From Cystobasidium ongulense (taxonomy: Eukaryota; Basidiomycota; Cystobasidiomycetes; Cystobasidiales; Cystobasidiaceae), in assembly GCA_022835595.1 (NCBI GenBank), contig BQUP01000011.1, positions 377,319-441,318 of the forward strand: a DNA stretch of 64,000 nt. Direction: 5' to 3'. Shown one piece after another: positions 1 to 64,000 of the stretch; position 1 is the first letter of the stretch, and the number at the start of each line of letters is the position of its first letter. Below the pieces are notes generated by a model. That model ran no database searches. It was not told the DNA's origin and saw nothing but the letters and a program-made list of their open reading frames with translations. Both the position numbers and the translations under genes were made by a program.

Positions 1-257
1 GCAAACATGGTATTTCGCGACTTGGTGCATATGGCGGCGCTGGATACGGCAGCTTCGGATAGTAGTTCGATTGAGCGCACATACGGGTATATCACCTGTA
101 ATTCAGACATGCGGATTTGCTTGTTGGCAAGTGCGTTCCGCACCTCAGCAAACCAGGCTTTGAACTTATCCTCGATAGTTGCGAATGCTTGACCCTCTGG
201 AATGGCGCATACTTGTCGAAACAGATCTTGAATCTGTTGCAGGAGACTGCTTGCCAT
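1..257 (-). CDS. Homeodomain mating-type protein, probable HD1 (5' part only)
   Basis: An open frame starts at the ATG at 257 and runs without a stop to the window edge, giving 85 residues (MASSLLQQIQDLFRQV...). No homeodomain is visible because only the N-terminus is inside the window. The call rests on three things: divergent transcription from a clear homeodomain gene, a start-to-start spacing of about 200 bp, and a helical, Leu/Phe-rich N-terminus of the kind that serves as the dimerisation region in basidiomycete HD1 (bE-like) proteins. In such loci the HD1 and HD2 proteins from different alleles heterodimerise in the nucleus and start the filamentous or dikaryotic programme. That role is known for the family and inferred here. 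Assignment as HD1 follows from the partner looking like HD2. An unrelated helical protein is not excluded. Confidence 0.6.
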   Translation of the reverse strand, partial: MASSLLQQIQDLFRQVCAIPEGQAFATIEDKFKAWFAEVRNALANKQIRMSELQVIYPYVRSIELLSEAAVSSAAICTKSRNTMF

Positions 258-455
258 GGCTTTATGAAGCGGGATAAACGAGTTGACAATGATTGCAACG
301 AAGGGAACCCACCTACATTTCCCGGTATCTGCAAAAAGACCGATGAGGCGGAGGTCTGAGCGCAGACAAAAGCGTGAGCGCACAGATCCTACGAGTACGT
401 TGTGCCCAATAGACTTGGGTGGACAGCTGCTCCTCTGTTAGGAACCAACATCACC
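258..455. promoter_or_regulatory. Shared intergenic promoter of the divergent HD pair
   Basis: 198 bp separate the two divergent start codons (257 on minus, 456 on plus). The HD2 ATG sits in a favourable CACCATG context. A compact shared promoter is the standard layout of basidiomycete HD loci. No specific binding site was recognised. Confidence 0.5.
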
Positions 456-2083
456 ATGTCGAGCACACTCAGCGATGCAGACGATTGGAAATCAGTTGCT
501 AGTATTTCGGCGCAACTTGAGTCCTATTTGTCTCCTCTGTATGATCCAGATCCGCAGAATAAAGAACGTTCCAACGATGGTCTGCCAAACCTGGATCTAT
601 GCAGTTATATCTCTGATATCAAAAGCGATCTTCAAACCTTCGGCCTCAGTCAAGAGCAGCATCAGTTCTGCATTGGTGTATACGAACGAAATTTACGCGA
701 AACCAGTTCCAAATTTCAGGAGTCATTCGAGACGGATTGTTCGGCAATCATCGGGGACTCGCAGTTCAGAACTCTAGCCCAACGCACGCTGGTGAAGCTC
801 TATCAGGATCGCTTCATAGATCAAGTTTCGGACAGAAGAGATCAGGTCATAGATTGTGTTCGTCGAGCTGCCATTGCGAAGGTTGCGAGCTCTTTAGAGG
901 CCGAAGGTAGTGGTGAATGGACAGACGAGACACGAGCCTTGATGGAGCGAGTGTACCAGCAGCATCCCAAGCTCGAAGGACACGAGAAGAAGCTTCTAGC
1001 CGAGGTATCAGGACTCTCACTGCGTCAGATATCGATATGGGTGAGTTGCATTGTCCATCGCATTGACACGCTCGAGCCGTGTCAGGTCGTTCGGCTTTTG
1101 TTCTTCGAAGCATGGCAGTGGCTGATGAGGCGGTTGATGCGTGCACACAGTTTGCGAATCAGCGACAGAGGAAAGGATGGCCATTGCAGCAGGAGGAGAG
1201 TGTCATTGAAGAGGAAGGACCAGAGGAAGAGCCATCTACGCCAGTCCAGTCTTCTCGTCTCGCTTCCTCCACCTCTTCCAGCATCGAACGCTGCCCTTCT
1301 CCCCTCACGCCTGCTTCCATCAACTCCGCCTGTCCATCACTCAGCTCTTCCACATCTTCAAGAAGCAGTTCAGATTCATGGGAGAATGCTCCTCCTCATG
1401 CAGCTTTCCAATTCGGCGCTCAATTGCCAGCGAGTCAAGCTCCGACATTGGAATTCACCCAATCTCCCCCTCAATTCGACATCGATCAACTCATCAGGCA
1501 GCTCACTCCTCAGGTCACTACTCCAGAAGCTGTATACAATTCAGTCGACCTTCCTGTTCCTAATTTCAATCTCACTCCTTCTAACGAAGCTGCTAAAGGT
1601 CCATTCGCATTCCTGAACGAAGACTCCGACATGTCCACAAGTAACGGAACTACGCCACCATCTACTATGGACTCCTTCCAGTGGTTGCCTATTAACATGC
1701 AAGGTCTGCTTCCTCAAGCTGATGTTACACTCTCGAACAATCACTCAATCGAAGATATGACTCCTCAAGCTAATCAGCTCGCCTTCGCACCTCTTCAACT
1801 CGATACAAGCCAATATCTCCGACAATCACCATCTGCCAATGTCGACCTAAGCAGCGTGATAGACAGTTTCAACGCCAACGATTTCTGGAACAATTTCGCC
1901 AACGCCAATAATATCCCTTCTATGCCTTCTCTTGACTTTTCTTCGTCGCCCACTAAACGGCAGCGTGGAAATGATGGTGTTGCTATCGCTCAAGAAAATA
2001 CGGATTGGAGTGATGTATTCTTCAAGGACATAGATACGTGGGGGAAACCGCCTCAGCTAGCTCAGCCTCAATTGCAGTTCTAG
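456..2083 (+). CDS. Homeodomain transcription factor, probable mating-type HD2
   Basis: Two exons (456..1040, 1151..2083) give 505 residues. The start is the ATG at 456; an upstream in-frame GTG has no support. Residues 1-150 are the variable, helix-rich region that decides partner specificity in HD proteins. The homeodomain spans about residues 155-205. The GT-AG intron falls exactly between Trp48 and Phe49 of recognition helix 3, so splicing creates ISIW|FANQRQRK with the invariant W, F, N51 and R53. Spacing from the hydrophobic residue equivalent to F20 to W48 is 28, as in a canonical 60-residue homeodomain, which favours HD2 over the longer HD1/TALE type. The rest is a Ser/Pro/Asn/Gln-rich, probably activating tail with a KRQR nuclear-localisation motif near residue 463. 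It is divergent from a second gene at 257, as in an HD mating-type locus. The homeodomain is certain; the mating-type role is inferred. Confidence 0.85.
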
Positions 2084-3301
2084 ATTAATCTTCAGCTGTG
2101 CACCCCTTGTTTCTTGTCAACTCCTATACGCATCATCACGACTCTCATCAGCTCTTGGAACTATTCCTACCATCGTCACTTATAGACTACAATCAGCCTT
2201 CGGTCAGCTATCGACCTCTTCTTCTTTCCTCATGCTGGTTTTGTGGATCTTTTGGCTATTTCTACTGCGCAATAGCGTCTGCTTTATCGCATATAATATA
2301 CTCTATCATAGTCCGTACAGGTTTGTTCTTTGTATCAAGTTCGTCTCTATTTCGAGTGGTTTTGACGTAGTATTCTTGTAATGGACGTATTTGGTAAGTC
2401 TTCTCGATAGTTTTCAGCTAGTCTGTGTGTGTAAGAGCAAGAGCTGACATTATGGTTCTTCCAGATTTCGTTATGCCTACCATTGCATGATCAGGCTGAA
2501 AGTACCGCTCTTGACTGCTCCCGGGGCGCGGCTTGATATATCCGCTATCTTACGTCAGGGACATTTCCCGACTGACACCTGCTTCGAAACGGGAAGCCTG
2601 ATTCAAGGCAGAAGGAAGCCATGTAAAGCGAAAGGTACGTCCCAAGATCTTGAAACAATTGACTTTGATACGCTGTGCAGCTGATGGGTTGTGGAAAGCT
2701 GAATGATATCTGTTCAAGCACGCAGTTGATGCAGGAAATCTAGGTCCACTTGGATTTCCAATCGAGATTATGGCAAAAAGTGTTGGTGCGAGACAGGCAG
2801 AGGGGAGAGAAAGATGGATAAAACTCGTTTCGCGCAGAGGTCTTTGATATCATCACTTCAGAGGGAGGTTAGCGAATCAGAAGAGACTTTTCTCCACCCC
2901 CAGTTTTCCCAGGCTCTCTGGCCACATCGAAAAAAAAAATCCTTCAAATTCCCCCTCCTGTGCAGTTCGAGCCTTTCCGCTTTATCCTCCACTCATTCTT
3001 TCTCAAGAAGACTCGCCCACGAAAGAAAGACAAAAGCACGCCATAGCGAGTGAAGATCCCTTCTATCAAGGTAGCTATTCATAGCTACAACGTCTTCTCC
3101 TCCGTTTAGAGAGCTGTCCTTCCATCGCTATCTGATAGAGAAGATTGCCGGGAAGCCCATAGGAACAGTAAAGAAGGCCACAATCGAGAAAGTCACTTCG
3201 ACGGGAAAAGTTGGAAAGAGCACCAGCAGCAAGGCTTGACTGAACACTACTATAAATTAAAATCACCTGAACGTCCATCTCGACTTCTACGTTCCCTCAA
3301 G
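2084..3301. other. Intergenic region between HD2 and permease
   Basis: About 1.2 kb with no coding sequence I can support. It should hold the HD2 3' UTR and the permease promoter. It contains a short A-run near 2931 and a pyrimidine-rich stretch near 2940-3000. The short open frames inside have no recognisable family and no splice continuity. Confidence 0.5.
3251..3260 (+). promoter_or_regulatory. TATA-like box of the permease gene
   Basis: TATAAATTAA lies 41-51 bp upstream of the permease ATG at 3302. The match is good and the position plausible for a short 5' UTR, but no transcription start can be seen. Confidence 0.35.
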
Positions 3302-5475
3302 ATGTTCTTCTCAAAGAAGGCAGACGTGGATGAGCGGGTAGTAGCTACATCGTCATCGTCAGTAGACGACGATGCAGACCTAGCAGCTATGGGCTACAAG
3401 TCAGAATTCAAGAGAGAATTCACAAATTTGGGTACAATCTCATTCGCTTTCTCCATCATGTGAGTAGTACAGTGTATCACCTACCTGCCGTCTCATCGAC
3501 GGAAGGATGAATGTCTCTCATGACACAGTGGTCGTGAAAACCCTTCATGCACGTGACATTGATCCTGATATCCTTGAATTCTCTCCTTTTCCTCGCCTCG
3601 CTTCGATGATCTCGTAACGTGGAAATACTACAGGGGTCTATGCTCGAGTATATCGACTACCTTCGACACTCCCATGCTCCTGGGTGGTCCAGCTAGTGTA
3701 GTATGGTGTTGGGCTATGGGTTTCTGCGGATGCTTCTTCATCGGTACTTCAATTGCCGAGCTGGTCTCGGCTTATCCTACCTCTGGTGGTCTATACTCTG
3801 CCTCGTGCTACTTGGTACCACACAGATACAGAGGACCTGTAGGCTATGTCGGTGAGTGGAACTAGTCTTAGCTTTTCGATAGTCCGCCACATACTGATGC
3901 ACTATGAAATTTTGCAGTCGGTTGGATGAACCTGCTAGGTTAGTGCACCTAATATGAGCATTGGAGATTGTCCATACTAATAGTCCACAAACTCAGGCCA
4001 AGTCGCTGGTGTTGCCAGTACCGAGTTCGGTCTCAGTCGTATGATCTGGGCTGCAGTAAATGTCAGATACGACGGAGCCGTAAGCTTACAACCCAACTGT
4101 CATCGCCTTCCTCCCACTGAATGTTATCTACTCTATACAGTACGAAGTTACCGATGGCAAATTAGTCGGACTATTCGTAGGCCTACTCGTCATTCACGGC
4201 CTTCTCAACTCCATCCCAACCAAGTATCTCGCCGGTATCACCCAATCTTTCGTATTCATCAACCTCGGTGCCACCTTCGCTATTATCATTGCGCTTCTCG
4301 TATGCACCGATTCCAATGACAGAAATACCGCCTCGTACACCTTCGGTGAAATCTACAACCAGACTGGTTGGAGCAACAATGGCTTCTCGTTCTTGCTTGG
4401 TATCCTCTCGGTACAATGGGTCATGACAGACTGTAGGTCTTGTTCAACAAAATGTGCATGGTCAGCGCTGATCCAATCTTCCTGAATAGACGACGCTGCT
4501 GCTCATATCTCCGAGGAAGTCAGAAGAGCCTCTATCGCTGCTCCAGTCGCCATCTTCGTAGCTGTCATCGGAACAGGCACCATTGGATGGGTTTTCAACA
4601 TCATCCTCGTATTGTGCTCGGTACCCATCGAAGATCTTCCCGGTGCCAGTGGTATGAGCGTACCTACAATCATCGCCACACGAGTCGGCAAGGGAGGCTT
4701 CTACGCTCTATGGGTCTTCGTCTGCTTTACTGCTTTCGCTGTCGTCCAGACTGCCCTTCAAGCCAATGCACGAACCTTCTTTGCTTTCAGCAGAGACGGT
4801 GGTCTGCCCGATAGAGGATTGTTTGCTAAACTGGCCCCCAACAAGATTCCTTTATATGGTGTATGGATCGTCGTCTTCATCTCTGTTATTATGGGACTAC
4901 TTCAATTCGCATCTGCCGTAGCTGTCAATGGTTAGTTCAAGCTTGTTTCTTTTTCCCTCTCGAATGATCTGGCTAAACATCGTTCCTGTATCCTACAGCC
5001 ATCTTCTCCCTATGCGCTTGTGCTCTAGACGTATCGTACATGATTCCTGTTGCTTGCAAGCTCTTCCTCCGAGATCATCCCGAGGTGAACTACAAGCCTG
5101 GTCCATTCAATCTTGGTCGAAAGCTAGGTGCATTCTGCAACGTTATAGCCATCTCATGGACGTGCTTTGCAGTCACTATCTTGGTGAGTCCGGCTTGTAT
5201 TCGACCAAATCAGAAATCTAGGACTAAGCCGCCCTTTCGCCCTATTTTAGATTATGCCAACCATCCGACCAGTGACGGCCGAAAACATGAACTACGCCAG
5301 CATTATCACTGTCGGTGTTATGTCACTCGCAGGACTCTGGTACCTCATTAGCGCACGGAAATATTATGACGGCCCGAGAAAGACATTGCCGGAGAAGGGA
5401 GCACATTCGCAAAGCGACGAAGAATCACTTGGTCTCGATGAAGTAAAGGATAACAAGCCCTCTCCATCGCCGTGA
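3302..5475 (+). CDS. Amino-acid/GABA-type permease (APC superfamily)
   Basis: Eight exons (3302..3459, 3634..3851, 3918..3938, 3997..4079, 4141..4432, 4490..4930, 4999..5183, 5251..5475) give 540 residues, the usual length of fungal amino-acid/choline transporters of the UGA4/BAT1 kind. Visible family marks are the first-helix region FAFSIMGLCSSISTTF, the LGGPASVVWCW segment, the EFGLSR loop, and the cytoplasmic motif HISEEVRRASIAAP followed by further hydrophobic helices. About twelve membrane spans are expected. It should import GABA, choline or amino acids across the plasma or vacuolar membrane with protons; the substrate cannot be read from sequence. Exon 3 is only 21 nt. The C-terminal tail is charged (KGAHSQSDEESLGLDEVKD) and could carry regulatory or trafficking signals. 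No close functional neighbour is seen. Confidence 0.9.
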
Positions 5476-6475
5476 AGTGAACGCCAAAGGTGCTCGAAAA
5501 TCTGGCAAGATGAACACGCATTTCGACGCATATAGCCAACCTGTAATCTATGTAGTAGGTCATGTAGCCGGAGACATAGTCAAGGTCACGGACGGGGCCG
5601 CCTGAAACAATGTATCATCAAGTGCTCTTGATTTCTCTTATGTCACTTATTTGTGTATAATCAATAGATGCAGCATCTCGACCACTGGCCCTGCTTCCTC
5701 ATTATGACATTGTGTCGCTTAAGGCGACGGTCCAAACGTGTTTCTTGCACCGATAGCAGCGAAGGATTTTCAGGAACAAATACCACAGCAACTTTAACGT
5801 CTTTCTGATAGAAGGTATATATATCAGACTGCTGTCATTCGCCTACATGCAGACTGCTTGAGCGTATCCTGCCATGTCCCAATTGCCTTCTTGCAAGCAG
5901 CTCACGCCACTTGCCAAAAGCGGAACCCGCCATCCGACCTTGCCACCAATCTAGACCGTTTGTGCTAAAGCCAATTCCCGAAGGAAACGGATGGGTACTG
6001 ACGTGCCTGACATTAATGCACAACAAGCTTTCAAATGCATTAGCTGACATAAAATCATCGGCACCCTGCACTGATGCAAGCCACGAGACTCAGGCCTGTC
6101 GCCCCATAAACACCAACTTGATGAAGTCTCCCCGTTTCCTGCTTTCTGAGACCACCAACCAACTCAGAAGTCTTCAACCGTGCGAGTTGAACACTTCTCT
6201 CTCTGTCTCATCCCGCTCATATGCTTCAAGGTGCAAGTGCCAGTGTTCATAGGCTACGTATCGCCACCACTTGAAGTAGACATTGGACGGGACTATCAGA
6301 TTTCATGTGAGCCATGCCTCTTCAGCTGAGATCTAGCAATGAGCATGGCTAAGCAACTCATATTATAACAGTACTACGCTATCACACTCATCCAATACAA
6401 GCTCCGCTTTCCTTCAGCGTTCATCGCTAGCCGCAACCACCGAGGGTATCCCATAAGATTGATTAGCCTGGCAAG
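5476..6475. other. Intergenic region, no gene seen
   Basis: 1.0 kb between the permease stop and the start of the 7TM gene. It carries a TA-rich tract near 5810-5825. No open frame with family resemblance or plausible splice structure, and no tRNA fold, was found. Confidence 0.45.
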
Positions 6476-8028
6476 ATGTCAGAGCTAGATGTTACAACGC
6501 GAGGATACATCACCTACGAAAGTGTGCTGTTCGGTATAGTCGTCTGGGTACGCTTGCGTGCGATAGAGGAAGCTCCTCTTGCCACGCTGACACGCGCCTA
6601 CTTTTTCCGATGCAGGATTGGCTAGTTTGTCTTGGACAAGAGTACAAACATGTCTGGAAAGGTGAGAAACATGGTTCAGCTTTGTGTATTTGCTCCTGAC
6701 GCGTTATACCCATGAAGCCAAACATTCCCTCGTCAAGCACCTCTACCTCATGTCACGCTACATCAGTCTAGTTCTCACCAGTATTGTCTTCGCATTGAAT
6801 TATCTCAATGAGTCCTTAGCAACTTGCAATATGCTGGTGCGCTTCAATTGTGTCGCAATGATGACAATACAATCAATATGTGAGACAGGAAGACTTCTCG
6901 TGCAGTGGGGCTTGTACTGATTAGTAGCCATTGCCATCCCGGAACAGCTCTGGCAGTTCTCACACAACGCGCATACTATGTCAGCCTACGGAACAAATCT
7001 GTAGCCGGCTTTCTCTCTGTCTTCATACTAGCGTTAGTGGCATGCGGCGTTGCGCATGCAGCGCTTGCCATGGAAGCCTCCCCGTCTGCGATGGTCGGAG
7101 ATCATGGCAGTTGCAGAGCGTGAGTGTCCTCTGCCATTCCTCAACAAGATGATATATACTGATTAAAAATATGCAACACAGTCAGGGACTGCATCAATGG
7201 AAAGCTCTTAGTGCCGGTACGCTTGGTTGCGCTTTACATTTAGTATCATTTGACTGATATACTGCCCCAATTTCAGCCTTCTTCGTACGTACTGACTAGC
7301 AACTCTGAGCGAACATCTGAGCTCAAGTCAAAACTTTACACATCTCTAGGCTATCCCTGTACTCGGTCATGCGGTCGCAACAGTCATAATACTAGTACAA
7401 GCACGGCGCTTCTTACCGCATAGTACAACGCTGCGCAAATTGCTCGTTGTCGATGGCCTGCTATATCTTCTGGCTGTAGACGCCATAGGATTGGTCCAGG
7501 TGTAAGCTGCAAAACTTTGCAAAATCATTATGAATTCCGCTGAGACCTACTTGAAATTGTAGGGTATTTTTCCTAGCAGTTGCCAACCCTCAGCTTGCAA
7601 TGATGAATAGTCCAGCCCTATTGTCTCTCACGTCGGTGTTCTGCTGTCGCTTGTGAGCTCAATTCGCTTTATATGCGACTGTCCGAGAACGATCTAAGCT
7701 CCGGACCACTAGCATCCTGCACATGCGCAGCAAGGCAGACGAGGTCTCTCAAGCAGGCACTGGCTCCTGGACAGATAGGGCAGACTGGACCAACAACTTC
7801 GGCGCTCCAATCGAAAACAAGAGGAAATTGTCCGCCAATTCGTTGTTGGGTTTGGCACCGACAGCCGCCCCTAAACACAAATTGTCAAGATTCCAAGATA
7901 GCGGTTTAGCGTTTGTGACAGTGCCGGAGCTTTTCAGAGATGATTTCCAGGACGCCTCTCGACCTCCGACAGTCGCACTCGAGGGGATCACGGTCATGCA
8001 TGATATTCATCAGAAAGTAGAGACCTGA
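6476..8028 (+). CDS. Orphan seven-transmembrane protein (DUF6533 type)
   Basis: Nine exons (6476..6547, 6616..6661, 6718..6879, 6948..7119, 7182..7216, 7277..7284, 7350..7501, 7563..7652, 7713..8028) give 350 residues. The N-terminal part, ITYESVLFGIVVWDWLV then EYKHVWKAKHSLVKHLYLMSRY, follows the DUF6533 pattern (D-W-L in helix 1, W before the K-rich loop, RY after it) that opens a large set of basidiomycete 7TM proteins of unknown role. Further helices include GFLSVFILALVACGVAHAAL and KLLVVDGLLYLLAVDAIGLV. The last intron (60 nt, 7653-7712) removes an in-frame TGA and restores SVFCCRFILHMRS, which fits the family. The 102-residue tail is hydrophilic. Exon 6 is only 8 nt. These proteins look receptor-like, but no ligand or G-protein coupling is known. 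Exon borders are hand-inferred. Confidence 0.75.
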
Positions 8029-8321
8029 ACGAAGATCAGCCAACGGGACCTTGAAGTATTGGACCGAGGAGAGATGATGATACAGTCGCACAGTCCGTAT
8101 ATATAAGCCAGATGTACCATATTCTTATGTCAATGTAGCCGAGCTTGCCACAGCGCAGGCCTTATCAGATATCATGCGAACCTTGCGGTCGAGGTCTGCA
8201 CGTAGGAAAATGCGATATGCTCCCAATATGTAACGCTTCATTCGCGAGCGCTTCGTATGTGTACAATTTGCCGGCCTACAGCCAGCACAGGTGCTACACA
8301 GCTAAGGTGTTCCAACTCAGA

Positions 8322-11300
8322 CTACTGGACTACGGGCGAGACAGTCTCGACATCGCTCTGTTCAACACTCGGTCCGGGTGAAGGCGTTGGAGGCTGGACA
8401 ACGAGCTCAGGGGATGTGGCGGTGTCTGATCCGTCCAATATCAAATCGCCGTTGAGCTCTGCCGGATTGAAGGAGCCTTCAACTCTGCTGCTTCCTACCG
8501 CGTTCGATGGCTCTGAGGGAGTGGAGGCTACGAGGCTGCCGTTCCCCAAGCTCTCTGTGAGTGTATGTCTAGCAGGCAGCGGAGGAGGGATTGCTACATG
8601 TGAGAAAACATGGTTTACTCCATCTTGGCTGGCATCGACCGCTGTCACTGGATCTCCGTCTACGTCTGACAGTGACGGCGGCGGGACACGCTTGGGCGAC
8701 TGATTTTCGGAGCCTGGATCTTGGGTATTCGGCTTGCGTGATGGCAGAGGTGGAGGACTTGAGAGCGATCCAGGAACATCCGCTGAGCTAGCATGAAAGC
8801 GCCGTGAATCATCGATTCCTGGGATTGACATTCTGGGGGCTGGCGTGTAGCTTTTGGGCTTCGGAGGTGGTAGTCGCTCAAAGTCAGCTCCTACTGCTGG
8901 ATGGACTGGTATTCCCGACGGCGGAGGGACACGTCGCACTGTTGGTGATCGCTGCGACAGCGCCTCGCTGCTAGCGGCAGACAAAGTCGATGATGATGGT
9001 CCACTCAGAGAGACGGTAGTCGTGGGCGCTGAAGGCTGAAAGAGGCCTGTAGGCGAAGTCGACATTAAGGATGATGATCGGGACCGTGGTTCGGGTGTGA
9101 GCTTCCCGTCACGCTTAGTGATGCTTCGAGGTTTTGAGTTCGTGCCTATAGCCACATCCTGGTCCTTGGAGGAGAGGCGACTGTTAACGCTCGCGAGTTG
9201 CTGCGCAGACAGGACACCATCGTCCTCTGCAGGTGTGCGCTCCAATGAGGTTGTATGCTCTTCGGCTTCGTTTTTGGCATGAGCTTGGCGATAGGCCTGC
9301 CACTTACTTCCCCATTTCGACACAGCTTCTCGAGCTTGACTAACACCTGCTTGGATAGCTTGCTTGTCTGTAGCTTTCGTCTTCCAGTTTTGCAGAATTG
9401 CAATATTGGATGACGTTCCGGAATTGTTGGTGTGGATAGAAGCCGAGTCTGGTCCAGAGGTCACAGCGGCATCGTCGGAGAATGGGTTTTGATCCGGATG
9501 AATGGAAGCAGCAGAACGCGACGAGGCAATTGATTTGTCTGACTTGCGGCGAACCAAATCAGAGAAATTGCCACTTGACGTTTCCTGTTGAGCAGCACTG
9601 CTTGGCACGACATTGATCAGGTCGCTGCCGGATGCATGGGTAGTACCTGTTGACGAGCCAGATGAAGTCTTGTAGAGACTTGGTTCTGGCGATGCTGTCA
9701 AAGGCGGTTCGGATTTAGGTCGAGGTAAGGGTAATACTGATGCCATATGAGATTCTGATGTCGTTTCCAGCTCAGCCCTATTGATCGCCGACTTCGTTTT
9801 ACCAGCTTTCAAACGTTGTTTAAGTTTGATCAGAGCTTCATCGGCCTCAAAGCCAGAGCTTGTCTTGGCGGGAGGTACTGCTAATGCAGGAGTAAGACTG
9901 TCGAGGGTGTCTTGTTCTCGGGAAAGCAAGGGTCTGCCGATTTCCTCCTTGTGGGTGGTAGGAAGCGGCACCGCCGAGTCGCTTTGCGTGTCAGTTACAC
10001 TTGCTTTCGCTAAGTTGGACGTGCTACTGAACCACGATTTCTTGCGTGAGTGATCGTGATTCTTGTCTTTGTGGTGCTTGGATTCGTGCGAGGCTTGGTC
10101 TAGGCTGATTGAGGTGCTCTTAGATATTAAATTGAAGGCTGCAGGCTTTTCAATACCACCAACTGCGCCCACGGGAACTGATCTAGTGCTAGTAATAGAC
10201 TCTGATGTCGATGACTTCCGAGGACGTCCATGCCTTTGTCGGACACTGTCTCCCGTTGAATCATGCGGATCGCCTAGCTTGAGGTTAGGTACTCCAGGTG
10301 GGATCTGACTTTCTTCCGTTTCGAGCGCAGGCTCCATTCCATCCCCAGCTTCACCCTGCAGATCTGACGCACGTCTTGCGCACTCTCCATATATGCCGCC
10401 TCTTTGCCCATACGCCCTAGTATCAAAGAAGGCTATATCATCCATGTGAGGTAACACTATCGACTCAGCCACCTGCATCGAAGCAACATGTCAGCACATC
10501 TATACCAACAATGAGACATTGAAACGATTCGCACCAGTTCTCGTAGACGAGATTCGATAGGCTTCGTCACTAGTGACCATTTGATCTGGCGGGTGGACAC
10601 CACTGGCTCTATCCGTAAGCCAAGCTTGGGCGGAGACGTGAAACCAAACCAGACACGATTCGAGGGAGGCCGTTTGATCTTGAAGAGAACGTTGCCTTCA
10701 AGATCTTTCAAGATGATTGCTAACACTAGCTTGACACTATACGGTTTGAAGCGTTGACCAAGATCTGTCAAGTTACAAAGTCGTTAGGCGAAATTGTACG
10801 TGCCCTATGATGTTCATACATTCTGGATGAGATAACTCACTCAAGGTGGCCGTTGTCGATATCGCGATCCTGAATTCTCCGGCATACTTGACATGAACTT
10901 CCATGCTGGCATCCCCCTCTGCCGTGAGCTCCTTTAGCATAGGCTTGCTGAAGAAGGGTGTGGTGTTTCCAACATCGACTTCTTTGACCTCTATGTCTCC
11001 CAGAAAGTCAGGCTTCTTGACTTTGGCGAGCTTGCGCATGATTTTTCGAACAATGTAGTCCTCGACAGCCGAAGTTCCTGGATGTAATTTGCATCAGTTT
11101 TCCTCAACCCATTTCCATTTGCCAATGCAAAACAGCTTACGGTATACCGAGAAGAAAAGCCTTCCTATCATTGCATTCAGCCACCGTGTAGGTATCGGGT
11201 CAGGCTGGTCATCGATAGCATCGACCAAATTGCCCATGTCATTCGAGTCGAACAGGGCTGCATCGTTGGCGATTTCGCTAACAAGCGGAAGTTTCGAGGC

Positions 11301-12032
11301 CGACACAAGAGAATGATACCAGTCTTCTTTGTCGTGATTGATAGATGGGAAGATAAACCACGGCTGACGGCTGAGACTTGCCGATGATTCAAGGGGCACA
11401 GCAGGCGCGTTGCCTGAGCCGTTCGCGTTGGTGTTGATTGGAGGCGGTCGCAAGATTAGGGAAGGTACTTCTTCGGTAGCATCCTCTCCAGCCTTGAGAA
11501 TAGGCTTGAGGCATATTGCATTCTTCTTCATGAATAGCTCTCCTTCTATCAAGTCTTCCGGATACATGGCTACTTCATGCAGCGGGAGTTTGATCGCCGC
11601 ATAGCAATCGTTTTCCTGCTCATCCTCGTACAAGAACAGCACCGTGTCCTTCAAGACGGCGTAGTACTTGTCTCGTGGTCGACTCTTGCGTGGGTCTTTG
11701 GACCTGCTGTCCACGAAAGAACGATAGCTTGACGCCATCATGGTCATATACCCCGCATCATTGCCGGTGTCTGCGACCGGCTCAAAGGTTCGCCTGACTG
11801 TGACCCAGCCAGAGCGATATACTCTGGTGCTTGTCTTGTGTCGCTTCTGCGTCTCTGCGCTTGCTGGATCGAGCTCGTCCTTCGGTTTGCGTACATTGTT
11901 GTCTGCCCAGGTGCTTTCGACGACAACGGGCGACGTGTACCACACCAGCGCTACGAGGGCAACGACCAGCAGAGGGACGAAAGTAAGGCCGCCAAAGATG
12001 TAGATAATGAGGAGCGCCTTGAAGGACGCCAT
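8322..12032 (-). CDS. NVJ2: PH- and SMP-domain lipid-transfer protein (NVJ2/TEX2-type)
   Basis: Four exons (12032..11141, 11077..10841, 10764..10535, 10472..8322) give 1,169 residues. The start MASFKALLIIYIFGGLTFVP matches the N-terminal ER anchor of yeast Nvj2; an in-frame ATG at 12095 would add 21 residues that the family lacks. The order is membrane anchor (about 5-32), a split PH-like region with RDKYYAVLKDTVLFLYEDE (about 95-235), then the SMP domain from TRWLNAMIGRLFFSVYR (about 282) to about 450, containing DFLGDIEVKEVDVGNTTPF and VKLVLAIILKDLEG. Family members sit at ER contact sites (nucleus-vacuole junction, ER-Golgi) and move ceramide or other lipids. Residues from about 455 onward form a very long Ser/Pro/Thr-rich disordered tail with many PPPLP-like stretches, far longer than in yeast Nvj2 and perhaps a binding platform for SH3/WW proteins. 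Confidence 0.88.
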
Positions 12033-12347
12033 CGTTTGGCCGCTGCTATAGCTGCTGGCGCTCCATGGACGACTTGGATGAGAGCAGAACGCCATTCTAA
12101 TTGATCGAGACGGCCTGCACGCGGCGATGACAACGATCTTTGCAGATGATCAAGCAGGAATATGCATTTGGCGCGGACAAACATCGCAATGTGGGTATTT
12201 GCAGGCTGAATGTGCTCTACTCTTCAGTTGATGGCTGCCCTCTCTAAATAGAAAGCATCATAGCCAAATCGACGCGCGGGTGAAGTCATCACACCCCTCT
12301 ACTCTATGTTACACCTTCACTTCTACAACAACTCAGACCCAGACCTA
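12033..12347. other. Intergenic region between ABCC stop and NVJ2 start
   Basis: 315 bp between two tandem minus-strand genes. It should hold the ABCC 3' UTR and the NVJ2 promoter. It includes an alternative in-frame upstream ATG for NVJ2 at 12095. No other feature recognised. Confidence 0.4.
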
Positions 12348-15300
12348 CTACTTCTCCTTTGGATCCTGACGGCCTGATGTTGTCCTTTTCGTCCTTCTCC
12401 TCTTTAAAATTGCGCCAGGTGGATAATCGCGCTTTGCAAGACGCGTGAGGATTTTAAATTCTCGCCTGCCGGTCTGCAATGAGAAACATAATGTCAGTCA
12501 TTCGCCCCCATTCACACAAACCAATCAGCTTTATTACGCACCGCCTTGCATAGAGCGTGGAAGCGAGAAGCGGGATCAGCAATGAGCTTGGCTGGGGCAT
12601 CGAATTCAGCGACTCGGCCAGCATCAAGGACTGGTAAATCGAACGGTGTTAGTACGGGATATTGCTGCCAATTGTAGACAAACGGCTTACCCAGTATTCT
12701 GTCGAAACCTATGACAGTCCGGAGTCGATGGGCTTGAGGAAATTAAGAGCAAGTCAGCATGTTGCAAGTCTTTTCGTCTCGTACTCAGTAACCTACCGAT
12801 GACCAGGAGCGAGGACCGCTTGAATTCTTCAGCAATGGTCGTTGTGATGAGCGCATCTGTCTCGTAATCTACCGAACTGGTGGCTTCATCCATCAGGATG
12901 AGGGAATGCTGCTTCAAGAGCGCACGGGCTAAGCACAGCAGCTGTCTTTCTCCAGCCGAGAAGTTCTGTGTAACGCGAACAGTACGGTAAGTCATGAACA
13001 AAGGGGCAGCAAAGAAACAGACACTGACCTGACCCTGTTCGCTAACTTCGGTGTCCAGATCGTAGAAAGGATTGTAATTGATCTCTTCCCCATCTGCCAC
13101 TTCGGCCTGCTCCATCGGCAACAATCTAGCCCTCTTCAGCGCCTCGAATATTTCGGCGTCTTCGTATTCTTCCAAAGGATCTAAGGTGCTTCGTAGCGAA
13201 CCAGACAGAATTGTGGGGTCTTGTGGGATGATTGTCAAGCGAGATCTCAGATCGTATAGACCTATATCTGCAATGTTGATGCCATCGATATAGATAGCGC
13301 CTTCATCTGCTTCAACAAAGCGGAAGAAACTGAGTGCCATTGTGCTCTTGCCACTACCCGTTGCCCCAACAATACCACTATGGACAGAAAGTACATCAGC
13401 ACCAATCTGAGAAGAATCCACCGCCGGAAACTTACACTTTCTCGCCAGGCTGAATCTTGAAGGAGACGTTATGAAGGACTCTTGGCAGAGCTGGAGCATA
13501 ACGGATGCTGAGGTTCTCGACAACAACTTCACCGTCATGAGGCCTGCGAGGATATATCAGCTGCTGCTGTTACCATATCATTCAGGTATGACATACCAGC
13601 TTGCAGGAGGCCGGGGTTCGATGATCTCAGGAGGCTCCTGTTGAATCTCCGAATATCTGCAAGTATTGTTTAGCCAAGATGAGGCATCGGAAGGCATTAT
13701 GACTTACTCTTTGATCCTTTCAACTCCTACCATAGCAAGTTCTAGCGCAGTGTACCTTCGCACCAAGAACAGCATGTTGTTACTGATATTCAGGGCAAAA
13801 GACAAAGCGAAACCTGCCACGCTAGCAGAGATCGAGTCCGATAGTACGAGGAGAATAATACCTGTACCTCCGACAAGGGATGCAGATAGCAATGAGAATC
13901 TAACCGATAGCCATCTATTCGAAGCCCAGAGGTAGTAGTAAAAAGCGATATTCTTGTCGACTCGATGGATTTGAAGGACCATGAAGCGCGCTGAAGCACC
14001 AAAGGCGCGAATAACAGACACACCAGCAACTGTAGAGTCGAGTATTAGTCAACAGATATAAAGATCAAGGTGACTGATGTAATATTCCACTTACTAGCCT
14101 CTCCATACAGAGAGAAGATGGGCGATTTGGTGACCGAGTCAAGGCGTCGCATTTCTCGAGCAGTAGTGGCATAGAGTTGAGCGTAGCTAAAGAATTCCAT
14201 CAGATCTATTGTGTTTGAGATCGGAACTTCTCTCGGTACTTACTAGTAGTATGCTAGGCACAAGATAGCAAATGCCAGAATGAAGACGGGCGAAACGGAC
14301 GAGACGGTCACGAGGGTAGTCAAAACGCCCAGGGTGTACATCTGAAGAGGGCATTAGCCTAATGTAATGCAATGTAATGCCATGGCAGCAATAGGTCTGG
14401 AAAAGCTCACGATAGTTTTGCCAAGATGATCTGGTAGTTGTGCATCGATTTGCTCGAAATCCTTACCGAAGCGATTGAGGAGTCTGCCCAATGCCATGGT
14501 GTCGAAGAAGCGGAGTGGAGCTCGAAGAGTAGCTCGCAGAATGACTGAGACATTTACCTGTCAGCCAACATCTGCAATATGTGTCTCGCTACGGCTTACC
14601 TTTGTACATCACTGTGCTGGCTCGGATGCCTCCGATATACAACACCAGCCATTCTGAGATAAATGAAATTGTCAGCTTCGACTACTTCCAAGCGCCGGCA
14701 CTCCTTTTTAGAACGCACGCAAAGTGTCGATGACAATAGTGAGAATGCAAAGCACCGCGTAGATTGTCAGATAGTAATTAACGTCCAAAGTAGGATCGCG
14801 CGTTTTCTCCCCGTTGTCCTCAACGTCATAGGTGTTCGACCAGATCCGTAGCCAATACGTTTCGGCAATGTCCGACGCTGCAAGGAAATGCGTGTCAGAT
14901 GACCGAAGGATCCATTGTAATAGTGTAGACTTGCCTTTGGCAGACACAAAGATGGTAATGAAGATTGTCCAAAAGATGGCTTGTCCATTAGCTTTGAGGT
15001 AGTAGGTCCAGACCGATGTGTCCACTTTTCCTATGGCACGGGCCTCATCCTCCACCAACTTTCTAGGCGGCGCAGCTGGTACTACCGGTTCATCCTCTTC
15101 CGAAGACCCAGAGGTATCGAATTCGGACAGTGAGCTTGTCGAGGACGATGGCTCCTTGGGTGCTGCGAGGCGAGCCAAGTTCTTGTTTGTAAGCTTGACG
15201 GCGAGCGGTTCGGGTACGTCTTTCTCCATTCCTTCTTCCGCTTGCTCTTTCGAGTACAGGGTTGTCTGCATATATTCATCCGAGGCGCCATTGAATGCAA

Positions 15301-18300
15301 CCATACCGTTGTCCAAGTGCACGACTAACTTGGCGCCAGGTGCACACAGTTGGACGTGATGCGAGACCAGAATGACTGTTCGCTTGCGCAGTAGTGGACC
15401 GCATAGACACTTATCGAACAAATGTGCGGCAGTATGGGCATCGACGGCAGAGAGGACGTCGTCCAGAAAGAGGTAAGTTGCTCGCGAGTAGACAGCTCTT
15501 GCCAAGCTGACTCTGGCCTTTTGTCCGCCCGACAGGTTTACTCCCTTTTCGCCGATTTCGGTCTGGTCACCATCTTCAAGAATTTCGAGGTCGCTCAGCA
15601 AGCTGCAAGCTTCAAGAGTAGCGGTGTAACGCTCGTAATCCATGGGAAGGCCGAACAGTATGCTGCAGAAAAAGGATCAGCTTCAATTGCGCAGTTTCGA
15701 AAGAAAATGTACTAACTTGTCTTGGATAGATGCATTGAGTAGCCAGGCGCTCTGGGGTACATAGGCACACACAGGCAGCAGCCAGCTCTCCGGTGCAATC
15801 CTCTTTGTATCGCTCCCGATGGACAAAGTGTTTATCGGCGACCTCGGGCAAACCAGTTGGCCTGATAACAAGTCCGCCTCACCCAGAAGGCCTGTAGTTG
15901 CGAGAGATTAGCCAAAGTAGCAAGAAGAGGAAAGTTAACGACCTCACCAAGCAGAAGCAAGGTTTTTCCGGACCCTAGCGGTCCGCAAATCAAGGTCAAT
16001 TCGCCAAGCGGAAATTCGACAGTCAGGTCCATGAGCATGAACTTTCGATAGGGCGTTCTACCACCAGTAGCGGGCGTTCGCGTGCCATACTTTGGCGAGT
16101 CATCCTCGTCATCATCACTGTCGTCTGCAGGTGGAGCTGGCCATGTGATGGTGGCGTTTACGAGTGTAACCGGAGGCTTTGACTCGGTAAACTTGGTGAC
16201 CTCGTGAACTGATACAATTTGATCGCCTCGACCGACATTTTCAACATCCGGAAGGTCTAGGTATTTTTCTGTCGGAAAAGTCATGCTCAGCTGAGTTGTG
16301 AGGAAGGCAGAGCAAGGCTATTTACCTATACGGCGAAGAGACACAAAGCATTGAAGAGCGCTTATAAACGTATCGGGCAAAACATTGATGGCGTATTCGA
16401 GTTCGTGGAATACCGCCAAACTTGTGAAAGCGATGGACGGCGTGAGCGGTTGACCCATGATCTTGACGTAAACAAAGAAGGACACGAGGACGCAAGCAAT
16501 TGGACTTGCACCCCAAATGAAATTGAAGGCAACTTCGAGCACATAGTTTGTTCGCTGCTGCTTGAGCTCTTCTTCTCTCGCTTTGAGAATTCTTTTCTCG
16601 AAAACGTTTTCGTAGGCCATAAATTTGATATAACGGATCGAAGACAAAACTTCCGACATGAGAGAAACTCTTCGATCTCTGGCTGACATGAGTCTGTCTT
16701 GTACAGTCGCAAAGGACTTGCTGGTGTAGTGATTAACTGGAAGGAAGAGAACTGTCACTCCGATGCCTACTAGACCAGCGTAGCCTAGTAATTGATAGAG
16801 AAAGATTGTTCCAATGAGAAGTTCGACTGGAGCGTCAATTAACGAGAATGACCATCCTGCGGAGTCGGCAACTCGGTCACAATCAACAGAGAACAGGTTG
16901 AGAACTTGTGTTTTGGAAGTGAACTTGTCTGCATCGACTTTGGCGGGAGAGTCCTCGCTTTCGTCTGCGTGGGCGGACTTGACCTTTCCTGGCTTTTTGG
17001 CGTCGCCATCTTCAGAATCGGAGTCCTCGCCAGATCGATTGACGCCTGTGATATCCTTTCGCTGTATGAATAGGAACAGAAGGACATCAGCTGGAGATCT
17101 AGCAGACTGGTCGGCTCGGACCTACCCTTAAGGTCTTTGCGAACAAAACGGAGTTCATTTGTATTCGGATCCTGCTGGCCAGCTATATGATAGAGGTGTC
17201 AGAAACGTTATGTAGACTCTAAATTACCTCCGCTTACCATGCAATTGGAAATATACCAGAGCTGACCCGTAGCGATGGCATCCAGTAGAAGAGACAGTAA
17301 CAAGCCCAAGCAATACGCATAACCTAAAGTCTTGTCCCTGCCCTCGGAACGATTTGCAACTTCCAAGAATTGAAGGAGCTTGTTCAAGAAGAACGCGGGT
17401 AAGTAGTATAGTACCGCGGTCACGAAGGCCAGAAGACAGTTGAGGCTGAAGGCGAAGCGATTGACGACAAGGAGACGCCAGAGAAGCCGATTGAACCACT
17501 TTGGTGCATATCCTAGTCCATCCCTAGGCCCTTCGATATCGTTTGCAATCATTGGCGTCTTGTTTGATGAGATTGCTGACTCGACGGATTTGCGAGCAGC
17601 TTTTCGGAAGTTCTTGTATAGAGTGACTGTACGAAAGCTGGCGCTCAAGTGAGGCAAGTCGTCCAAGCCCATCTGGAGCTTGCTTGATCCATTCTTGATG
17701 ACTGGAGTGACCCAGCTGAACATCAATATCCCCAACACTGAGGCCTCGATGTTTTTAGATACATTTGCTATGTTCTTGTCTGCCAGATCGGACTTGACGG
17801 TGTAAGTGTATAAAGAGTGGAAATGGTATGACGGAGCTTGTGGAATAGAGCCTGCTATTAGGAACGCAATAAACGACAGAGTCGCAATTGTAACGTTGAA
17901 AGCGAATAATATGACAGTTTGCTTGTCTGTGGTGTGCTTTGCTGCAGCAGGGATCTCGATTGAGCTCGAAGGCACCAAGATGCGAGCCCAGAGTGTCGTT
18001 GAAGCAAGCTGTAGAGCAGTGAAGGAGCAGACATAGGCACAGTGTCAGAGCTCGCTCCAAAACCGCGGCTTTTCACCGAACAAAATAGCGATACGTACGA
18101 AAGTCAGGATCGTAATGTAGACGGTGTAGCGGAAATGCCGAGAGAGATTACGTTTTGGGAAAGAAAGAAGTGACAATGTAACGAGAATTGTCTGAAGAGA
18201 TTACGCAAGTTAGCATTAACATGTGCTGTGCGCGTGTGTCACAGACAGCTCACCCAGAAGACTACCATCAAGCAGTCTTCAACTAGGACCGGCGTGTCTT

Positions 18301-18709
18301 TTGGGTTGTTGATAGCGTTCCATCCAAGAGCCAAGCAGGCTACCATGTCCGTCAAAGCTAGCAGCACAACGAGCGCTGCTTTGCTGAGGCGAACCTTGTA
18401 CCACCACTGCTCGATTTCGACTGGCACTCCTTCGTCCGAAGTTCCATCTTGAACCATCCAGGCAGGCCCGTCGGTATCTTCGTCAACGTCTTCGGCCTCG
18501 CTCTCTTCCCCTTCTCCACCATCAACATGGCTGCTGCTGCCGTTGCCATTGGCGTACGGCTGGCCATCTTCTGCGTCATCCGAATCATCCAGTGCTGAAC
18601 CTTCGAGCAGCTTGATGCGGCCTGCTTTGCCAGGTTCCTTGAGATACAGGTGTACGCACGAGCACGCCGATAGACACAGCAGGCCTATCGGCACTGCGAT
18701 TGAGTCCAT
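12348..18709 (-). CDS. Full-length ABCC (MRP-type) ABC transporter with N-terminal extension
   Basis: 21 exons: 18709..18254, 18191..18099, 18008..17238, 17182..17126, 17061..16326, 16268..15948, 15891..15717, 15662..14935, 14877..14719, 14653..14600, 14544..14411, 14341..14244, 14186..14095, 14029..13708, 13656..13597, 13543..13436, 13377..13029, 12965..12797, 12732..12691, 12630..12542, 12473..12348. They give 1,712 residues in one frame. The N-terminal hydrophobic extension (TMD0-like) carries an acidic loop near residues 40-95. TMD1 contains [19 protein letters not shown] and an acidic insertion after it. NBD1 has Walker A GPLGSGKT (about 800), signature [14 protein letters not shown] (about 913) and Walker [16 protein letters not shown]2 has GATGSGKST (about 1460), [14 protein letters not shown] and [12 protein letters not shown]. 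The family (Ybt1, Ycf1) exports bile acids, glutathione conjugates or metals, often into the vacuole; the substrate is unknown. Intron 14878-14934 is GC-AG, 57 nt and in frame without a stop. Confidence 0.93.
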
Positions 18710-19387
18710 GACTCGTACTAGACTTTTGCAGTTGTACAGTTTGAGAGCAAGGCGAAGCTCCGCAAAGCTCTTCGATCATCATTTTTGAAGCTCTCCTGGG
18801 CCGTACATTGCTCACAAGCTTTCCTCATACCTATCGGATAAGACCGAACTGTTTCATTGAGCAAGCTTTATCAGGAAATTACGAGTCAGCTGTAAATAAC
18901 GACAAAGCCGCGCGACAGCGCTTGAGCGCGATGGTGGCTGAATAGACTTGCTAAAAAGGACTACGGCGTATCCTCAAGACTTTCTGGAAAGTACAATATG
19001 TTGTAAACGGAGTTGAATCCTGGACTTGTCATCTAGTCCTCCTGCAAGACGTACCGGAAGTGATTAAGGTATAGAAGAGAATATAATTTACCAAACTGAT
19101 GACAAAGGCGTGGGGGCGCTTTGCATTTTTTGAGGTTCTGAGCCTCTAATTGCCAAGGCAGGTTCGGTAGTCAGTTGCGCAAGTCCAGTTCGCTACCTTA
19201 CTTCCCGTTTAGGCATTGTTGAGTCTGTTAGATCAGGTCACGTCCATCAGGCTGCTAACGAAGAGGCAAGGGGATACCAGGACGATAAGTTCGGCTTCGA
19301 GTACTCTAGAATTTCAAAGATACATGCGAATGTTTGCGTGGTACACTTCAACGACTGTTTCTTTTCTGAAAGTTTTACATCTGCAAC
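18710..19387. other. Intergenic region between RPN5 stop and ABCC start
   Basis: About 680 bp, expected to contain the ABCC promoter and RPN5 3' UTR. Nothing coding or repetitive was recognised. Confidence 0.45.
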
Positions 19388-20946
19388 TCATGCTTTGATA
19401 GCGGCGTTCTTCTGCTTTGTAGCTTGAGCTATCGCATGCTCTTTCCCGATGAGATGACTCGTTGACTCGACCAGTGCCTAACAATGGATTGAAAGTAAGC
19501 TTTCTGCAAGCAAGGTTCAAGAGTAGAGACCGTTCACTCACCATAAGCTTGCCAACATCTCGACTCCATTCATTCAGGATCTTGTACGTGCTCTTGTTGC
19601 GCTCACGGAAATCAACAATGCCCGCTGGTCTGTCAATCTTGGCATACACTGTCTTATCAACGACCATCTTGCACAAACTTTCCTCGGTCGCTGCCTTATC
19701 GAGATCCAATAGTTGCGCCAGTCTAGCAGTCGATATGCGGGTATAGTACTTGGCGACTGTGCGAATATTGTGCTCAACTACTCTCTTGTGAAGCTCCGCA
19801 TATCGCTTGTCTCCTTCTCCGTCTTTGATCTCTTGCTCAATGTCCCCTTTCACACCTTGAACACCGTTGGGTCCGAAGATGCGTGTTTGGCGTAAGAGCT
19901 CGCCGTAGAGAGATTCGATACGAGGCCAGCGGGTCAGCTCTGGCGTTGTGAAGCATTTAGCGAGGTTGTAGATTTCAGTAAGTTGGGTAGATAGTCTATC
20001 CTCATCATCTTGGAGGGTACGGTGAAGCATGTCGGATTGTTCGTTGTCATAAGGTGCGAGAACGATAAAGAAGATCATGTTGCGGAGGACGGGTTGCCAT
20101 TTGTCGTCGGACTCGGCGGCTTCCTTGATAGAGGGTGTGTTGTAGACTGCTCTGTAGTATTGCGCAGCCTCGAGGTATTTGTGTAGATGAACAGACCACT
20201 GGATCATGAGTCCGTAGAACTTGAACTTAAGATCTTCATTCTCCTTCTCATCCAACCACTTGGTGTTGACCTTTTTGCTGACGATACCCATCATCTCCCA
20301 ATTCTCTCTTACTCGCAGTAGGCGCATCTGTTCCAAAATAAAGTCTAGCTTCTCCCGACGTTCCATCGAGGCGAATGTCTCGACCTGCAGATCTTGCAGC
20401 AGATCGGAGGCCGCAGGAATATCACCAGCTGCTTCCTTGATGCTCGAAAGTATTCTTGTGACTCGCGCTCGTGGCACTTCGAGATAGATCTGTCCACATC
20501 ATTAGCCAGGTGCCTGAGCTTCGACTACAAATCTAAGCGCTTACCTTGCCTTCCGTAACGTCACGGAGCGTCTCAATGAGTTTCAATCTCTTCTCTGAGT
20601 TCGCCTCGTCTATTGAGTCCTTCTCTAGTTCATCCACGTACTCCATCGCCTTGTCCACCATCCGTCTTGTAGCCTCTCTGAGCTGGCCATGCTTCTTCGA
20701 CAGGGCCGTCAGCTGTGTATTGACGCCCTCCCAGTCTCCAGCGGCGTGCAAGATGTCGATGATCTTGATGAGGATGCGAGAGGTGCTGCTCAAGTCTGCA
20801 TCGTTGCGTGCCTTCTTCTCGAGCAGCAGCAGGCGGTCGACTTTGGCGTTTGGTGCTGATGACGAGTCCTTGTCGAGCTCCTCGACGAGCGCGTCGACGT
20901 CCTTGGAGTAGTCGTGCTCCTGCTTGCGCGGCGCGATGTCCGACAT
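19388..20946 (-). CDS. RPN5: 26S proteasome regulatory lid subunit RPN5 (PSMD12)
   Basis: Three exons (20946..20545, 20489..19542, 19477..19388) give 479 residues. Alignment by eye with human PSMD12 is strong along the whole length: RDVTEGKIYLEVPRARVTRI, LQVETFASMERREKLDFILE, LAPYDNEQSDMLHR, RVVEHNIRTVAKYYTRIST and the PCI-domain winged-helix part ARLAQLLDLDKAATEESL with VYAKIDRPAGIVDF. The last short exon gives the conserved C-terminal helix SHLIGKEHAIAQA. The protein is a scaffold of the proteasome lid that helps hold RPN11 and neighbouring PCI subunits, in nucleus and cytosol. The start at 20946 (MSDIAPRK) fits the family; an in-frame ATG nine codons upstream is possible. It is divergent from LRP1 with 193 bp between starts. 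Confidence 0.97.
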
Positions 20947-21139
20947 GATGGTGTGCGTCTGATAAGCTCGCACTGGCTAAGTTGCTGAGGTGGTTGATGT
21001 CTGCACAAAAGAGATGGCAGCCAGACCTCGTTGTGTCGAAAGGCTCGATTGCCTTTTGCATGGAAGAGTGCCACCAGCAGCAATTGCTTCTTCACCGGAC
21101 TATCCGTCACATCTACTCTCATATTTATACATATTCACA
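20947..21139. promoter_or_regulatory. Bidirectional promoter region of RPN5 and LRP1
   Basis: Only 193 bp lie between the divergent start codons of RPN5 (20946, minus) and the C1D/LRP1 gene (21140, plus), so both must share promoter sequence. No classical PACE element (GGTGGCAAA) of yeast proteasome genes was seen. Confidence 0.5.
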
Positions 21140-22388
21140 ATGGCAGAGAACGACCTTATGGAAACCGTGGACTCCCTGATAGACTCCATAGACGACGTCG
21201 AAGAGGCGCTGGAGCCACTGCTGTCGAAATCCCTGCAAGATTCGCTCGACAGCGCAGATGGACCTGTTGAACGAGCAAAGATCCTCTTCTGGATAGCATA
21301 TGCCATTCATAGCTGCACCTGGGGTACGCTGAAGTGTTTAAAACGCCTAAACTTTCAGGACTAACGTTACAATGTGTTTCAAAAGCATTCACCAAAACCG
21401 CCGCTGTAGATGCCGAAGAGCATGGAGTTATGGACGAACTGGTGGGCATTCCCTCGCACACGCAAGACAGGACGCGACTGACTTGACTTGTCTCTCAGGA
21501 CCGCATCAAGCAATACAATAGCAAGATCGTTGCTGCCGTCAAACGAGCTGAGAACAAGACCGACGGCGCCGAGTCTAGTGAAAATGTAGCCATTGAAGGC
21601 GACAAAAGACGTAGGCCTTGCACAATATGCATTCCAGAATGTTTTCAATCTGAGCACCACCATGGTATATCATACAGGAATGCCTCTGGACAAGGAAGCC
21701 GCCTCCCGTTTTATCAAAGCTGGTATCGCAAACCAGTCTTCCAAGCCGTCAAGCAGTAGCAGCTTCTATTCAGCGGAAGCAACCGTAAGCGATCCTCTAG
21801 CCGGGCCTGGACCTCATACAAGGTTGAGGAGTCTGGCTCGAATTTCGGCTCCTAAGGAGGATGGTTCCAGTCAACAAGCATCAAGTAGTAGCAGTAGCGA
21901 GGGCGAAGAAGATCTGAAGGTGTTTGCTTCGATGGTGCCTGGTACAAGCGCGTCCAACATAAACGAAAAGGAGCAAAGCACCAAGACATCATCAAAAGGA
22001 TCTGCATCAGAGACAGCTGAAGTCGCTGATGCTCAAGCCGAGGAGGATAAGAAGAAACGCAGGCAGGAAAAGAAACGCAAGCGCTTGTTGGGCGTGAACA
22101 ATGAAAGTGCAGCACCGCGGAAGATAACGACAGATCCTTTACAAGGTAAATTAAACTGATCTAGCCCGTTCTACCCAACTTTACTGACTTGCAACTTACA
22201 TAGGCTATGATAAAGACGTTACTACAGTCAGTCAATCCAAAAAGGCAAAGGTACAGCCCGAGCAGAATGGCAACAGCGGGGCAAGTTCAGTGATGAGCTC
22301 AGTGCAGACCGATTCATCTGCTGGGACTGGAGCTGCAAGTGGTGAGAAGAAGAAGAGGCGGAAACACAAGCAAGAATCTGCTTTATAG
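21140..22388 (+). CDS. LRP1: Nuclear exosome cofactor LRP1/RRP47 (C1D family)
   Basis: Five exons (21140..21323, 21386..21441, 21499..21577, 21678..22145, 22204..22388) give 323 residues. The Sas10/C1D domain is in the first 125 residues: an N-terminal two-helix part (DLMETVDSLIDSIDDVEEAL), then the family core KTAAVDAEEHGVMDELDRIKQY, and MPLDKEAASRFIKAGI, which matches the short conserved C1D motif before the tail. In yeast, Lrp1/Rrp47 binds the N-terminus of Rrp6 and, with the nuclear exosome and Mtr4, acts in 3' processing of rRNA, snRNA and snoRNA. The remainder is Ser-rich and ends in Lys/Arg clusters (KKKRRQEKKRKR and EKKKRRKHKQ) typical for RNA-binding nuclear tails. It shares a promoter region with RPN5. 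The intron at 21578-21677 (100 nt) is longer than most. Confidence 0.88.
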
Positions 22389-22617
22389 GTTGTCAGCTGT
22401 CTGATTCATACGCGGTCTTGCACCCAATTTCTAGCTGCAGTATGCTTGTACTTTAGCGAGCCATACTTCTATCATGATTCTAGAGAATGCTATGCTTAAT
22501 TTAGTAGACCATCGGACTGCTCAATTGCTTCATTGTCAAAGTAGACTTTCGCCACAAGCTATTTCTCGGTCCCTGTTTCTCGAAGCCTCTCGACTTCGAC
22601 TCCCGCCAACAACGTCC

Positions 22618-24329
22618 ATGCAACGCGCAATTGCACGCACAAGCAATGTGCTTCTCACTGCTGCCAATACTGCAACGGTAGCACGCAACGCTTGGCCTGC
22701 CTGTCGCTGTCGTACTCTTGCAACATCTCGTCGTTTGCGAAATGCAGCATCCTCGTCAAGCGAGCTGCCCGTGCCACGACCGGATATCCAAGCTATCATA
22801 GAAGATCAGAAAGTGACTGTGACCAATATCAAACTTCGCAAGTCCCCTGTGCCGTCAGGATCCACGCCCGAATCCCTCGTCAAGGAACTAGCTGAGCTGC
22901 ATACGAAAGTGAAGTCGTTACAGAATGAGGTCAAGGAATTGCGCAGCGAGCGAAACGCTTTGAGTAAAGTCTGGGCGGATCAGAAGAAGACAGACAACGA
23001 TAAATCAAAAGCTAGGCAAGATGCAGAGACGGTGCGGGAACGTCTGTTTGGAAAGAATGATCAGAAAGGATTGGAAACATTGTTGGCCCAAGCAGAGGCT
23101 CAATTGCTCAATTTAGGAATACAAGTGCCGAACACTACTTCACCACAGTCACCACTTGGCGGCTATGATGCCTGTCAAATCGTCAAATCATCATCTTCAC
23201 CTTCTGCTGCAGAGGCGAAGGAACATCCAGCAGCCGATCACGTCGACTTAATGACCAAGCTCGGATGGCTCTATCTTCCTTCACACATTACTGGATCATC
23301 ATGGCCATATCTCATCGGCGGTGGTGCTCTGTTAGAAATGGCCTTAACACAGTATGCTATCTCGCAAGCAGTTGCATCGGGCTACGACCTTATTTTGCCA
23401 CCAGACGTTGTCAAGAGTGAAATAATGCGACGGTGTGGCTTCAATCCAAGAGATGCAGGTGGAGAAGCCCAGACTTACTTCGTCAGTACCTCTTCCTCGC
23501 CTTCATCTACCGCACCAGGAAACCAGGATGCGGAATCAGAACTCGCATTAGCAGCAACTTCCGAAGTGCCGCTCGCAGCATACTTCATGAACTCCAAATA
23601 CGAAGCAAAAGACCTACCTAAGAAAGTAGCAGCCTTCGGGCATGCTTTTAGAGCAGAAGCTGGTGCGAGAGGACGAGAATCAAGAGGACTCTATAGAGTA
23701 CATCAGTTTTCTAAGGTTGAATTGTTTTGTGTGACTTCTTCGGAAGAAGGTCAGAGTGCGCAGATGCTGGCAGATATGACGGGGCTTCAATGGAAGATAC
23801 TCAGCCAACTGAATCTCCCGCTCAGGTAAGTTTTGTGTCCTCATTGGCCTCCTTTCTACCTTTTTTCACCGCTAATGGCGCTCTTTGCAGAATGATGAAC
23901 ATGTCAACCGAAGAGTTGGGAGCTGCGGCCTACCAAAAGTTCGATATTGAAGCGTGGATGCCAGGAAGAGGATCTTGGGGCGAACTGGCATCTGCAAGTA
24001 ACTGCACGTCATATCAGGCACGTCGTCTGGATATCAAGCATACTTCCACGGTAGCTGCCGGCACGAAACTCTCGAAGGCAGCCAAGTCGAACAAGAGCGC
24101 GTATTGCCATACACTCAACGCTACTGCTGTAGCTATTCCTCGTGTAGTCTTGGCGTTGGTCGAAAACGGTGCTCAGTTCGATGCCAGTGGTCAATGGATC
24201 GGTCTGACCCTGCCGAAAGTTTTGAGACCTTTCTGGCTGGGTAAAGAGGCTCACAGCGATATATCGCAGATACCCTTGACCGGTCTTCAAAAAAGTAGTA
24301 AGGATACAATAGAACTATCTTGGACGTAA
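22618..24329 (+). CDS. DIA4: Mitochondrial seryl-tRNA synthetase
   Basis: Two exons (22618..23825, 23891..24329) give 548 residues. The ATG at 22618 is chosen because MQRAIARTSNVLLTAANT and the following Arg-rich stretch make a good mitochondrial presequence; an in-frame ATG at 22474 would add 48 residues of no family likeness. The N-terminal coiled-coil arm that grips the tRNA(Ser) long variable arm lies at about 75-190 (KVKSLQNEVKELRSERNALS). Class II motifs are visible: motif 2 as FRAEAGARGRESRGLYRVHQF with FSKVELF, and motif 3 as AIPRVVLALVENGAQ. It charges mitochondrial tRNA(Ser) with serine. A low-complexity insert (SSSPSSTAPG) sits before motif 2. The two exons join as LR|MMNMSTEELGAAAYQKFDIEAWMPG-like family sequence with no gap. 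Confidence 0.93.
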
Positions 24330-24459
24330 TAGATGTGCTACATTGCCTTGAAATATGCTTGAAGGCTAGCCAACTACTCGCCCCCGCCATCGCCCCATAT
24401 TTGCCTTTATTGCAATAACAATCCTCGAAAAACCCACAAGACAGACAATTTCAACTATT

Positions 24460-26638
24460 TCATAGCGCTAGAGACAATATGCAAGTAGCCACGAGAATTG
24501 CAGCTGAGCTTGGAAGCAGCTGAAGGCTCGTGGCACCGGCACTGCTCAACGATTTGGCCAAAGACGCTGGCGTTTGGCCCAGCTCATCGGAATCTGCAAG
24601 CCGTTGCTTCGACAACTTTTCATTTCCAGTTGTTGGCGGACTTGATTCTACGTTATCTTCCGTCGTGCTTGAATCTGGTGCCGCATTTGCAGGTTTGCCG
24701 CCTCCACGGCAATTCAGAGAGCATTTCGCGGCAAGAGATCTTGGGTCATCAAGGACGCTTTGGGCAGGACAGCTTGATGCGAGAACAGTATCGACGTGGC
24801 AGGTGATGAGAGTCGATGGCGCGTTGCCAGTAGGAAAAGGTCCGGACAGGTCGCTATTACCATTGAGTCCGAGATATTGCAGGCGGGGTAAGCCAGTGAC
24901 ATCAGGAAAAGTTCCCGACAGGTTGTTGGCTTGTACATCCCTGCTCAAAATCAAACGTCAGTATCAATTCACAACATAACAATGACAGACGTTGACGTAT
25001 TCACTTACAATCTAACGAGCTGCCGTAAGTCCGCAACAACAGGCGGAGACCCAGCGAAATGATTACGAGCGACGGAGAATACTTGCAAGTTGGTAAAAGT
25101 GCTAATATCGGGAAGAGTACAGTTGAACTGGTTGTCGTCCAATGCGATCTTGATCAATGCTGAATTGGCAGCGATGTCTATGTCTGTGAAGCGATTTCGC
25201 GAAGCATATAGTCGGGTGAGATTGCGAGTGTTTGGGAAAGCCAACGATCCTTCCAGAGTATTATTGCTGATGTGAAGGGCTGATATTGAGGAACTTTGCT
25301 GGAGAGTTGCGGGAAGAGTACCCGTGAACCTATTCTGATCTAAATAAACCGTCGAAAGGCGTGGCAAGGTATCGAACTTATCGGGCATTTGCGCGGAGAT
25401 GGCATTGGTGGACAAGTTTCTGAACTTGTCGTTAGCTCTTTATATTTTCAGAGGACAGACAAGATGGACACTCACAATTTATTGAGGTACCGTAGTTCGA
25501 AGACAGCCGGCGAAAGGGGTCCACTCAATCCATTCGAGCCAAGGTCTAGCGCACTGACGCGGCCCAGTGTATTACAGCTGACACCATATGCTTGGCAGCA
25601 GGTTTTGGAGCTGGAAGAGTCTAGCGTGCTCCACCCTTTACTTTGTATCCAATCGGGTCCGCCCATGTCATCGAAGAAAGTCTTCAAGGCGTTACAGTCC
25701 GTCGACGATGGCCTAAGTGATTGCGCAGGTGGATCATCGTATAAGGCGTCTTGTCCTTCGACATCAGGGTCCTTGTCGGAAGGTCTGCCCCTGGATGCAG
25801 AATCGTCTTCCTTGACATCGCTAGGGCGGTTTGAATTCGCGACCCCGGTCTCCTTGTTGGATTGAGACGATCCAGGTCTTCGCCAGGTAGCATCTGACTC
25901 GTCATCTTCGTTCCTGTTTGATGGATCGTTGCCGTATGGCTTGAATTTGCTCTTCTCTTTTCCAGGCGCGAAGGTTGATTCCGAGTCTTCAGCTGTATTA
26001 GAATACGAAGCTTGCTCATCTTCGGGGGGCTCCGAGCTCTCGTCATCCTCATCATCACCATCTGAAGAGTGCCTTCCATACCCTTTCTCCTGCTCGCCGT
26101 CGTCTGTATCTTTCTTTCCTGATCTATCGTCTTGGGAGTCCTCGTCATTCCCCTTTGAACCTTTTCTTGATGATCCGTAATCGCCGTGGTCACCACGCCA
26201 TGAACCGTCATCGTACCCGTTATCGTCGTGACCGCCCTTTTTCTTCCCTTTCTTGTGTCGCTTCCTTGTATCAAGTGTCCCTCTTCTTGTGGGCGTATGC
26301 AAGACCGCCTTGTGCACCCCCAAGCTGTCGTCCAAAATAACATTTGATCTTTGATGTAGCGATTCGGCTCTTCGGGCGTATCGAACAGGAGTGCCAGAAT
26401 GTGGCAGGAGATCCAAAGCTTGAAAGGCGTAGTGTGCTGGATAGATGCCAGCCCCGCTAAGCTGTGAACGCCATTTATCAATCGCTGGATCCTCGCTGAC
26501 GTAAACAATCTTGTCTAGTAGGCTCTTTGGCTTCGCTGGTAGTGCAGATGTGAGAGATGCAATCGTGAGAATAATGAGAAGTGCTAGATGAAGCCGATGA
26601 GAACTAGGTAGTGATAGAGACTGTGAGGAACCAGCCAT
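24460..26638 (-). CDS. Secreted GPI-anchored leucine-rich-repeat protein
   Basis: Three exons (26638..25476, 25419..25009, 24940..24460) give 684 residues. The start at 26638 opens a clear signal peptide (hydrophobic core LALLIILTIASLTSA). After a short conserved region comes a highly charged Asp/Ser/Lys/Gly-rich linker (about 125-310). A plant-type LRR N-cap with paired cysteines (DCNALKTFF ... KTCCQAYGVSC) begins near 314. Six to seven plant-like repeats follow, of the form LxxLxLxxNxLSGxLP, for example RVSALDLGSNGLSGPLSP and STVYLDQNRFTGTLPATL. A second Cys-rich cap (SCPAQSV ... KCSLNCRGGG) precedes a Ser/Thr-rich stem. The last 20 residues are hydrophobic with small residues before them, a likely GPI signal. 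There is no kinase or TIR domain. It probably sits in the cell wall or outer membrane; its ligand is unknown. Confidence 0.82.
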
Positions 26639-27202
26639 GGTGATCGGACCGAGAAAGCCAGAGGTCAACCCTGGTATTGTGAAAACGAGTGGCTCACAGA
26701 GCACGCATAGGGCGACCCGCGCAAAGAAACGACAGCACTTTCAGGTGCGTGAACTTGTAAATGGGTAATGGATAAGATGATGAGCTTCTGTCGATGTAGT
26801 CGTGTGGCTCGGCAAAATCGCTAGACTAAACCTCGAACCTTCGGAAGGCGGGCCATATTAGAATATCACCTGAGGATCGGACCTGATGATAGTGCGATGT
26901 GAAAAGAGATAACCACATCTCTGGCTCGGACGATAGAGTCTCTGTCTTTCGTCTATCGAATATACTTCAGCTGTTCTCGACGACTGGTTGTAGCGCTTTC
27001 GAGCTACATTCGCTGCACAGGTAGCTGTAGCCATGACTGCTCCAGCTAACTTGATGTCTTCAGTGCTGTTGGAAGCCACTCGAGGTGATTCGATATCGTC
27101 TGGACAGATTCGTCTCCGACTGCATCGTCGTTATTCTTGATACAGCTCAAAGATCCCCTCGTCTTTCGTTCATGCTCCAACTACTTCATCAAGGTACGCA
27201 AC
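26639..27202. other. Divergent intergenic region, LRR gene and NudC-domain gene
   Basis: 564 bp between divergent starts. A 73-codon minus-strand open frame (26858-27079) lies inside but has no recognised family. No other feature seen. Confidence 0.4.
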
Positions 27203-29275
27203 ATGCCTCAAATACAAAGGGCGTGGGCACCGGATCGCGCTCTCACCAATGCGAAATTCGAAAGCTACAAGCTGAGCTTTGATGACGAGGATGAACCTGC
27301 TCTTGGAGGAAATGTGCACGATAGAGGCCTCAGGCACATTCAGCTGAACGGACAGGCCGCATTGCCAGGACGCAGTCTTCGAGGGGGATCAGACTCGAGA
27401 CTGGGCTACAAGCAGGCTCGCAATCGTGCTAGATGGAACCACCTGAGTCCGGGACGAGAGCAAGAAGCAGCATGGATGGACAGCGAAGGCAGCTTCTGGA
27501 TGATCGACCTTGCTGTAGGTGTCAGAACCGCGAGCTTTCTAATATACGCTAGCTGAGCGTTTTCTGCGATATCATATTAGAGCTCAGAGCCACGCCCGCA
27601 ACTTATTCTGACCCTTCCAGAACCGGTTGAGACCATCGCCTCCACTTCGGATGCTGCTGTAATGCCTGAATACCCAGCTGCCCGGCATCTGCAAGATTCG
27701 CTCTGGGCTTGTTCCGATGGCTTCGGTACGCTATACATAGTTGATGCAGAGAAGAAGGCCATCGTCGCAACATACGAATTGCCGGAGACCGAGTCAAACA
27801 TCCTGCTACCGTTTGCTCTGAATGCCGCCACAGTCTCTGGTACAACTGGCTACGCTATATTATCTGGGAGCATGAAGACTAGCGGAAGCCAGAGCTCCTC
27901 CCGACCTTTCCGCGTTGACATCGTACGCTTCTCTCTCACCGCAACTTCATCCGACATGCAAGCAATGGAAAAGGTCTTGAGATTGATCGGAGCAGATTTA
28001 CCGACCTATGCGTCCTTCTCGAATGGTAAAGCTATATTGGGGTCAAGTTGCAAGTATCGCGATGCGGACAGTGAGGACGCTTCTACCAATACTCAAAAAG
28101 CCGAACAATCGCCCGTTTACGAGCCGAGCCCAACTGAAGTCGTAGGCGTACCTAGGAAGGGGGAGATTTCGCAAGCTATCTCGGCAGACGCGCCGCCCCC
28201 TTACTCATGGAACCAAACTTCAGACTCGTTGACCGTGGTCTTTCCGCTCCCTACGACAGTTAATGTCAAGGACATCAAGGTTGTGTTCAGGCCAAAAGCG
28301 GTCTCGATGATGATTGCCGGAGCAGGCGAAAGTCACCATACGCTGCCTCTGCCACAGCTGGACACGGCAAGATTATGGGGTGAAATAGATGCAGGCCTCT
28401 CAACCTGGACATGGGAAAAGACAGGTGGAGACAAAGGCAAATTCGGCGTCCTTGCGCTACACCTCGAGAAACGACACGAGGACACGAGATGGGTCCACGT
28501 CTTCCAGCAGGATGAGAATACTCACCTCCAAAAGGAATACTTTGAAGTCGAAGAGACATTAGATCGATCAGAATTGCTCCAAATAACGGAAGCTATGGAA
28601 AAGTTTACCCAAGATTTGGCTTCGACCAGTACGGAAGGCAAGAGTAACTTCGAACAGAGAAGCAGTCTTCTCGGAGACGAGCTGGACATGGAGGTGGACG
28701 CTCCAGATATCTCGAGCGGGAAAGGGCTCGTGTTCACTTGGGTGACCGGCATCGGTTCTGCAGAAATCTCCGTGGATTCCAACAGCAACGACGAAATGAT
28801 AGAGTACATATCGACTGCTTTACCCTTGGCCGGCGGATCCACACCCTCTGTAGTCATCAAGCACGATGTGGATGGACTTTTGTTTGAGGCTCAGACGGAT
28901 GCTCCCCCTCACTGGAAACATACATCAACCTACCCAGCATTGGGCTTTGTCCTTGCATCCAAGCGGGATGTGGTGCACGTTTACCATCATTCCTCTAAGC
29001 TGGCTGTAGGGCTAGAAATGGGCACATCAGTAGGGGTACAACAAAACCAGAATTCAGCAAGTTATTCAGCAATACCAGCGTCGAAGATGAATGCATATTT
29101 ATACTTCCCTCCGCCACCCGGCTCAAAGGCCAAGACAGCGAAACAGAAAGTCGTCCGCCTTGGTGAAGCAAGCGCGGGAGCTGTATTAGGCGCAATAGCG
29201 TTGGAAAACGAAGGAAATTTGGATATTGCTATCCTATGTGAGCGAGAGCTCATCTTGATTAAGAAGGTCTTGTAA
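27203..29275 (+). CDS. NudC/CS-domain protein, NUDCD1 (CML66)-like
   Basis: Two exons (27203..27514, 27581..29275) give 668 residues, close to the length of animal NUDCD1. The central CS (p23-like) domain at about 305-395 is recognisable by PPYSWNQTSDSLTVVFPLP, VNVKDIKVVFRPK and the LWGEIDAGLSTWTWEK strand typical of NudC proteins. Regions on either side look like beta-propeller blades, as described for NUDCD1. Examples are DSLWACSDGFGTLYIVDAE in the N-half and ASAGAVLGAIALENEGNLDIAIL at the C-end. CS-domain proteins act as Hsp90/Hsp70 co-chaperones, and NUDCD1 homologues associate with RNA-processing helicases in animals; that role is an extension by family only. The start MPQIQRAWAPDR is the first ATG of the open frame. 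Confidence 0.75.
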
Positions 29276-29393
29276 ATTTTATTGGCTACATCTAAAAATC
29301 ATGACTGTCGTGCTTAATTACCAGTTTCTTCCCGCGTGTTCAGAATTGTTCCTAACTTGAATCCCGTTCTACTGATCCTCATTTGAAACCGTT

Positions 29394-31909
29394 CTACTGT
29401 CTTGTTTGTTTGTTTCGTACATTACGATCGTATAGTGTCTCTAATTCAAGCCTGTTTTTAGCAACCCAGACGTGATTCAAAGCTCCCCGAATAGTCAGGC
29501 GGAAGTGAGCGTTGGGGGCTAACAGGCCGCGAAGCAGATTGACTCCTGTGGAGAAGGTCGTTAAAGGAAGATCCTAGTCTACGAATACGGTTAGTAGAGC
29601 TCACCATCTTTATCTACGTTCTTCAAATCACTGTGATATGTCGGGCAGCCCTTCAGAATTTCTTTGGCTACGGCCTTCTCCCGCGCATGCAAACGGTCCT
29701 GAAGATCCGGACGCAGGCTTTCCTCCACTCTCTCTTCGCCAGAAGACTTGAGCCAGGGTTCCTCCACCACTTGATCCCATCGGCGGAAGGGGTGGACACC
29801 ACTGTAGATCGAAGATTAGATGGGGTGCCGCTTGTGGCTAAGGCATGGCGAACTACCCACCCTAGCATGACATAGATCGTACAGCCCAGGCTGAAGCAAT
29901 CAAGTTCTTGAGGCATGTAAGCTAGGATTGACTTTGTGAGCTTAATTCGAGACACTTTTTGAAACCCATCGTAACTTACTGCCGGTGTAGCATTCCGGCG
30001 ACCAGTAATTCAGAGTGCCGAGAAACGACTCGCAGGGCTTCGAAGGATTACGGGTGATGGTTCCAAAGTCCCTGCACGCGAAAAGATTCAGTACGAGAGC
30101 GCGCATATCAGATGAATGACTATACGAGATTAAAACATGTGGGTACGGGCCACGGTTGCGAAGCAGGATATTTTCCGGCTGGAAAGAGGAGTCAGAATAA
30201 GAAGTGGCCTGATTTTGGCTAAACAGACCCACCTTGATATCTAGAAACAATCGTCCTTCGGTCAGATCTTCAAGTAAAGATGTCGAGACCACTCACCTCG
30301 ATGCGCGACCTTTTGAGTGTTGTGCAGATACTGAAAGGCGGCATGAGCTCGAGCAACAACCGACGAAGTTAATCAACGTTGACTTACGTCCAAACTTAGT
30401 AGCAGCTGGTACGATATAAACAAACCCTCGCTTCCACTTAGTTTATCCTTTCTGGCGACATAAGAGAATAAATCGCCGCCAATGCATCTGTGGATGCACG
30501 AATCAGTGTCAACGAGAGTCTGTGGGGAAGAGCAAGCATACAATTCCAGCATAAGATACCAATTTTCTTCGTCATGACATGCATCGACAAAGCTCAGTAT
30601 GTTTGCCTGTCAGGGCCAAACCGTTAATTTGCGATTAGTCAAGTATAAGCGATGATTGCTCACATGCTTGAGTTCTGTAAGGATCTTGATCTCTTGCTCG
30701 ATCTTGTCATAGATGTTCCGCTCAGCAAGGACTTTCTTCTTTAGTACCTTGCAGGCCATCTGCCGTCCAGTCATAATGTCGACGGCCAAATGGACAACCG
30801 CGTACGAACCGCTTTGAAGACAGTCGAATTTAAGTAGGAGCAACACTGCAACCGTAAATCGTATGTGGCTTACGAGCCTAGAGTGCGTTTCGTAATCTGA
30901 AACTGTTCCACATGGCGAGGGAATACCTTTCTTGGACCTTCATACCAGAAATCCTCTTCGACCGGATCCTCGCGCAAGTATTCATTGGCAAAGTGGAAGT
31001 AGAAGAACTCTGCAAGTTCTGAATCAGTAACTATGCGTACGGGATACTCCACAGCTGGCTCACCTCGATCACCTATCAAGATCGTGTCTCCGTGGCTGAG
31101 GATGACGGCGTCTTTGTTAATGAGGAACTCGTCGTTGTAGAGGGTCCCAGATCTTGACACGTCCTATAATGGCCAAAACCATACACAGGATTGACTTTTC
31201 GCCTCCCGCGAGTCAAGATAAACAAGAAATACCTCGTAGCAGACAAGTGTGTCGCCCGTATCGCAGGTGTGCTGTAGGTAAATGCAACAAGTCACTATGC
31301 CAGTTGAGACGCTGTGAAGGAAACTGCTGACTGCAAAAATCTTGCCATGCACGTTCGATACCGCAAGTGAGTCGATAATAAAGTCTGCACTTCGGTGTCT
31401 ACCTATTGTAAATTGTCTTTCCCTGGGCTTTATCCTAACGACTGAAAAAGCGAGCGCGATAAAATCAGCCCGACAAGACCAGCTGGTAATAACGGTGAGG
31501 CTACATGTCGAGTAGAGCTATTTGGAAAGTCTCCCAGGGCGAGGGAGAGGAGGAGAAGGCTGGATCTGCATGAAAAGTAAACAAAAGGCCTACCATGTTG
31601 ATTCTGACCCACGACGGTCACGAGGCGGCCGACTTCATCCTGGGCGACAGGAACCTTGTCTTTCAGACTGGCTATATCAGTTCTTGCTTCACTGCTGTTA
31701 TGTTTGTTATAATCGACTACTGTAGAAAGGCGAGGTGGGCTGAGTATCAAAGACTGCTGAGCCGCGATAGCGCGTCGTTGATCGTCAAGTCGTGAAGTCG
31801 TCGGGTTAGAGGGAGACTCGTCGTCGGACTGTAGAATGACTCGCTTCTTGATGCTGTTGGGAACTCCAGTGCGGCTCCGCTTCACTCTGGGCTGCTTGCC
31901 CAGCGCCAT
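29394..31909 (-). CDS. FHA-domain checkpoint kinase, Chk2/Cds1/Dun1 family
   Basis: 15 exons: 31909..31594, 31565..31505, 31434..31332, 31271..31233, 31163..30874, 30811..30664, 30606..30542, 30487..30388, 30330..30297, 30240..30233, 30178..30126, 30071..29980, 29921..29861, 29801..29605, 29545..29394. They give 572 residues. One FHA domain (about 120-210) shows FTIGRHRSADFI, VSNVHGKIF and VSRSGTLYNDE, the phosphothreonine-binding signature. The kinase domain (about 260-530) shows the Gly loop LGSGSYAVVH, catalytic Lys in MACKVLKKK, HRDIKPENILL, and SDFGT. It then runs through SPE and SLGCTIYVMLGGVHPF to the closing Arg helix, so it should be active. One FHA plus kinase is the Cds1/Chk2/Dun1 layout, acting in the nucleus in the DNA-damage and replication checkpoint. 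Exon 10 is 8 nt. Intron 30072-30125 is stopless and in frame. The exon 2/3 junction is the least certain. Confidence 0.85.
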
Positions 31910-32038
31910 TGCATGTAGACAAAGAGCTTCGAGTTGATCGGAGGTCAAGCCTCACCTTATGAATTTCGCCCGCTTTCATGGACGGCGACACCTCATTTGA
32001 CTGTATTCAAGGCCTAGTTCTGCACTTCTGATACTTCT
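31910..32038. promoter_or_regulatory. Very short divergent promoter, FHA kinase and unknown gene
   Basis: 129 bp separate the divergent start codons at 31909 and 32039, so the two genes share promoter sequence. No specific element recognised. Confidence 0.4.
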
Positions 32039-32821
32039 ATGATGCCGAAAGAGCTCCCTGCAGAGCTGAGAAGAGCTGCCGATACTCTGAAAAATGGCAC
32101 CGCACACGGCGACCTCCGGAACTATCAACCTGTAGCCGGACCCAGTAATAGTCAACAAAGCTTTCGACAGAACTACGTCAGTTCAGGCGTGCAAGAATCA
32201 GCAGCACAGTCGTCTTTCCTGGACTTTGCTACGCAGCCAACACCTCGGGCTCCTTCCACCGACATAGATAGCGGATCAGCCGCGACAAGGCTTCAATATA
32301 CCGAAGAGGATCTGCAGCCTCGACTAGAGGATTCCGCTGCTGTAATGGCACTCTTCAGCGAACAAAACGAATTTGACAGCATGGAAGCCGTGCTCGACGA
32401 AGTTACACAGCGGCAGGCGCTAGAATGGCATGGCCGGCAAGATGCTATCATACCTCAAGACCCTCTTCCGGCCCATATTATGCATTCACCTGAAGCGACT
32501 TATACAAGCTCGGATTATCCTTTCTTGTTCAATCTTCTATCTCTACCGGAAGACGAAAGCATAGCGGCCTATCTCAGCGAACTTACTTACACCGACGACG
32601 TGTGGGGGCTACCTATGGCAATTAAACAAGATCTCGATACGATCAAGGCACCTACTGCAGATGAATCAGCACGTGAGAAGGCTCTCAGACGATTAGGCAT
32701 GCTCAAGAGCCATCTTATCGCGAAGAATCAACCGCAAGCGGAGTCCATCAATACGCAGGTGCAATCAAAAGCAATGACAGATGCAGATTGGGACTGGATA
32801 TGGACAAAGCAGGTTGTATGA
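32039..32821 (+). CDS. Hypothetical protein, single exon, 260 residues
   Basis: An intronless frame of 260 residues starts with tandem ATGs at 32039 and 32042. It is not a recognised family. The N-half is polar and probably disordered (QPVAGPSNSQQSFRQNY). The C-half has ordered-looking acidic and aromatic segments such as SSDYPFLFNLLSLPEDESI and YLSELTYTDDVWGLP. A basic helical stretch follows (EKALRRLGMLKSHLIAKN), and the end is Trp-rich (DADWDWIWTKQVV). Codon use resembles its neighbours and the frame is long with no stops, so it is likely real. Being single-exon is unusual in this intron-rich window. It shares a 129-bp promoter with the FHA kinase, which may hint at co-expression but says nothing about function. 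No signal peptide or membrane segment is seen. Confidence 0.65.
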   Translation: MMPKELPAELRRAADTLKNGTAHGDLRNYQPVAGPSNSQQSFRQNYVSSGVQESAAQSSFLDFATQPTPRAPSTDIDSGSAATRLQYTEEDLQPRLEDSAAVMALFSEQNEFDSMEAVLDEVTQRQALEWHGRQDAIIPQDPLPAHIMHSPEATYTSSDYPFLFNLLSLPEDESIAAYLSELTYTDDVWGLPMAIKQDLDTIKAPTADESAREKALRRLGMLKSHLIAKNQPQAESINTQVQSKAMTDADWDWIWTKQVV

Positions 32822-32929
32822 TAGACAGTACTGATGCAGTGTGGGTTTTTTATATTATATGCTGATGTAACGATATGCTGATTATTTTCCCCCTGGAACT
32901 CCACCACTCAAATAGACCGCACCTTTCTA

Positions 32930-35259
32930 CTACAAATTTTCGGTCTTCTTGCCCTTCTTCTCTTCCTTCTTTCGCTTTCGGTCGGCCATGTATTGCCGTC
33001 CCTCCTCCTTCAGCTTCTTGTCCTCCTCCCTCGTCAAGGAATGATGTCGGACAGTGAAGACACTTATCACGAATGCCGCTAGTAACAAACCCATGATAGT
33101 CAAGAATAGAGTGCGGAACGACCGTGTATACGTGCTGAGAACAAAAGCAAAGTCTTCATCGCTCAAGCGACTTCGGAGTGAGTGTCGGATAGCCGTAGGA
33201 TCATCAAGGATGTCGGAAATAAGCTGTGCATCTAGCCGGCCTTCCAGTCCGCTTCGTAGGCCATTGTTCACAATCGTAGTAGCTACGGCCAAGAAGATAC
33301 TTCCTCCAAGTAGACGCATATAGTTTCGAACCGACATAGCAACAGCTACATCCTTTCGATCCGGCATCGCCGCCATGATTGCGATGACTGTGGTTTGAAC
33401 GACAAGACCTGCTCCACAGCCCGCTAGAAGGAGAAGGCCGACAATTCTACCTATGCTTGAAGTCTCGTTCAGTGTCGACAATGCGCCGGCTGAAGCGGCC
33501 CAGATTGCGAAACCAGCAATGATGAACTCGCGATATCGACCTAATTTGGAGATAAGGAGACCGGCACTTTCGACTATGACGGTGACCGTGAGTACGAAGG
33601 GTAACAGGACGACGGATGCGATGATAGGAGTAACGCCTCTGACGACGACGAGGAAGTTGGGAATGTAGTAAAGCAGGATGCTGCACTGAAAATTAGCGAA
33701 GGGATGGAAGTCTAAGAAGGAAAATTCAACTTACTAGTATGCCGAGCCCAGGAGGAAGGTCACTGCAAGCACGCCAGCTGATGTGACATTTGTAAACACT
33801 CGCAGGGGGATGATAGGATGGGTAGCTATCCGGCCTTCAATAATCAGGAAGACGACGAATGAGACGGCTGCAAGGACAATAGGCACCAGTACTGCAAAGC
33901 GAAGCTATCAGCATATGTTCAACAGTCACCTGATGATATGCACGTACCTTGAGCAGACTTCCAAGGATATGTGACACCTCCCCATGTTAAACCGATGAGT
34001 AAGAGCACGGTAGACGCCAGACTAGCAATACACCCTCCATAGTCGACAACCTTGAATTTGGCTAGCATGCTGCCTTGCGTCGGCTTGCCGGGGAGGAAGA
34101 CTAGGAGGAGTGCTGCAGCGATAGCACACAGAGGTAGATTGATCCAGAAACACCATCTAAAGATGCAAAACGTTCAACTCAGGTCGTACTGTCGGGACTT
34201 CGTGTACTTACCGCCAACTTGCTTTCTCTGAGAAAACGGCGCCAAGAACAGGTCCGATTCCGTTACTGATTTACGATGACCACTTCGTTTCAGTATGATT
34301 CGGTGATTAGGAACGTGTAGCGCCAGCTCACCTGATAGCAATGACACCTTCAATCATGCCTTGAAACTTCCCTCTATCTTTCAATGAGAGCAGGTCCGCC
34401 ATGACGATCATAACCATTGTGAAAAGACCACCTCCAGCCACACCTTTGAAAGCGCGAAAGATGCTGTGAACAAGAGTCAGAATGGGACCCCGCTACTTAG
34501 TAGCAGGATGAGCTTACATCAACTGAAGCATGCTCTGAGCTACTGCACAAGCTATTGAGAACACCGAGAACATTGCAACAGCGCCAAGTAGAACGACTCT
34601 GGAATAAGATGCGTTAAGCAATCATCGCAATGGTACAATGTCTTGATTCGACCTACTTTCTTCCAAATATATCGCTAAATCGACCATATAGTGGCTGAGA
34701 TGCGGTAGATGCAACTAAATAAGCAGTGGCTACCCAAGTTGACTCTTTTCCGGCATTGAAGTAGGCTGATATTGTTGGTAAACTTGTTGCTGTGATGGTT
34801 TGATCTAGAAAGGATAGCAAGACACAGCTTGAGCATGCTGCCAAAACGATAATGACTTGACGCGTTGGAAGCCTCTGCACGAAAGCAATCCAGTACAGAA
34901 ACCATCAGCCCAGGCTTATCTAGTGGTTTAGAGCAACCAAAGACAAAACCTGGCAGCTGCTGAGACCTTGATACCACGAGAGCTGCAAGTTTGTCCAGGT
35001 GGGTTTCATTGCCACTCACAAGTGTCTGATCGGTGAGTTCGAAAGCCTTGCCAGCTTCTAAGTCACCATCGACAACAGTAGGACCGGCGTTTTTGTCAAG
35101 ACTATCTTTCGCAAGGTCTTCCGAAGAGTCTGTAAAGGTGCCCAGAGCTCGAGCTTGCTGTCTAGACGCGGTTGGCTCTATCTCTGCTAGGTGGATCGTT
35201 CCTTCTGCGCCCGAAAGGCGAGAGATTGCCTTCTGCAGGCCGTTATCTTCCCTAGACAT
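32930..35259 (-). CDS. MFS multidrug-type transporter, DHA2 family (14 spans)
   Basis: Eight exons (35259..34975, 34874..34657, 34598..34518, 34463..34332, 34265..34212, 34156..33948, 33891..33735, 33680..32930) give 628 residues. An acidic cytosolic N-terminus of about 95 residues precedes the first helix. DHA2 marks are FLDQTITATSLPTISAYFN (motif D1), WVATAYLVASTASQPLYGRFSDIFGRK (motif A region), [45 protein letters not shown] (motif C and following) and a 14-helix length. The C-tail is strongly Lys/Glu-rich. Relatives export drugs or toxins with protons, or move basic amino acids into the vacuole (Vba/Fnx type); the substrate is not readable. The border between exons 1 and 2 is uncertain: GTATCA at 34974 was used, but a donor 9 nt further in would give VVSRLPTRQ instead of VRLPTRQ. 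Confidence 0.88.
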
Positions 35260-36011
35260 TTTCGATATTGGATCAAGCAGATCTCATGGAATGAAAGGGA
35301 AGAAAGCTCCTGACCCGGAGCTGGTTCCTAAATACTCGTCAGTCGCTAGAGGGGACCCACCTTGCTGACAATTTTCTGGGAAATGCCGGTAAGCTGAGGT
35401 CGTCGATCGCTCCGAAACGGAGATTGCGCTGCTTGATCTAATCTTCCATTCCACTATCAGTATTATCTTCGCATTTGTGGAGGCCGCGGTAGAGCAGACT
35501 AGTAACTACGATGAGCAAACGGTGAGCATTACAAATGAGCTTGACTGACCCTTGTCAGGATTCTCAGCAGGTGCAGACGGAGTCTCGGAATGAACAGAGC
35601 ACGTCCGCTCATACTAACTTTTTTCGTAGATCAAAGCACATCACATTGCAGCCAAGGTGCTCGGTGAAAGCGATACATGTGCTGTCAGCGTACCAAAGAG
35701 GAGCGGTACTATATCAACCGTAACGGACTAGTCAGCTGAAGCCGGTGGATGACTACTGGCCGAGGAGTTGACAGGTCCATGAGCACCCACGAGATGTACC
35801 ATCTAACATGATCTCAGTCCGTTCGCCTTGATAATTGAATCGGAATCGTATAGGTACAGGCGGTCAAACCAAGCACGCGAGTAAGGGGAATCCTGCAGAT
35901 CACTGCACTCCGAATTGCAAGCAAGCCAGCAGAAAGTTACAGGGATATATCACACTCTGACGTTACAGCCAGCCTATTTTGCTACCTTAACACGGTATAT
36001 AGAATGAAGAC
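35260..36011. other. Intergenic region, no gene seen
   Basis: About 750 bp between eIF3f stop and the MFS start, both on the minus strand. It should contain the MFS promoter. Nothing coding, repetitive or RNA-like was recognised. Confidence 0.45.
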
Positions 36012-37351
36012 TTATGCTGCTCGAGGAGCAAGACGAGCATCGTGGAGCATAGACGCGCGTGTCGAGACTTCCAAATTAACGCGGACGACGTTGGCTAGGT
36101 ATGAGACCATGAGAAGATCCTGCAGATGCAACAAAAAGTCAGTACACGCCCGGTAAATCGTGAATAAGAGAAGAAACTCACAGCAAGATGTGTGTTGAAG
36201 TCCTCTTCAAAGACGCCCTTTTGCGATGTAGGCAAAGGAACAGCAGCAAGTGTTTCCAAAAGGTATCTTCCAATCTTTACATCTCCCTTTTCTGATCCAG
36301 AGGTGACCTTCTTGACGTACTCGAGGACATTTTCAAGCATTGCTGAAACTTCGGAAAGCATGTTGTTCAATGATACGAGAGGTGCGACTAGCTGGGTTGT
36401 GCTTGGTGTTTGCGAGTCTGAGCGCATCATGGGAAGAGCCTTGCTGGATAGTAGTTCCACTGCGAGCAAGGAGAAAAGGATCAGTATGTACACTACCAGC
36501 ATACCATACGGGCCAGACAGAAGGGACCTACATCCAGCACGTTCCTTCTTAGCAACCTTCAACTCTGTCTTTAGCGGTACGAACAATCTATTAGGCGACG
36601 AAGCCTCAGAAGGAGCGAGTCCTAGCTTTCTGCTAGCGTATGCTTTGATTTGAAGTGTGTTGACGTCTAATGTGAGGTGTACTGGTGTTGCAGAGGTAGC
36701 GTACGAAGTTGGAGTCGTGAGGGAAGTTGGTGCTTGTGAGCAGAGGACAGTATACTCGTCGTGGATGAGGGGAGTCCACGAGTTGAGTTCAGGGGATGTC
36801 GCGTACCTACAATAACACAATAAACATATCAGTATGCCATACCTAACATATAGACCATTCCTGCAATCTACTGGGCAAGACTCACCATCCAACAACGCTC
36901 AATTTCGGGTTCGCCTTGACCATAATATCAATCTGCTGTCTGAGAGAGTCTGTATCTAGAAGTAACTTTCCCTCGACTTCACCGAATGGTACACCGAAAG
37001 AAGAGAAGACGTTTACTTCTCCGGCCTGTGTTGTGTTCGTATATCATTAATAGACAATGAGGATCCAGGATCAGCCAAATTCATCTTTTGACACGCCCAA
37101 TTCATGCACACTCCCGCTGCAGCACCAGCAGAGAGCGTATGCAACCAGGACTGTACGTATAGTTATAAACGCACCTCGTTCCGTGATCCCATAAGTGTGC
37201 CTAGCACTCTGTCCTGCTCTTGTCCATCCTGTCGCCTAGGTCTGCGGAGGTGCTGGTCGAGTATCGTCGCAACAGCAGCTGGGTGAACCGTGACCAGCGA
37301 GGGCGACTCGGCACTGCTGCTTGAAGGTAGGACTAGAGGAGTGATAGCCAT
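36012..37351 (-). CDS. EIF3F: Translation initiation factor eIF3 subunit F
   Basis: Five exons (37351..37175, 37025..36886, 36806..36532, 36459..36182, 36119..36012) give 325 residues. The MPN domain covers about 15-175: VTVHPAAVATILDQHLRR, RVLGTLMGSRNE, VNVFSSFGVPFGEVEGKLLL, NPKLSVVGWYAT and PLIHDEY. The JAMM zinc-ligand set of active MPN+ proteases is not present, as usual for eIF3f, so it is a structural MPN- subunit. The C-terminal part (LVSLNNMLSEVSAMLENVLEYVKKV and DLLMVSYLANVVRVNLEVS) matches the family's helical bundle that joins the eIF3 octameric core. The complex promotes 43S assembly on the small ribosomal subunit in the cytosol. Intron 1 is 149 nt, longer than the local norm. It lies downstream of the aspartate aminotransferase gene on the same strand. 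Confidence 0.93.
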
Positions 37352-37681
37352 GTCTGTAATAAAGGTGTTGACTTCTGTTAAATGGTCGTGTACGAAGGTC
37401 GATACCACTGCAAATGGCGGACCTCTGAACTTTTCGATGCTCTTCAAAAGCCCGATCACCTTTTTGTACGGGCGCGTCAAGGAGCAAATAATAAGGCAAG
37501 AGCAGAATAACTACTATTGTATTGGCAAGGTGATTACAGATTTAGTGCATTGTCTCGCACATTCTTTTCATAGTCTCATCTCGTAAACGTCACGCTGTTC
37601 CGCTATGCCATACTCGATCTATCAAATGCTATCAGAATGCATAGTCTAGCAGGTGCTAACAAATGGTAAGAAGGGTAACAT
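37352..37681. other. Intergenic region between AAT1 stop and eIF3f start
   Basis: 330 bp between tandem minus-strand genes, expected to hold the aminotransferase 3' UTR and the eIF3f promoter. No further feature seen. Confidence 0.4.
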
Positions 37682-39750
37682 TTACTTGGTAACTTCGTGT
37701 AGCGACTCGGCGAGATGTCTGACATTGTCAGGAGTGACACCAGCAACGGAGATACGTCCATCCTTGGTGAGGTAGACGTGGTGCTTGTTCTTGAGCTGCT
37801 CGACTTGTTCAGGTGTGATACCGAGGAAGGCGAACATGCCTGTGGTCGCACGTTCATTTCAGTACATTAAACATCTACGCGCGAGGCAAGAGTGAATAGA
37901 GGATAGAAGGACTAGACTCACCGATTTGATTGGTGATGTGGTCCCAGTTATGCTTAGATCCCAAATCCTTAACCAACAGATCCTTCAAAGCAGTTCTCAT
38001 GCCGATAATTCTATCAGCCATCTGTTTAACTTCACCTAGCCATTGCTTGTAAAGCTTCTCATCAGCTAGAATGGATCCTGCGATACGAGCTCCGTGGACA
38101 GGTGGGTTCGAGTATAGAGGTCGGACGAGAATCTTGATCTGAGAATCGACTCGAGCTTTCTCTTCGGGTGATTCGGTAACAATACTGAATGCACCAACAC
38201 GTTCACCGTAGAGACCCATGTTCTGAATAAACATGGAACATGTGTGTCAGTGTTGTGTTAAAATTGACAGTTGTGTTAGGGCATACCTTGGCGAATGACT
38301 GCGACAAGCAGATGGGAATACCCTCGGAGACAAAGTATCGAGGAGCGAAAGCGTCTGCGTCGATATCACCAGAAGCGAAGCCCTGGTAAGCCATATCGAA
38401 GAAAGCGAAGTGTTTCTTGCGCTGATGATTAGAAACGACACATGGTATCAGCCAGTGTCTAGGAAAGGCGAAAGACGTGAAGCGCGTAAGTGTACCCACC
38501 TTTACGATCTCAGCGATCTCCTTCCATTGTTCCTTTGTAGGATCTACACCGGTAGGGTTATGAGCGCAAGCATGGAGTAGTACAACACTACCGTCTTCCA
38601 ATTTCTCAATATCAGATTTCATTCCTTCAAAATCAAGTCCTACAGTCTTCTTGTCGTAATATCTATAGTGTTCTACTTTAAGACCTGCATCCTTGAAGAT
38701 AGGGATGTGATTACCCCATGTTGGTGATGGGAGGTAGATGGTCTTGGATGGGTAGAATCGTTGCAAGAAGGCACCTCCAATTCGGAGTGCTCCTGTTCCA
38801 GAGATGGATTGGGTGATGGCGATCTACAAGCGCGCACGCCATACAAGAGAGGCCATGAAGCGTAAGTTCATAGTTGTCAGAACATACTAAGGTAGGAGTC
38901 AGTCGCACCCTTCCCTCTTGTAGAGGCTTGCTATCCTTTCCATAAGCGAGAACGGCGGCGTTCTTGGTGAAGTCGCCGAATCCAGTAATAGGTAGGTATT
39001 CCTTGTCGTATTTGGCTTTGACGATAGCTTCTTCGGCCTGTTTTCATGCAACAATAAAAGGTATTGCGATGCATACACGTGAATATGAAGATTGACAGGC
39101 GCGGATAATTCGCGGAGCCGGGGTTTATATTGGACGATTGCGCATCGGAGGGTTTGGAGGGCGTTGCAGGGAATGGCATGGAGAAAGAGAGTTACATTAT
39201 GCATAGTAGCAGTGTCGGTCAATGGCAGTAGGTAGGTTATAGATTGATGAATTGCCCCGTAGAGAATGGGCGGAAGTGACGAGCAGGAACAAGGCACGGA
39301 CCGGAAGTGTAGAAGGTGGAATTTGGGCGTGGATTTCCATCGATGGAGGAGAAAGGCAGGAGGATGAACAGGAATACAAGCATATAATGAGCATGTGGTA
39401 GTAATCGAGTACTGGTGTGAGCCTCGACTAACCTCTCTGACCGATGGCAGGACAAATGGCTTTCCCTTCTCATCTCTGTATGCGCCAACACCGAGGTTGA
39501 TCTTCTTGCTGTCGGTGTCCTTCTTGAAGGCTTCGGTGACACCTGATGGGACATAGGAGGTGTAGGATGATTGTGGATGTGATCAGTATACTGTATCTGC
39601 GCAGTATTCAAGTCACCCACCTAGAATTGCATCTGGAGGACCAGCTGGTACATTTGCCCAAGTAGAGGCGAATGCTCGCGATGTGGCCTTCAAAGGTAGA
39701 GCGGCATGCGTGCGCCTGGTAGCTGTCTGGAGGATGGTTCGAGAGAGCAT
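37682..39750 (-). CDS. AAT1: Aspartate aminotransferase, mitochondrial
   Basis: Seven exons (39750..39621, 39542..39433, 39037..38909, 38823..38500, 38421..38287, 38222..37922, 37839..37682) give 428 residues. The N-terminus [20 protein letters not shown] is an Arg-rich mitochondrial presequence followed by [19 protein letters not shown], as in mitochondrial AAT. Fold-type I PLP marks are present: [49 protein letters not shown] and the PLP-lysine region [20 protein letters not shown]. It swaps amino groups between aspartate/2-oxoglutarate and oxaloacetate/glutamate and serves the malate-aspartate shuttle. Intron 2 (39038-39432) is 395 nt, six times the local norm, with normal splice ends. Confidence 0.96.
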
Positions 39751-40115
39751 GCTGAAGGTAGAGCGACTGTGTGGTGTCGAGTCGATGTTGCTTCAAGAGC
39801 AGAGCAGAGAGTCACCACCAGACGAGAGAGCCACACAGAGCCAGCGCGTGCGAACGCCGGGTATTGCGAGATTGTGAAATGGAAGCAAGTGAGTGGATAC
39901 AAATACAAGATGGCAGTCTACTAGGTGGATGAACAGAGTCACACCACTCCATCGCTGTTAGTATGCTGCATTCATGCTTCCTCGCTGCTCTGTATTCATC
40001 TCGATCACCTGCCCGCATGACGCTCACCTTGTTCGTGAATTGTATTCATCGTTCTTGCCTTCTCAACTACTCGCAACTATTCACATTACAATAGTTAAGT
40101 ACATCCATCTACACC
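39751..40115. other. Divergent promoter, AAT1 and LEA-like gene
   Basis: 365 bp between divergent starts at 39750 and 40116. No protein-coding content recognised. Confidence 0.4.
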
Positions 40116-41251
40116 ATGTCATCTTCAAACCAGACAGCAGGCCAGCAAGCCACAGACGCAGCCAGTCAGTAATCCTCTCTGTCTTCACGTTCATCCACTC
40201 CACTCGCGCTGAGACTTCTGACTGTTTCTGCCCATTTCAGACCAAGGTGCATCTCAAGCTCAAGGTCTAGCTAATGCAGCCATCAACAAGGCAAATGAGA
40301 TTTCTCAACAGCAGACTGGAAAGACCGTCAATGAGCATGGTCAGGTGAGTTTGGCCTGTTCCTCCCGCTGTGCCGCATAGAGACAGGAAAGAGGCGGGTG
40401 GCGCTTCGACTATCTCATGCGGGCAGGAAGCACCGAGATCTCCAGATCAACAGACTGACTCTCATTACACTCCCAGACCGTCACTGAAGGTGTTACAAAC
40501 CTCGCACACCACGCTGCGGACTATGCCAAGGGTGAGCGCGCTGGAGATGCTATCTATCTGAGAAGAGATAGCATGCATGTTGGGCCACCTTGAGATCTAG
40601 GACATCACTGATGCAGTGCGTTTGTGCCAGGCCTCGTCGGTATGGCATCTGAGAAGGCAGGTCAAGCTAAGGCTTCTGCCGATAACACTGTAAGCTTGGC
40701 ATACTCCAATGTTCAGGAGGAACGCTACCTGATTATCGCTCTGCGTCTTTAGCAACTGCCCGGCAACACAACACAGACTTTAGGTGGACTCATCGACGAG
40801 TCAAGGAACCTAGTCGGTAACATCCTTCACCAGGCTTCCGGGTATGTTTGCATCTCACCGTCGCCACTCCTACGTGTCCATCATACTGATTATTTTTCTT
40901 GCATACAGCGTCATTGCTGTTGGCGAGCAGAAGGCTGCTGAAGGTGCTGAAGCTGCTCAGAACCAGGCTCAATCCGGTGGCTACCTTGCATCAGGTGAGT
41001 CGTTGTGGTCTTCCTCTAGACCTGCTGCCAAGAGGGAGCCTAGCTGAACATGCCGATATTTACCCATTGGACTCAATGTAGCCCGAAACCTAGCTGCTCA
41101 AGCACTACACAAAGCAGAAGAACTAGTCGTAGTAGCTGAAAAGAAGGCTGAGGAAACCACCGAAGGTACCGATGCTGAACCCATGACTAGCAATTTGATG
41201 CAGGGTGCCAAAGCAGATATTCAAGCTGCTGAGCGAAAGGTCGAGCAGTAA
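40116..41251 (+). CDS. Small Ala/Gln-rich hydrophilic protein, LEA-like
   Basis: Seven short exons (40116..40164, 40241..40344, 40477..40531, 40631..40689, 40753..40841, 40909..40994, 41082..41251) give 203 residues in one frame. The start MSSSNQTAGQQATDAA follows an ACACCATG context. The protein is almost fully hydrophilic and built of loosely repeating amphipathic segments rich in Ala, Lys, Glu and Gln, such as GVTNLAHHAADYAKGLVGMA, EKAGQAKASADNTQ, EQKAAEGAEAAQNQAQSGGY and ALHKAEELVVVAEKKAEE. This composition is like group-3/4 LEA and other desiccation-protective proteins, which fold into helices on drying; no strict 11-mer register is evident. There is no signal peptide or membrane span. 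Seven exons for so small a protein is striking. A role in stress protection is inference from composition only. Confidence 0.75.
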
Positions 41252-43566
41252 ATCAAGAACAGATGTTGGACAACATACTAGTAAAGGGAATCAGTTTCGT
41301 GCTTTTACTACTTTCAAATTCCAGTGGTTCGACATTTCTGTAATCTTTTCAAAACTACAACAATTACATTGAGCTGCAATGAAGGAATCGTCAGAGATTG
41401 TGGGATCAGTTCATGACGACTCTATCTGATTATTGCACTGCGAGCGAATTATATGTGCGATCCATGAAATAACGACTATATCGTTCCTACTTTCGACCTT
41501 TTTAGAGTCGTTTTTGGAAGCTGAGACCGCTTTCTACATCAGCTTACTGCCGACATCAACGGACAGAGATCACCCATTTCATTACATATCTGCGAGATTC
41601 CTTGTTGCGAACGTGAGTGGCAGCTTCGAACGCACAAGCGTCAGCAATAAGCTTTTCTTCGCTGAATCGACGACCTGAATTTCAAGTGTGGGTAAGCTCA
41701 TAAGAAAATTGTATTGTGTCTACTGACCGATGTATGAGATACCAAAAGGGACATGTGGAGATTCTTCTATCAGGATTCCACGCCTACCATAGACAATGGG
41801 GGTACCTTGAGGGCAAGAGCCTAGAGGTACAGTGCTTACGGGGCGGTCTAGTTGAAAAGAAGGAGAGGTCAATTCTGGCGAGTAGGTCCAAGAATGATAT
41901 AAAGCTCACTCGCGAGAAGCGCGACGTTCGAAGTAATGTCCGTAGGTACGATTATCGCGTCGAGATCATAATTCTCGATTGCACCTAGTAATGCTACGCT
42001 AGTATTGGTATACCGTGAAACGGGCCGATTCTTCTCTTTGCACGTGTGATAGCAGAGTCTGAAGCTCTAGCCTCGGCAAGTGCATGAGGGTTCGTTCCGA
42101 TGACAACGTACAGCGTTGACTTGGCAATGCGCGCGAGATAAGCACGAGTAAGATCTTCACTCGTAAGATGACCATTCTGTAACCCATTCACTACTTCTTC
42201 CAAAGTAGCTGAATACAAATCAGGGAGCTTCTATGTGTTCCAAGGTTCAAAACCCCACTTGGAATAGGTCGGACCGAAGTAGGGGTGTGAGCGATACTGC
42301 AAACACTACAGCCACGAGAACGCCCCGAAGCCGCGAGTGCTGTTTCTTTTGCAGTGGTCTCGAAGCAAGCGTGAGCCCAAAACTTGGAATCTTCGACACG
42401 TGTTTGCAGGATGGCTAGTCTGCAGACATGCCGACACTCCCCAGTGTGTGCCTTCTACCGATTTCGTGTCGTCAGCAGCTGTAAGATCAAACAGACATCG
42501 TTAAGGAGCAGCAAGGCATACTTGAATACGGTTTACCCTGACCTATCTTCACCTTCACAACCAAGCAATCAATACTGTTTAGTGTCTGCCGTAACAGGCA
42601 GAGCAGATAACCGAGAATAGGCAGCTCTTTCGTCCAACGGAAGCATAAACAAAGGCGATCAGCCATATGTACATCGCAGCTTTAGCTGTGATACTTTTCA
42701 GTATTGATACAATTGCTCAGACGGTTGACGAGGCTTTTGTATCTTCAGCACAGTTGTGCCCGCTGTCGTAGTCTTCAAGCAAATAAACAAGAAACGAAGA
42801 CCGTTTTCAAGTTCCATGACCAGGAAATGCAGATTCTAAACAGCTAGCGTGATCAGTCCATTTCTTCGAGTCAAGCGTCGCGCATCCAAGTTGGGGATGA
42901 CCATACAATGTGCTTCACCATGGTGTGCTGTCAAGTTGCGGAAAACGCTGAAAGTGCCTTGTGTTAAGCGTATATCGATGTGACTTGGCCACATGGCATG
43001 ATCGACTGCTCCGGAAGGCAGAGCTCAGGGGAGGGAGATCTTTCAGAGTCAGCACAATAACCTACCGTAGTGACAGCCTCAGGTCTGATAAGACCGGTAC
43101 CCCCACTCACGTCGACGTCCAGTAGGACGCGCTTTTTCGCCTCCTACTGTACTTCCAGGAACCGGGACAAGCGGCGGATGAGTCCGATTTAGGGCAGATT
43201 TGATCGGGGATATCTGATCTGGAAGGTTTCTCAGGGCATAGCGCCATCTGATTTGCTGGGGAAAGCGCCAAATTGCGCATGGAAGATATCTGCCATCATC
43301 GCCGCCAAGCGCAGCAGCGAGAGCGAACTGAATTTTAATCTGCTGCCCCATTGTTTCCGCCGATGAAAACTCGTTCCAATCTGATTACGGTTTGATCAAT
43401 TGCTGGTACCGCAAAGTTGGCGCTCGAAACATCCTTGCTTGCTTCCTTAGCTTGCTCTCTCTCCACCCGGCTGGCCTTCCGCTTGTCCACCTCAAGAATA
43501 GGACCATCCACTCCGTGCACCTCGCTCTAGACATCGACACGACCCAATCGCAAGCATCTTCTCGCA
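41252..43566. other. Large gene-poor gap with an amidase relic
   Basis: 2.3 kb between the LEA-like gene and the siderophore transporter, the largest gap in the window. The only recognisable content is the decayed amidase at about 41557-42230. Minus-strand frames at 43079-43351 and 43335-43520 show no family and are not supported. The SIT promoter should be at the right end. Confidence 0.45.
41557..42230 (-). pseudogene. Decayed amidase (amidase-signature family) remnant
   Basis: The minus strand from 42230 reads KLPDLYSATLEEVVNGLQNG, then LTSEDLTRAYLARI, TNPHALAEA and GPFHGIPILA, the N-terminal signature of fungal secreted-type amidases. Directly after a stop near 41991, in another frame, comes LLGAIENYDLDAIIVPTD, which belongs to the C-terminal half of such enzymes. 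The roughly 300 residues between them, with the Ser-Ser-Lys catalytic core, are missing. Further on, VPFGISYIG, a 53-nt GT-AG intron (41675-41727) and RRFSEEKLIADACAFEAATHVR match the family C-terminus, with more stops and frame changes between blocks. The gene is therefore dead: an internal deletion plus later decay. The preserved intron shows it was once a normal spliced host gene rather than a processed copy. An acceptor-like ATAG precedes 42230, so at least one more 5' exon existed. Confidence 0.75.
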
Positions 43567-46170
43567 ATGGATGCCGAAGCTCGAGCTGGCTCAGGGGAGC
43601 ATCTTAAACAGATGGAGTCTCCCCCTCCTCACTATAGCGTAGCCACACAGGCTGGTGTCGTAAAGGCAGAAGGTGCGTACTAAAAGGATATGTTCTCGCC
43701 TGGCTTTCTGCTTCACAGGCTGATAAGTTAGTGTTTCTTACTCTAAAAAGCTCTTCGAAGCAAGAAAGTCTGGGGCAAGACTTCCACCGCAATCCTCTTT
43801 TTCGGTGTGTCACAACTGTGTTATCTGGTAGCTTATTCTTTGAAAAGATGCTGATTGTATATCATTCTCTCGTGCAGGCGTGGCACTCATGGCCTACGTC
43901 TATTCGCTCGACGGAACCACCACCTGGTTTTATCAGCTGTAAGGCTTCATTCATCGCACTGATTCCGATCGCACTTTCGGATTTGACATGAGCACCTGTG
44001 CTAATGAGCTCTTTCATAATTAGAAACACAACCAATGCTTTTGACCAGCATTCGCTCATTGGAGCTGTCGCTACTGTCTCTGCTATTGTCATTGCTGTCG
44101 GAAAGCCCATCGCGGCCAAATTCGCTGATGTTCTTGGAAGAACAGAGGTGAGGCAGCTTTGCAGGATAAAACGGTAGACCTTGGCAGCGCTGACATGTTT
44201 CGTCTTGACTTGCAGGCTTGGACTATCGCTATTGTCCTCTACACCGTCGGCTATATCATCCTGGCAGCTTGCCAAAATGTCGGTGGTTACGCTGCCGGCT
44301 GGCTCATCAGATCTGCGGGCTACGCTGCAGTCCAGATTCTTATGCAGGTATGTCCGCGATTCCTCACTTGTTACTGATATGCAGGAGCTGATTCGATTTT
44401 GAATAGATTGTCATTGGTGACGTTACGACTCTGCGCTGGCGTACACTGACCTCAGCTCTGGTTTCCGCTCCTGTAAGCTTGATTTCGCACTTGAATGATC
44501 ATCACGCTCTCTGACAGTCTTTGTTCTGTAGTACTTCATCAATGGGTATGTTCAAGCGTAAAGGCTGTTTGTGAAGGGTATGTACTCGAGCTCACATTCT
44601 GGTTTAATAGCTTCGTTGGCTCCAAGATCTCTGCAAGCATTCAGACTAGCGTCGGCTGGAGATGGGGTAAGGCTTTCAAGGTGAAAACCGGCGGCCAGCA
44701 GCAGACAGCTGATAGGCTTCACGACATTTCCAGGTTATGGCATGTTCGCCATCCTCTTCCCTATCTGCTCCATCCCAATTATCGGTATCTTGGCCTGGTC
44801 TCAGATCAAAGCCCGTCGTTCCGGCTTAGTACACAGCACCAACCCTTACGAAGCAGTAGTAGCTCGCGAAAAGGTTGCAAAGATCCCTCTGGCTAGGTCG
44901 CTACTTATCTGGTCCCGAGAAATGGACCTCATTGGTCTGATCCTCTTCACCGCTGGATGGACCTGCGTGAGTAGCAGAAGCGCGCGTGTTCTGCGCACGC
45001 CAGTGCTGACGTAGTCCGCCTTTATAGCTCCTTTTGCCCCTCACACTCGCCAACAGCGGTACCGTGCTCTGGAGCAGCTACAAGATCATCACCATGCTTG
45101 TCATCGGACCTATCCTCTTGATTATTCTCGCTTTCTACGAAGCCAAGTTCGCACACTACCCATTCATTCCTGCTCGTTTCCTCAAGAACCGTACCGTACT
45201 GGCTGCAGCCCTCATTGGCTTCTTCGATTTCATCTCTTTCTACCTCCAGTTCACCTACCAGTACTCTTTCATCTGTAGGTCCCTTGAACTCCTGAGCGCC
45301 TGTCTATGGCAACTAACATGTTCTTTGTAGCCGTCGCCAAGAACTGGACGCAAGAAGGCCAGAATTACTTCGGACAGACACAAACCATCTCCCTTACACT
45401 GTTTGCCATTATTGCTGGTGCAATTGTCGTCTATACCAGACGCTACAAGTGGCTCTTGCTATTCGGACTCCTTGTTCGATTGTTCGGTGTTGGACTTATG
45501 ATTCACAGCAAAGGAGCTCACGGTTCTGTAAGTTTTGCCAGCCTTCTTCAAGCGGAGATCCCAACCATCCTGACGATTTTGTTATTGCAACTACCAGACC
45601 GGCGAGCTTGTCATCGTTCAGATCCTGCAAGGTGCCGGAGGTGGTTTTGCTGCTGTCTTGGCTCAAACAGCTGCCCAAGCTAGCGTAGCCCATCAAGATC
45701 TTGCGAGTGTCACTGCGGTCATCCTGATCTTCGCTGAGATTGGTAACGCAATTGGGTCCGCTATCTGCACTGCTATCTGGCGAAATATCATGCCTGGCCA
45801 GCTTCAAGAAGCTTTGGAAGGTCTGACCAACCAGACTGTCATCGATTCAATCTACGCCAGTACCGCCACCGCAGCCACGTATGCTCCTGGATCACCTATT
45901 CGAGAGGGAACCATCCATGCTTAGTAAGTCGAATTCCTATCTACTCGTTGTAATAAGGCTGATCACCTGTTCTTGCGCAGCACGTACACAATGAAGGTTA
46001 TCCTGATTGTCGCCACCATCTTCGCGGTGATCCCACCTTGCTTGGTCTTCATGATGAAGGACATCAAGTTCGGCGACCAGCACAACGACGTTGAAGGCAG
46101 AGCACCAGGCGGTGAATCAGTTGACGATATGAGCTTGGACGACGGAGGAAAGAAATACCCGCATGCTTAG
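43567..46170 (+). CDS. Siderophore-iron transporter (SIT/ARN family, MFS)
   Basis: Twelve exons (43567..43672, 43878..43938, 44024..44147, 44216..44347, 44407..44472, 44532..44545, 44611..44666, 44734..44966, 45028..45274, 45331..45527, 45598..45923, 45981..46170) give 583 residues. SIT hallmarks are GVALMAYVYSLDGTTTWFYQ in the first helix and IAVGKPIAAKFADVLGRTEA (the MFS motif A equivalent). ILAACQNVGGYAAGW, FINGFVGSKISASI and VGWRWGYGMFAILFPI follow. The C-terminal extracellular loop and final helix TYTMKVILIVATIFAVIPPCLV are typical of the 14-span SIT group. It should import ferric siderophores, self-made or from other microbes, with protons at the plasma membrane. Such genes are usually controlled by a GATA-type iron repressor; no clear operator was identified here. 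Exon 6 is a 14-nt micro-exon. Confidence 0.92.
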
Positions 46171-46985
46171 AATCAGTTGTTCTCCCACCGTTTTTCCTGC
46201 GCACAAGCCTGCGTGAGGTCTTCGGGAAACACCGACGACTCATTCACTTGTGTGAATACCTGCGGTCTTTTTTCCATTCTCGAATATATATCAGTACTTA
46301 GGTCACACATTAATCGCTGTTCGTAATCATAGAGCATAATCCAAACGCCCAGCATTCGCGACCGTGGTTTGCTGACCTTGAGCCATTGCAACAATCTCGC
46401 AGTCTACCACCACTTTGGTCGTACCGCTACTACTAATGTCTGGACACCGCTCCCTTGCTTCATGGCGGATTGGAAGTCCGCGCTGGTAGAAACACGGCCA
46501 TTTCTGATGTGGCGCTCCAAACCCTTGGCTTTACCCTCGCCCCATCAAGCTTCAGACCCAGCTTTCGAGACACGGGATCACCCACAGCTCCCACAGAGGC
46601 TGATGTAGATTGCCTCTCGGGCACTCCCGAACCAGTCCCTCACACTGACACTCTCACGCCTGTAAAGCTAAACCACGTCGGCGACCTCCGTTCTTCGTTC
46701 GCCGAAAGGCTTGGCAAAAAAGAAGCAGATCCGTTGTCACTGGGCGAGTTTGCTCTGGACTAACCAATGAAGCTGGTGTGTCTTTAGCAGAACATGCCGC
46801 AACACCGCGATCAGCCGAAGCAATGCCGTTGTCCCGTTCTATTTCCCCCCTGGGGTTTTCCGCAAATCGGTAGCTGGAGCCCCCAAAGCTGACACTCTCG
46901 ACGGCTGAGCATCTCTCTTTCTTCTGCTTTCTGACTTGCTCAACAAGGAACTCTCTTTCTTCCAGTGAAGACCTCTCCAGCAAAA
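46171..46985. other. Intergenic region between siderophore and DAL5-type transporters
   Basis: 815 bp. It includes a 102-codon plus-strand open frame (46455-46763) without family likeness, which lies upstream of the next gene and could at most be an upstream ORF. No other feature recognised. Confidence 0.4.
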
Positions 46986-49118
46986 ATGGCACAACCACCT
47001 GGACCGATGCCACTAGGCGAGAAACCTCTGACACCTCTTGCTCTAGAAGAGGCCGACCAGATGGAAAAATACACCGGCGATGAAGGTCCGCTCGTGACTT
47101 TCACTGCAGAAGAGGAAAAGGCGCTCCTAAAGAGATTTGACTGGATCCTGCTACCAATCATGGTATGTTTCGACTTTGAAAGACAGGTGCTTTTCTCGTT
47201 TATTTATACCGTAGCTGATGATCATTTCACTTCGGCGGTCAGTGCTTCACCTGGGCTTTGGCATACTATGACAAGGTAAGTGAGGCAGAGAAGCTTGATA
47301 ACGGACCGACGCTGACCCAATAATCTATGTCCAGGTTATTATGGGTCAAGCTGTCTTGTTCAACATGCGTCAAGATATGGACATTTTAAAGCCAGGTTCA
47401 CGATATTCGAATGTAAGTATTATTGACTTTCCCACCACGGGTCATGAGCTGATTAGTCTTTCTCACATAGACTTCCATGATCTTCTAGTGAGATTCAGTG
47501 GCCTCTTCTTCAATGATGTCCAGGCTGATTATGCGAAATCGCAGCGTCGGCTATATAATCGGTCTTCCCCTCATTGGTCTCACAACTCAACGTTTCCCTC
47601 TCGGCCGAACCTGTGGTGTGCTAGTCTTCGCTTGGGGTTTGACTGTCATCATGACCGTCTTATGCCACAACTACGCCGGCATCATGGTCCAACGGTTCTT
47701 CCTCGGTTTCATTGAAGCCGGTATTGCACCAAGTTTCGTATCCGTCATTGCTATGTACTACACCAAGAGAGAACGTGAGCAGCGTCTTGCGATTGATATG
47801 AATTCTAGCTGACGGGTGCTTGCGTTACAGAGGCTTTCCGTGCTGCCATTTGGGTGGCCAGCGCACCTGCCACTAACATGGTCAGCCCGATGCTCAACTA
47901 TGGTCTCGGTGCTATTAGTCCCGCACATGGCTGGAAGAACATGTACTACTTTGCCGGAGCTTTGACAATGTCTTGGTCTCTCGTTGTTTGGTGGAAACTT
48001 CCCGATGACATGTGAGTTCAACGGAGTTTCCAGGCCATACGCAACCGTTGAACCAGCATTGGAAGGATTGCCCTTACTGATAATGGGTCTCTAGCCCGTC
48101 TGCCACCTTCATCACCGCAAGACAGAAGGAAATCGCTCTTGAACGTGTCAGACGAACAAATGGTGGAAGGAAGGATCACGATATCAAGTGGAATCAGGTG
48201 TGGGAGGCTTTACAGGACCCAAACGTTTGGGGTCTTTTCGTCCTCGCGGTCTGCGCATACTTCCCCAACGGTGTTCTCACAACGTCAGTGTCTAAGATGA
48301 TGAAGTTGCTTAGACAGTCCAAAGGCTGACCGAACTATTTCACCATTCAGATTCAGCTCCCTCATCATCAAGGATCTCGGGTTCAGCACGATAGAGAATC
48401 TGTGTGTACAGATTCCCAAGGGATTCGTGGGTGTGATTGCCAATGGTGGGCTGTCTCCTTTTCTTTATCCAATTTGATTACTGGCTGATGTCCCCTCGAA
48501 CAGTCGTACCCGGTTACTTTGCCATGAGATACGCTGGCATTCGATTCCACATTTATACCGGTGAGCACACTCGCGAGCTTGCAGCTTCTCCAGTGAGACA
48601 GTATTGACGTGCTTCGATAGTGGCCGTATTCCTGGCCTTTGCTGGAAGTTTGGCTCTACTGCTAGCACCCCGAGTCCCCGGTCTACTCGGAGCTCTCTAT
48701 GGTCTGCACATGTTTGGTGCCGCTTCTGGTCAGGTCCACGGTCTCACCGCTTCCAATGTTGGTGGATATACGTAAGTGAAAGGTACCGCTGGCTTCTGCT
48801 GCAATGCGGCGTTTACTAAGCGATGATTTTTTCCCAAACAGTAAACGTACCGTAGCTACCGCCATGACATACATCGGCTACTCAGTTGCGCAGACTGTCG
48901 CTCCGATTCTCTTTGATACCGACGAAGCGCCAGGGTACAAGAAGGGATTTATCGCCACGATGTCGGTCACTGCCTTTGGTGTCGTCTTCTCCCAATGGCT
49001 CCGCTTCCATCTGATGATGAGAAACCGAAAGAGAGACAAAGAGGGAGACGTAGACTCTCTCCGTGGCTCAGAGGATATCACCGACTACGAGAACAGGTCG
49101 TTCCGATACTCGCTTTGA
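46986..49118 (+). CDS. Anion:cation symporter, DAL5/allantoate permease family (MFS)
   Basis: Eleven exons (46986..47162, 47243..47275, 47335..47412, 47471..47487, 47545..47774, 47831..48011, 48095..48283, 48351..48445, 48504..48560, 48621..48771, 48842..49118) give 494 residues. Family marks are EEEKALLKRFDWILLPIMCFTW, YYDKVIMGQAVLFNM, FYVGYIIGLPLIGLTTQRFP, WGLTVIMTVLCHNYAGIMVQ, RFFLGFIEAGIAPSFVSV, YYTKREQAFRAAIW and the C-half NVGGYTKRTVATAMTYIGYS. Twelve spans are expected. Relatives take up allantoate, ureidosuccinate, nicotinate, pantothenate or other carboxylates with protons; the substrate cannot be named. Exon 4 is a 17-nt micro-exon whose inclusion gives SNTSMIFYVGY. It follows the siderophore transporter and precedes an oxidoreductase, all on the same strand, but with gaps too large for co-transcription. 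Confidence 0.9.
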
Positions 49119-49466
49119 GCGAATCAAGCGTGGCGGTGAATTGAACGACATGATTACTTTAAGGCTACTTAGGAGAACCTTTTTACTTATTCAGGTATAT
49201 AAGACCGTTGTATGGATGTTCGTAGTGTTTAGGCTCGTTGGCTTGCAATGTGAATGAAATGATCTTTCCATGCGTTTGGAGATTCGAGCAGCGTCGTCTG
49301 AGACTTATTCATCTTCGTTCTGTGCGTATGAAGCAGAGGTCTTCGCATTTCTCAGAGCTTGAGGCGAAGTCGGTGATCGAGCACATTCAGGCCTTCAAGG
49401 GTGGATCTCGCAGCCTTCTACACGTCCTGCGAACAGATCCACATCTTAAACATACATACTGTCGCA
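49119..49466. other. Intergenic region upstream of oxidoreductase
   Basis: 348 bp, expected to contain the DAL5-type 3' UTR and the oxidoreductase promoter. The short open frames inside are not supported. Confidence 0.4.
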
Positions 49467-51120
49467 ATGTCTACGCCATTCGTCTGTCGCTGGGGCTTGG
49501 TGGGCTGTGGAGGTGGGTGACCCGAGAACCTCGCGCCCTGGAGACTTCAGTGTCCTGAAATATCACACACATACACCACACAATTTAGGCATCACCGGCA
49601 AGTTTGCTCGTGTATGTACAGATTCCTTCACTATCGCATACTAAGCAAGCTGAACAAGAGATATAGGACCTTGCTCTCGATCCAGCAGGGCGCGAAGTGT
49701 CAGATGTCCAGCATGCCATCGTCATTGCTGGCTCTAGGGATCCTTCCAAAGCACAAGCTTTCCTAGACGAGAACGTCCCCAAAGGCGGATTCGCGCAACA
49801 GAGTGGACTGTACGCCAACAAAGCAAAATCTGGCACCTACGAAGATGTCTACAACAATCCTGTATGAACCTGCGCCCGTTGATTGCCGCTGTGCGTGACT
49901 GACTCCCTGCCCCACTATACCAGGAGGTAGACGTCGTGTACGTAGGAACACCCCATCCCCAACACTTTGAGGCAGCCAAAGCTGCTCTTGAAGCAGGAAA
50001 AGGTCTCCTTGTAGAAAAGCCAGCAACCCTGAACGCAAAAGAATCGAAGATCTTGATAGATCTAGCAAAAGAAAAGAATGTCTTTTTCATGGAAGGAGTT
50101 TGGACTCGCTTCTTCCCGTTGGTATATAAGTTCCAAGAGCTGATACACAAGGAAAAAGTCATCGGCAACATTCACAATGTTCTCGTTGATTTCGGCATGG
50201 GCGTCTTCTATACCGCCGATGAAAGCCACCGTTTATTCAACCCAGATTTGGCTGGCGGTGCTCAACTTGATATCGGTCCTTACACTATTCTCTGGGTAGG
50301 TCTGTCTAAAGCACTAGTCCGCTTCCTCTTACTAAGGCGTTGAATGTAGGGCCTGCTCGCTTTGCACGAACATCCCGACAACGAGCGCGAGCCTCCTTCA
50401 AACATCGTTGCGTCGTCGTTGCCAGACCCACGGACGGGTGTCGACTTGTTCACGACTATCATCATGGACTTCAAGAAAATTAATGCCAGAGCTAACTGTG
50501 AGTTAGCTACCTGGTTTGTATTTGCCAAATTCAGAGACTACATATTTTGTTCCACTGGCAGTGACCGCTAACAACACGGTGTCGAGCTCTCCAGAGGCAT
50601 GTGTGCGCATCATGGGCACAGAAGGGTCAGTGGATTGACCTGTTTGCCGTATACAGAAGCTAAGTATCTTGCTTCACAGTGAACTCTTGATTGGAGCAGC
50701 AGTTCCAGCCCGACCTACCTTCATCAAAATCCGAAAGTACAAAGATAGCAAGCCTATCAAGATGGCATCTGACTACGAGGAGACTCGACTCGACTTCCCA
50801 ATCCAAGGTACAGGACTCAACTGGGAGGCTGACGCTGTAGCGCGCTGCATCAAAGGTACGTATAGAGAGTTCAGTCGGCCCCGCTACTGCCGGTTGATGT
50901 AGAACAGGAGGAATCTAACTCTCCTATCAATTCTCTAATGTAACAGATGGAAAGAAAACCAGCGAAAGATGCTCTCCGGAGACTACAATGCTGACAATGG
51001 GTGTAAGCCAATCTCACTGCTAATTGTGGAAGCCAAGCGCTAAATGAATGTTCATAGATTCTGGACGAGTGGCGACGCCAGTCTGGCTACAAGTATCCAG
51101 CTGGCTTGGAGAAAGCCTAG
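49467..51120 (+). CDS. Gfo/Idh/MocA oxidoreductase, dihydrodiol/D-xylose dehydrogenase type
   Basis: Nine exons (49467..49512, 49589..49611, 49667..49861, 49924..50295, 50350..50497, 50562..50625, 50680..50855, 50947..51002, 51058..51120) give 380 residues. The N-terminal Rossmann fold opens with RWGLVGCGGITGKFARDL. The family core is VDVVYVGTPHPQHFEAAKAA followed by GKGLLVEKPATLNAKE, with the catalytic EKP lysine, then FFMEGVWTRFFP and GGAQLDIGPYTI with the conserved Asp. This matches trans-1,2-dihydrobenzene-1,2-diol dehydrogenase and D-xylose 1-dehydrogenase (NADP) proteins, which act on sugars or aromatic diols in the cytosol. The substrate is undecided. The C-terminal end ...YKYPAGLEKA and the stop codon lie inside a 38-bp unit that is tandemly repeated just after the gene. 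Confidence 0.92.
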
Positions 51121-51167
51121 AAGTCTACTAGTATCCAGCTGGCTTGGAGAAAGCCTAGAAGTCTACT
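51092..51167. repeat. Perfect 38-bp tandem duplication across a stop codon
   Basis: Copy 1 at 51092-51129 and copy 2 at 51130-51167 are identical, each starting AGTATCCAGCTGGCTTGGAG and ending AAGTCTACT. Copy 1 contains the last codons and TAG of the oxidoreductase; copy 2 is in its 3' UTR. Perfect identity and a length not divisible by three point to a recent, single slippage or repair event. Confidence 0.9.
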
Positions 51168-51552
51168 GCGCTGAAAGATCATCGTTACATAGGACATTGT
51201 CGTGTAGCCTTGTGTACATATGAGCAAAGCTTCCCCTATCGCAATGTGAAAGTGTTAAAGGACTCCTGACTAAGCCAGCTGCTTATTTAGTGACTGGCTT
51301 GCTGGCCCCATCGCTCAATGCTAGTTGAATTCCGCAAGTATAAAGTCATGTCGCTCGTGTGCGTTCAAACGCGGTCGGCGCTGTTTCTATGATGCTTTCA
51401 AAAAGGTCCGATTGCACGATTGGATGCATTGTGGCAAAACCCCGCTAGAAAGCCTAAGGTCGACCTGCTGGTTGACTGATGCTGTTGGCTTTTCCCGAAA
51501 GCTAGTACCTCGAATCTTTGCACTTTTCAAAGCAGCACAAAGCAAGCTCAAG
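51121..51552. other. Intergenic region after oxidoreductase
   Basis: 432 bp. It begins with the tail of copy 1 and the second copy of the 38-bp duplication and then shows no recognised feature up to the first exon of the small hydrophilic gene. Confidence 0.4.
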
Positions 51553-52541
51553 ATGACACTCCCAGGTGCGTAGCAAACCACTTCGCTTTGTCGCATTGTA
51601 GGCGCGTTTAGCTGACGAGATGATCTGCTTCGCAGGAAACACAAAAAGAGCTTGTGAGCTAGCATTCCAAAGCCGAAGATACATTCAACCCTCAACTAAC
51701 ACTCTGTCCTCATCGTTCAGCTCAGCCAAAGGCTCTCTACGGTGTCAGTCGCTACCTTTCGGTGTCGTCTTGAAATTGGCTGACGCGCACGCCGATCAAC
51801 CTCCATCAGGACAAGCACTCTCACGGCGTTGGAGGAGAGAAAGTCATGAAGAAGCACGGTGAAGGGTATATATTACATTCAGCTTATAGAGAGCTTACCG
51901 CCCATATGGCTGACTTCGAACGTCGTATTTTGATGACAACAGAGCTCACAATTGGTCAGTGTCTGCAACTGCATCTCCACTTCGTAAACTTGCAACATAG
52001 CTGACTTGACTTTGTACTGCAGGGGCGGAAGTGGCCACGAACTCGAAGACGAAATGGCAGCCCAGGATGATGCCCAGCGTGACGCTGCCGAGGCTATCTC
52101 TGAAGGTGATGAAAGGCCCAGCGGACAGAGCTTCACTCAGCGTGCCATCGGCGACGCCACCTTCGATGCAGGTAGCAAAGGCTCGCTCTCTGACGAATAT
52201 GCAGAGAAGGAAGGTGAGAGTCGATTTATCGTCTACTAGGCGCTCTCCATTGGATCTGACTGCCATCATTATAGGCGCCTACATTACCCGCCAACTTGAA
52301 GATCCCAAGAACATGGATTTGAAGGAGATTGCCCGTGTGTAGTGACAATGCATCCGCTGATTTCTTCGACGACTAACATGTCTCCAAAACAGGATCATCT
52401 GGAGCTGCCTCATTTCCAACGGGCGATGCCGTATCTTCAGCAGCTGGAAACAATACTATCAGCGATGCTCTTGGCTATACCGGTACCCACACCAACACGC
52501 AAGACATTCTAGGCAGCGCCGGAACAAGCCATACAGCTTGA
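51553..52541 (+). CDS. Small hydrophilic protein of unknown family
   Basis: Six exons (51553..51565, 51721..51761, 51810..51865, 52023..52213, 52275..52334, 52393..52541) give 169 residues in one frame. I do not recognise a family. Visible are KALYGVSRYLS, a His/Lys/Gly-rich stretch DKHSHGVGGEKVMKKHGEGG, an acidic Ala/Asp/Glu-rich segment (ELEDEMAAQDDAQRDAAEAI), SFTQRAIGDATFDAGSKGS, ITRQLEDPKNMDLKEIA, and a Ser/Thr/Gly/Asn-rich end. There is no signal peptide, membrane helix or Cys. It looks disordered. The middle exons 3-5 are well supported by clean splice signals and a continuous frame. The first exon (13 nt, MTLPA) is the weakest point, and an upstream start exon is possible. It lies convergent with the coiled-coil gene. 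Confidence 0.6.
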
Positions 52542-52963
52542 AATCTTTTGTTCATCGCCTATCATTGAGGCTTATGTAGCATTCATTTCTTAAAACCTGC
52601 CGCCCTGAAGCGTGCCTATGCTTTGATAGCTCTGTACAATGCAAAAGAGCGAAGTTTACATAGCAAAATCAAACCCTACATGACTAGGGAATGCAGGCTT
52701 GACTTTAGAGTGCCCTCTTCTCGAAGACTCTATCCGACTGTGGCTCAACGCGGGCGGTCGGCAACCTCTCCTTCACGATCTCCGAGCTCGCTTTGCGCCA
52801 CTAGTCGGCTTTTCAGCTAATTGCCGGAGCAGAGTGTTCAAGAAATAAGCCACTGGGCTCCCCAACGCAAGACAGCACTGCTGGCTCACCTCCATGGACT
52901 GGCATATTGTCCATCATTGCCGGGCCACCAGATACAGATCTCTGAGATAGACAAGACGCATTT
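52542..52963. other. Convergent 3' intergenic region
   Basis: 422 bp between two convergent stop codons. It should hold both 3' UTRs. No gene or repeat was recognised. Confidence 0.45.
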
Positions 52964-55900
52964 TCAGTGAAATGTCATATGGCAAGTGCAATGCTTCCAG
53001 CTTACACTGCGACGAGTCGAGCGCCTTAGCCAGCCCTGGCTCTGCTCTTCTTCCTGTGTATCCATATTGATGCTAGGAATGGATAAGTGCGCGGCTGTTT
53101 CCAGAGGTACTTCCCGAGAAATCTCCTTCTCCTGCGGCTTAATGATCTGGCTTTCGCTCAACGAGCTTTGAGAAGACTCTGGAGATGACGACGACCCTGC
53201 TAGATCACTTAAAGATACTGGCTTGTTGGTGAGGGCAGGACTTTGTACCAGAAGTAAGCCGTTATCTTTGTTTTGCCACTCAGCGCTCGGTTTGCGAGAG
53301 CTCCCGCCTTCTTCGGATGCCGCAGATCCACGCGGAGATGACAACGAATTTAAGGCAGTAAGTGAACTTTCTGGATCTTCCGTAGACTTGTTTGACGCAG
53401 CGTCGGGAGCAGACGGGGATGATAGCGAATAGTTGGTCTGGCTCTGAAACAGGGTCGGATGATTCTTAAGCTGGCTGATTTGCTCGCTTAGTCTAGCCTG
53501 GCCTGTTTCTCGTATGAATCCGTCAGAGTTGCCCTACTCTGATAAGAATGCACGGCTTACGATCGATAGCGTCTCTTAACTTGCGCTGCAGCTTCTTAAT
53601 CTGAAATTTCTCTCATGTTAATTCGTTACAGACTTAAGTGGAACACTAAACCAACCTCGTTATCTTTGGCAGATAGTTCCTGAGTGGACAACAGGGTCAG
53701 CCCGTAAAAATTCCTCAAACAAGGCAGGAAGGATGCACACACCTGTCTGTAGTGTCTCTTCACTTGCTCAATCTACAAATATACGGGTCAGTCGGCACTC
53801 TTCCGGAGGATCCGACCTTGACTAACCTGTTCTTTTCGTTCAGGGGAATTTGGATCGACCAATTGTGCCCTTTTAGCGGTCTCCAACTCTATCTGTAAAT
53901 CAGACACCAGCTTCCTCTCTTTGGTGAGCGCTTCGTGCAATCGTTCTTCCTCGGCCAGGTATTGATCTAATCGTCGCTGAAGTTCCTGTTGTCGAATGTG
54001 TTCCTTCGCTCGTATCTTACTTTCCTCCAACAAAGCACCCTTATGTTCAACCAACTGTACCGTAAGTGCCTTCTCCCTTTCGTCCAGCTCTTGCATCCGT
54101 GACACCGACTGCGCGCTTATCGAGACGATTTCACTACGCGCAGCTGCCAGCTCTAGACGGAGTTTTTCTGCCTCTTCGACAGTCTGTGACAGCATGTCGT
54201 CTCCTGCACGTTTCTCAGCGCTGTTCGCCTTTATCTGCAAAAGGCGAAGTTTTAGTTCGAGATTGAGTCGTCTTTCAATACAACATCCGTACCTCTTGAA
54301 GGCGCATTTCGTCTGTCTTCTTCGCATTCTCGAGCTCAATTTTGAGTGACGCTATTTCCAATACGCTGTCCCGCTTCGTGATATCAAGGCGACTCTGCAG
54401 ACTAAAGCAGTGAGTATGTGTATAAACCGACCAAATAATGTGATTGGTAGACCGTACCTCGACAGTATTGATCTGGGCAGTCGCTTTTGAAAGCTTCAAC
54501 TGTAACTGCAGGATTTCTTCTCTCTGCCTGTACTCTGACTCGCTCAACAATGTTACCTGTGCAGCCAGACTGCCGTTGCAATGCTCTATAAGTAGAGACT
54601 GGTCAATAAGAAGAGTCATCTGACTTTGCACATCATGCGTCGCTTTACCTTGTTTCGCACGCTCAGCGATAAGGTCTTGAATTTGCGAGTCTGCCTGGCT
54701 TTTAATAGTTTCGTGGTCGTGCAGGAGAGCCTTCAGCTGTGCTTCATTGCTAGTGATCGTTGTGAAATGCTTCTGGACCAGTAGGTCTGCAGCGATGCGC
54801 AAATCCCGTTCTGCAGGTGCTTATGAGCCAAAAGTCTTTGGTACAGAAGCCCAGACACTACTTACCAACTCCAAGCTGTTCTGCAAGAACACGCTTCTCG
54901 TCTTGCAATTCAACATGCTTGCCTTCTGAGCTCTCCAGCTGTGTTCGTACTTCTGAGACATTCATCTGCGTTAGCCATTTACCTTCGCCCGACCGTGATC
55001 GCCTCACCTTGTATCATCGAAGTAATAGCTAGCTTTAGGTTCATGATATCTGTCGGGGCGGGATTTGCAGATGCAAAGCCGCTTGATCGCATCTGCTGGA
55101 TGTCATGCAGGCTGAACGGCACAAGCAGATTTTAGATTGCTGGGAACCAGATGTCAACCTTGCGAACGTACCGGCTCCATACATCGCGCAAAAACAGCAG
55201 TAGCTGTCCATTCAGATTTTCCCCGTCCCTAGCGGAGCTCTCGATAAGTTTGAGACCCTGCAACTTGCTATCCTGTTGCTGATACTGTGCTTCTAAGGCC
55301 TCGTGCTGAACTTTGAGAGTTAACAGCTACGAGAAAAGTGACGTTAGGGCCTCAGCATCTGCAGGAATACTTAACCAAGCTAACCTCGATCTCTTTATGT
55401 GCTATTTGAGCTTCCAGTGCCTTGTATTGGCCGTCTACTTCGGCAAGCCTGTTGCTGTGCATCCGCCCTGCCGCAGCAAATGTCAGCTGTTTTCCCTGTG
55501 GTCCGCTTTAAGAGCTTCCAGTACTTTCTGCATCAAACTCTCCCTGTGCGCACTGAAAGGTCAGCAACAGCTCCTAGTCGGACGTTGATGGGGAAGCAAA
55601 ACTACCTGCAGTCCGTCCGCACGTGATCTCTGCGCCTGTACTTCTTGAAGTGCCACTGCAGCCTGCGTGGACAGTACTGACATTCTATCATGTAGCGCCT
55701 TCGACTGCTCATTGCTTGCGGTCAGGAGTTGGCCAACAGCAGCCTTTTCTTGTATTAGCTCCCGTATTTGCTGCTCAGCCGACTCTTTGCTCGTTTCTAT
55801 CTGCTTCTTAAGTTCATTGACAGTCGTCATAGCGTCCCGCAAAGCCACATGATTTTCGTCTGCAAATGCCGGTCAGCATAATCCTCTTCTGCGGCAGGGC

Positions 55901-58312
55901 AGCAGGCTTCCCCTTACTGAGAACATCTTGTAATGGCATGACACGTCTCTCCGTAGTTTGCAAGGCATCCTTGGCTTCTTTTAGCGCTTTCTCCAGGTCA
56001 GCCACTTTGTCTCGAAGGCGCGTATTATCGGAGCTTGCGCTTTCTCCTGCATGCTGGGCGCGTACTAGATCCAGGGAGACTTGAGGATCCGTGTTAGCGA
56101 ATGCCTTGATAACCTGCAGAATACGCTTACCCTTTCTCAAATTTTCTTCCAGCTCTTGTACCTTACCACTCGACAGCAGGCCTCTAGCTTTGACGTCTAG
56201 GGGTATAGACAGTGTCAGTAACAGCTACCATAGGCGAAGGCAGGACCGGCGCCTACCGCGAAATATGTCTTTCACTACCTCCTCGAACACGGTAAAGGTA
56301 GTTTCGAGTGGCCCTTTGTCGCTCAAGCGGCTTAAGAGAACCTTTCCATACTCTAGCGCGCCCTCGCTTGGAACTGCACCCAGATCTACCAGGCTGAAGT
56401 ACGTGAATCAGTCGCACTTCTGGGCAGACCGCAAGCAGTAAGCATACCTCTTTAGTGCACTCATACAGCTAGCCTTCAGATCAGCCTCTTTAGCAGTCTT
56501 TTCTGTTTCGAATTGCAATTTACTTGCTTCCAATGCTTGCGTTGCTTTCTGAAGATCGGATTGAAGAATTTTGATTTTTGTCTCTAATTCCTCTTTCGCG
56601 AAGCGGAGTTCGAAAGCATCCATTTGTGCAGCCTGGCTTTCATCTTTCAGACTTCGTAGCGCTTTCAGTTCTAGCTCTTGTTCTTCGAGCTTCTTTGACT
56701 TTTTCGCCACGTTCTCATTCAGTTTGTCGACGCTACTAGCAGTCGACTGGAATGTCTGAAACTGTGAGACGGGAGAGGTCAGAGATTTACATTCTAGAGA
56801 GATTTGACTAGAAAATCAACCTACCCATTGGTACATATCGTAAAGCATCTTAGGCGCCTCAGGGTAAAGAAGCAGAGCGGAAGTCTGGCAGCTGCTGCTC
56901 GGCCTGGAGGCAACATGCGATAGCAGCGAGTCCGATTTACCTGTTTTGTAGCCGTGATCGGCTACCACTGTCGAAGATGAAGCATTAACATCTTCTATCT
57001 GTTTATCAATGACTCTGTGTGCGGATGGGGATGACGCTGAAAGGATGGCTGATTGTTGTAAGGGAGTTCGGGCATTGACTCCAGAACTTCGCTGGTCTCG
57101 TCTCCTGTCCTTATATACACCGGCAGGTCTAGCAGGCCTCTGGAAAGGCACATCAGGGGCCAGCTTGTTTATTCCAACGGATGAATCGACAGCATCCTGA
57201 GTTCGCGATGCTGACGTCGCTAGCGCTCGAGGAGTGACAGCAGTCAACAATGGAGTTTCGGGCTGTACAATTCTGGGTTTCTTAGCAGAGGGCTGCAGTG
57301 ACTGTATAGGAAAGTCTTCCAAATCCGAAAATTGATAGTCATCTTCCGAATCAGCAGGAGGTGGCTTTGACGTCATGTGCATTCGAGAGCGTTTTGAGCC
57401 GCTCAAGTTTGCAATTGTGGTTCGAAGGGGTGATGCCGGCCTCTCGGAAGGTACAGAAGGCAGCTTGGCCGCTGGAACGGGTGTATTGGACCGGCTTTGC
57501 TGAGAATGTGAACTTCGCTTAAAAGGGTTTTCGGTTCGAAAAATATTCGGAGCAGGCGATGATGAAGCATTGAGAGTCGGCATAGCTCGTATAGAGGCGC
57601 CAGAGCGTATACCTTCTGACAAAATTGACGTCGTTCTTCTAAATTGGGAGGGTACAGGAGCAGACAGAGTGTTTAGGGATGTATGACTAGCAGAACTTTG
57701 TACAGGAACGAATCTATCGCGCTGCGGCAAAAGGCTCCGTCCATGCAAGTAAGCGGAGGGATTCGGCATGCTGCTTCCGTCATGCATGTTTTGAGAGCGG
57801 TCGTCATCGTTCTGCTGTGGTGAGCTAGTCGGCGGTTCGGAAGCCTCCTGAATAGAAGAAAGTAAGTGCGTCATGCCTTGAACCACTTGACTATGTTTTG
57901 ACTGCTCGACTGGTGATGGTGTTGATCGATGAGGTTCAGTAAGGATGGCAGACTTGGTGGAAGATGCCGTAGGAACGGAAAATAATGGCTTGTGTAGGTG
58001 AGTGAGGTTGTCCGTTGTGAGGAGAGCAGCAGTCCCATGAGATTTTCGTTGCAGGTTCTGCTTTCTTGGTGTGGACTTCTGCTGTCGCGATTCTGGCTGC
58101 TTCTGCACTGGAGGGGCCCGAGCGTCACTGACATTTGGGGCGGATGCTCTTGCATACTTGAACGTTTCGAAACCATCGCTGGACTTATGAACATCAGCTT
58201 TGAGAAGCTTGGGTAGGTGTGAGCTGTCGTCAGTAGCTGTCTCTTGTTGGTCTCGACCGCTGCCATGGTCTTTCCTTCCAGCAGCAGGAACCAGACCTCG
58301 GTCCGCCATCAT
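52964..58312 (-). CDS. Large coiled-coil protein of unknown function (1,474 residues)
   Basis: 17 exons: 58312..56825, 56761..56448, 56393..56257, 56196..55918, 55859..55606, 55552..55525, 55467..55385, 55326..55172, 55111..55008, 54952..54866, 54810..54458, 54394..54293, 54234..53827, 53772..53743, 53679..53656, 53600..53561, 53502..52964. All junctions keep one frame. Residues 1-490 are Ser/Pro/Gln-rich and disordered with basic clusters (SGSKRSRMH, SAKKPRIV) that could be nuclear signals and an acidic DYQFSDLEDFPI patch. From about 500 to 1,300 the sequence is nearly continuous heptad coiled coil, broken by a conserved-looking globular stretch LVDLGAVPSEGALEYGKVLL near 600-645. The tail is Ser/Glu-rich. 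The layout resembles spindle-pole, kinetochore or synaptonemal-complex scaffold proteins, but none is identified. The ATG at 58312 is one of three close in-frame ATGs (58366, 58312, 58309). Confidence 0.78.
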
Positions 58313-58824
58313 GCATGGGAGAGGAAGCTGCACAACGATGAAGAGACCACAGGAGTGCAAAGACATGGTCAGATACGTCTATACATGTGTATCGGAGGAT
58401 GGATAAGCTCACTGCTTGAACCTGGGCGCGGAAGGTGGAGCGGATGTCGTCTGTGGATTGGAGCGAAGAAGAGAGAGAGAGAGCCGACGCGAGAGAGGGA
58501 TTCGCCCACAAGCAGCGATACCAGCCACGTTCGTATACTCCCTTCTGCCATTTCCCCTGGTATATGCCCGTCGGTGACACCTGGCTGAGCAGCAGTGCAT
58601 GATCTCATCCAGCTTCTTTCGTTCTGTTGGGAAGAAGCTCACGCGCCATCTGAAAAGCGTACATTGCAGTGAGGTGATTAAGTAGGATACAGACATTGAC
58701 AAATAAATACTGCACGAATGATTTAGGTCGCTTGAGGTCTAAACATCGCGTGGGACATGCAGGAGAAAGGATTATATGCCAAAAGAAGGCTATGCGGGGA
58801 TAGTTGCCGTAAGGAAGATCCAAT
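58313..58824. other. Intergenic region upstream of the coiled-coil gene
   Basis: 512 bp between YKT6 stop and the coiled-coil start, both on minus. It includes a short GA-dinucleotide run near 58471-58483, probably part of the promoter. Nothing else recognised. Confidence 0.4.
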
Positions 58825-59751
58825 CTACATGACGATGCAGCAGCTGTTTTGCTGGGGGGACAAGACAGAAAGTTAGATTGGGATCTCCATCAAAATTGGG
58901 TTTACATACCTTCTTCGCCGACTTATAGAACATCTTTGATTGAGCGCTCAGATTCTCCGACCGTTCCACCAAGCTATCCAGCTTCTGTCCACGCTCGAGT
59001 ACTGATTCAATGGTCTTGTGCTGCAGATTCACGACACATGTCAGATGCAAGCTCGCTGAACGCGAGCATTGGCGAGCTTACCAAAATGATCTTGGTTTCA
59101 TCGAGCTCCTGTTGCACCTTCATGATCTGATCCGCTTGCTTGGGATCCTGGTATTTGCGAAGATATTCAGAAAGCTTAGGCCAGTTGATTTCCTGGAACT
59201 TGGCTCCAGTGCTGGCTGATTGCCGAGCCCTCGTGACATCGAGCTCGTAATCGGCCTTTGGGTGATCCTCCTGCCACTCGTCTGTGACCTTGTTCAAGAG
59301 GCCGAACGCCACGCGGACGGGATACTCTTCGTCAGTGACCATGACTGCGCTGAGCTCGCCCGTAGGCACGCAATAGACATGGAAGGTGTAGCTCTGTTCT
59401 TGAATGGATTGACGCTGGCCGGGTGCAGTCCTGTCGCTGACAGTCTTGCTGAAGAAGTTCAGGAATTCACCAATACTGTAAGCAACAGGTGGAGGTAGCA
59501 TGGAGAGTCAAAGTCAGCCGGATGCATTCGCTCAACCTAATCATCACAAGCCTGTCTGCTCCCGACGCGTCCCTGTCGCTTCGCTTGCCCAGATGCGAGA
59601 TGGACCAGCGACGCTTGTGACCCAAGTGACGACCGACTTACGAGCCTTTCTGGAGGAATGAGAAGCTGGACAGCTCCGAGGCGCGTGCAATGGAGATACT
59701 GCTATTCTCTTGCGCACCCTTGTCGAACAGCTGGATGTGGAGGACCTTCAT
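58825..59751 (-). CDS. YKT6: R-SNARE YKT6
   Basis: Four exons (59751..59642, 59475..59082, 59020..58910, 58851..58825) give 213 residues. The longin domain (1-140) is clear: [57 protein letters not shown] and [13 protein letters not shown]. The R-SNARE motif follows, [20 protein letters not shown] and [20 protein letters not shown], with the zero-layer Arg in VLERGQ. The last exon of 27 nt encodes QNSCCIVM, giving the double-Cys CAAX end for palmitoylation and prenylation, instead of a membrane helix. YKT6 cycles between cytosol and ER, Golgi, endosome and vacuole membranes and drives fusion, including at autophagosomes. Length and all domains are normal. Confidence 0.97.
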
Positions 59752-60587
59752 TGTGCTTGGATGTACGTTATCGGTTGTGTGGAAGAGACGATAACCTCGA
59801 GCTCGCTTTCCGCCTGCACTTGCCTCTCTGTTGATGCGTGATCAAGGCGGCTGGCAACGAACACAGGCCTGCCTCTTGCCATCGCATGCATGTCTACTAT
59901 ACAACGTATATGGGATAAACCTTGCATTCGACGCCGGCTCTTTGTCTCCTCCCTCATCGCCATTGCCCCAGCCTGGTCCCGCAACATCGCATCATCGAAG
60001 ACTGCCATTAGCAACTTCAAACGTACAGTAGATGGGCTGGAAGCGAAGAGGCCTTTATATTAACAAGGACCATGGAAATGATGCACACCGTCGTTGTCCA
60101 TCGTGCCGCAAGCGTTCGAAGCCCGAATACTTACACGGACAGTGGCAGGCAGGACTGTCTTCCACCATACTACGTACGAAAACAGAGTGACACTGCCCAT
60201 ACGATGAGCATGATTACTGCATCAAAAAAGGCCAAATGTCTTTCGAGCGTGTTAGTAATCTGTTGGACTGCAGAACTTCCTCACCAACCCACTGACGCGG
60301 CTCTAAGTATGAGGGAGGGCTATAAGTCTGCAATCGCTCAAATTCATATGGCGGCTGATGTATACTCCTTAATAGGTAGACACATAGATCTGTTCGACCT
60401 TTCAGCGTTGCCTTGCGCACGAATCGCGATACTCTGAGGATTGCCTCCTAGCGGAAAGTGATGTAAGCCCGAAGCTACTACGCCTTACTCCGCGAACAAG
60501 CAATCATTAGATCGGTAGGTGCGGAACACTCAAAAAAACATTGCCCAAGTTCGACGTGCTCTCGAAGCCAGCGTGCTCGAGATATGC
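59752..60587. other. Intergenic region between MFS stop and YKT6 start
   Basis: 836 bp between tandem minus-strand genes. A 121-codon plus-strand frame (60072-60437) has no family likeness and is not supported. No tRNA or repeat seen. Confidence 0.45.
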
Positions 60588-63007
60588 CTATAATACAACC
60601 CAAGACAAGAAACGGTTGCGAGCGCACCAGCTGCGCCAGACTTTGCCGTAGATGAAGACGGGAATGGCCAGCAAGTATAGCCCCACTGTCACTCCGCCGT
60701 ATACGCCGAAATATACCGCGGCACCGCTGCACAATCAGGAGGACGTCAGAAAGTCACCTTCGGGTATGCAAAGTGCGAATTCCGGCAGCTCACCTTTCGG
60801 CCATAAATTGATTGTAGATGTACGAAGACCCGAAGATATAACCGCTGCGGAGCAGGACCATAATACCAACTGTAACGCGTGAATTGATCAGTAAGCCTCT
60901 AGGCACCAATTTAGTGGTACAGCCAGCTTACACCCATCACCTCCTCGCGCAGGGAAGCACGAGTTGGCATAGCCAATGGTCCCGCAGCAACCCCAGAAGG
61001 CACCGACCCAGAGAAATGCCGAGAAGACTTCGCCGACGATAATACTATAGCCGTTACCGATAGTAAGCCCCCAACCGAAGGCGCCAATTGCGGTTGCAGC
61101 AGCAGCCGGAATCATGATGATAAGACGGTACTGTAGTTATCGATGTGTCAACAAAGGGTAAAGGTGGTCATGTTGTCACTTTACTTACTTCGGGTTCAAA
61201 TATACCGTGGTTGCGGACACTTAGCCACCGTGCGCCCCAGTCGATTATGGGTCTGTATGATTATAGGGTGCGTGAATAAAAAGATCCTCAAGCAGAGCAT
61301 CAAGCAGACGCACCCAGAGGCTAATGACGATATGCAAGCGCCGATGAGGGGAGGCCACCCAGCAATGTATCCGACAGTTCCAACCGACTTGGTGTAGTAC
61401 TGTCCACCATAGACTTGCGAGTCTATGGGAATAAGCGAGCATTAGATTTGCGCGCTTCCGGAAGGTCTCAGCCGGGACTTACAAATGGCTGCAGTACCAA
61501 CGAACCAATTAAACGACATCGTGCTAAAGCAAAGATGTTACGATTAATTGATGCCGGTCTTTTGAGAGAAATCTAGCCTACTATGCCAACAATGCCCAAA
61601 TGATATTCGGAGTCAGGACTAGAGCCCAGGGTCGCACCATGTTGGCAACCGAGCCGCCTTGCGTTATGGGTTTGTAAGGCACAGCAAGCTGGTGTCGTAG
61701 TGACATAGGCGAGTGGTCGATGTTGGCCTCAGAGTGAGGAACTTGGCTCGGAAGCGCATTGTCGATAGTGGAGCCGGCTTCTTTGACGTCCTCAACAAGC
61801 TCTCCACTGGGCTTGACCTGTCCAGCTCCGGGCATCGTGTCGACTGGAGAGGGTGTGCGAGCGTAGTATGTCTCGGGCATGAAAGCGAATACCAAGATGA
61901 CGCCGACCGCCTCGAAAGCTGCAAGGACCCAAAAGGTAGTGTGCCAGCCTGCCCTCTCTGCGCTGTAGGATGAGAAAGTTGCGTCAACCACCAAATGTGT
62001 GCAGGCAAAGCAAGGTCCGGTTTACATTTGACCAGAAATGATTGGAGCCAAGTTGATACTTGCCACGTAACTGTGTAGTGGAAGATAAGCATTAGGACAC
62101 TTGTCACTTCAGGCGGAAGATGAATGAACCTACGAGATTTGCCAGATTGTGATACGAAGGCCGTGTTCATAAGTAAAGAAAGCATCGGTGATGGTGGAGC
62201 CGGAGATTACACTTGAAAGGACATGCATCGTGAGTTTTGGTGATCATACCTCTAACAAATCGTCATAAGGCGCTTACGCAGAGGCAGCCATTCCCAGTCC
62301 CTGAAGAATGCGAGCACCATAGAGTGAACCATAGGACTTGCTTACGGCACCCCATATGCAGCCAACCAACTGGATACCGGAGGATGAGTTAACGACAGTG
62401 CTGTAATGGGTCCTTTCCCCCTTTCACGTACTTGAAATGCCGTAAAGAGCAAGTACATCAACCTGCGGCCGCAAAGATTCGAAAACATGACGACAAGAAT
62501 AGCGCCAACGCCTGTTGATCTTGAAGGTAAGCGGAATCCCCCCGGGAAGTAGTCTCGTGCTCAACTTGCCTTCGAACATGACCAGGATTCCATTCAGGTT
62601 GGCAACTTTCGAGATAGGCTCATTGAGATCTGTAGATACCTCGAGGAACGCCGGAACCAAGATAGGCCCGATAACACCGGTCAAACAGCTGATCCAGGTC
62701 AAGGCGAAAAAAAGGAGCTGTGAATAACAGAATGGTACGCGTCAGAAGAAGAACTCAAAAAAGGGAAGGTTTTGGTACGCGTGAGGTGATGTCTGCGTAC
62801 TTCCTTGCGAGCTCGGCTCCAGTTAAGCGGGTCTTTTGGATCATCAGAAGGTTGAGGGCGGAGGATGAGGTGGGTTCGCTTGGGATGTCGCTTCAGCTGT
62901 CGAGCATCCCCAACATCCTCGACCTCGGGTGGATCAAAGAGGCAGGTTCCAGGGGGATCGATGTGACTGTCGCTTGGCTCAATCTGAAAGAATTTGTTGG
63001 TTCTCAT
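60588..63007 (-). CDS. MFS transporter, DHA1-like (12 spans)
   Basis: 13 exons: 63007..62801, 62717..62570, 62511..62432, 62369..62278, 62211..62134, 62070..62026, 61962..61582, 61523..61483, 61422..61314, 61252..61189, 61130..60932, 60869..60794, 60726..60588. They give 552 residues in one frame. The cytosolic N-terminus has RPQPSDDPKDPLNWSRARK, the DPLNW element common in fungal DHA1 proteins. Next are the first helix ALTWISCLTGVIGPILVP, motif A as NLCGRRLMYLLFTAFQ, and RILQGLGMAASAVISGSTI, followed by GQIAERAGWHTTFW and MPETYYAR at the end of the first half. The central loop is long and acidic. GFGIMVLLRSGYIFGSSYIY and VYGGVTVGLYLLAIPVFIYG are the last helices. It probably moves small organic compounds or drugs; the substrate is unknown. 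Intron 62512-62569 starts with GC. Confidence 0.85.
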
Positions 63008-63385
63008 CGTGCTGGCTGGAAGAGGTGGGAGGAATTTGGAGATTAACAATGATAATGATGGGAACCAGAACCAGAAGAAGAAGAAGAAGAAGAGGGTAGC
63101 TCCCGCCTAAATACCCCATGGAGTCTTCAGGGCCAAACCCCGCTTTGACAATAAAAATGGAGGATTCTCCCCCGGCGATACTCTAGATTTTCCGGTTCTC
63201 CCTGGGAAAAACTCGGATCTAGAGGCGGGCCGCCTGGAGAGCTTGGAGAAGCAGGCGAAGGCCTAGAGGCGTTCAAGTGCATAACAGACCTGCAGCCGTA
63301 TAGCGAGAGTTGGTGTGGTAGCAGTGCGTGGTCGCGTTTCGAAGGAACAGCGTCCTGAAGCTCAGCCACTCATCGAAACATCAGC
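63008..63385. other. Divergent promoter, MFS transporter and zinc ADH
   Basis: 378 bp between divergent starts at 63007 and 63386. It contains the GAA microsatellite at 63072-63093. No further element recognised. Confidence 0.4.
63072..63093. repeat. GAA trinucleotide microsatellite
   Basis: About seven GAA units in the shared promoter of the MFS transporter and the zinc alcohol dehydrogenase. Short and pure, so possibly length-variable between strains. Confidence 0.8.
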
Positions 63386-64000
63386 ATGCCGTTCAAGACC
63401 CAAGCCTTCATCGTAGAGTCGGCTGGAGCGCCCTTCAAGCTCGAAGAGATTGAGCTCGACGACCCAGGAAGAGGCGAGGTGCTGGTCCAGATTGCGGCGT
63501 GTGGAATCTGTGTATGTGGCCTATCATAGTCAATCGACCAAGTCCGGGCGCTGATGTGCGGCTCATCAACATTCTGGAACACTGGCACTTGGCAGCACAC
63601 CGACGTGAACACTCAGAATGGAGTCTTTCCAAGCGCCTACCCTTGCATGCTGGGCCATGAGGGATCTGGAACGGTGATTGCTATCGGAGAGGGTGTCACG
63701 CGCACCAAAGTGGGCGACAAGGTTCTCTTGTCGTTCTCCTCCTGCCAGGACTGCAAAGTGAGGCCTTGCTCTCTGTGCACTCCCACGAGCCCAGTATGAA
63801 TATCACTAACATTCCGTTTGGGTCTTGACTGCAAAGATATGCAGATTTGGCTCTCCAGCCAGCTGTGTACATTGGTCGGAACTCAACTTTGGCCGTCTGC
63901 GACCATCTGGCTCCAACACCAGCGCCACCGGAGCTGATGGTCGACGCATCCATGGCACTTTTTTTGGGCAGAGTGTAACGTTTGACCGGCCCTCAGTCAT
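63386..64000 (+). CDS. Zinc-dependent (class III / aryl-alcohol type) alcohol dehydrogenase, 5' part
   Basis: Exons 63386..63511, 63596..63757 and 63837 onward are visible; the gene runs off the window. The N-terminus MPFKTQAFIVESAGAPFKLE is followed by the GroES-like fold: VQIAACGICHTDV with catalytic zinc Cys and His, LGHEGSGTVIAIGEGV with the second ligand region, and GDKVLLSFSSCQDC then KICRFGSPASC with the four-Cys structural zinc site. The first intron separates CGIC from HTDV. RIHGTFFGQS at the right end is as in NAD(P)-dependent benzyl/aryl-alcohol dehydrogenases, where GTFFGQSSF is typical. The frame can be read to 64000, but a GT donor at 63975 makes it likely that an intron starts there. 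It would interconvert alcohols and aldehydes; the cofactor-binding half is outside the window. Confidence 0.85.

Follow-up and report, generated by a model that had tools for sequence, protein, structure and literature searches.

A divergent HD1/HD2 homeodomain gene pair in Cystobasidium ongulense, a probable mating-type locus in a genus described as largely asexual

Introduction

Two homeodomain genes meet at the left edge of a 64,000-nucleotide stretch of Cystobasidium ongulense DNA (the window; C11:377319-441318 in a genome of 19,773,046 bases and 19 contigs), and they raise the question of whether they form a mating-type locus of the basidiomycete HD kind and whether such a locus is still in use. 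Passages of PMC6027198 describe Cystobasidium as a genus of asexual species, the sexual type species being the one exception, which counts against the mating-locus reading; the mating types treated in those passages are those of Rhodosporidiobolus. We found no description of mating-type genes of Cystobasidium, Cystobasidiales, or Cystobasidiomycetes in the open-licence papers searched.

Results

The gene pair. The whole locus spans ~C11:375890-379401 and is centred on the left window edge. An initial annotation of the window had placed an HD-type mating locus here and proposed that the window borders or contains MAT; the two divergent frames are found at the coordinates given, and the locus does lie at the edge, with only a part of it inside the window. 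HD1 (minus strand) and HD2 (plus strand) are adjacent, and the 85-codon minus-strand frame and the 198 bp from start to start were both borne out (Table 1). The segment between the two start codons would serve as a bidirectional promoter of HD1/HD2.

Table 1. Features of the locus and its right neighbour, in window positions
Feature	Position	Strand	Basis
HD1 5' end, 85 codons to the window edge	1..257	-	open frame, position
Intergenic region common to HD1 and HD2, 198 bp	258..455	.	start-codon distance
HD2 exon 1, N-terminal part, residues 1-148	456..899	+	variable among relatives
HD2 exon 1, first part of homeodomain, residues 149-195	900..1040	+	PF00046
HD2 intron, 110 bp, within homeodomain	1041..1150	+	GTGAGT...ACAG, frame kept, homeodomain completed
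HD2 exon 2, homeodomain helix 3 and C-terminal part; stop 2081-2083	1151..2083	+	
Amino-acid permease gene, right neighbour	3302..5348 (approximate extent, start by eye)	+	AA_permease_2, 88.1 bits at 4486-4932

HD1 leaves the window leftward and runs to ~C11:375890 (L005:6490-8175, minus strand), with an open frame of 519 codons beginning at the ATG; a putative 60-nt intron near the 3' end, which we judge from resemblance to the C. minutum protein described below, would lead to a protein of ~541 aa and give it a similar tail. A Homeobox_KN search of the genome gave four matches, one of them directly left of the window (C11:377087-377209, minus strand). In the protein, Homeobox_KN (PF05920) scores 29.5 bits (cut-off 24) at residues 123-163, outside the window, and the match covers profile positions 1-40, the full length, with PF00046 not among the HD1 matches listed. 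When a profile of eight HD1 proteins was compared with the PDB, seven of the eight matches were the TALE proteins Meis1, Meis2, and PKNOX1, and the eighth was weak and unrelated-looking. The Homeobox_KN match and the TALE matches in the PDB therefore identify the upstream gene as the HD1-type partner, and the homeodomain that the initial annotation had expected there is present.

HD2 begins with the ATG at 456, contains one GT-AG intron, and encodes a protein of 505 aa. The canonical homeodomain with WFANQRQRK that had been reported for this gene is present, but it is continuous only once the intron is removed; splicing joins QISIW to FANQRQRKGW, and the product reads QISIWFANQRQRKGW through helix 3. 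Gene calls of the HD2 relatives break where this intron sits. Homeodomain PF00046 matches residues 156-202 with 34.9 bits (cut-off 22.9), and Homeobox_KN PF05920 passes its cut-off in part, with a weaker 27.7 bits over profile positions 14-40. Because HD2 passes both cut-offs, we assigned the HD1 and HD2 classes by which profile matched better and more completely. Among 39 PDB sequences, the best match to the HD2 homeodomain is DUX4, and the yeast mating protein a1 was also matched. Yeast a1 and alpha2 are partners with a typical and a TALE homeodomain, active as a heterodimer; their genes lie on alternative alleles, whereas HD1 and HD2 here lie together in one allele.

To the left of the pair lies a kinesin gene (matches to motor, KIF1B, DUF3694, and PH), followed by an AA14 LPMO gene and a GDI gene. 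To our knowledge, neither these nor the permease gene on the right is a recognised mating gene. C11 measures 505.7 kb, and the HD pair divides it into arms of ~376 kb and 126 kb; a run of at least 300 N opens the contig (C11:1-1500 was looked at).

Relatives. Seven HD1 relatives at E<=0.001 were found among 7994 scored candidates (best E 1.5e-157) and eight HD2 relatives among 7990 (best E 5e-142, same threshold); the gene pair is therefore more than chance. Searching with a profile built from the eight HD1 proteins added nothing to the seven HD1 relatives. The HD2 relatives divide into those of exon 2 (P0009-P0012 and P0014) and those of exon 1 (P0013, P0015, and P0016). Cystobasidium minutum MCA 4210 (Pucciniomycotina, Cystobasidiomycetes, Cystobasidiales) contributes one HD1 and one HD2 relative: P389DRAFT_209472 is 46% identical to HD1 over 98%, and P389DRAFT_168593 (P0014) is 47% identical to HD2 exon 2 over 62%. 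Both are labelled in the database as hypothetical proteins, with no mating-type name. Judged by these two genes, the organism studied here most likely belongs to the Cystobasidiomycetes as well. We note that the public model of P0014 begins MNLQFANQRQRKGW, which places its start at the border of exon 2; lacking exon 1, the model has only a small part of the homeodomain and nothing of the recognition part.

For five of the seven HD1 relatives, the reported contig size (28636, 20630, 13394, 15845, or 3450099) equals that of an HD2 relative, and the two C. minutum proteins are among these pairs; judged by equal contig size alone, HD1 and HD2 apparently share a contig in these five cases. P0006 and P0007 (HD1) and P0009 and P0013 (HD2) are without a size-matched partner.

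N-terminal variability. When the eight HD1 proteins are compared in all 28 combinations, identity is 22-43% over residues 1-116 and 57-93% over residues 117-500 (gapped positions excluded), and the two identities are weakly correlated (Spearman 0.36, p 0.058). The pattern is seen most directly in two near pairs. P0004 and P0006 share 39/113 positions before the homeodomain (35%) and 369/395 from the homeodomain on (93%), and P0005 and P0007 share 36/104 (35%) and 373/409 (91%), respectively; in 20-residue steps along these pairs, the break in identity is abrupt and falls at the homeodomain border. The long HD1 tail, which is predicted to be disordered, serves as an internal control, with 252/276 and 257/290 positions identical in the two pairs. 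The pairs may be alleles of one species or proteins of fast-diverging sister species.

HD2 behaves in the same manner. The window HD2 and its nearest exon-1 relative, P0013, are identical at 74/148 positions before the homeodomain (50%), at 44/47 within it (94%), and at 95/114 where exon 2 begins (83%); for this last value the intron was left in, and both sequences were compared in the shared wrong frame that follows it. For P0015 and P0016, identity is 39/142 and 28/105 in the N-terminal part and 39/47 and 41/47 over residues 149-195. The initial annotation had anticipated allele-specific N-termini in both genes; this holds among the relatives of HD1 and HD2.

Trees of the two parts of HD1 differ in resolution, with support for 0/5 inner branches from the N-terminal part and 3/5 from the remainder. 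The N-terminus of P0006 is nearer to that of P0003 (48/112) than to that of P0004 (39/113), but the N-terminal data, with 0/5 branches supported, reject neither P0004+P0006 (p-AU 0.27) nor P0005+P0007 (p-AU 0.47). The comparison of N-terminal and remainder trees of HD1 thus does not demonstrate trans-specific alleles.

Predicted structure. A model of HD1 (P0002) built from seven sequences folds residues 1-92 into three helices, with block pLDDT of 83-93 over residues 1-90; the homeodomain blocks are low (44-61), the C-terminal half is disordered, and the mean pLDDT is 48. The HD1 N-terminus is thus predicted to be a folded domain of variable sequence, as expected of a recognition domain. For the HD2 N-terminus, a model based on three sequences shows helices across residues 91-190 (pLDDT 72-88; model mean 53), with lower confidence than for the HD1 N-terminus. 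Compared by fold with the PDB, the HD1 model had 86 matches at E<=10, of which none reached E<=0.001.

The remaining mating genes. Searched against its own genome, HD1 finds its own locus and one 13.4-bit match (E 0.19), which we take as chance, and HD2 finds its own two exons only. The STE3 search gave four matches, all of them parts of a single gene on C18 (19.9 kb). This receptor gene is intact, with six exons, 368 aa, and a PF02076 score of 254.7 bits across the whole profile. The genome thus has one HD pair and one STE3 gene, on different contigs (C11 vs C18), and the single copies of HD1, HD2, and STE3 fit a haploid genome. Both contigs are without chromosome placement, and the HD and STE3 loci may be linked or unlinked. 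Intronless scans for CaaX pheromone frames gave six short frames on C18, none of them pheromone-like by eye; the 37.9 kb surrounding the HD pair, scanned with a somewhat different pattern, gave none.

The last 107 bp of C18 (L016:9832-9938) match C8:1120072-1120178 (L021:2072-2178) at 99%; the match ends 208 bp before the end of C8, and the sequences then diverge. The match may place STE3 near the C8 end, may mark the border of a variable receptor region, or may be a repeat. The segments examined from the ends of C8 and C11, one of which opens with N, contain no telomere-like repeats.

Further homeobox matches lie on C9, C16, and C19, twice on C4, and on C1. The C9 gene is of the TALE type (L001, C9:662209-665292) and has two copies, at C16:12395-15469 (L003) and C19:4611-7685 (L004), which resemble each other at ~90% and C9 at ~68-73% over the long aligned pieces. 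Both copies carry ~65 extra bp within the homeodomain, as if an intron had been gained or lost.

Discussion

We conclude, with a probability of roughly 93%, that the locus is the HD mating-type locus of a basidiomycete, represented by a single allele in a haploid or collapsed genome. The presence of both homeodomain types, their divergent orientation, the single copy of the pair, the intact STE3, and the abrupt N-terminal variability among close relatives speak for this reading; besides the description of the genus, the partial Homeobox_KN match of HD2, the low-confidence model of the homeodomain, and scans that turned up no pheromone gene weigh against it. As such it is an ordinary locus of a well-known kind, from a lineage without descriptions of mating-type genes in the papers searched. 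The HD1/HD2 locus of the Sporidiobolales red yeasts (Sporidiobolus salmonicolor and others) is a close system by its description in parts of PMC2916851 and PMC3236058, though these yeasts probably belong to a different class. The HD pair of the homothallic Phaffia rhodozyma, as presented in passages of PMC4915694, is of the same HD1/HD2 kind. According to those passages, HD2 variation is even in P. rhodozyma, while in tetrapolar species the N-terminus is far more divergent; among the relatives examined here, by contrast with P. rhodozyma, variation is concentrated N-terminally.

The characterised HD loci, as described in parts of PMC2916851, PMC3236058, and PMC4915694, provide a model for how the pair would act. 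Within one allele, HD1 and HD2 would most likely fail to pair productively through their N-terminal helical domains. Once two cells that differ in allele have fused, these domains would join HD1 from one allele to HD2 from the other, and the heterodimer would switch on sexual development. By analogy, heterodimerisation, self/non-self discrimination, and control of mating are the putative roles of HD1/HD2 in this yeast.

The alternative that survives best, though we consider it unlikely, is that of a relic in an asexual lineage, whose genes are intact through recent descent and whose use in mating has been lost. The description of the genus cited above speaks for it, as do the Sporidiobolales, in which, according to portions of PMC3236058, HD genes are kept despite the loss of sex and mating genes are maintained in asexual species. 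Against it, the HD1 and HD2 frames are open throughout, STE3 is intact, and the variation clusters in the recognition part instead of being spread. Primary homothallism is a good deal less probable: a self-compatible HD1/HD2 pair, interacting weakly in one strain, would permit solo sexual development, as has been considered for P. rhodozyma, and one HD1, one HD2, and one STE3 would be expected from such a pair too, but the relatives of HD1 and HD2 vary at the N-terminus in the manner of the tetrapolar species of PMC4915694 (as far as its passages describe them), an argument that concerns the lineage rather than this strain. That two homeobox genes of other function are neighbours by chance is very improbable, since, although the genome does hold other homeobox matches, here a TALE and a typical homeodomain stand in divergent orientation, are apparently paired in five of the seven HD1 relatives by reported contig size, and have variable N-termini in both genes.

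We give about even odds to the further reading that HD1/HD2 exist as many old alleles under balancing selection, with STE3 elsewhere in the genome, and that the Cystobasidiomycetes, whose best-known yeast genus counts as mostly asexual, practise cryptic outcrossing in a tetrapolar or pseudo-bipolar system. One point goes beyond the routine: HD variation is concentrated in the recognition part among relatives that belong to, or stand close to, a genus described as mostly asexual. The HD1 and HD2 homeodomains, ~1 kb apart and flanking the variable parts, offer conserved anchors for typing mating alleles, and the gene models and boundaries given here make it directly testable whether these "asexual" yeasts outcross.
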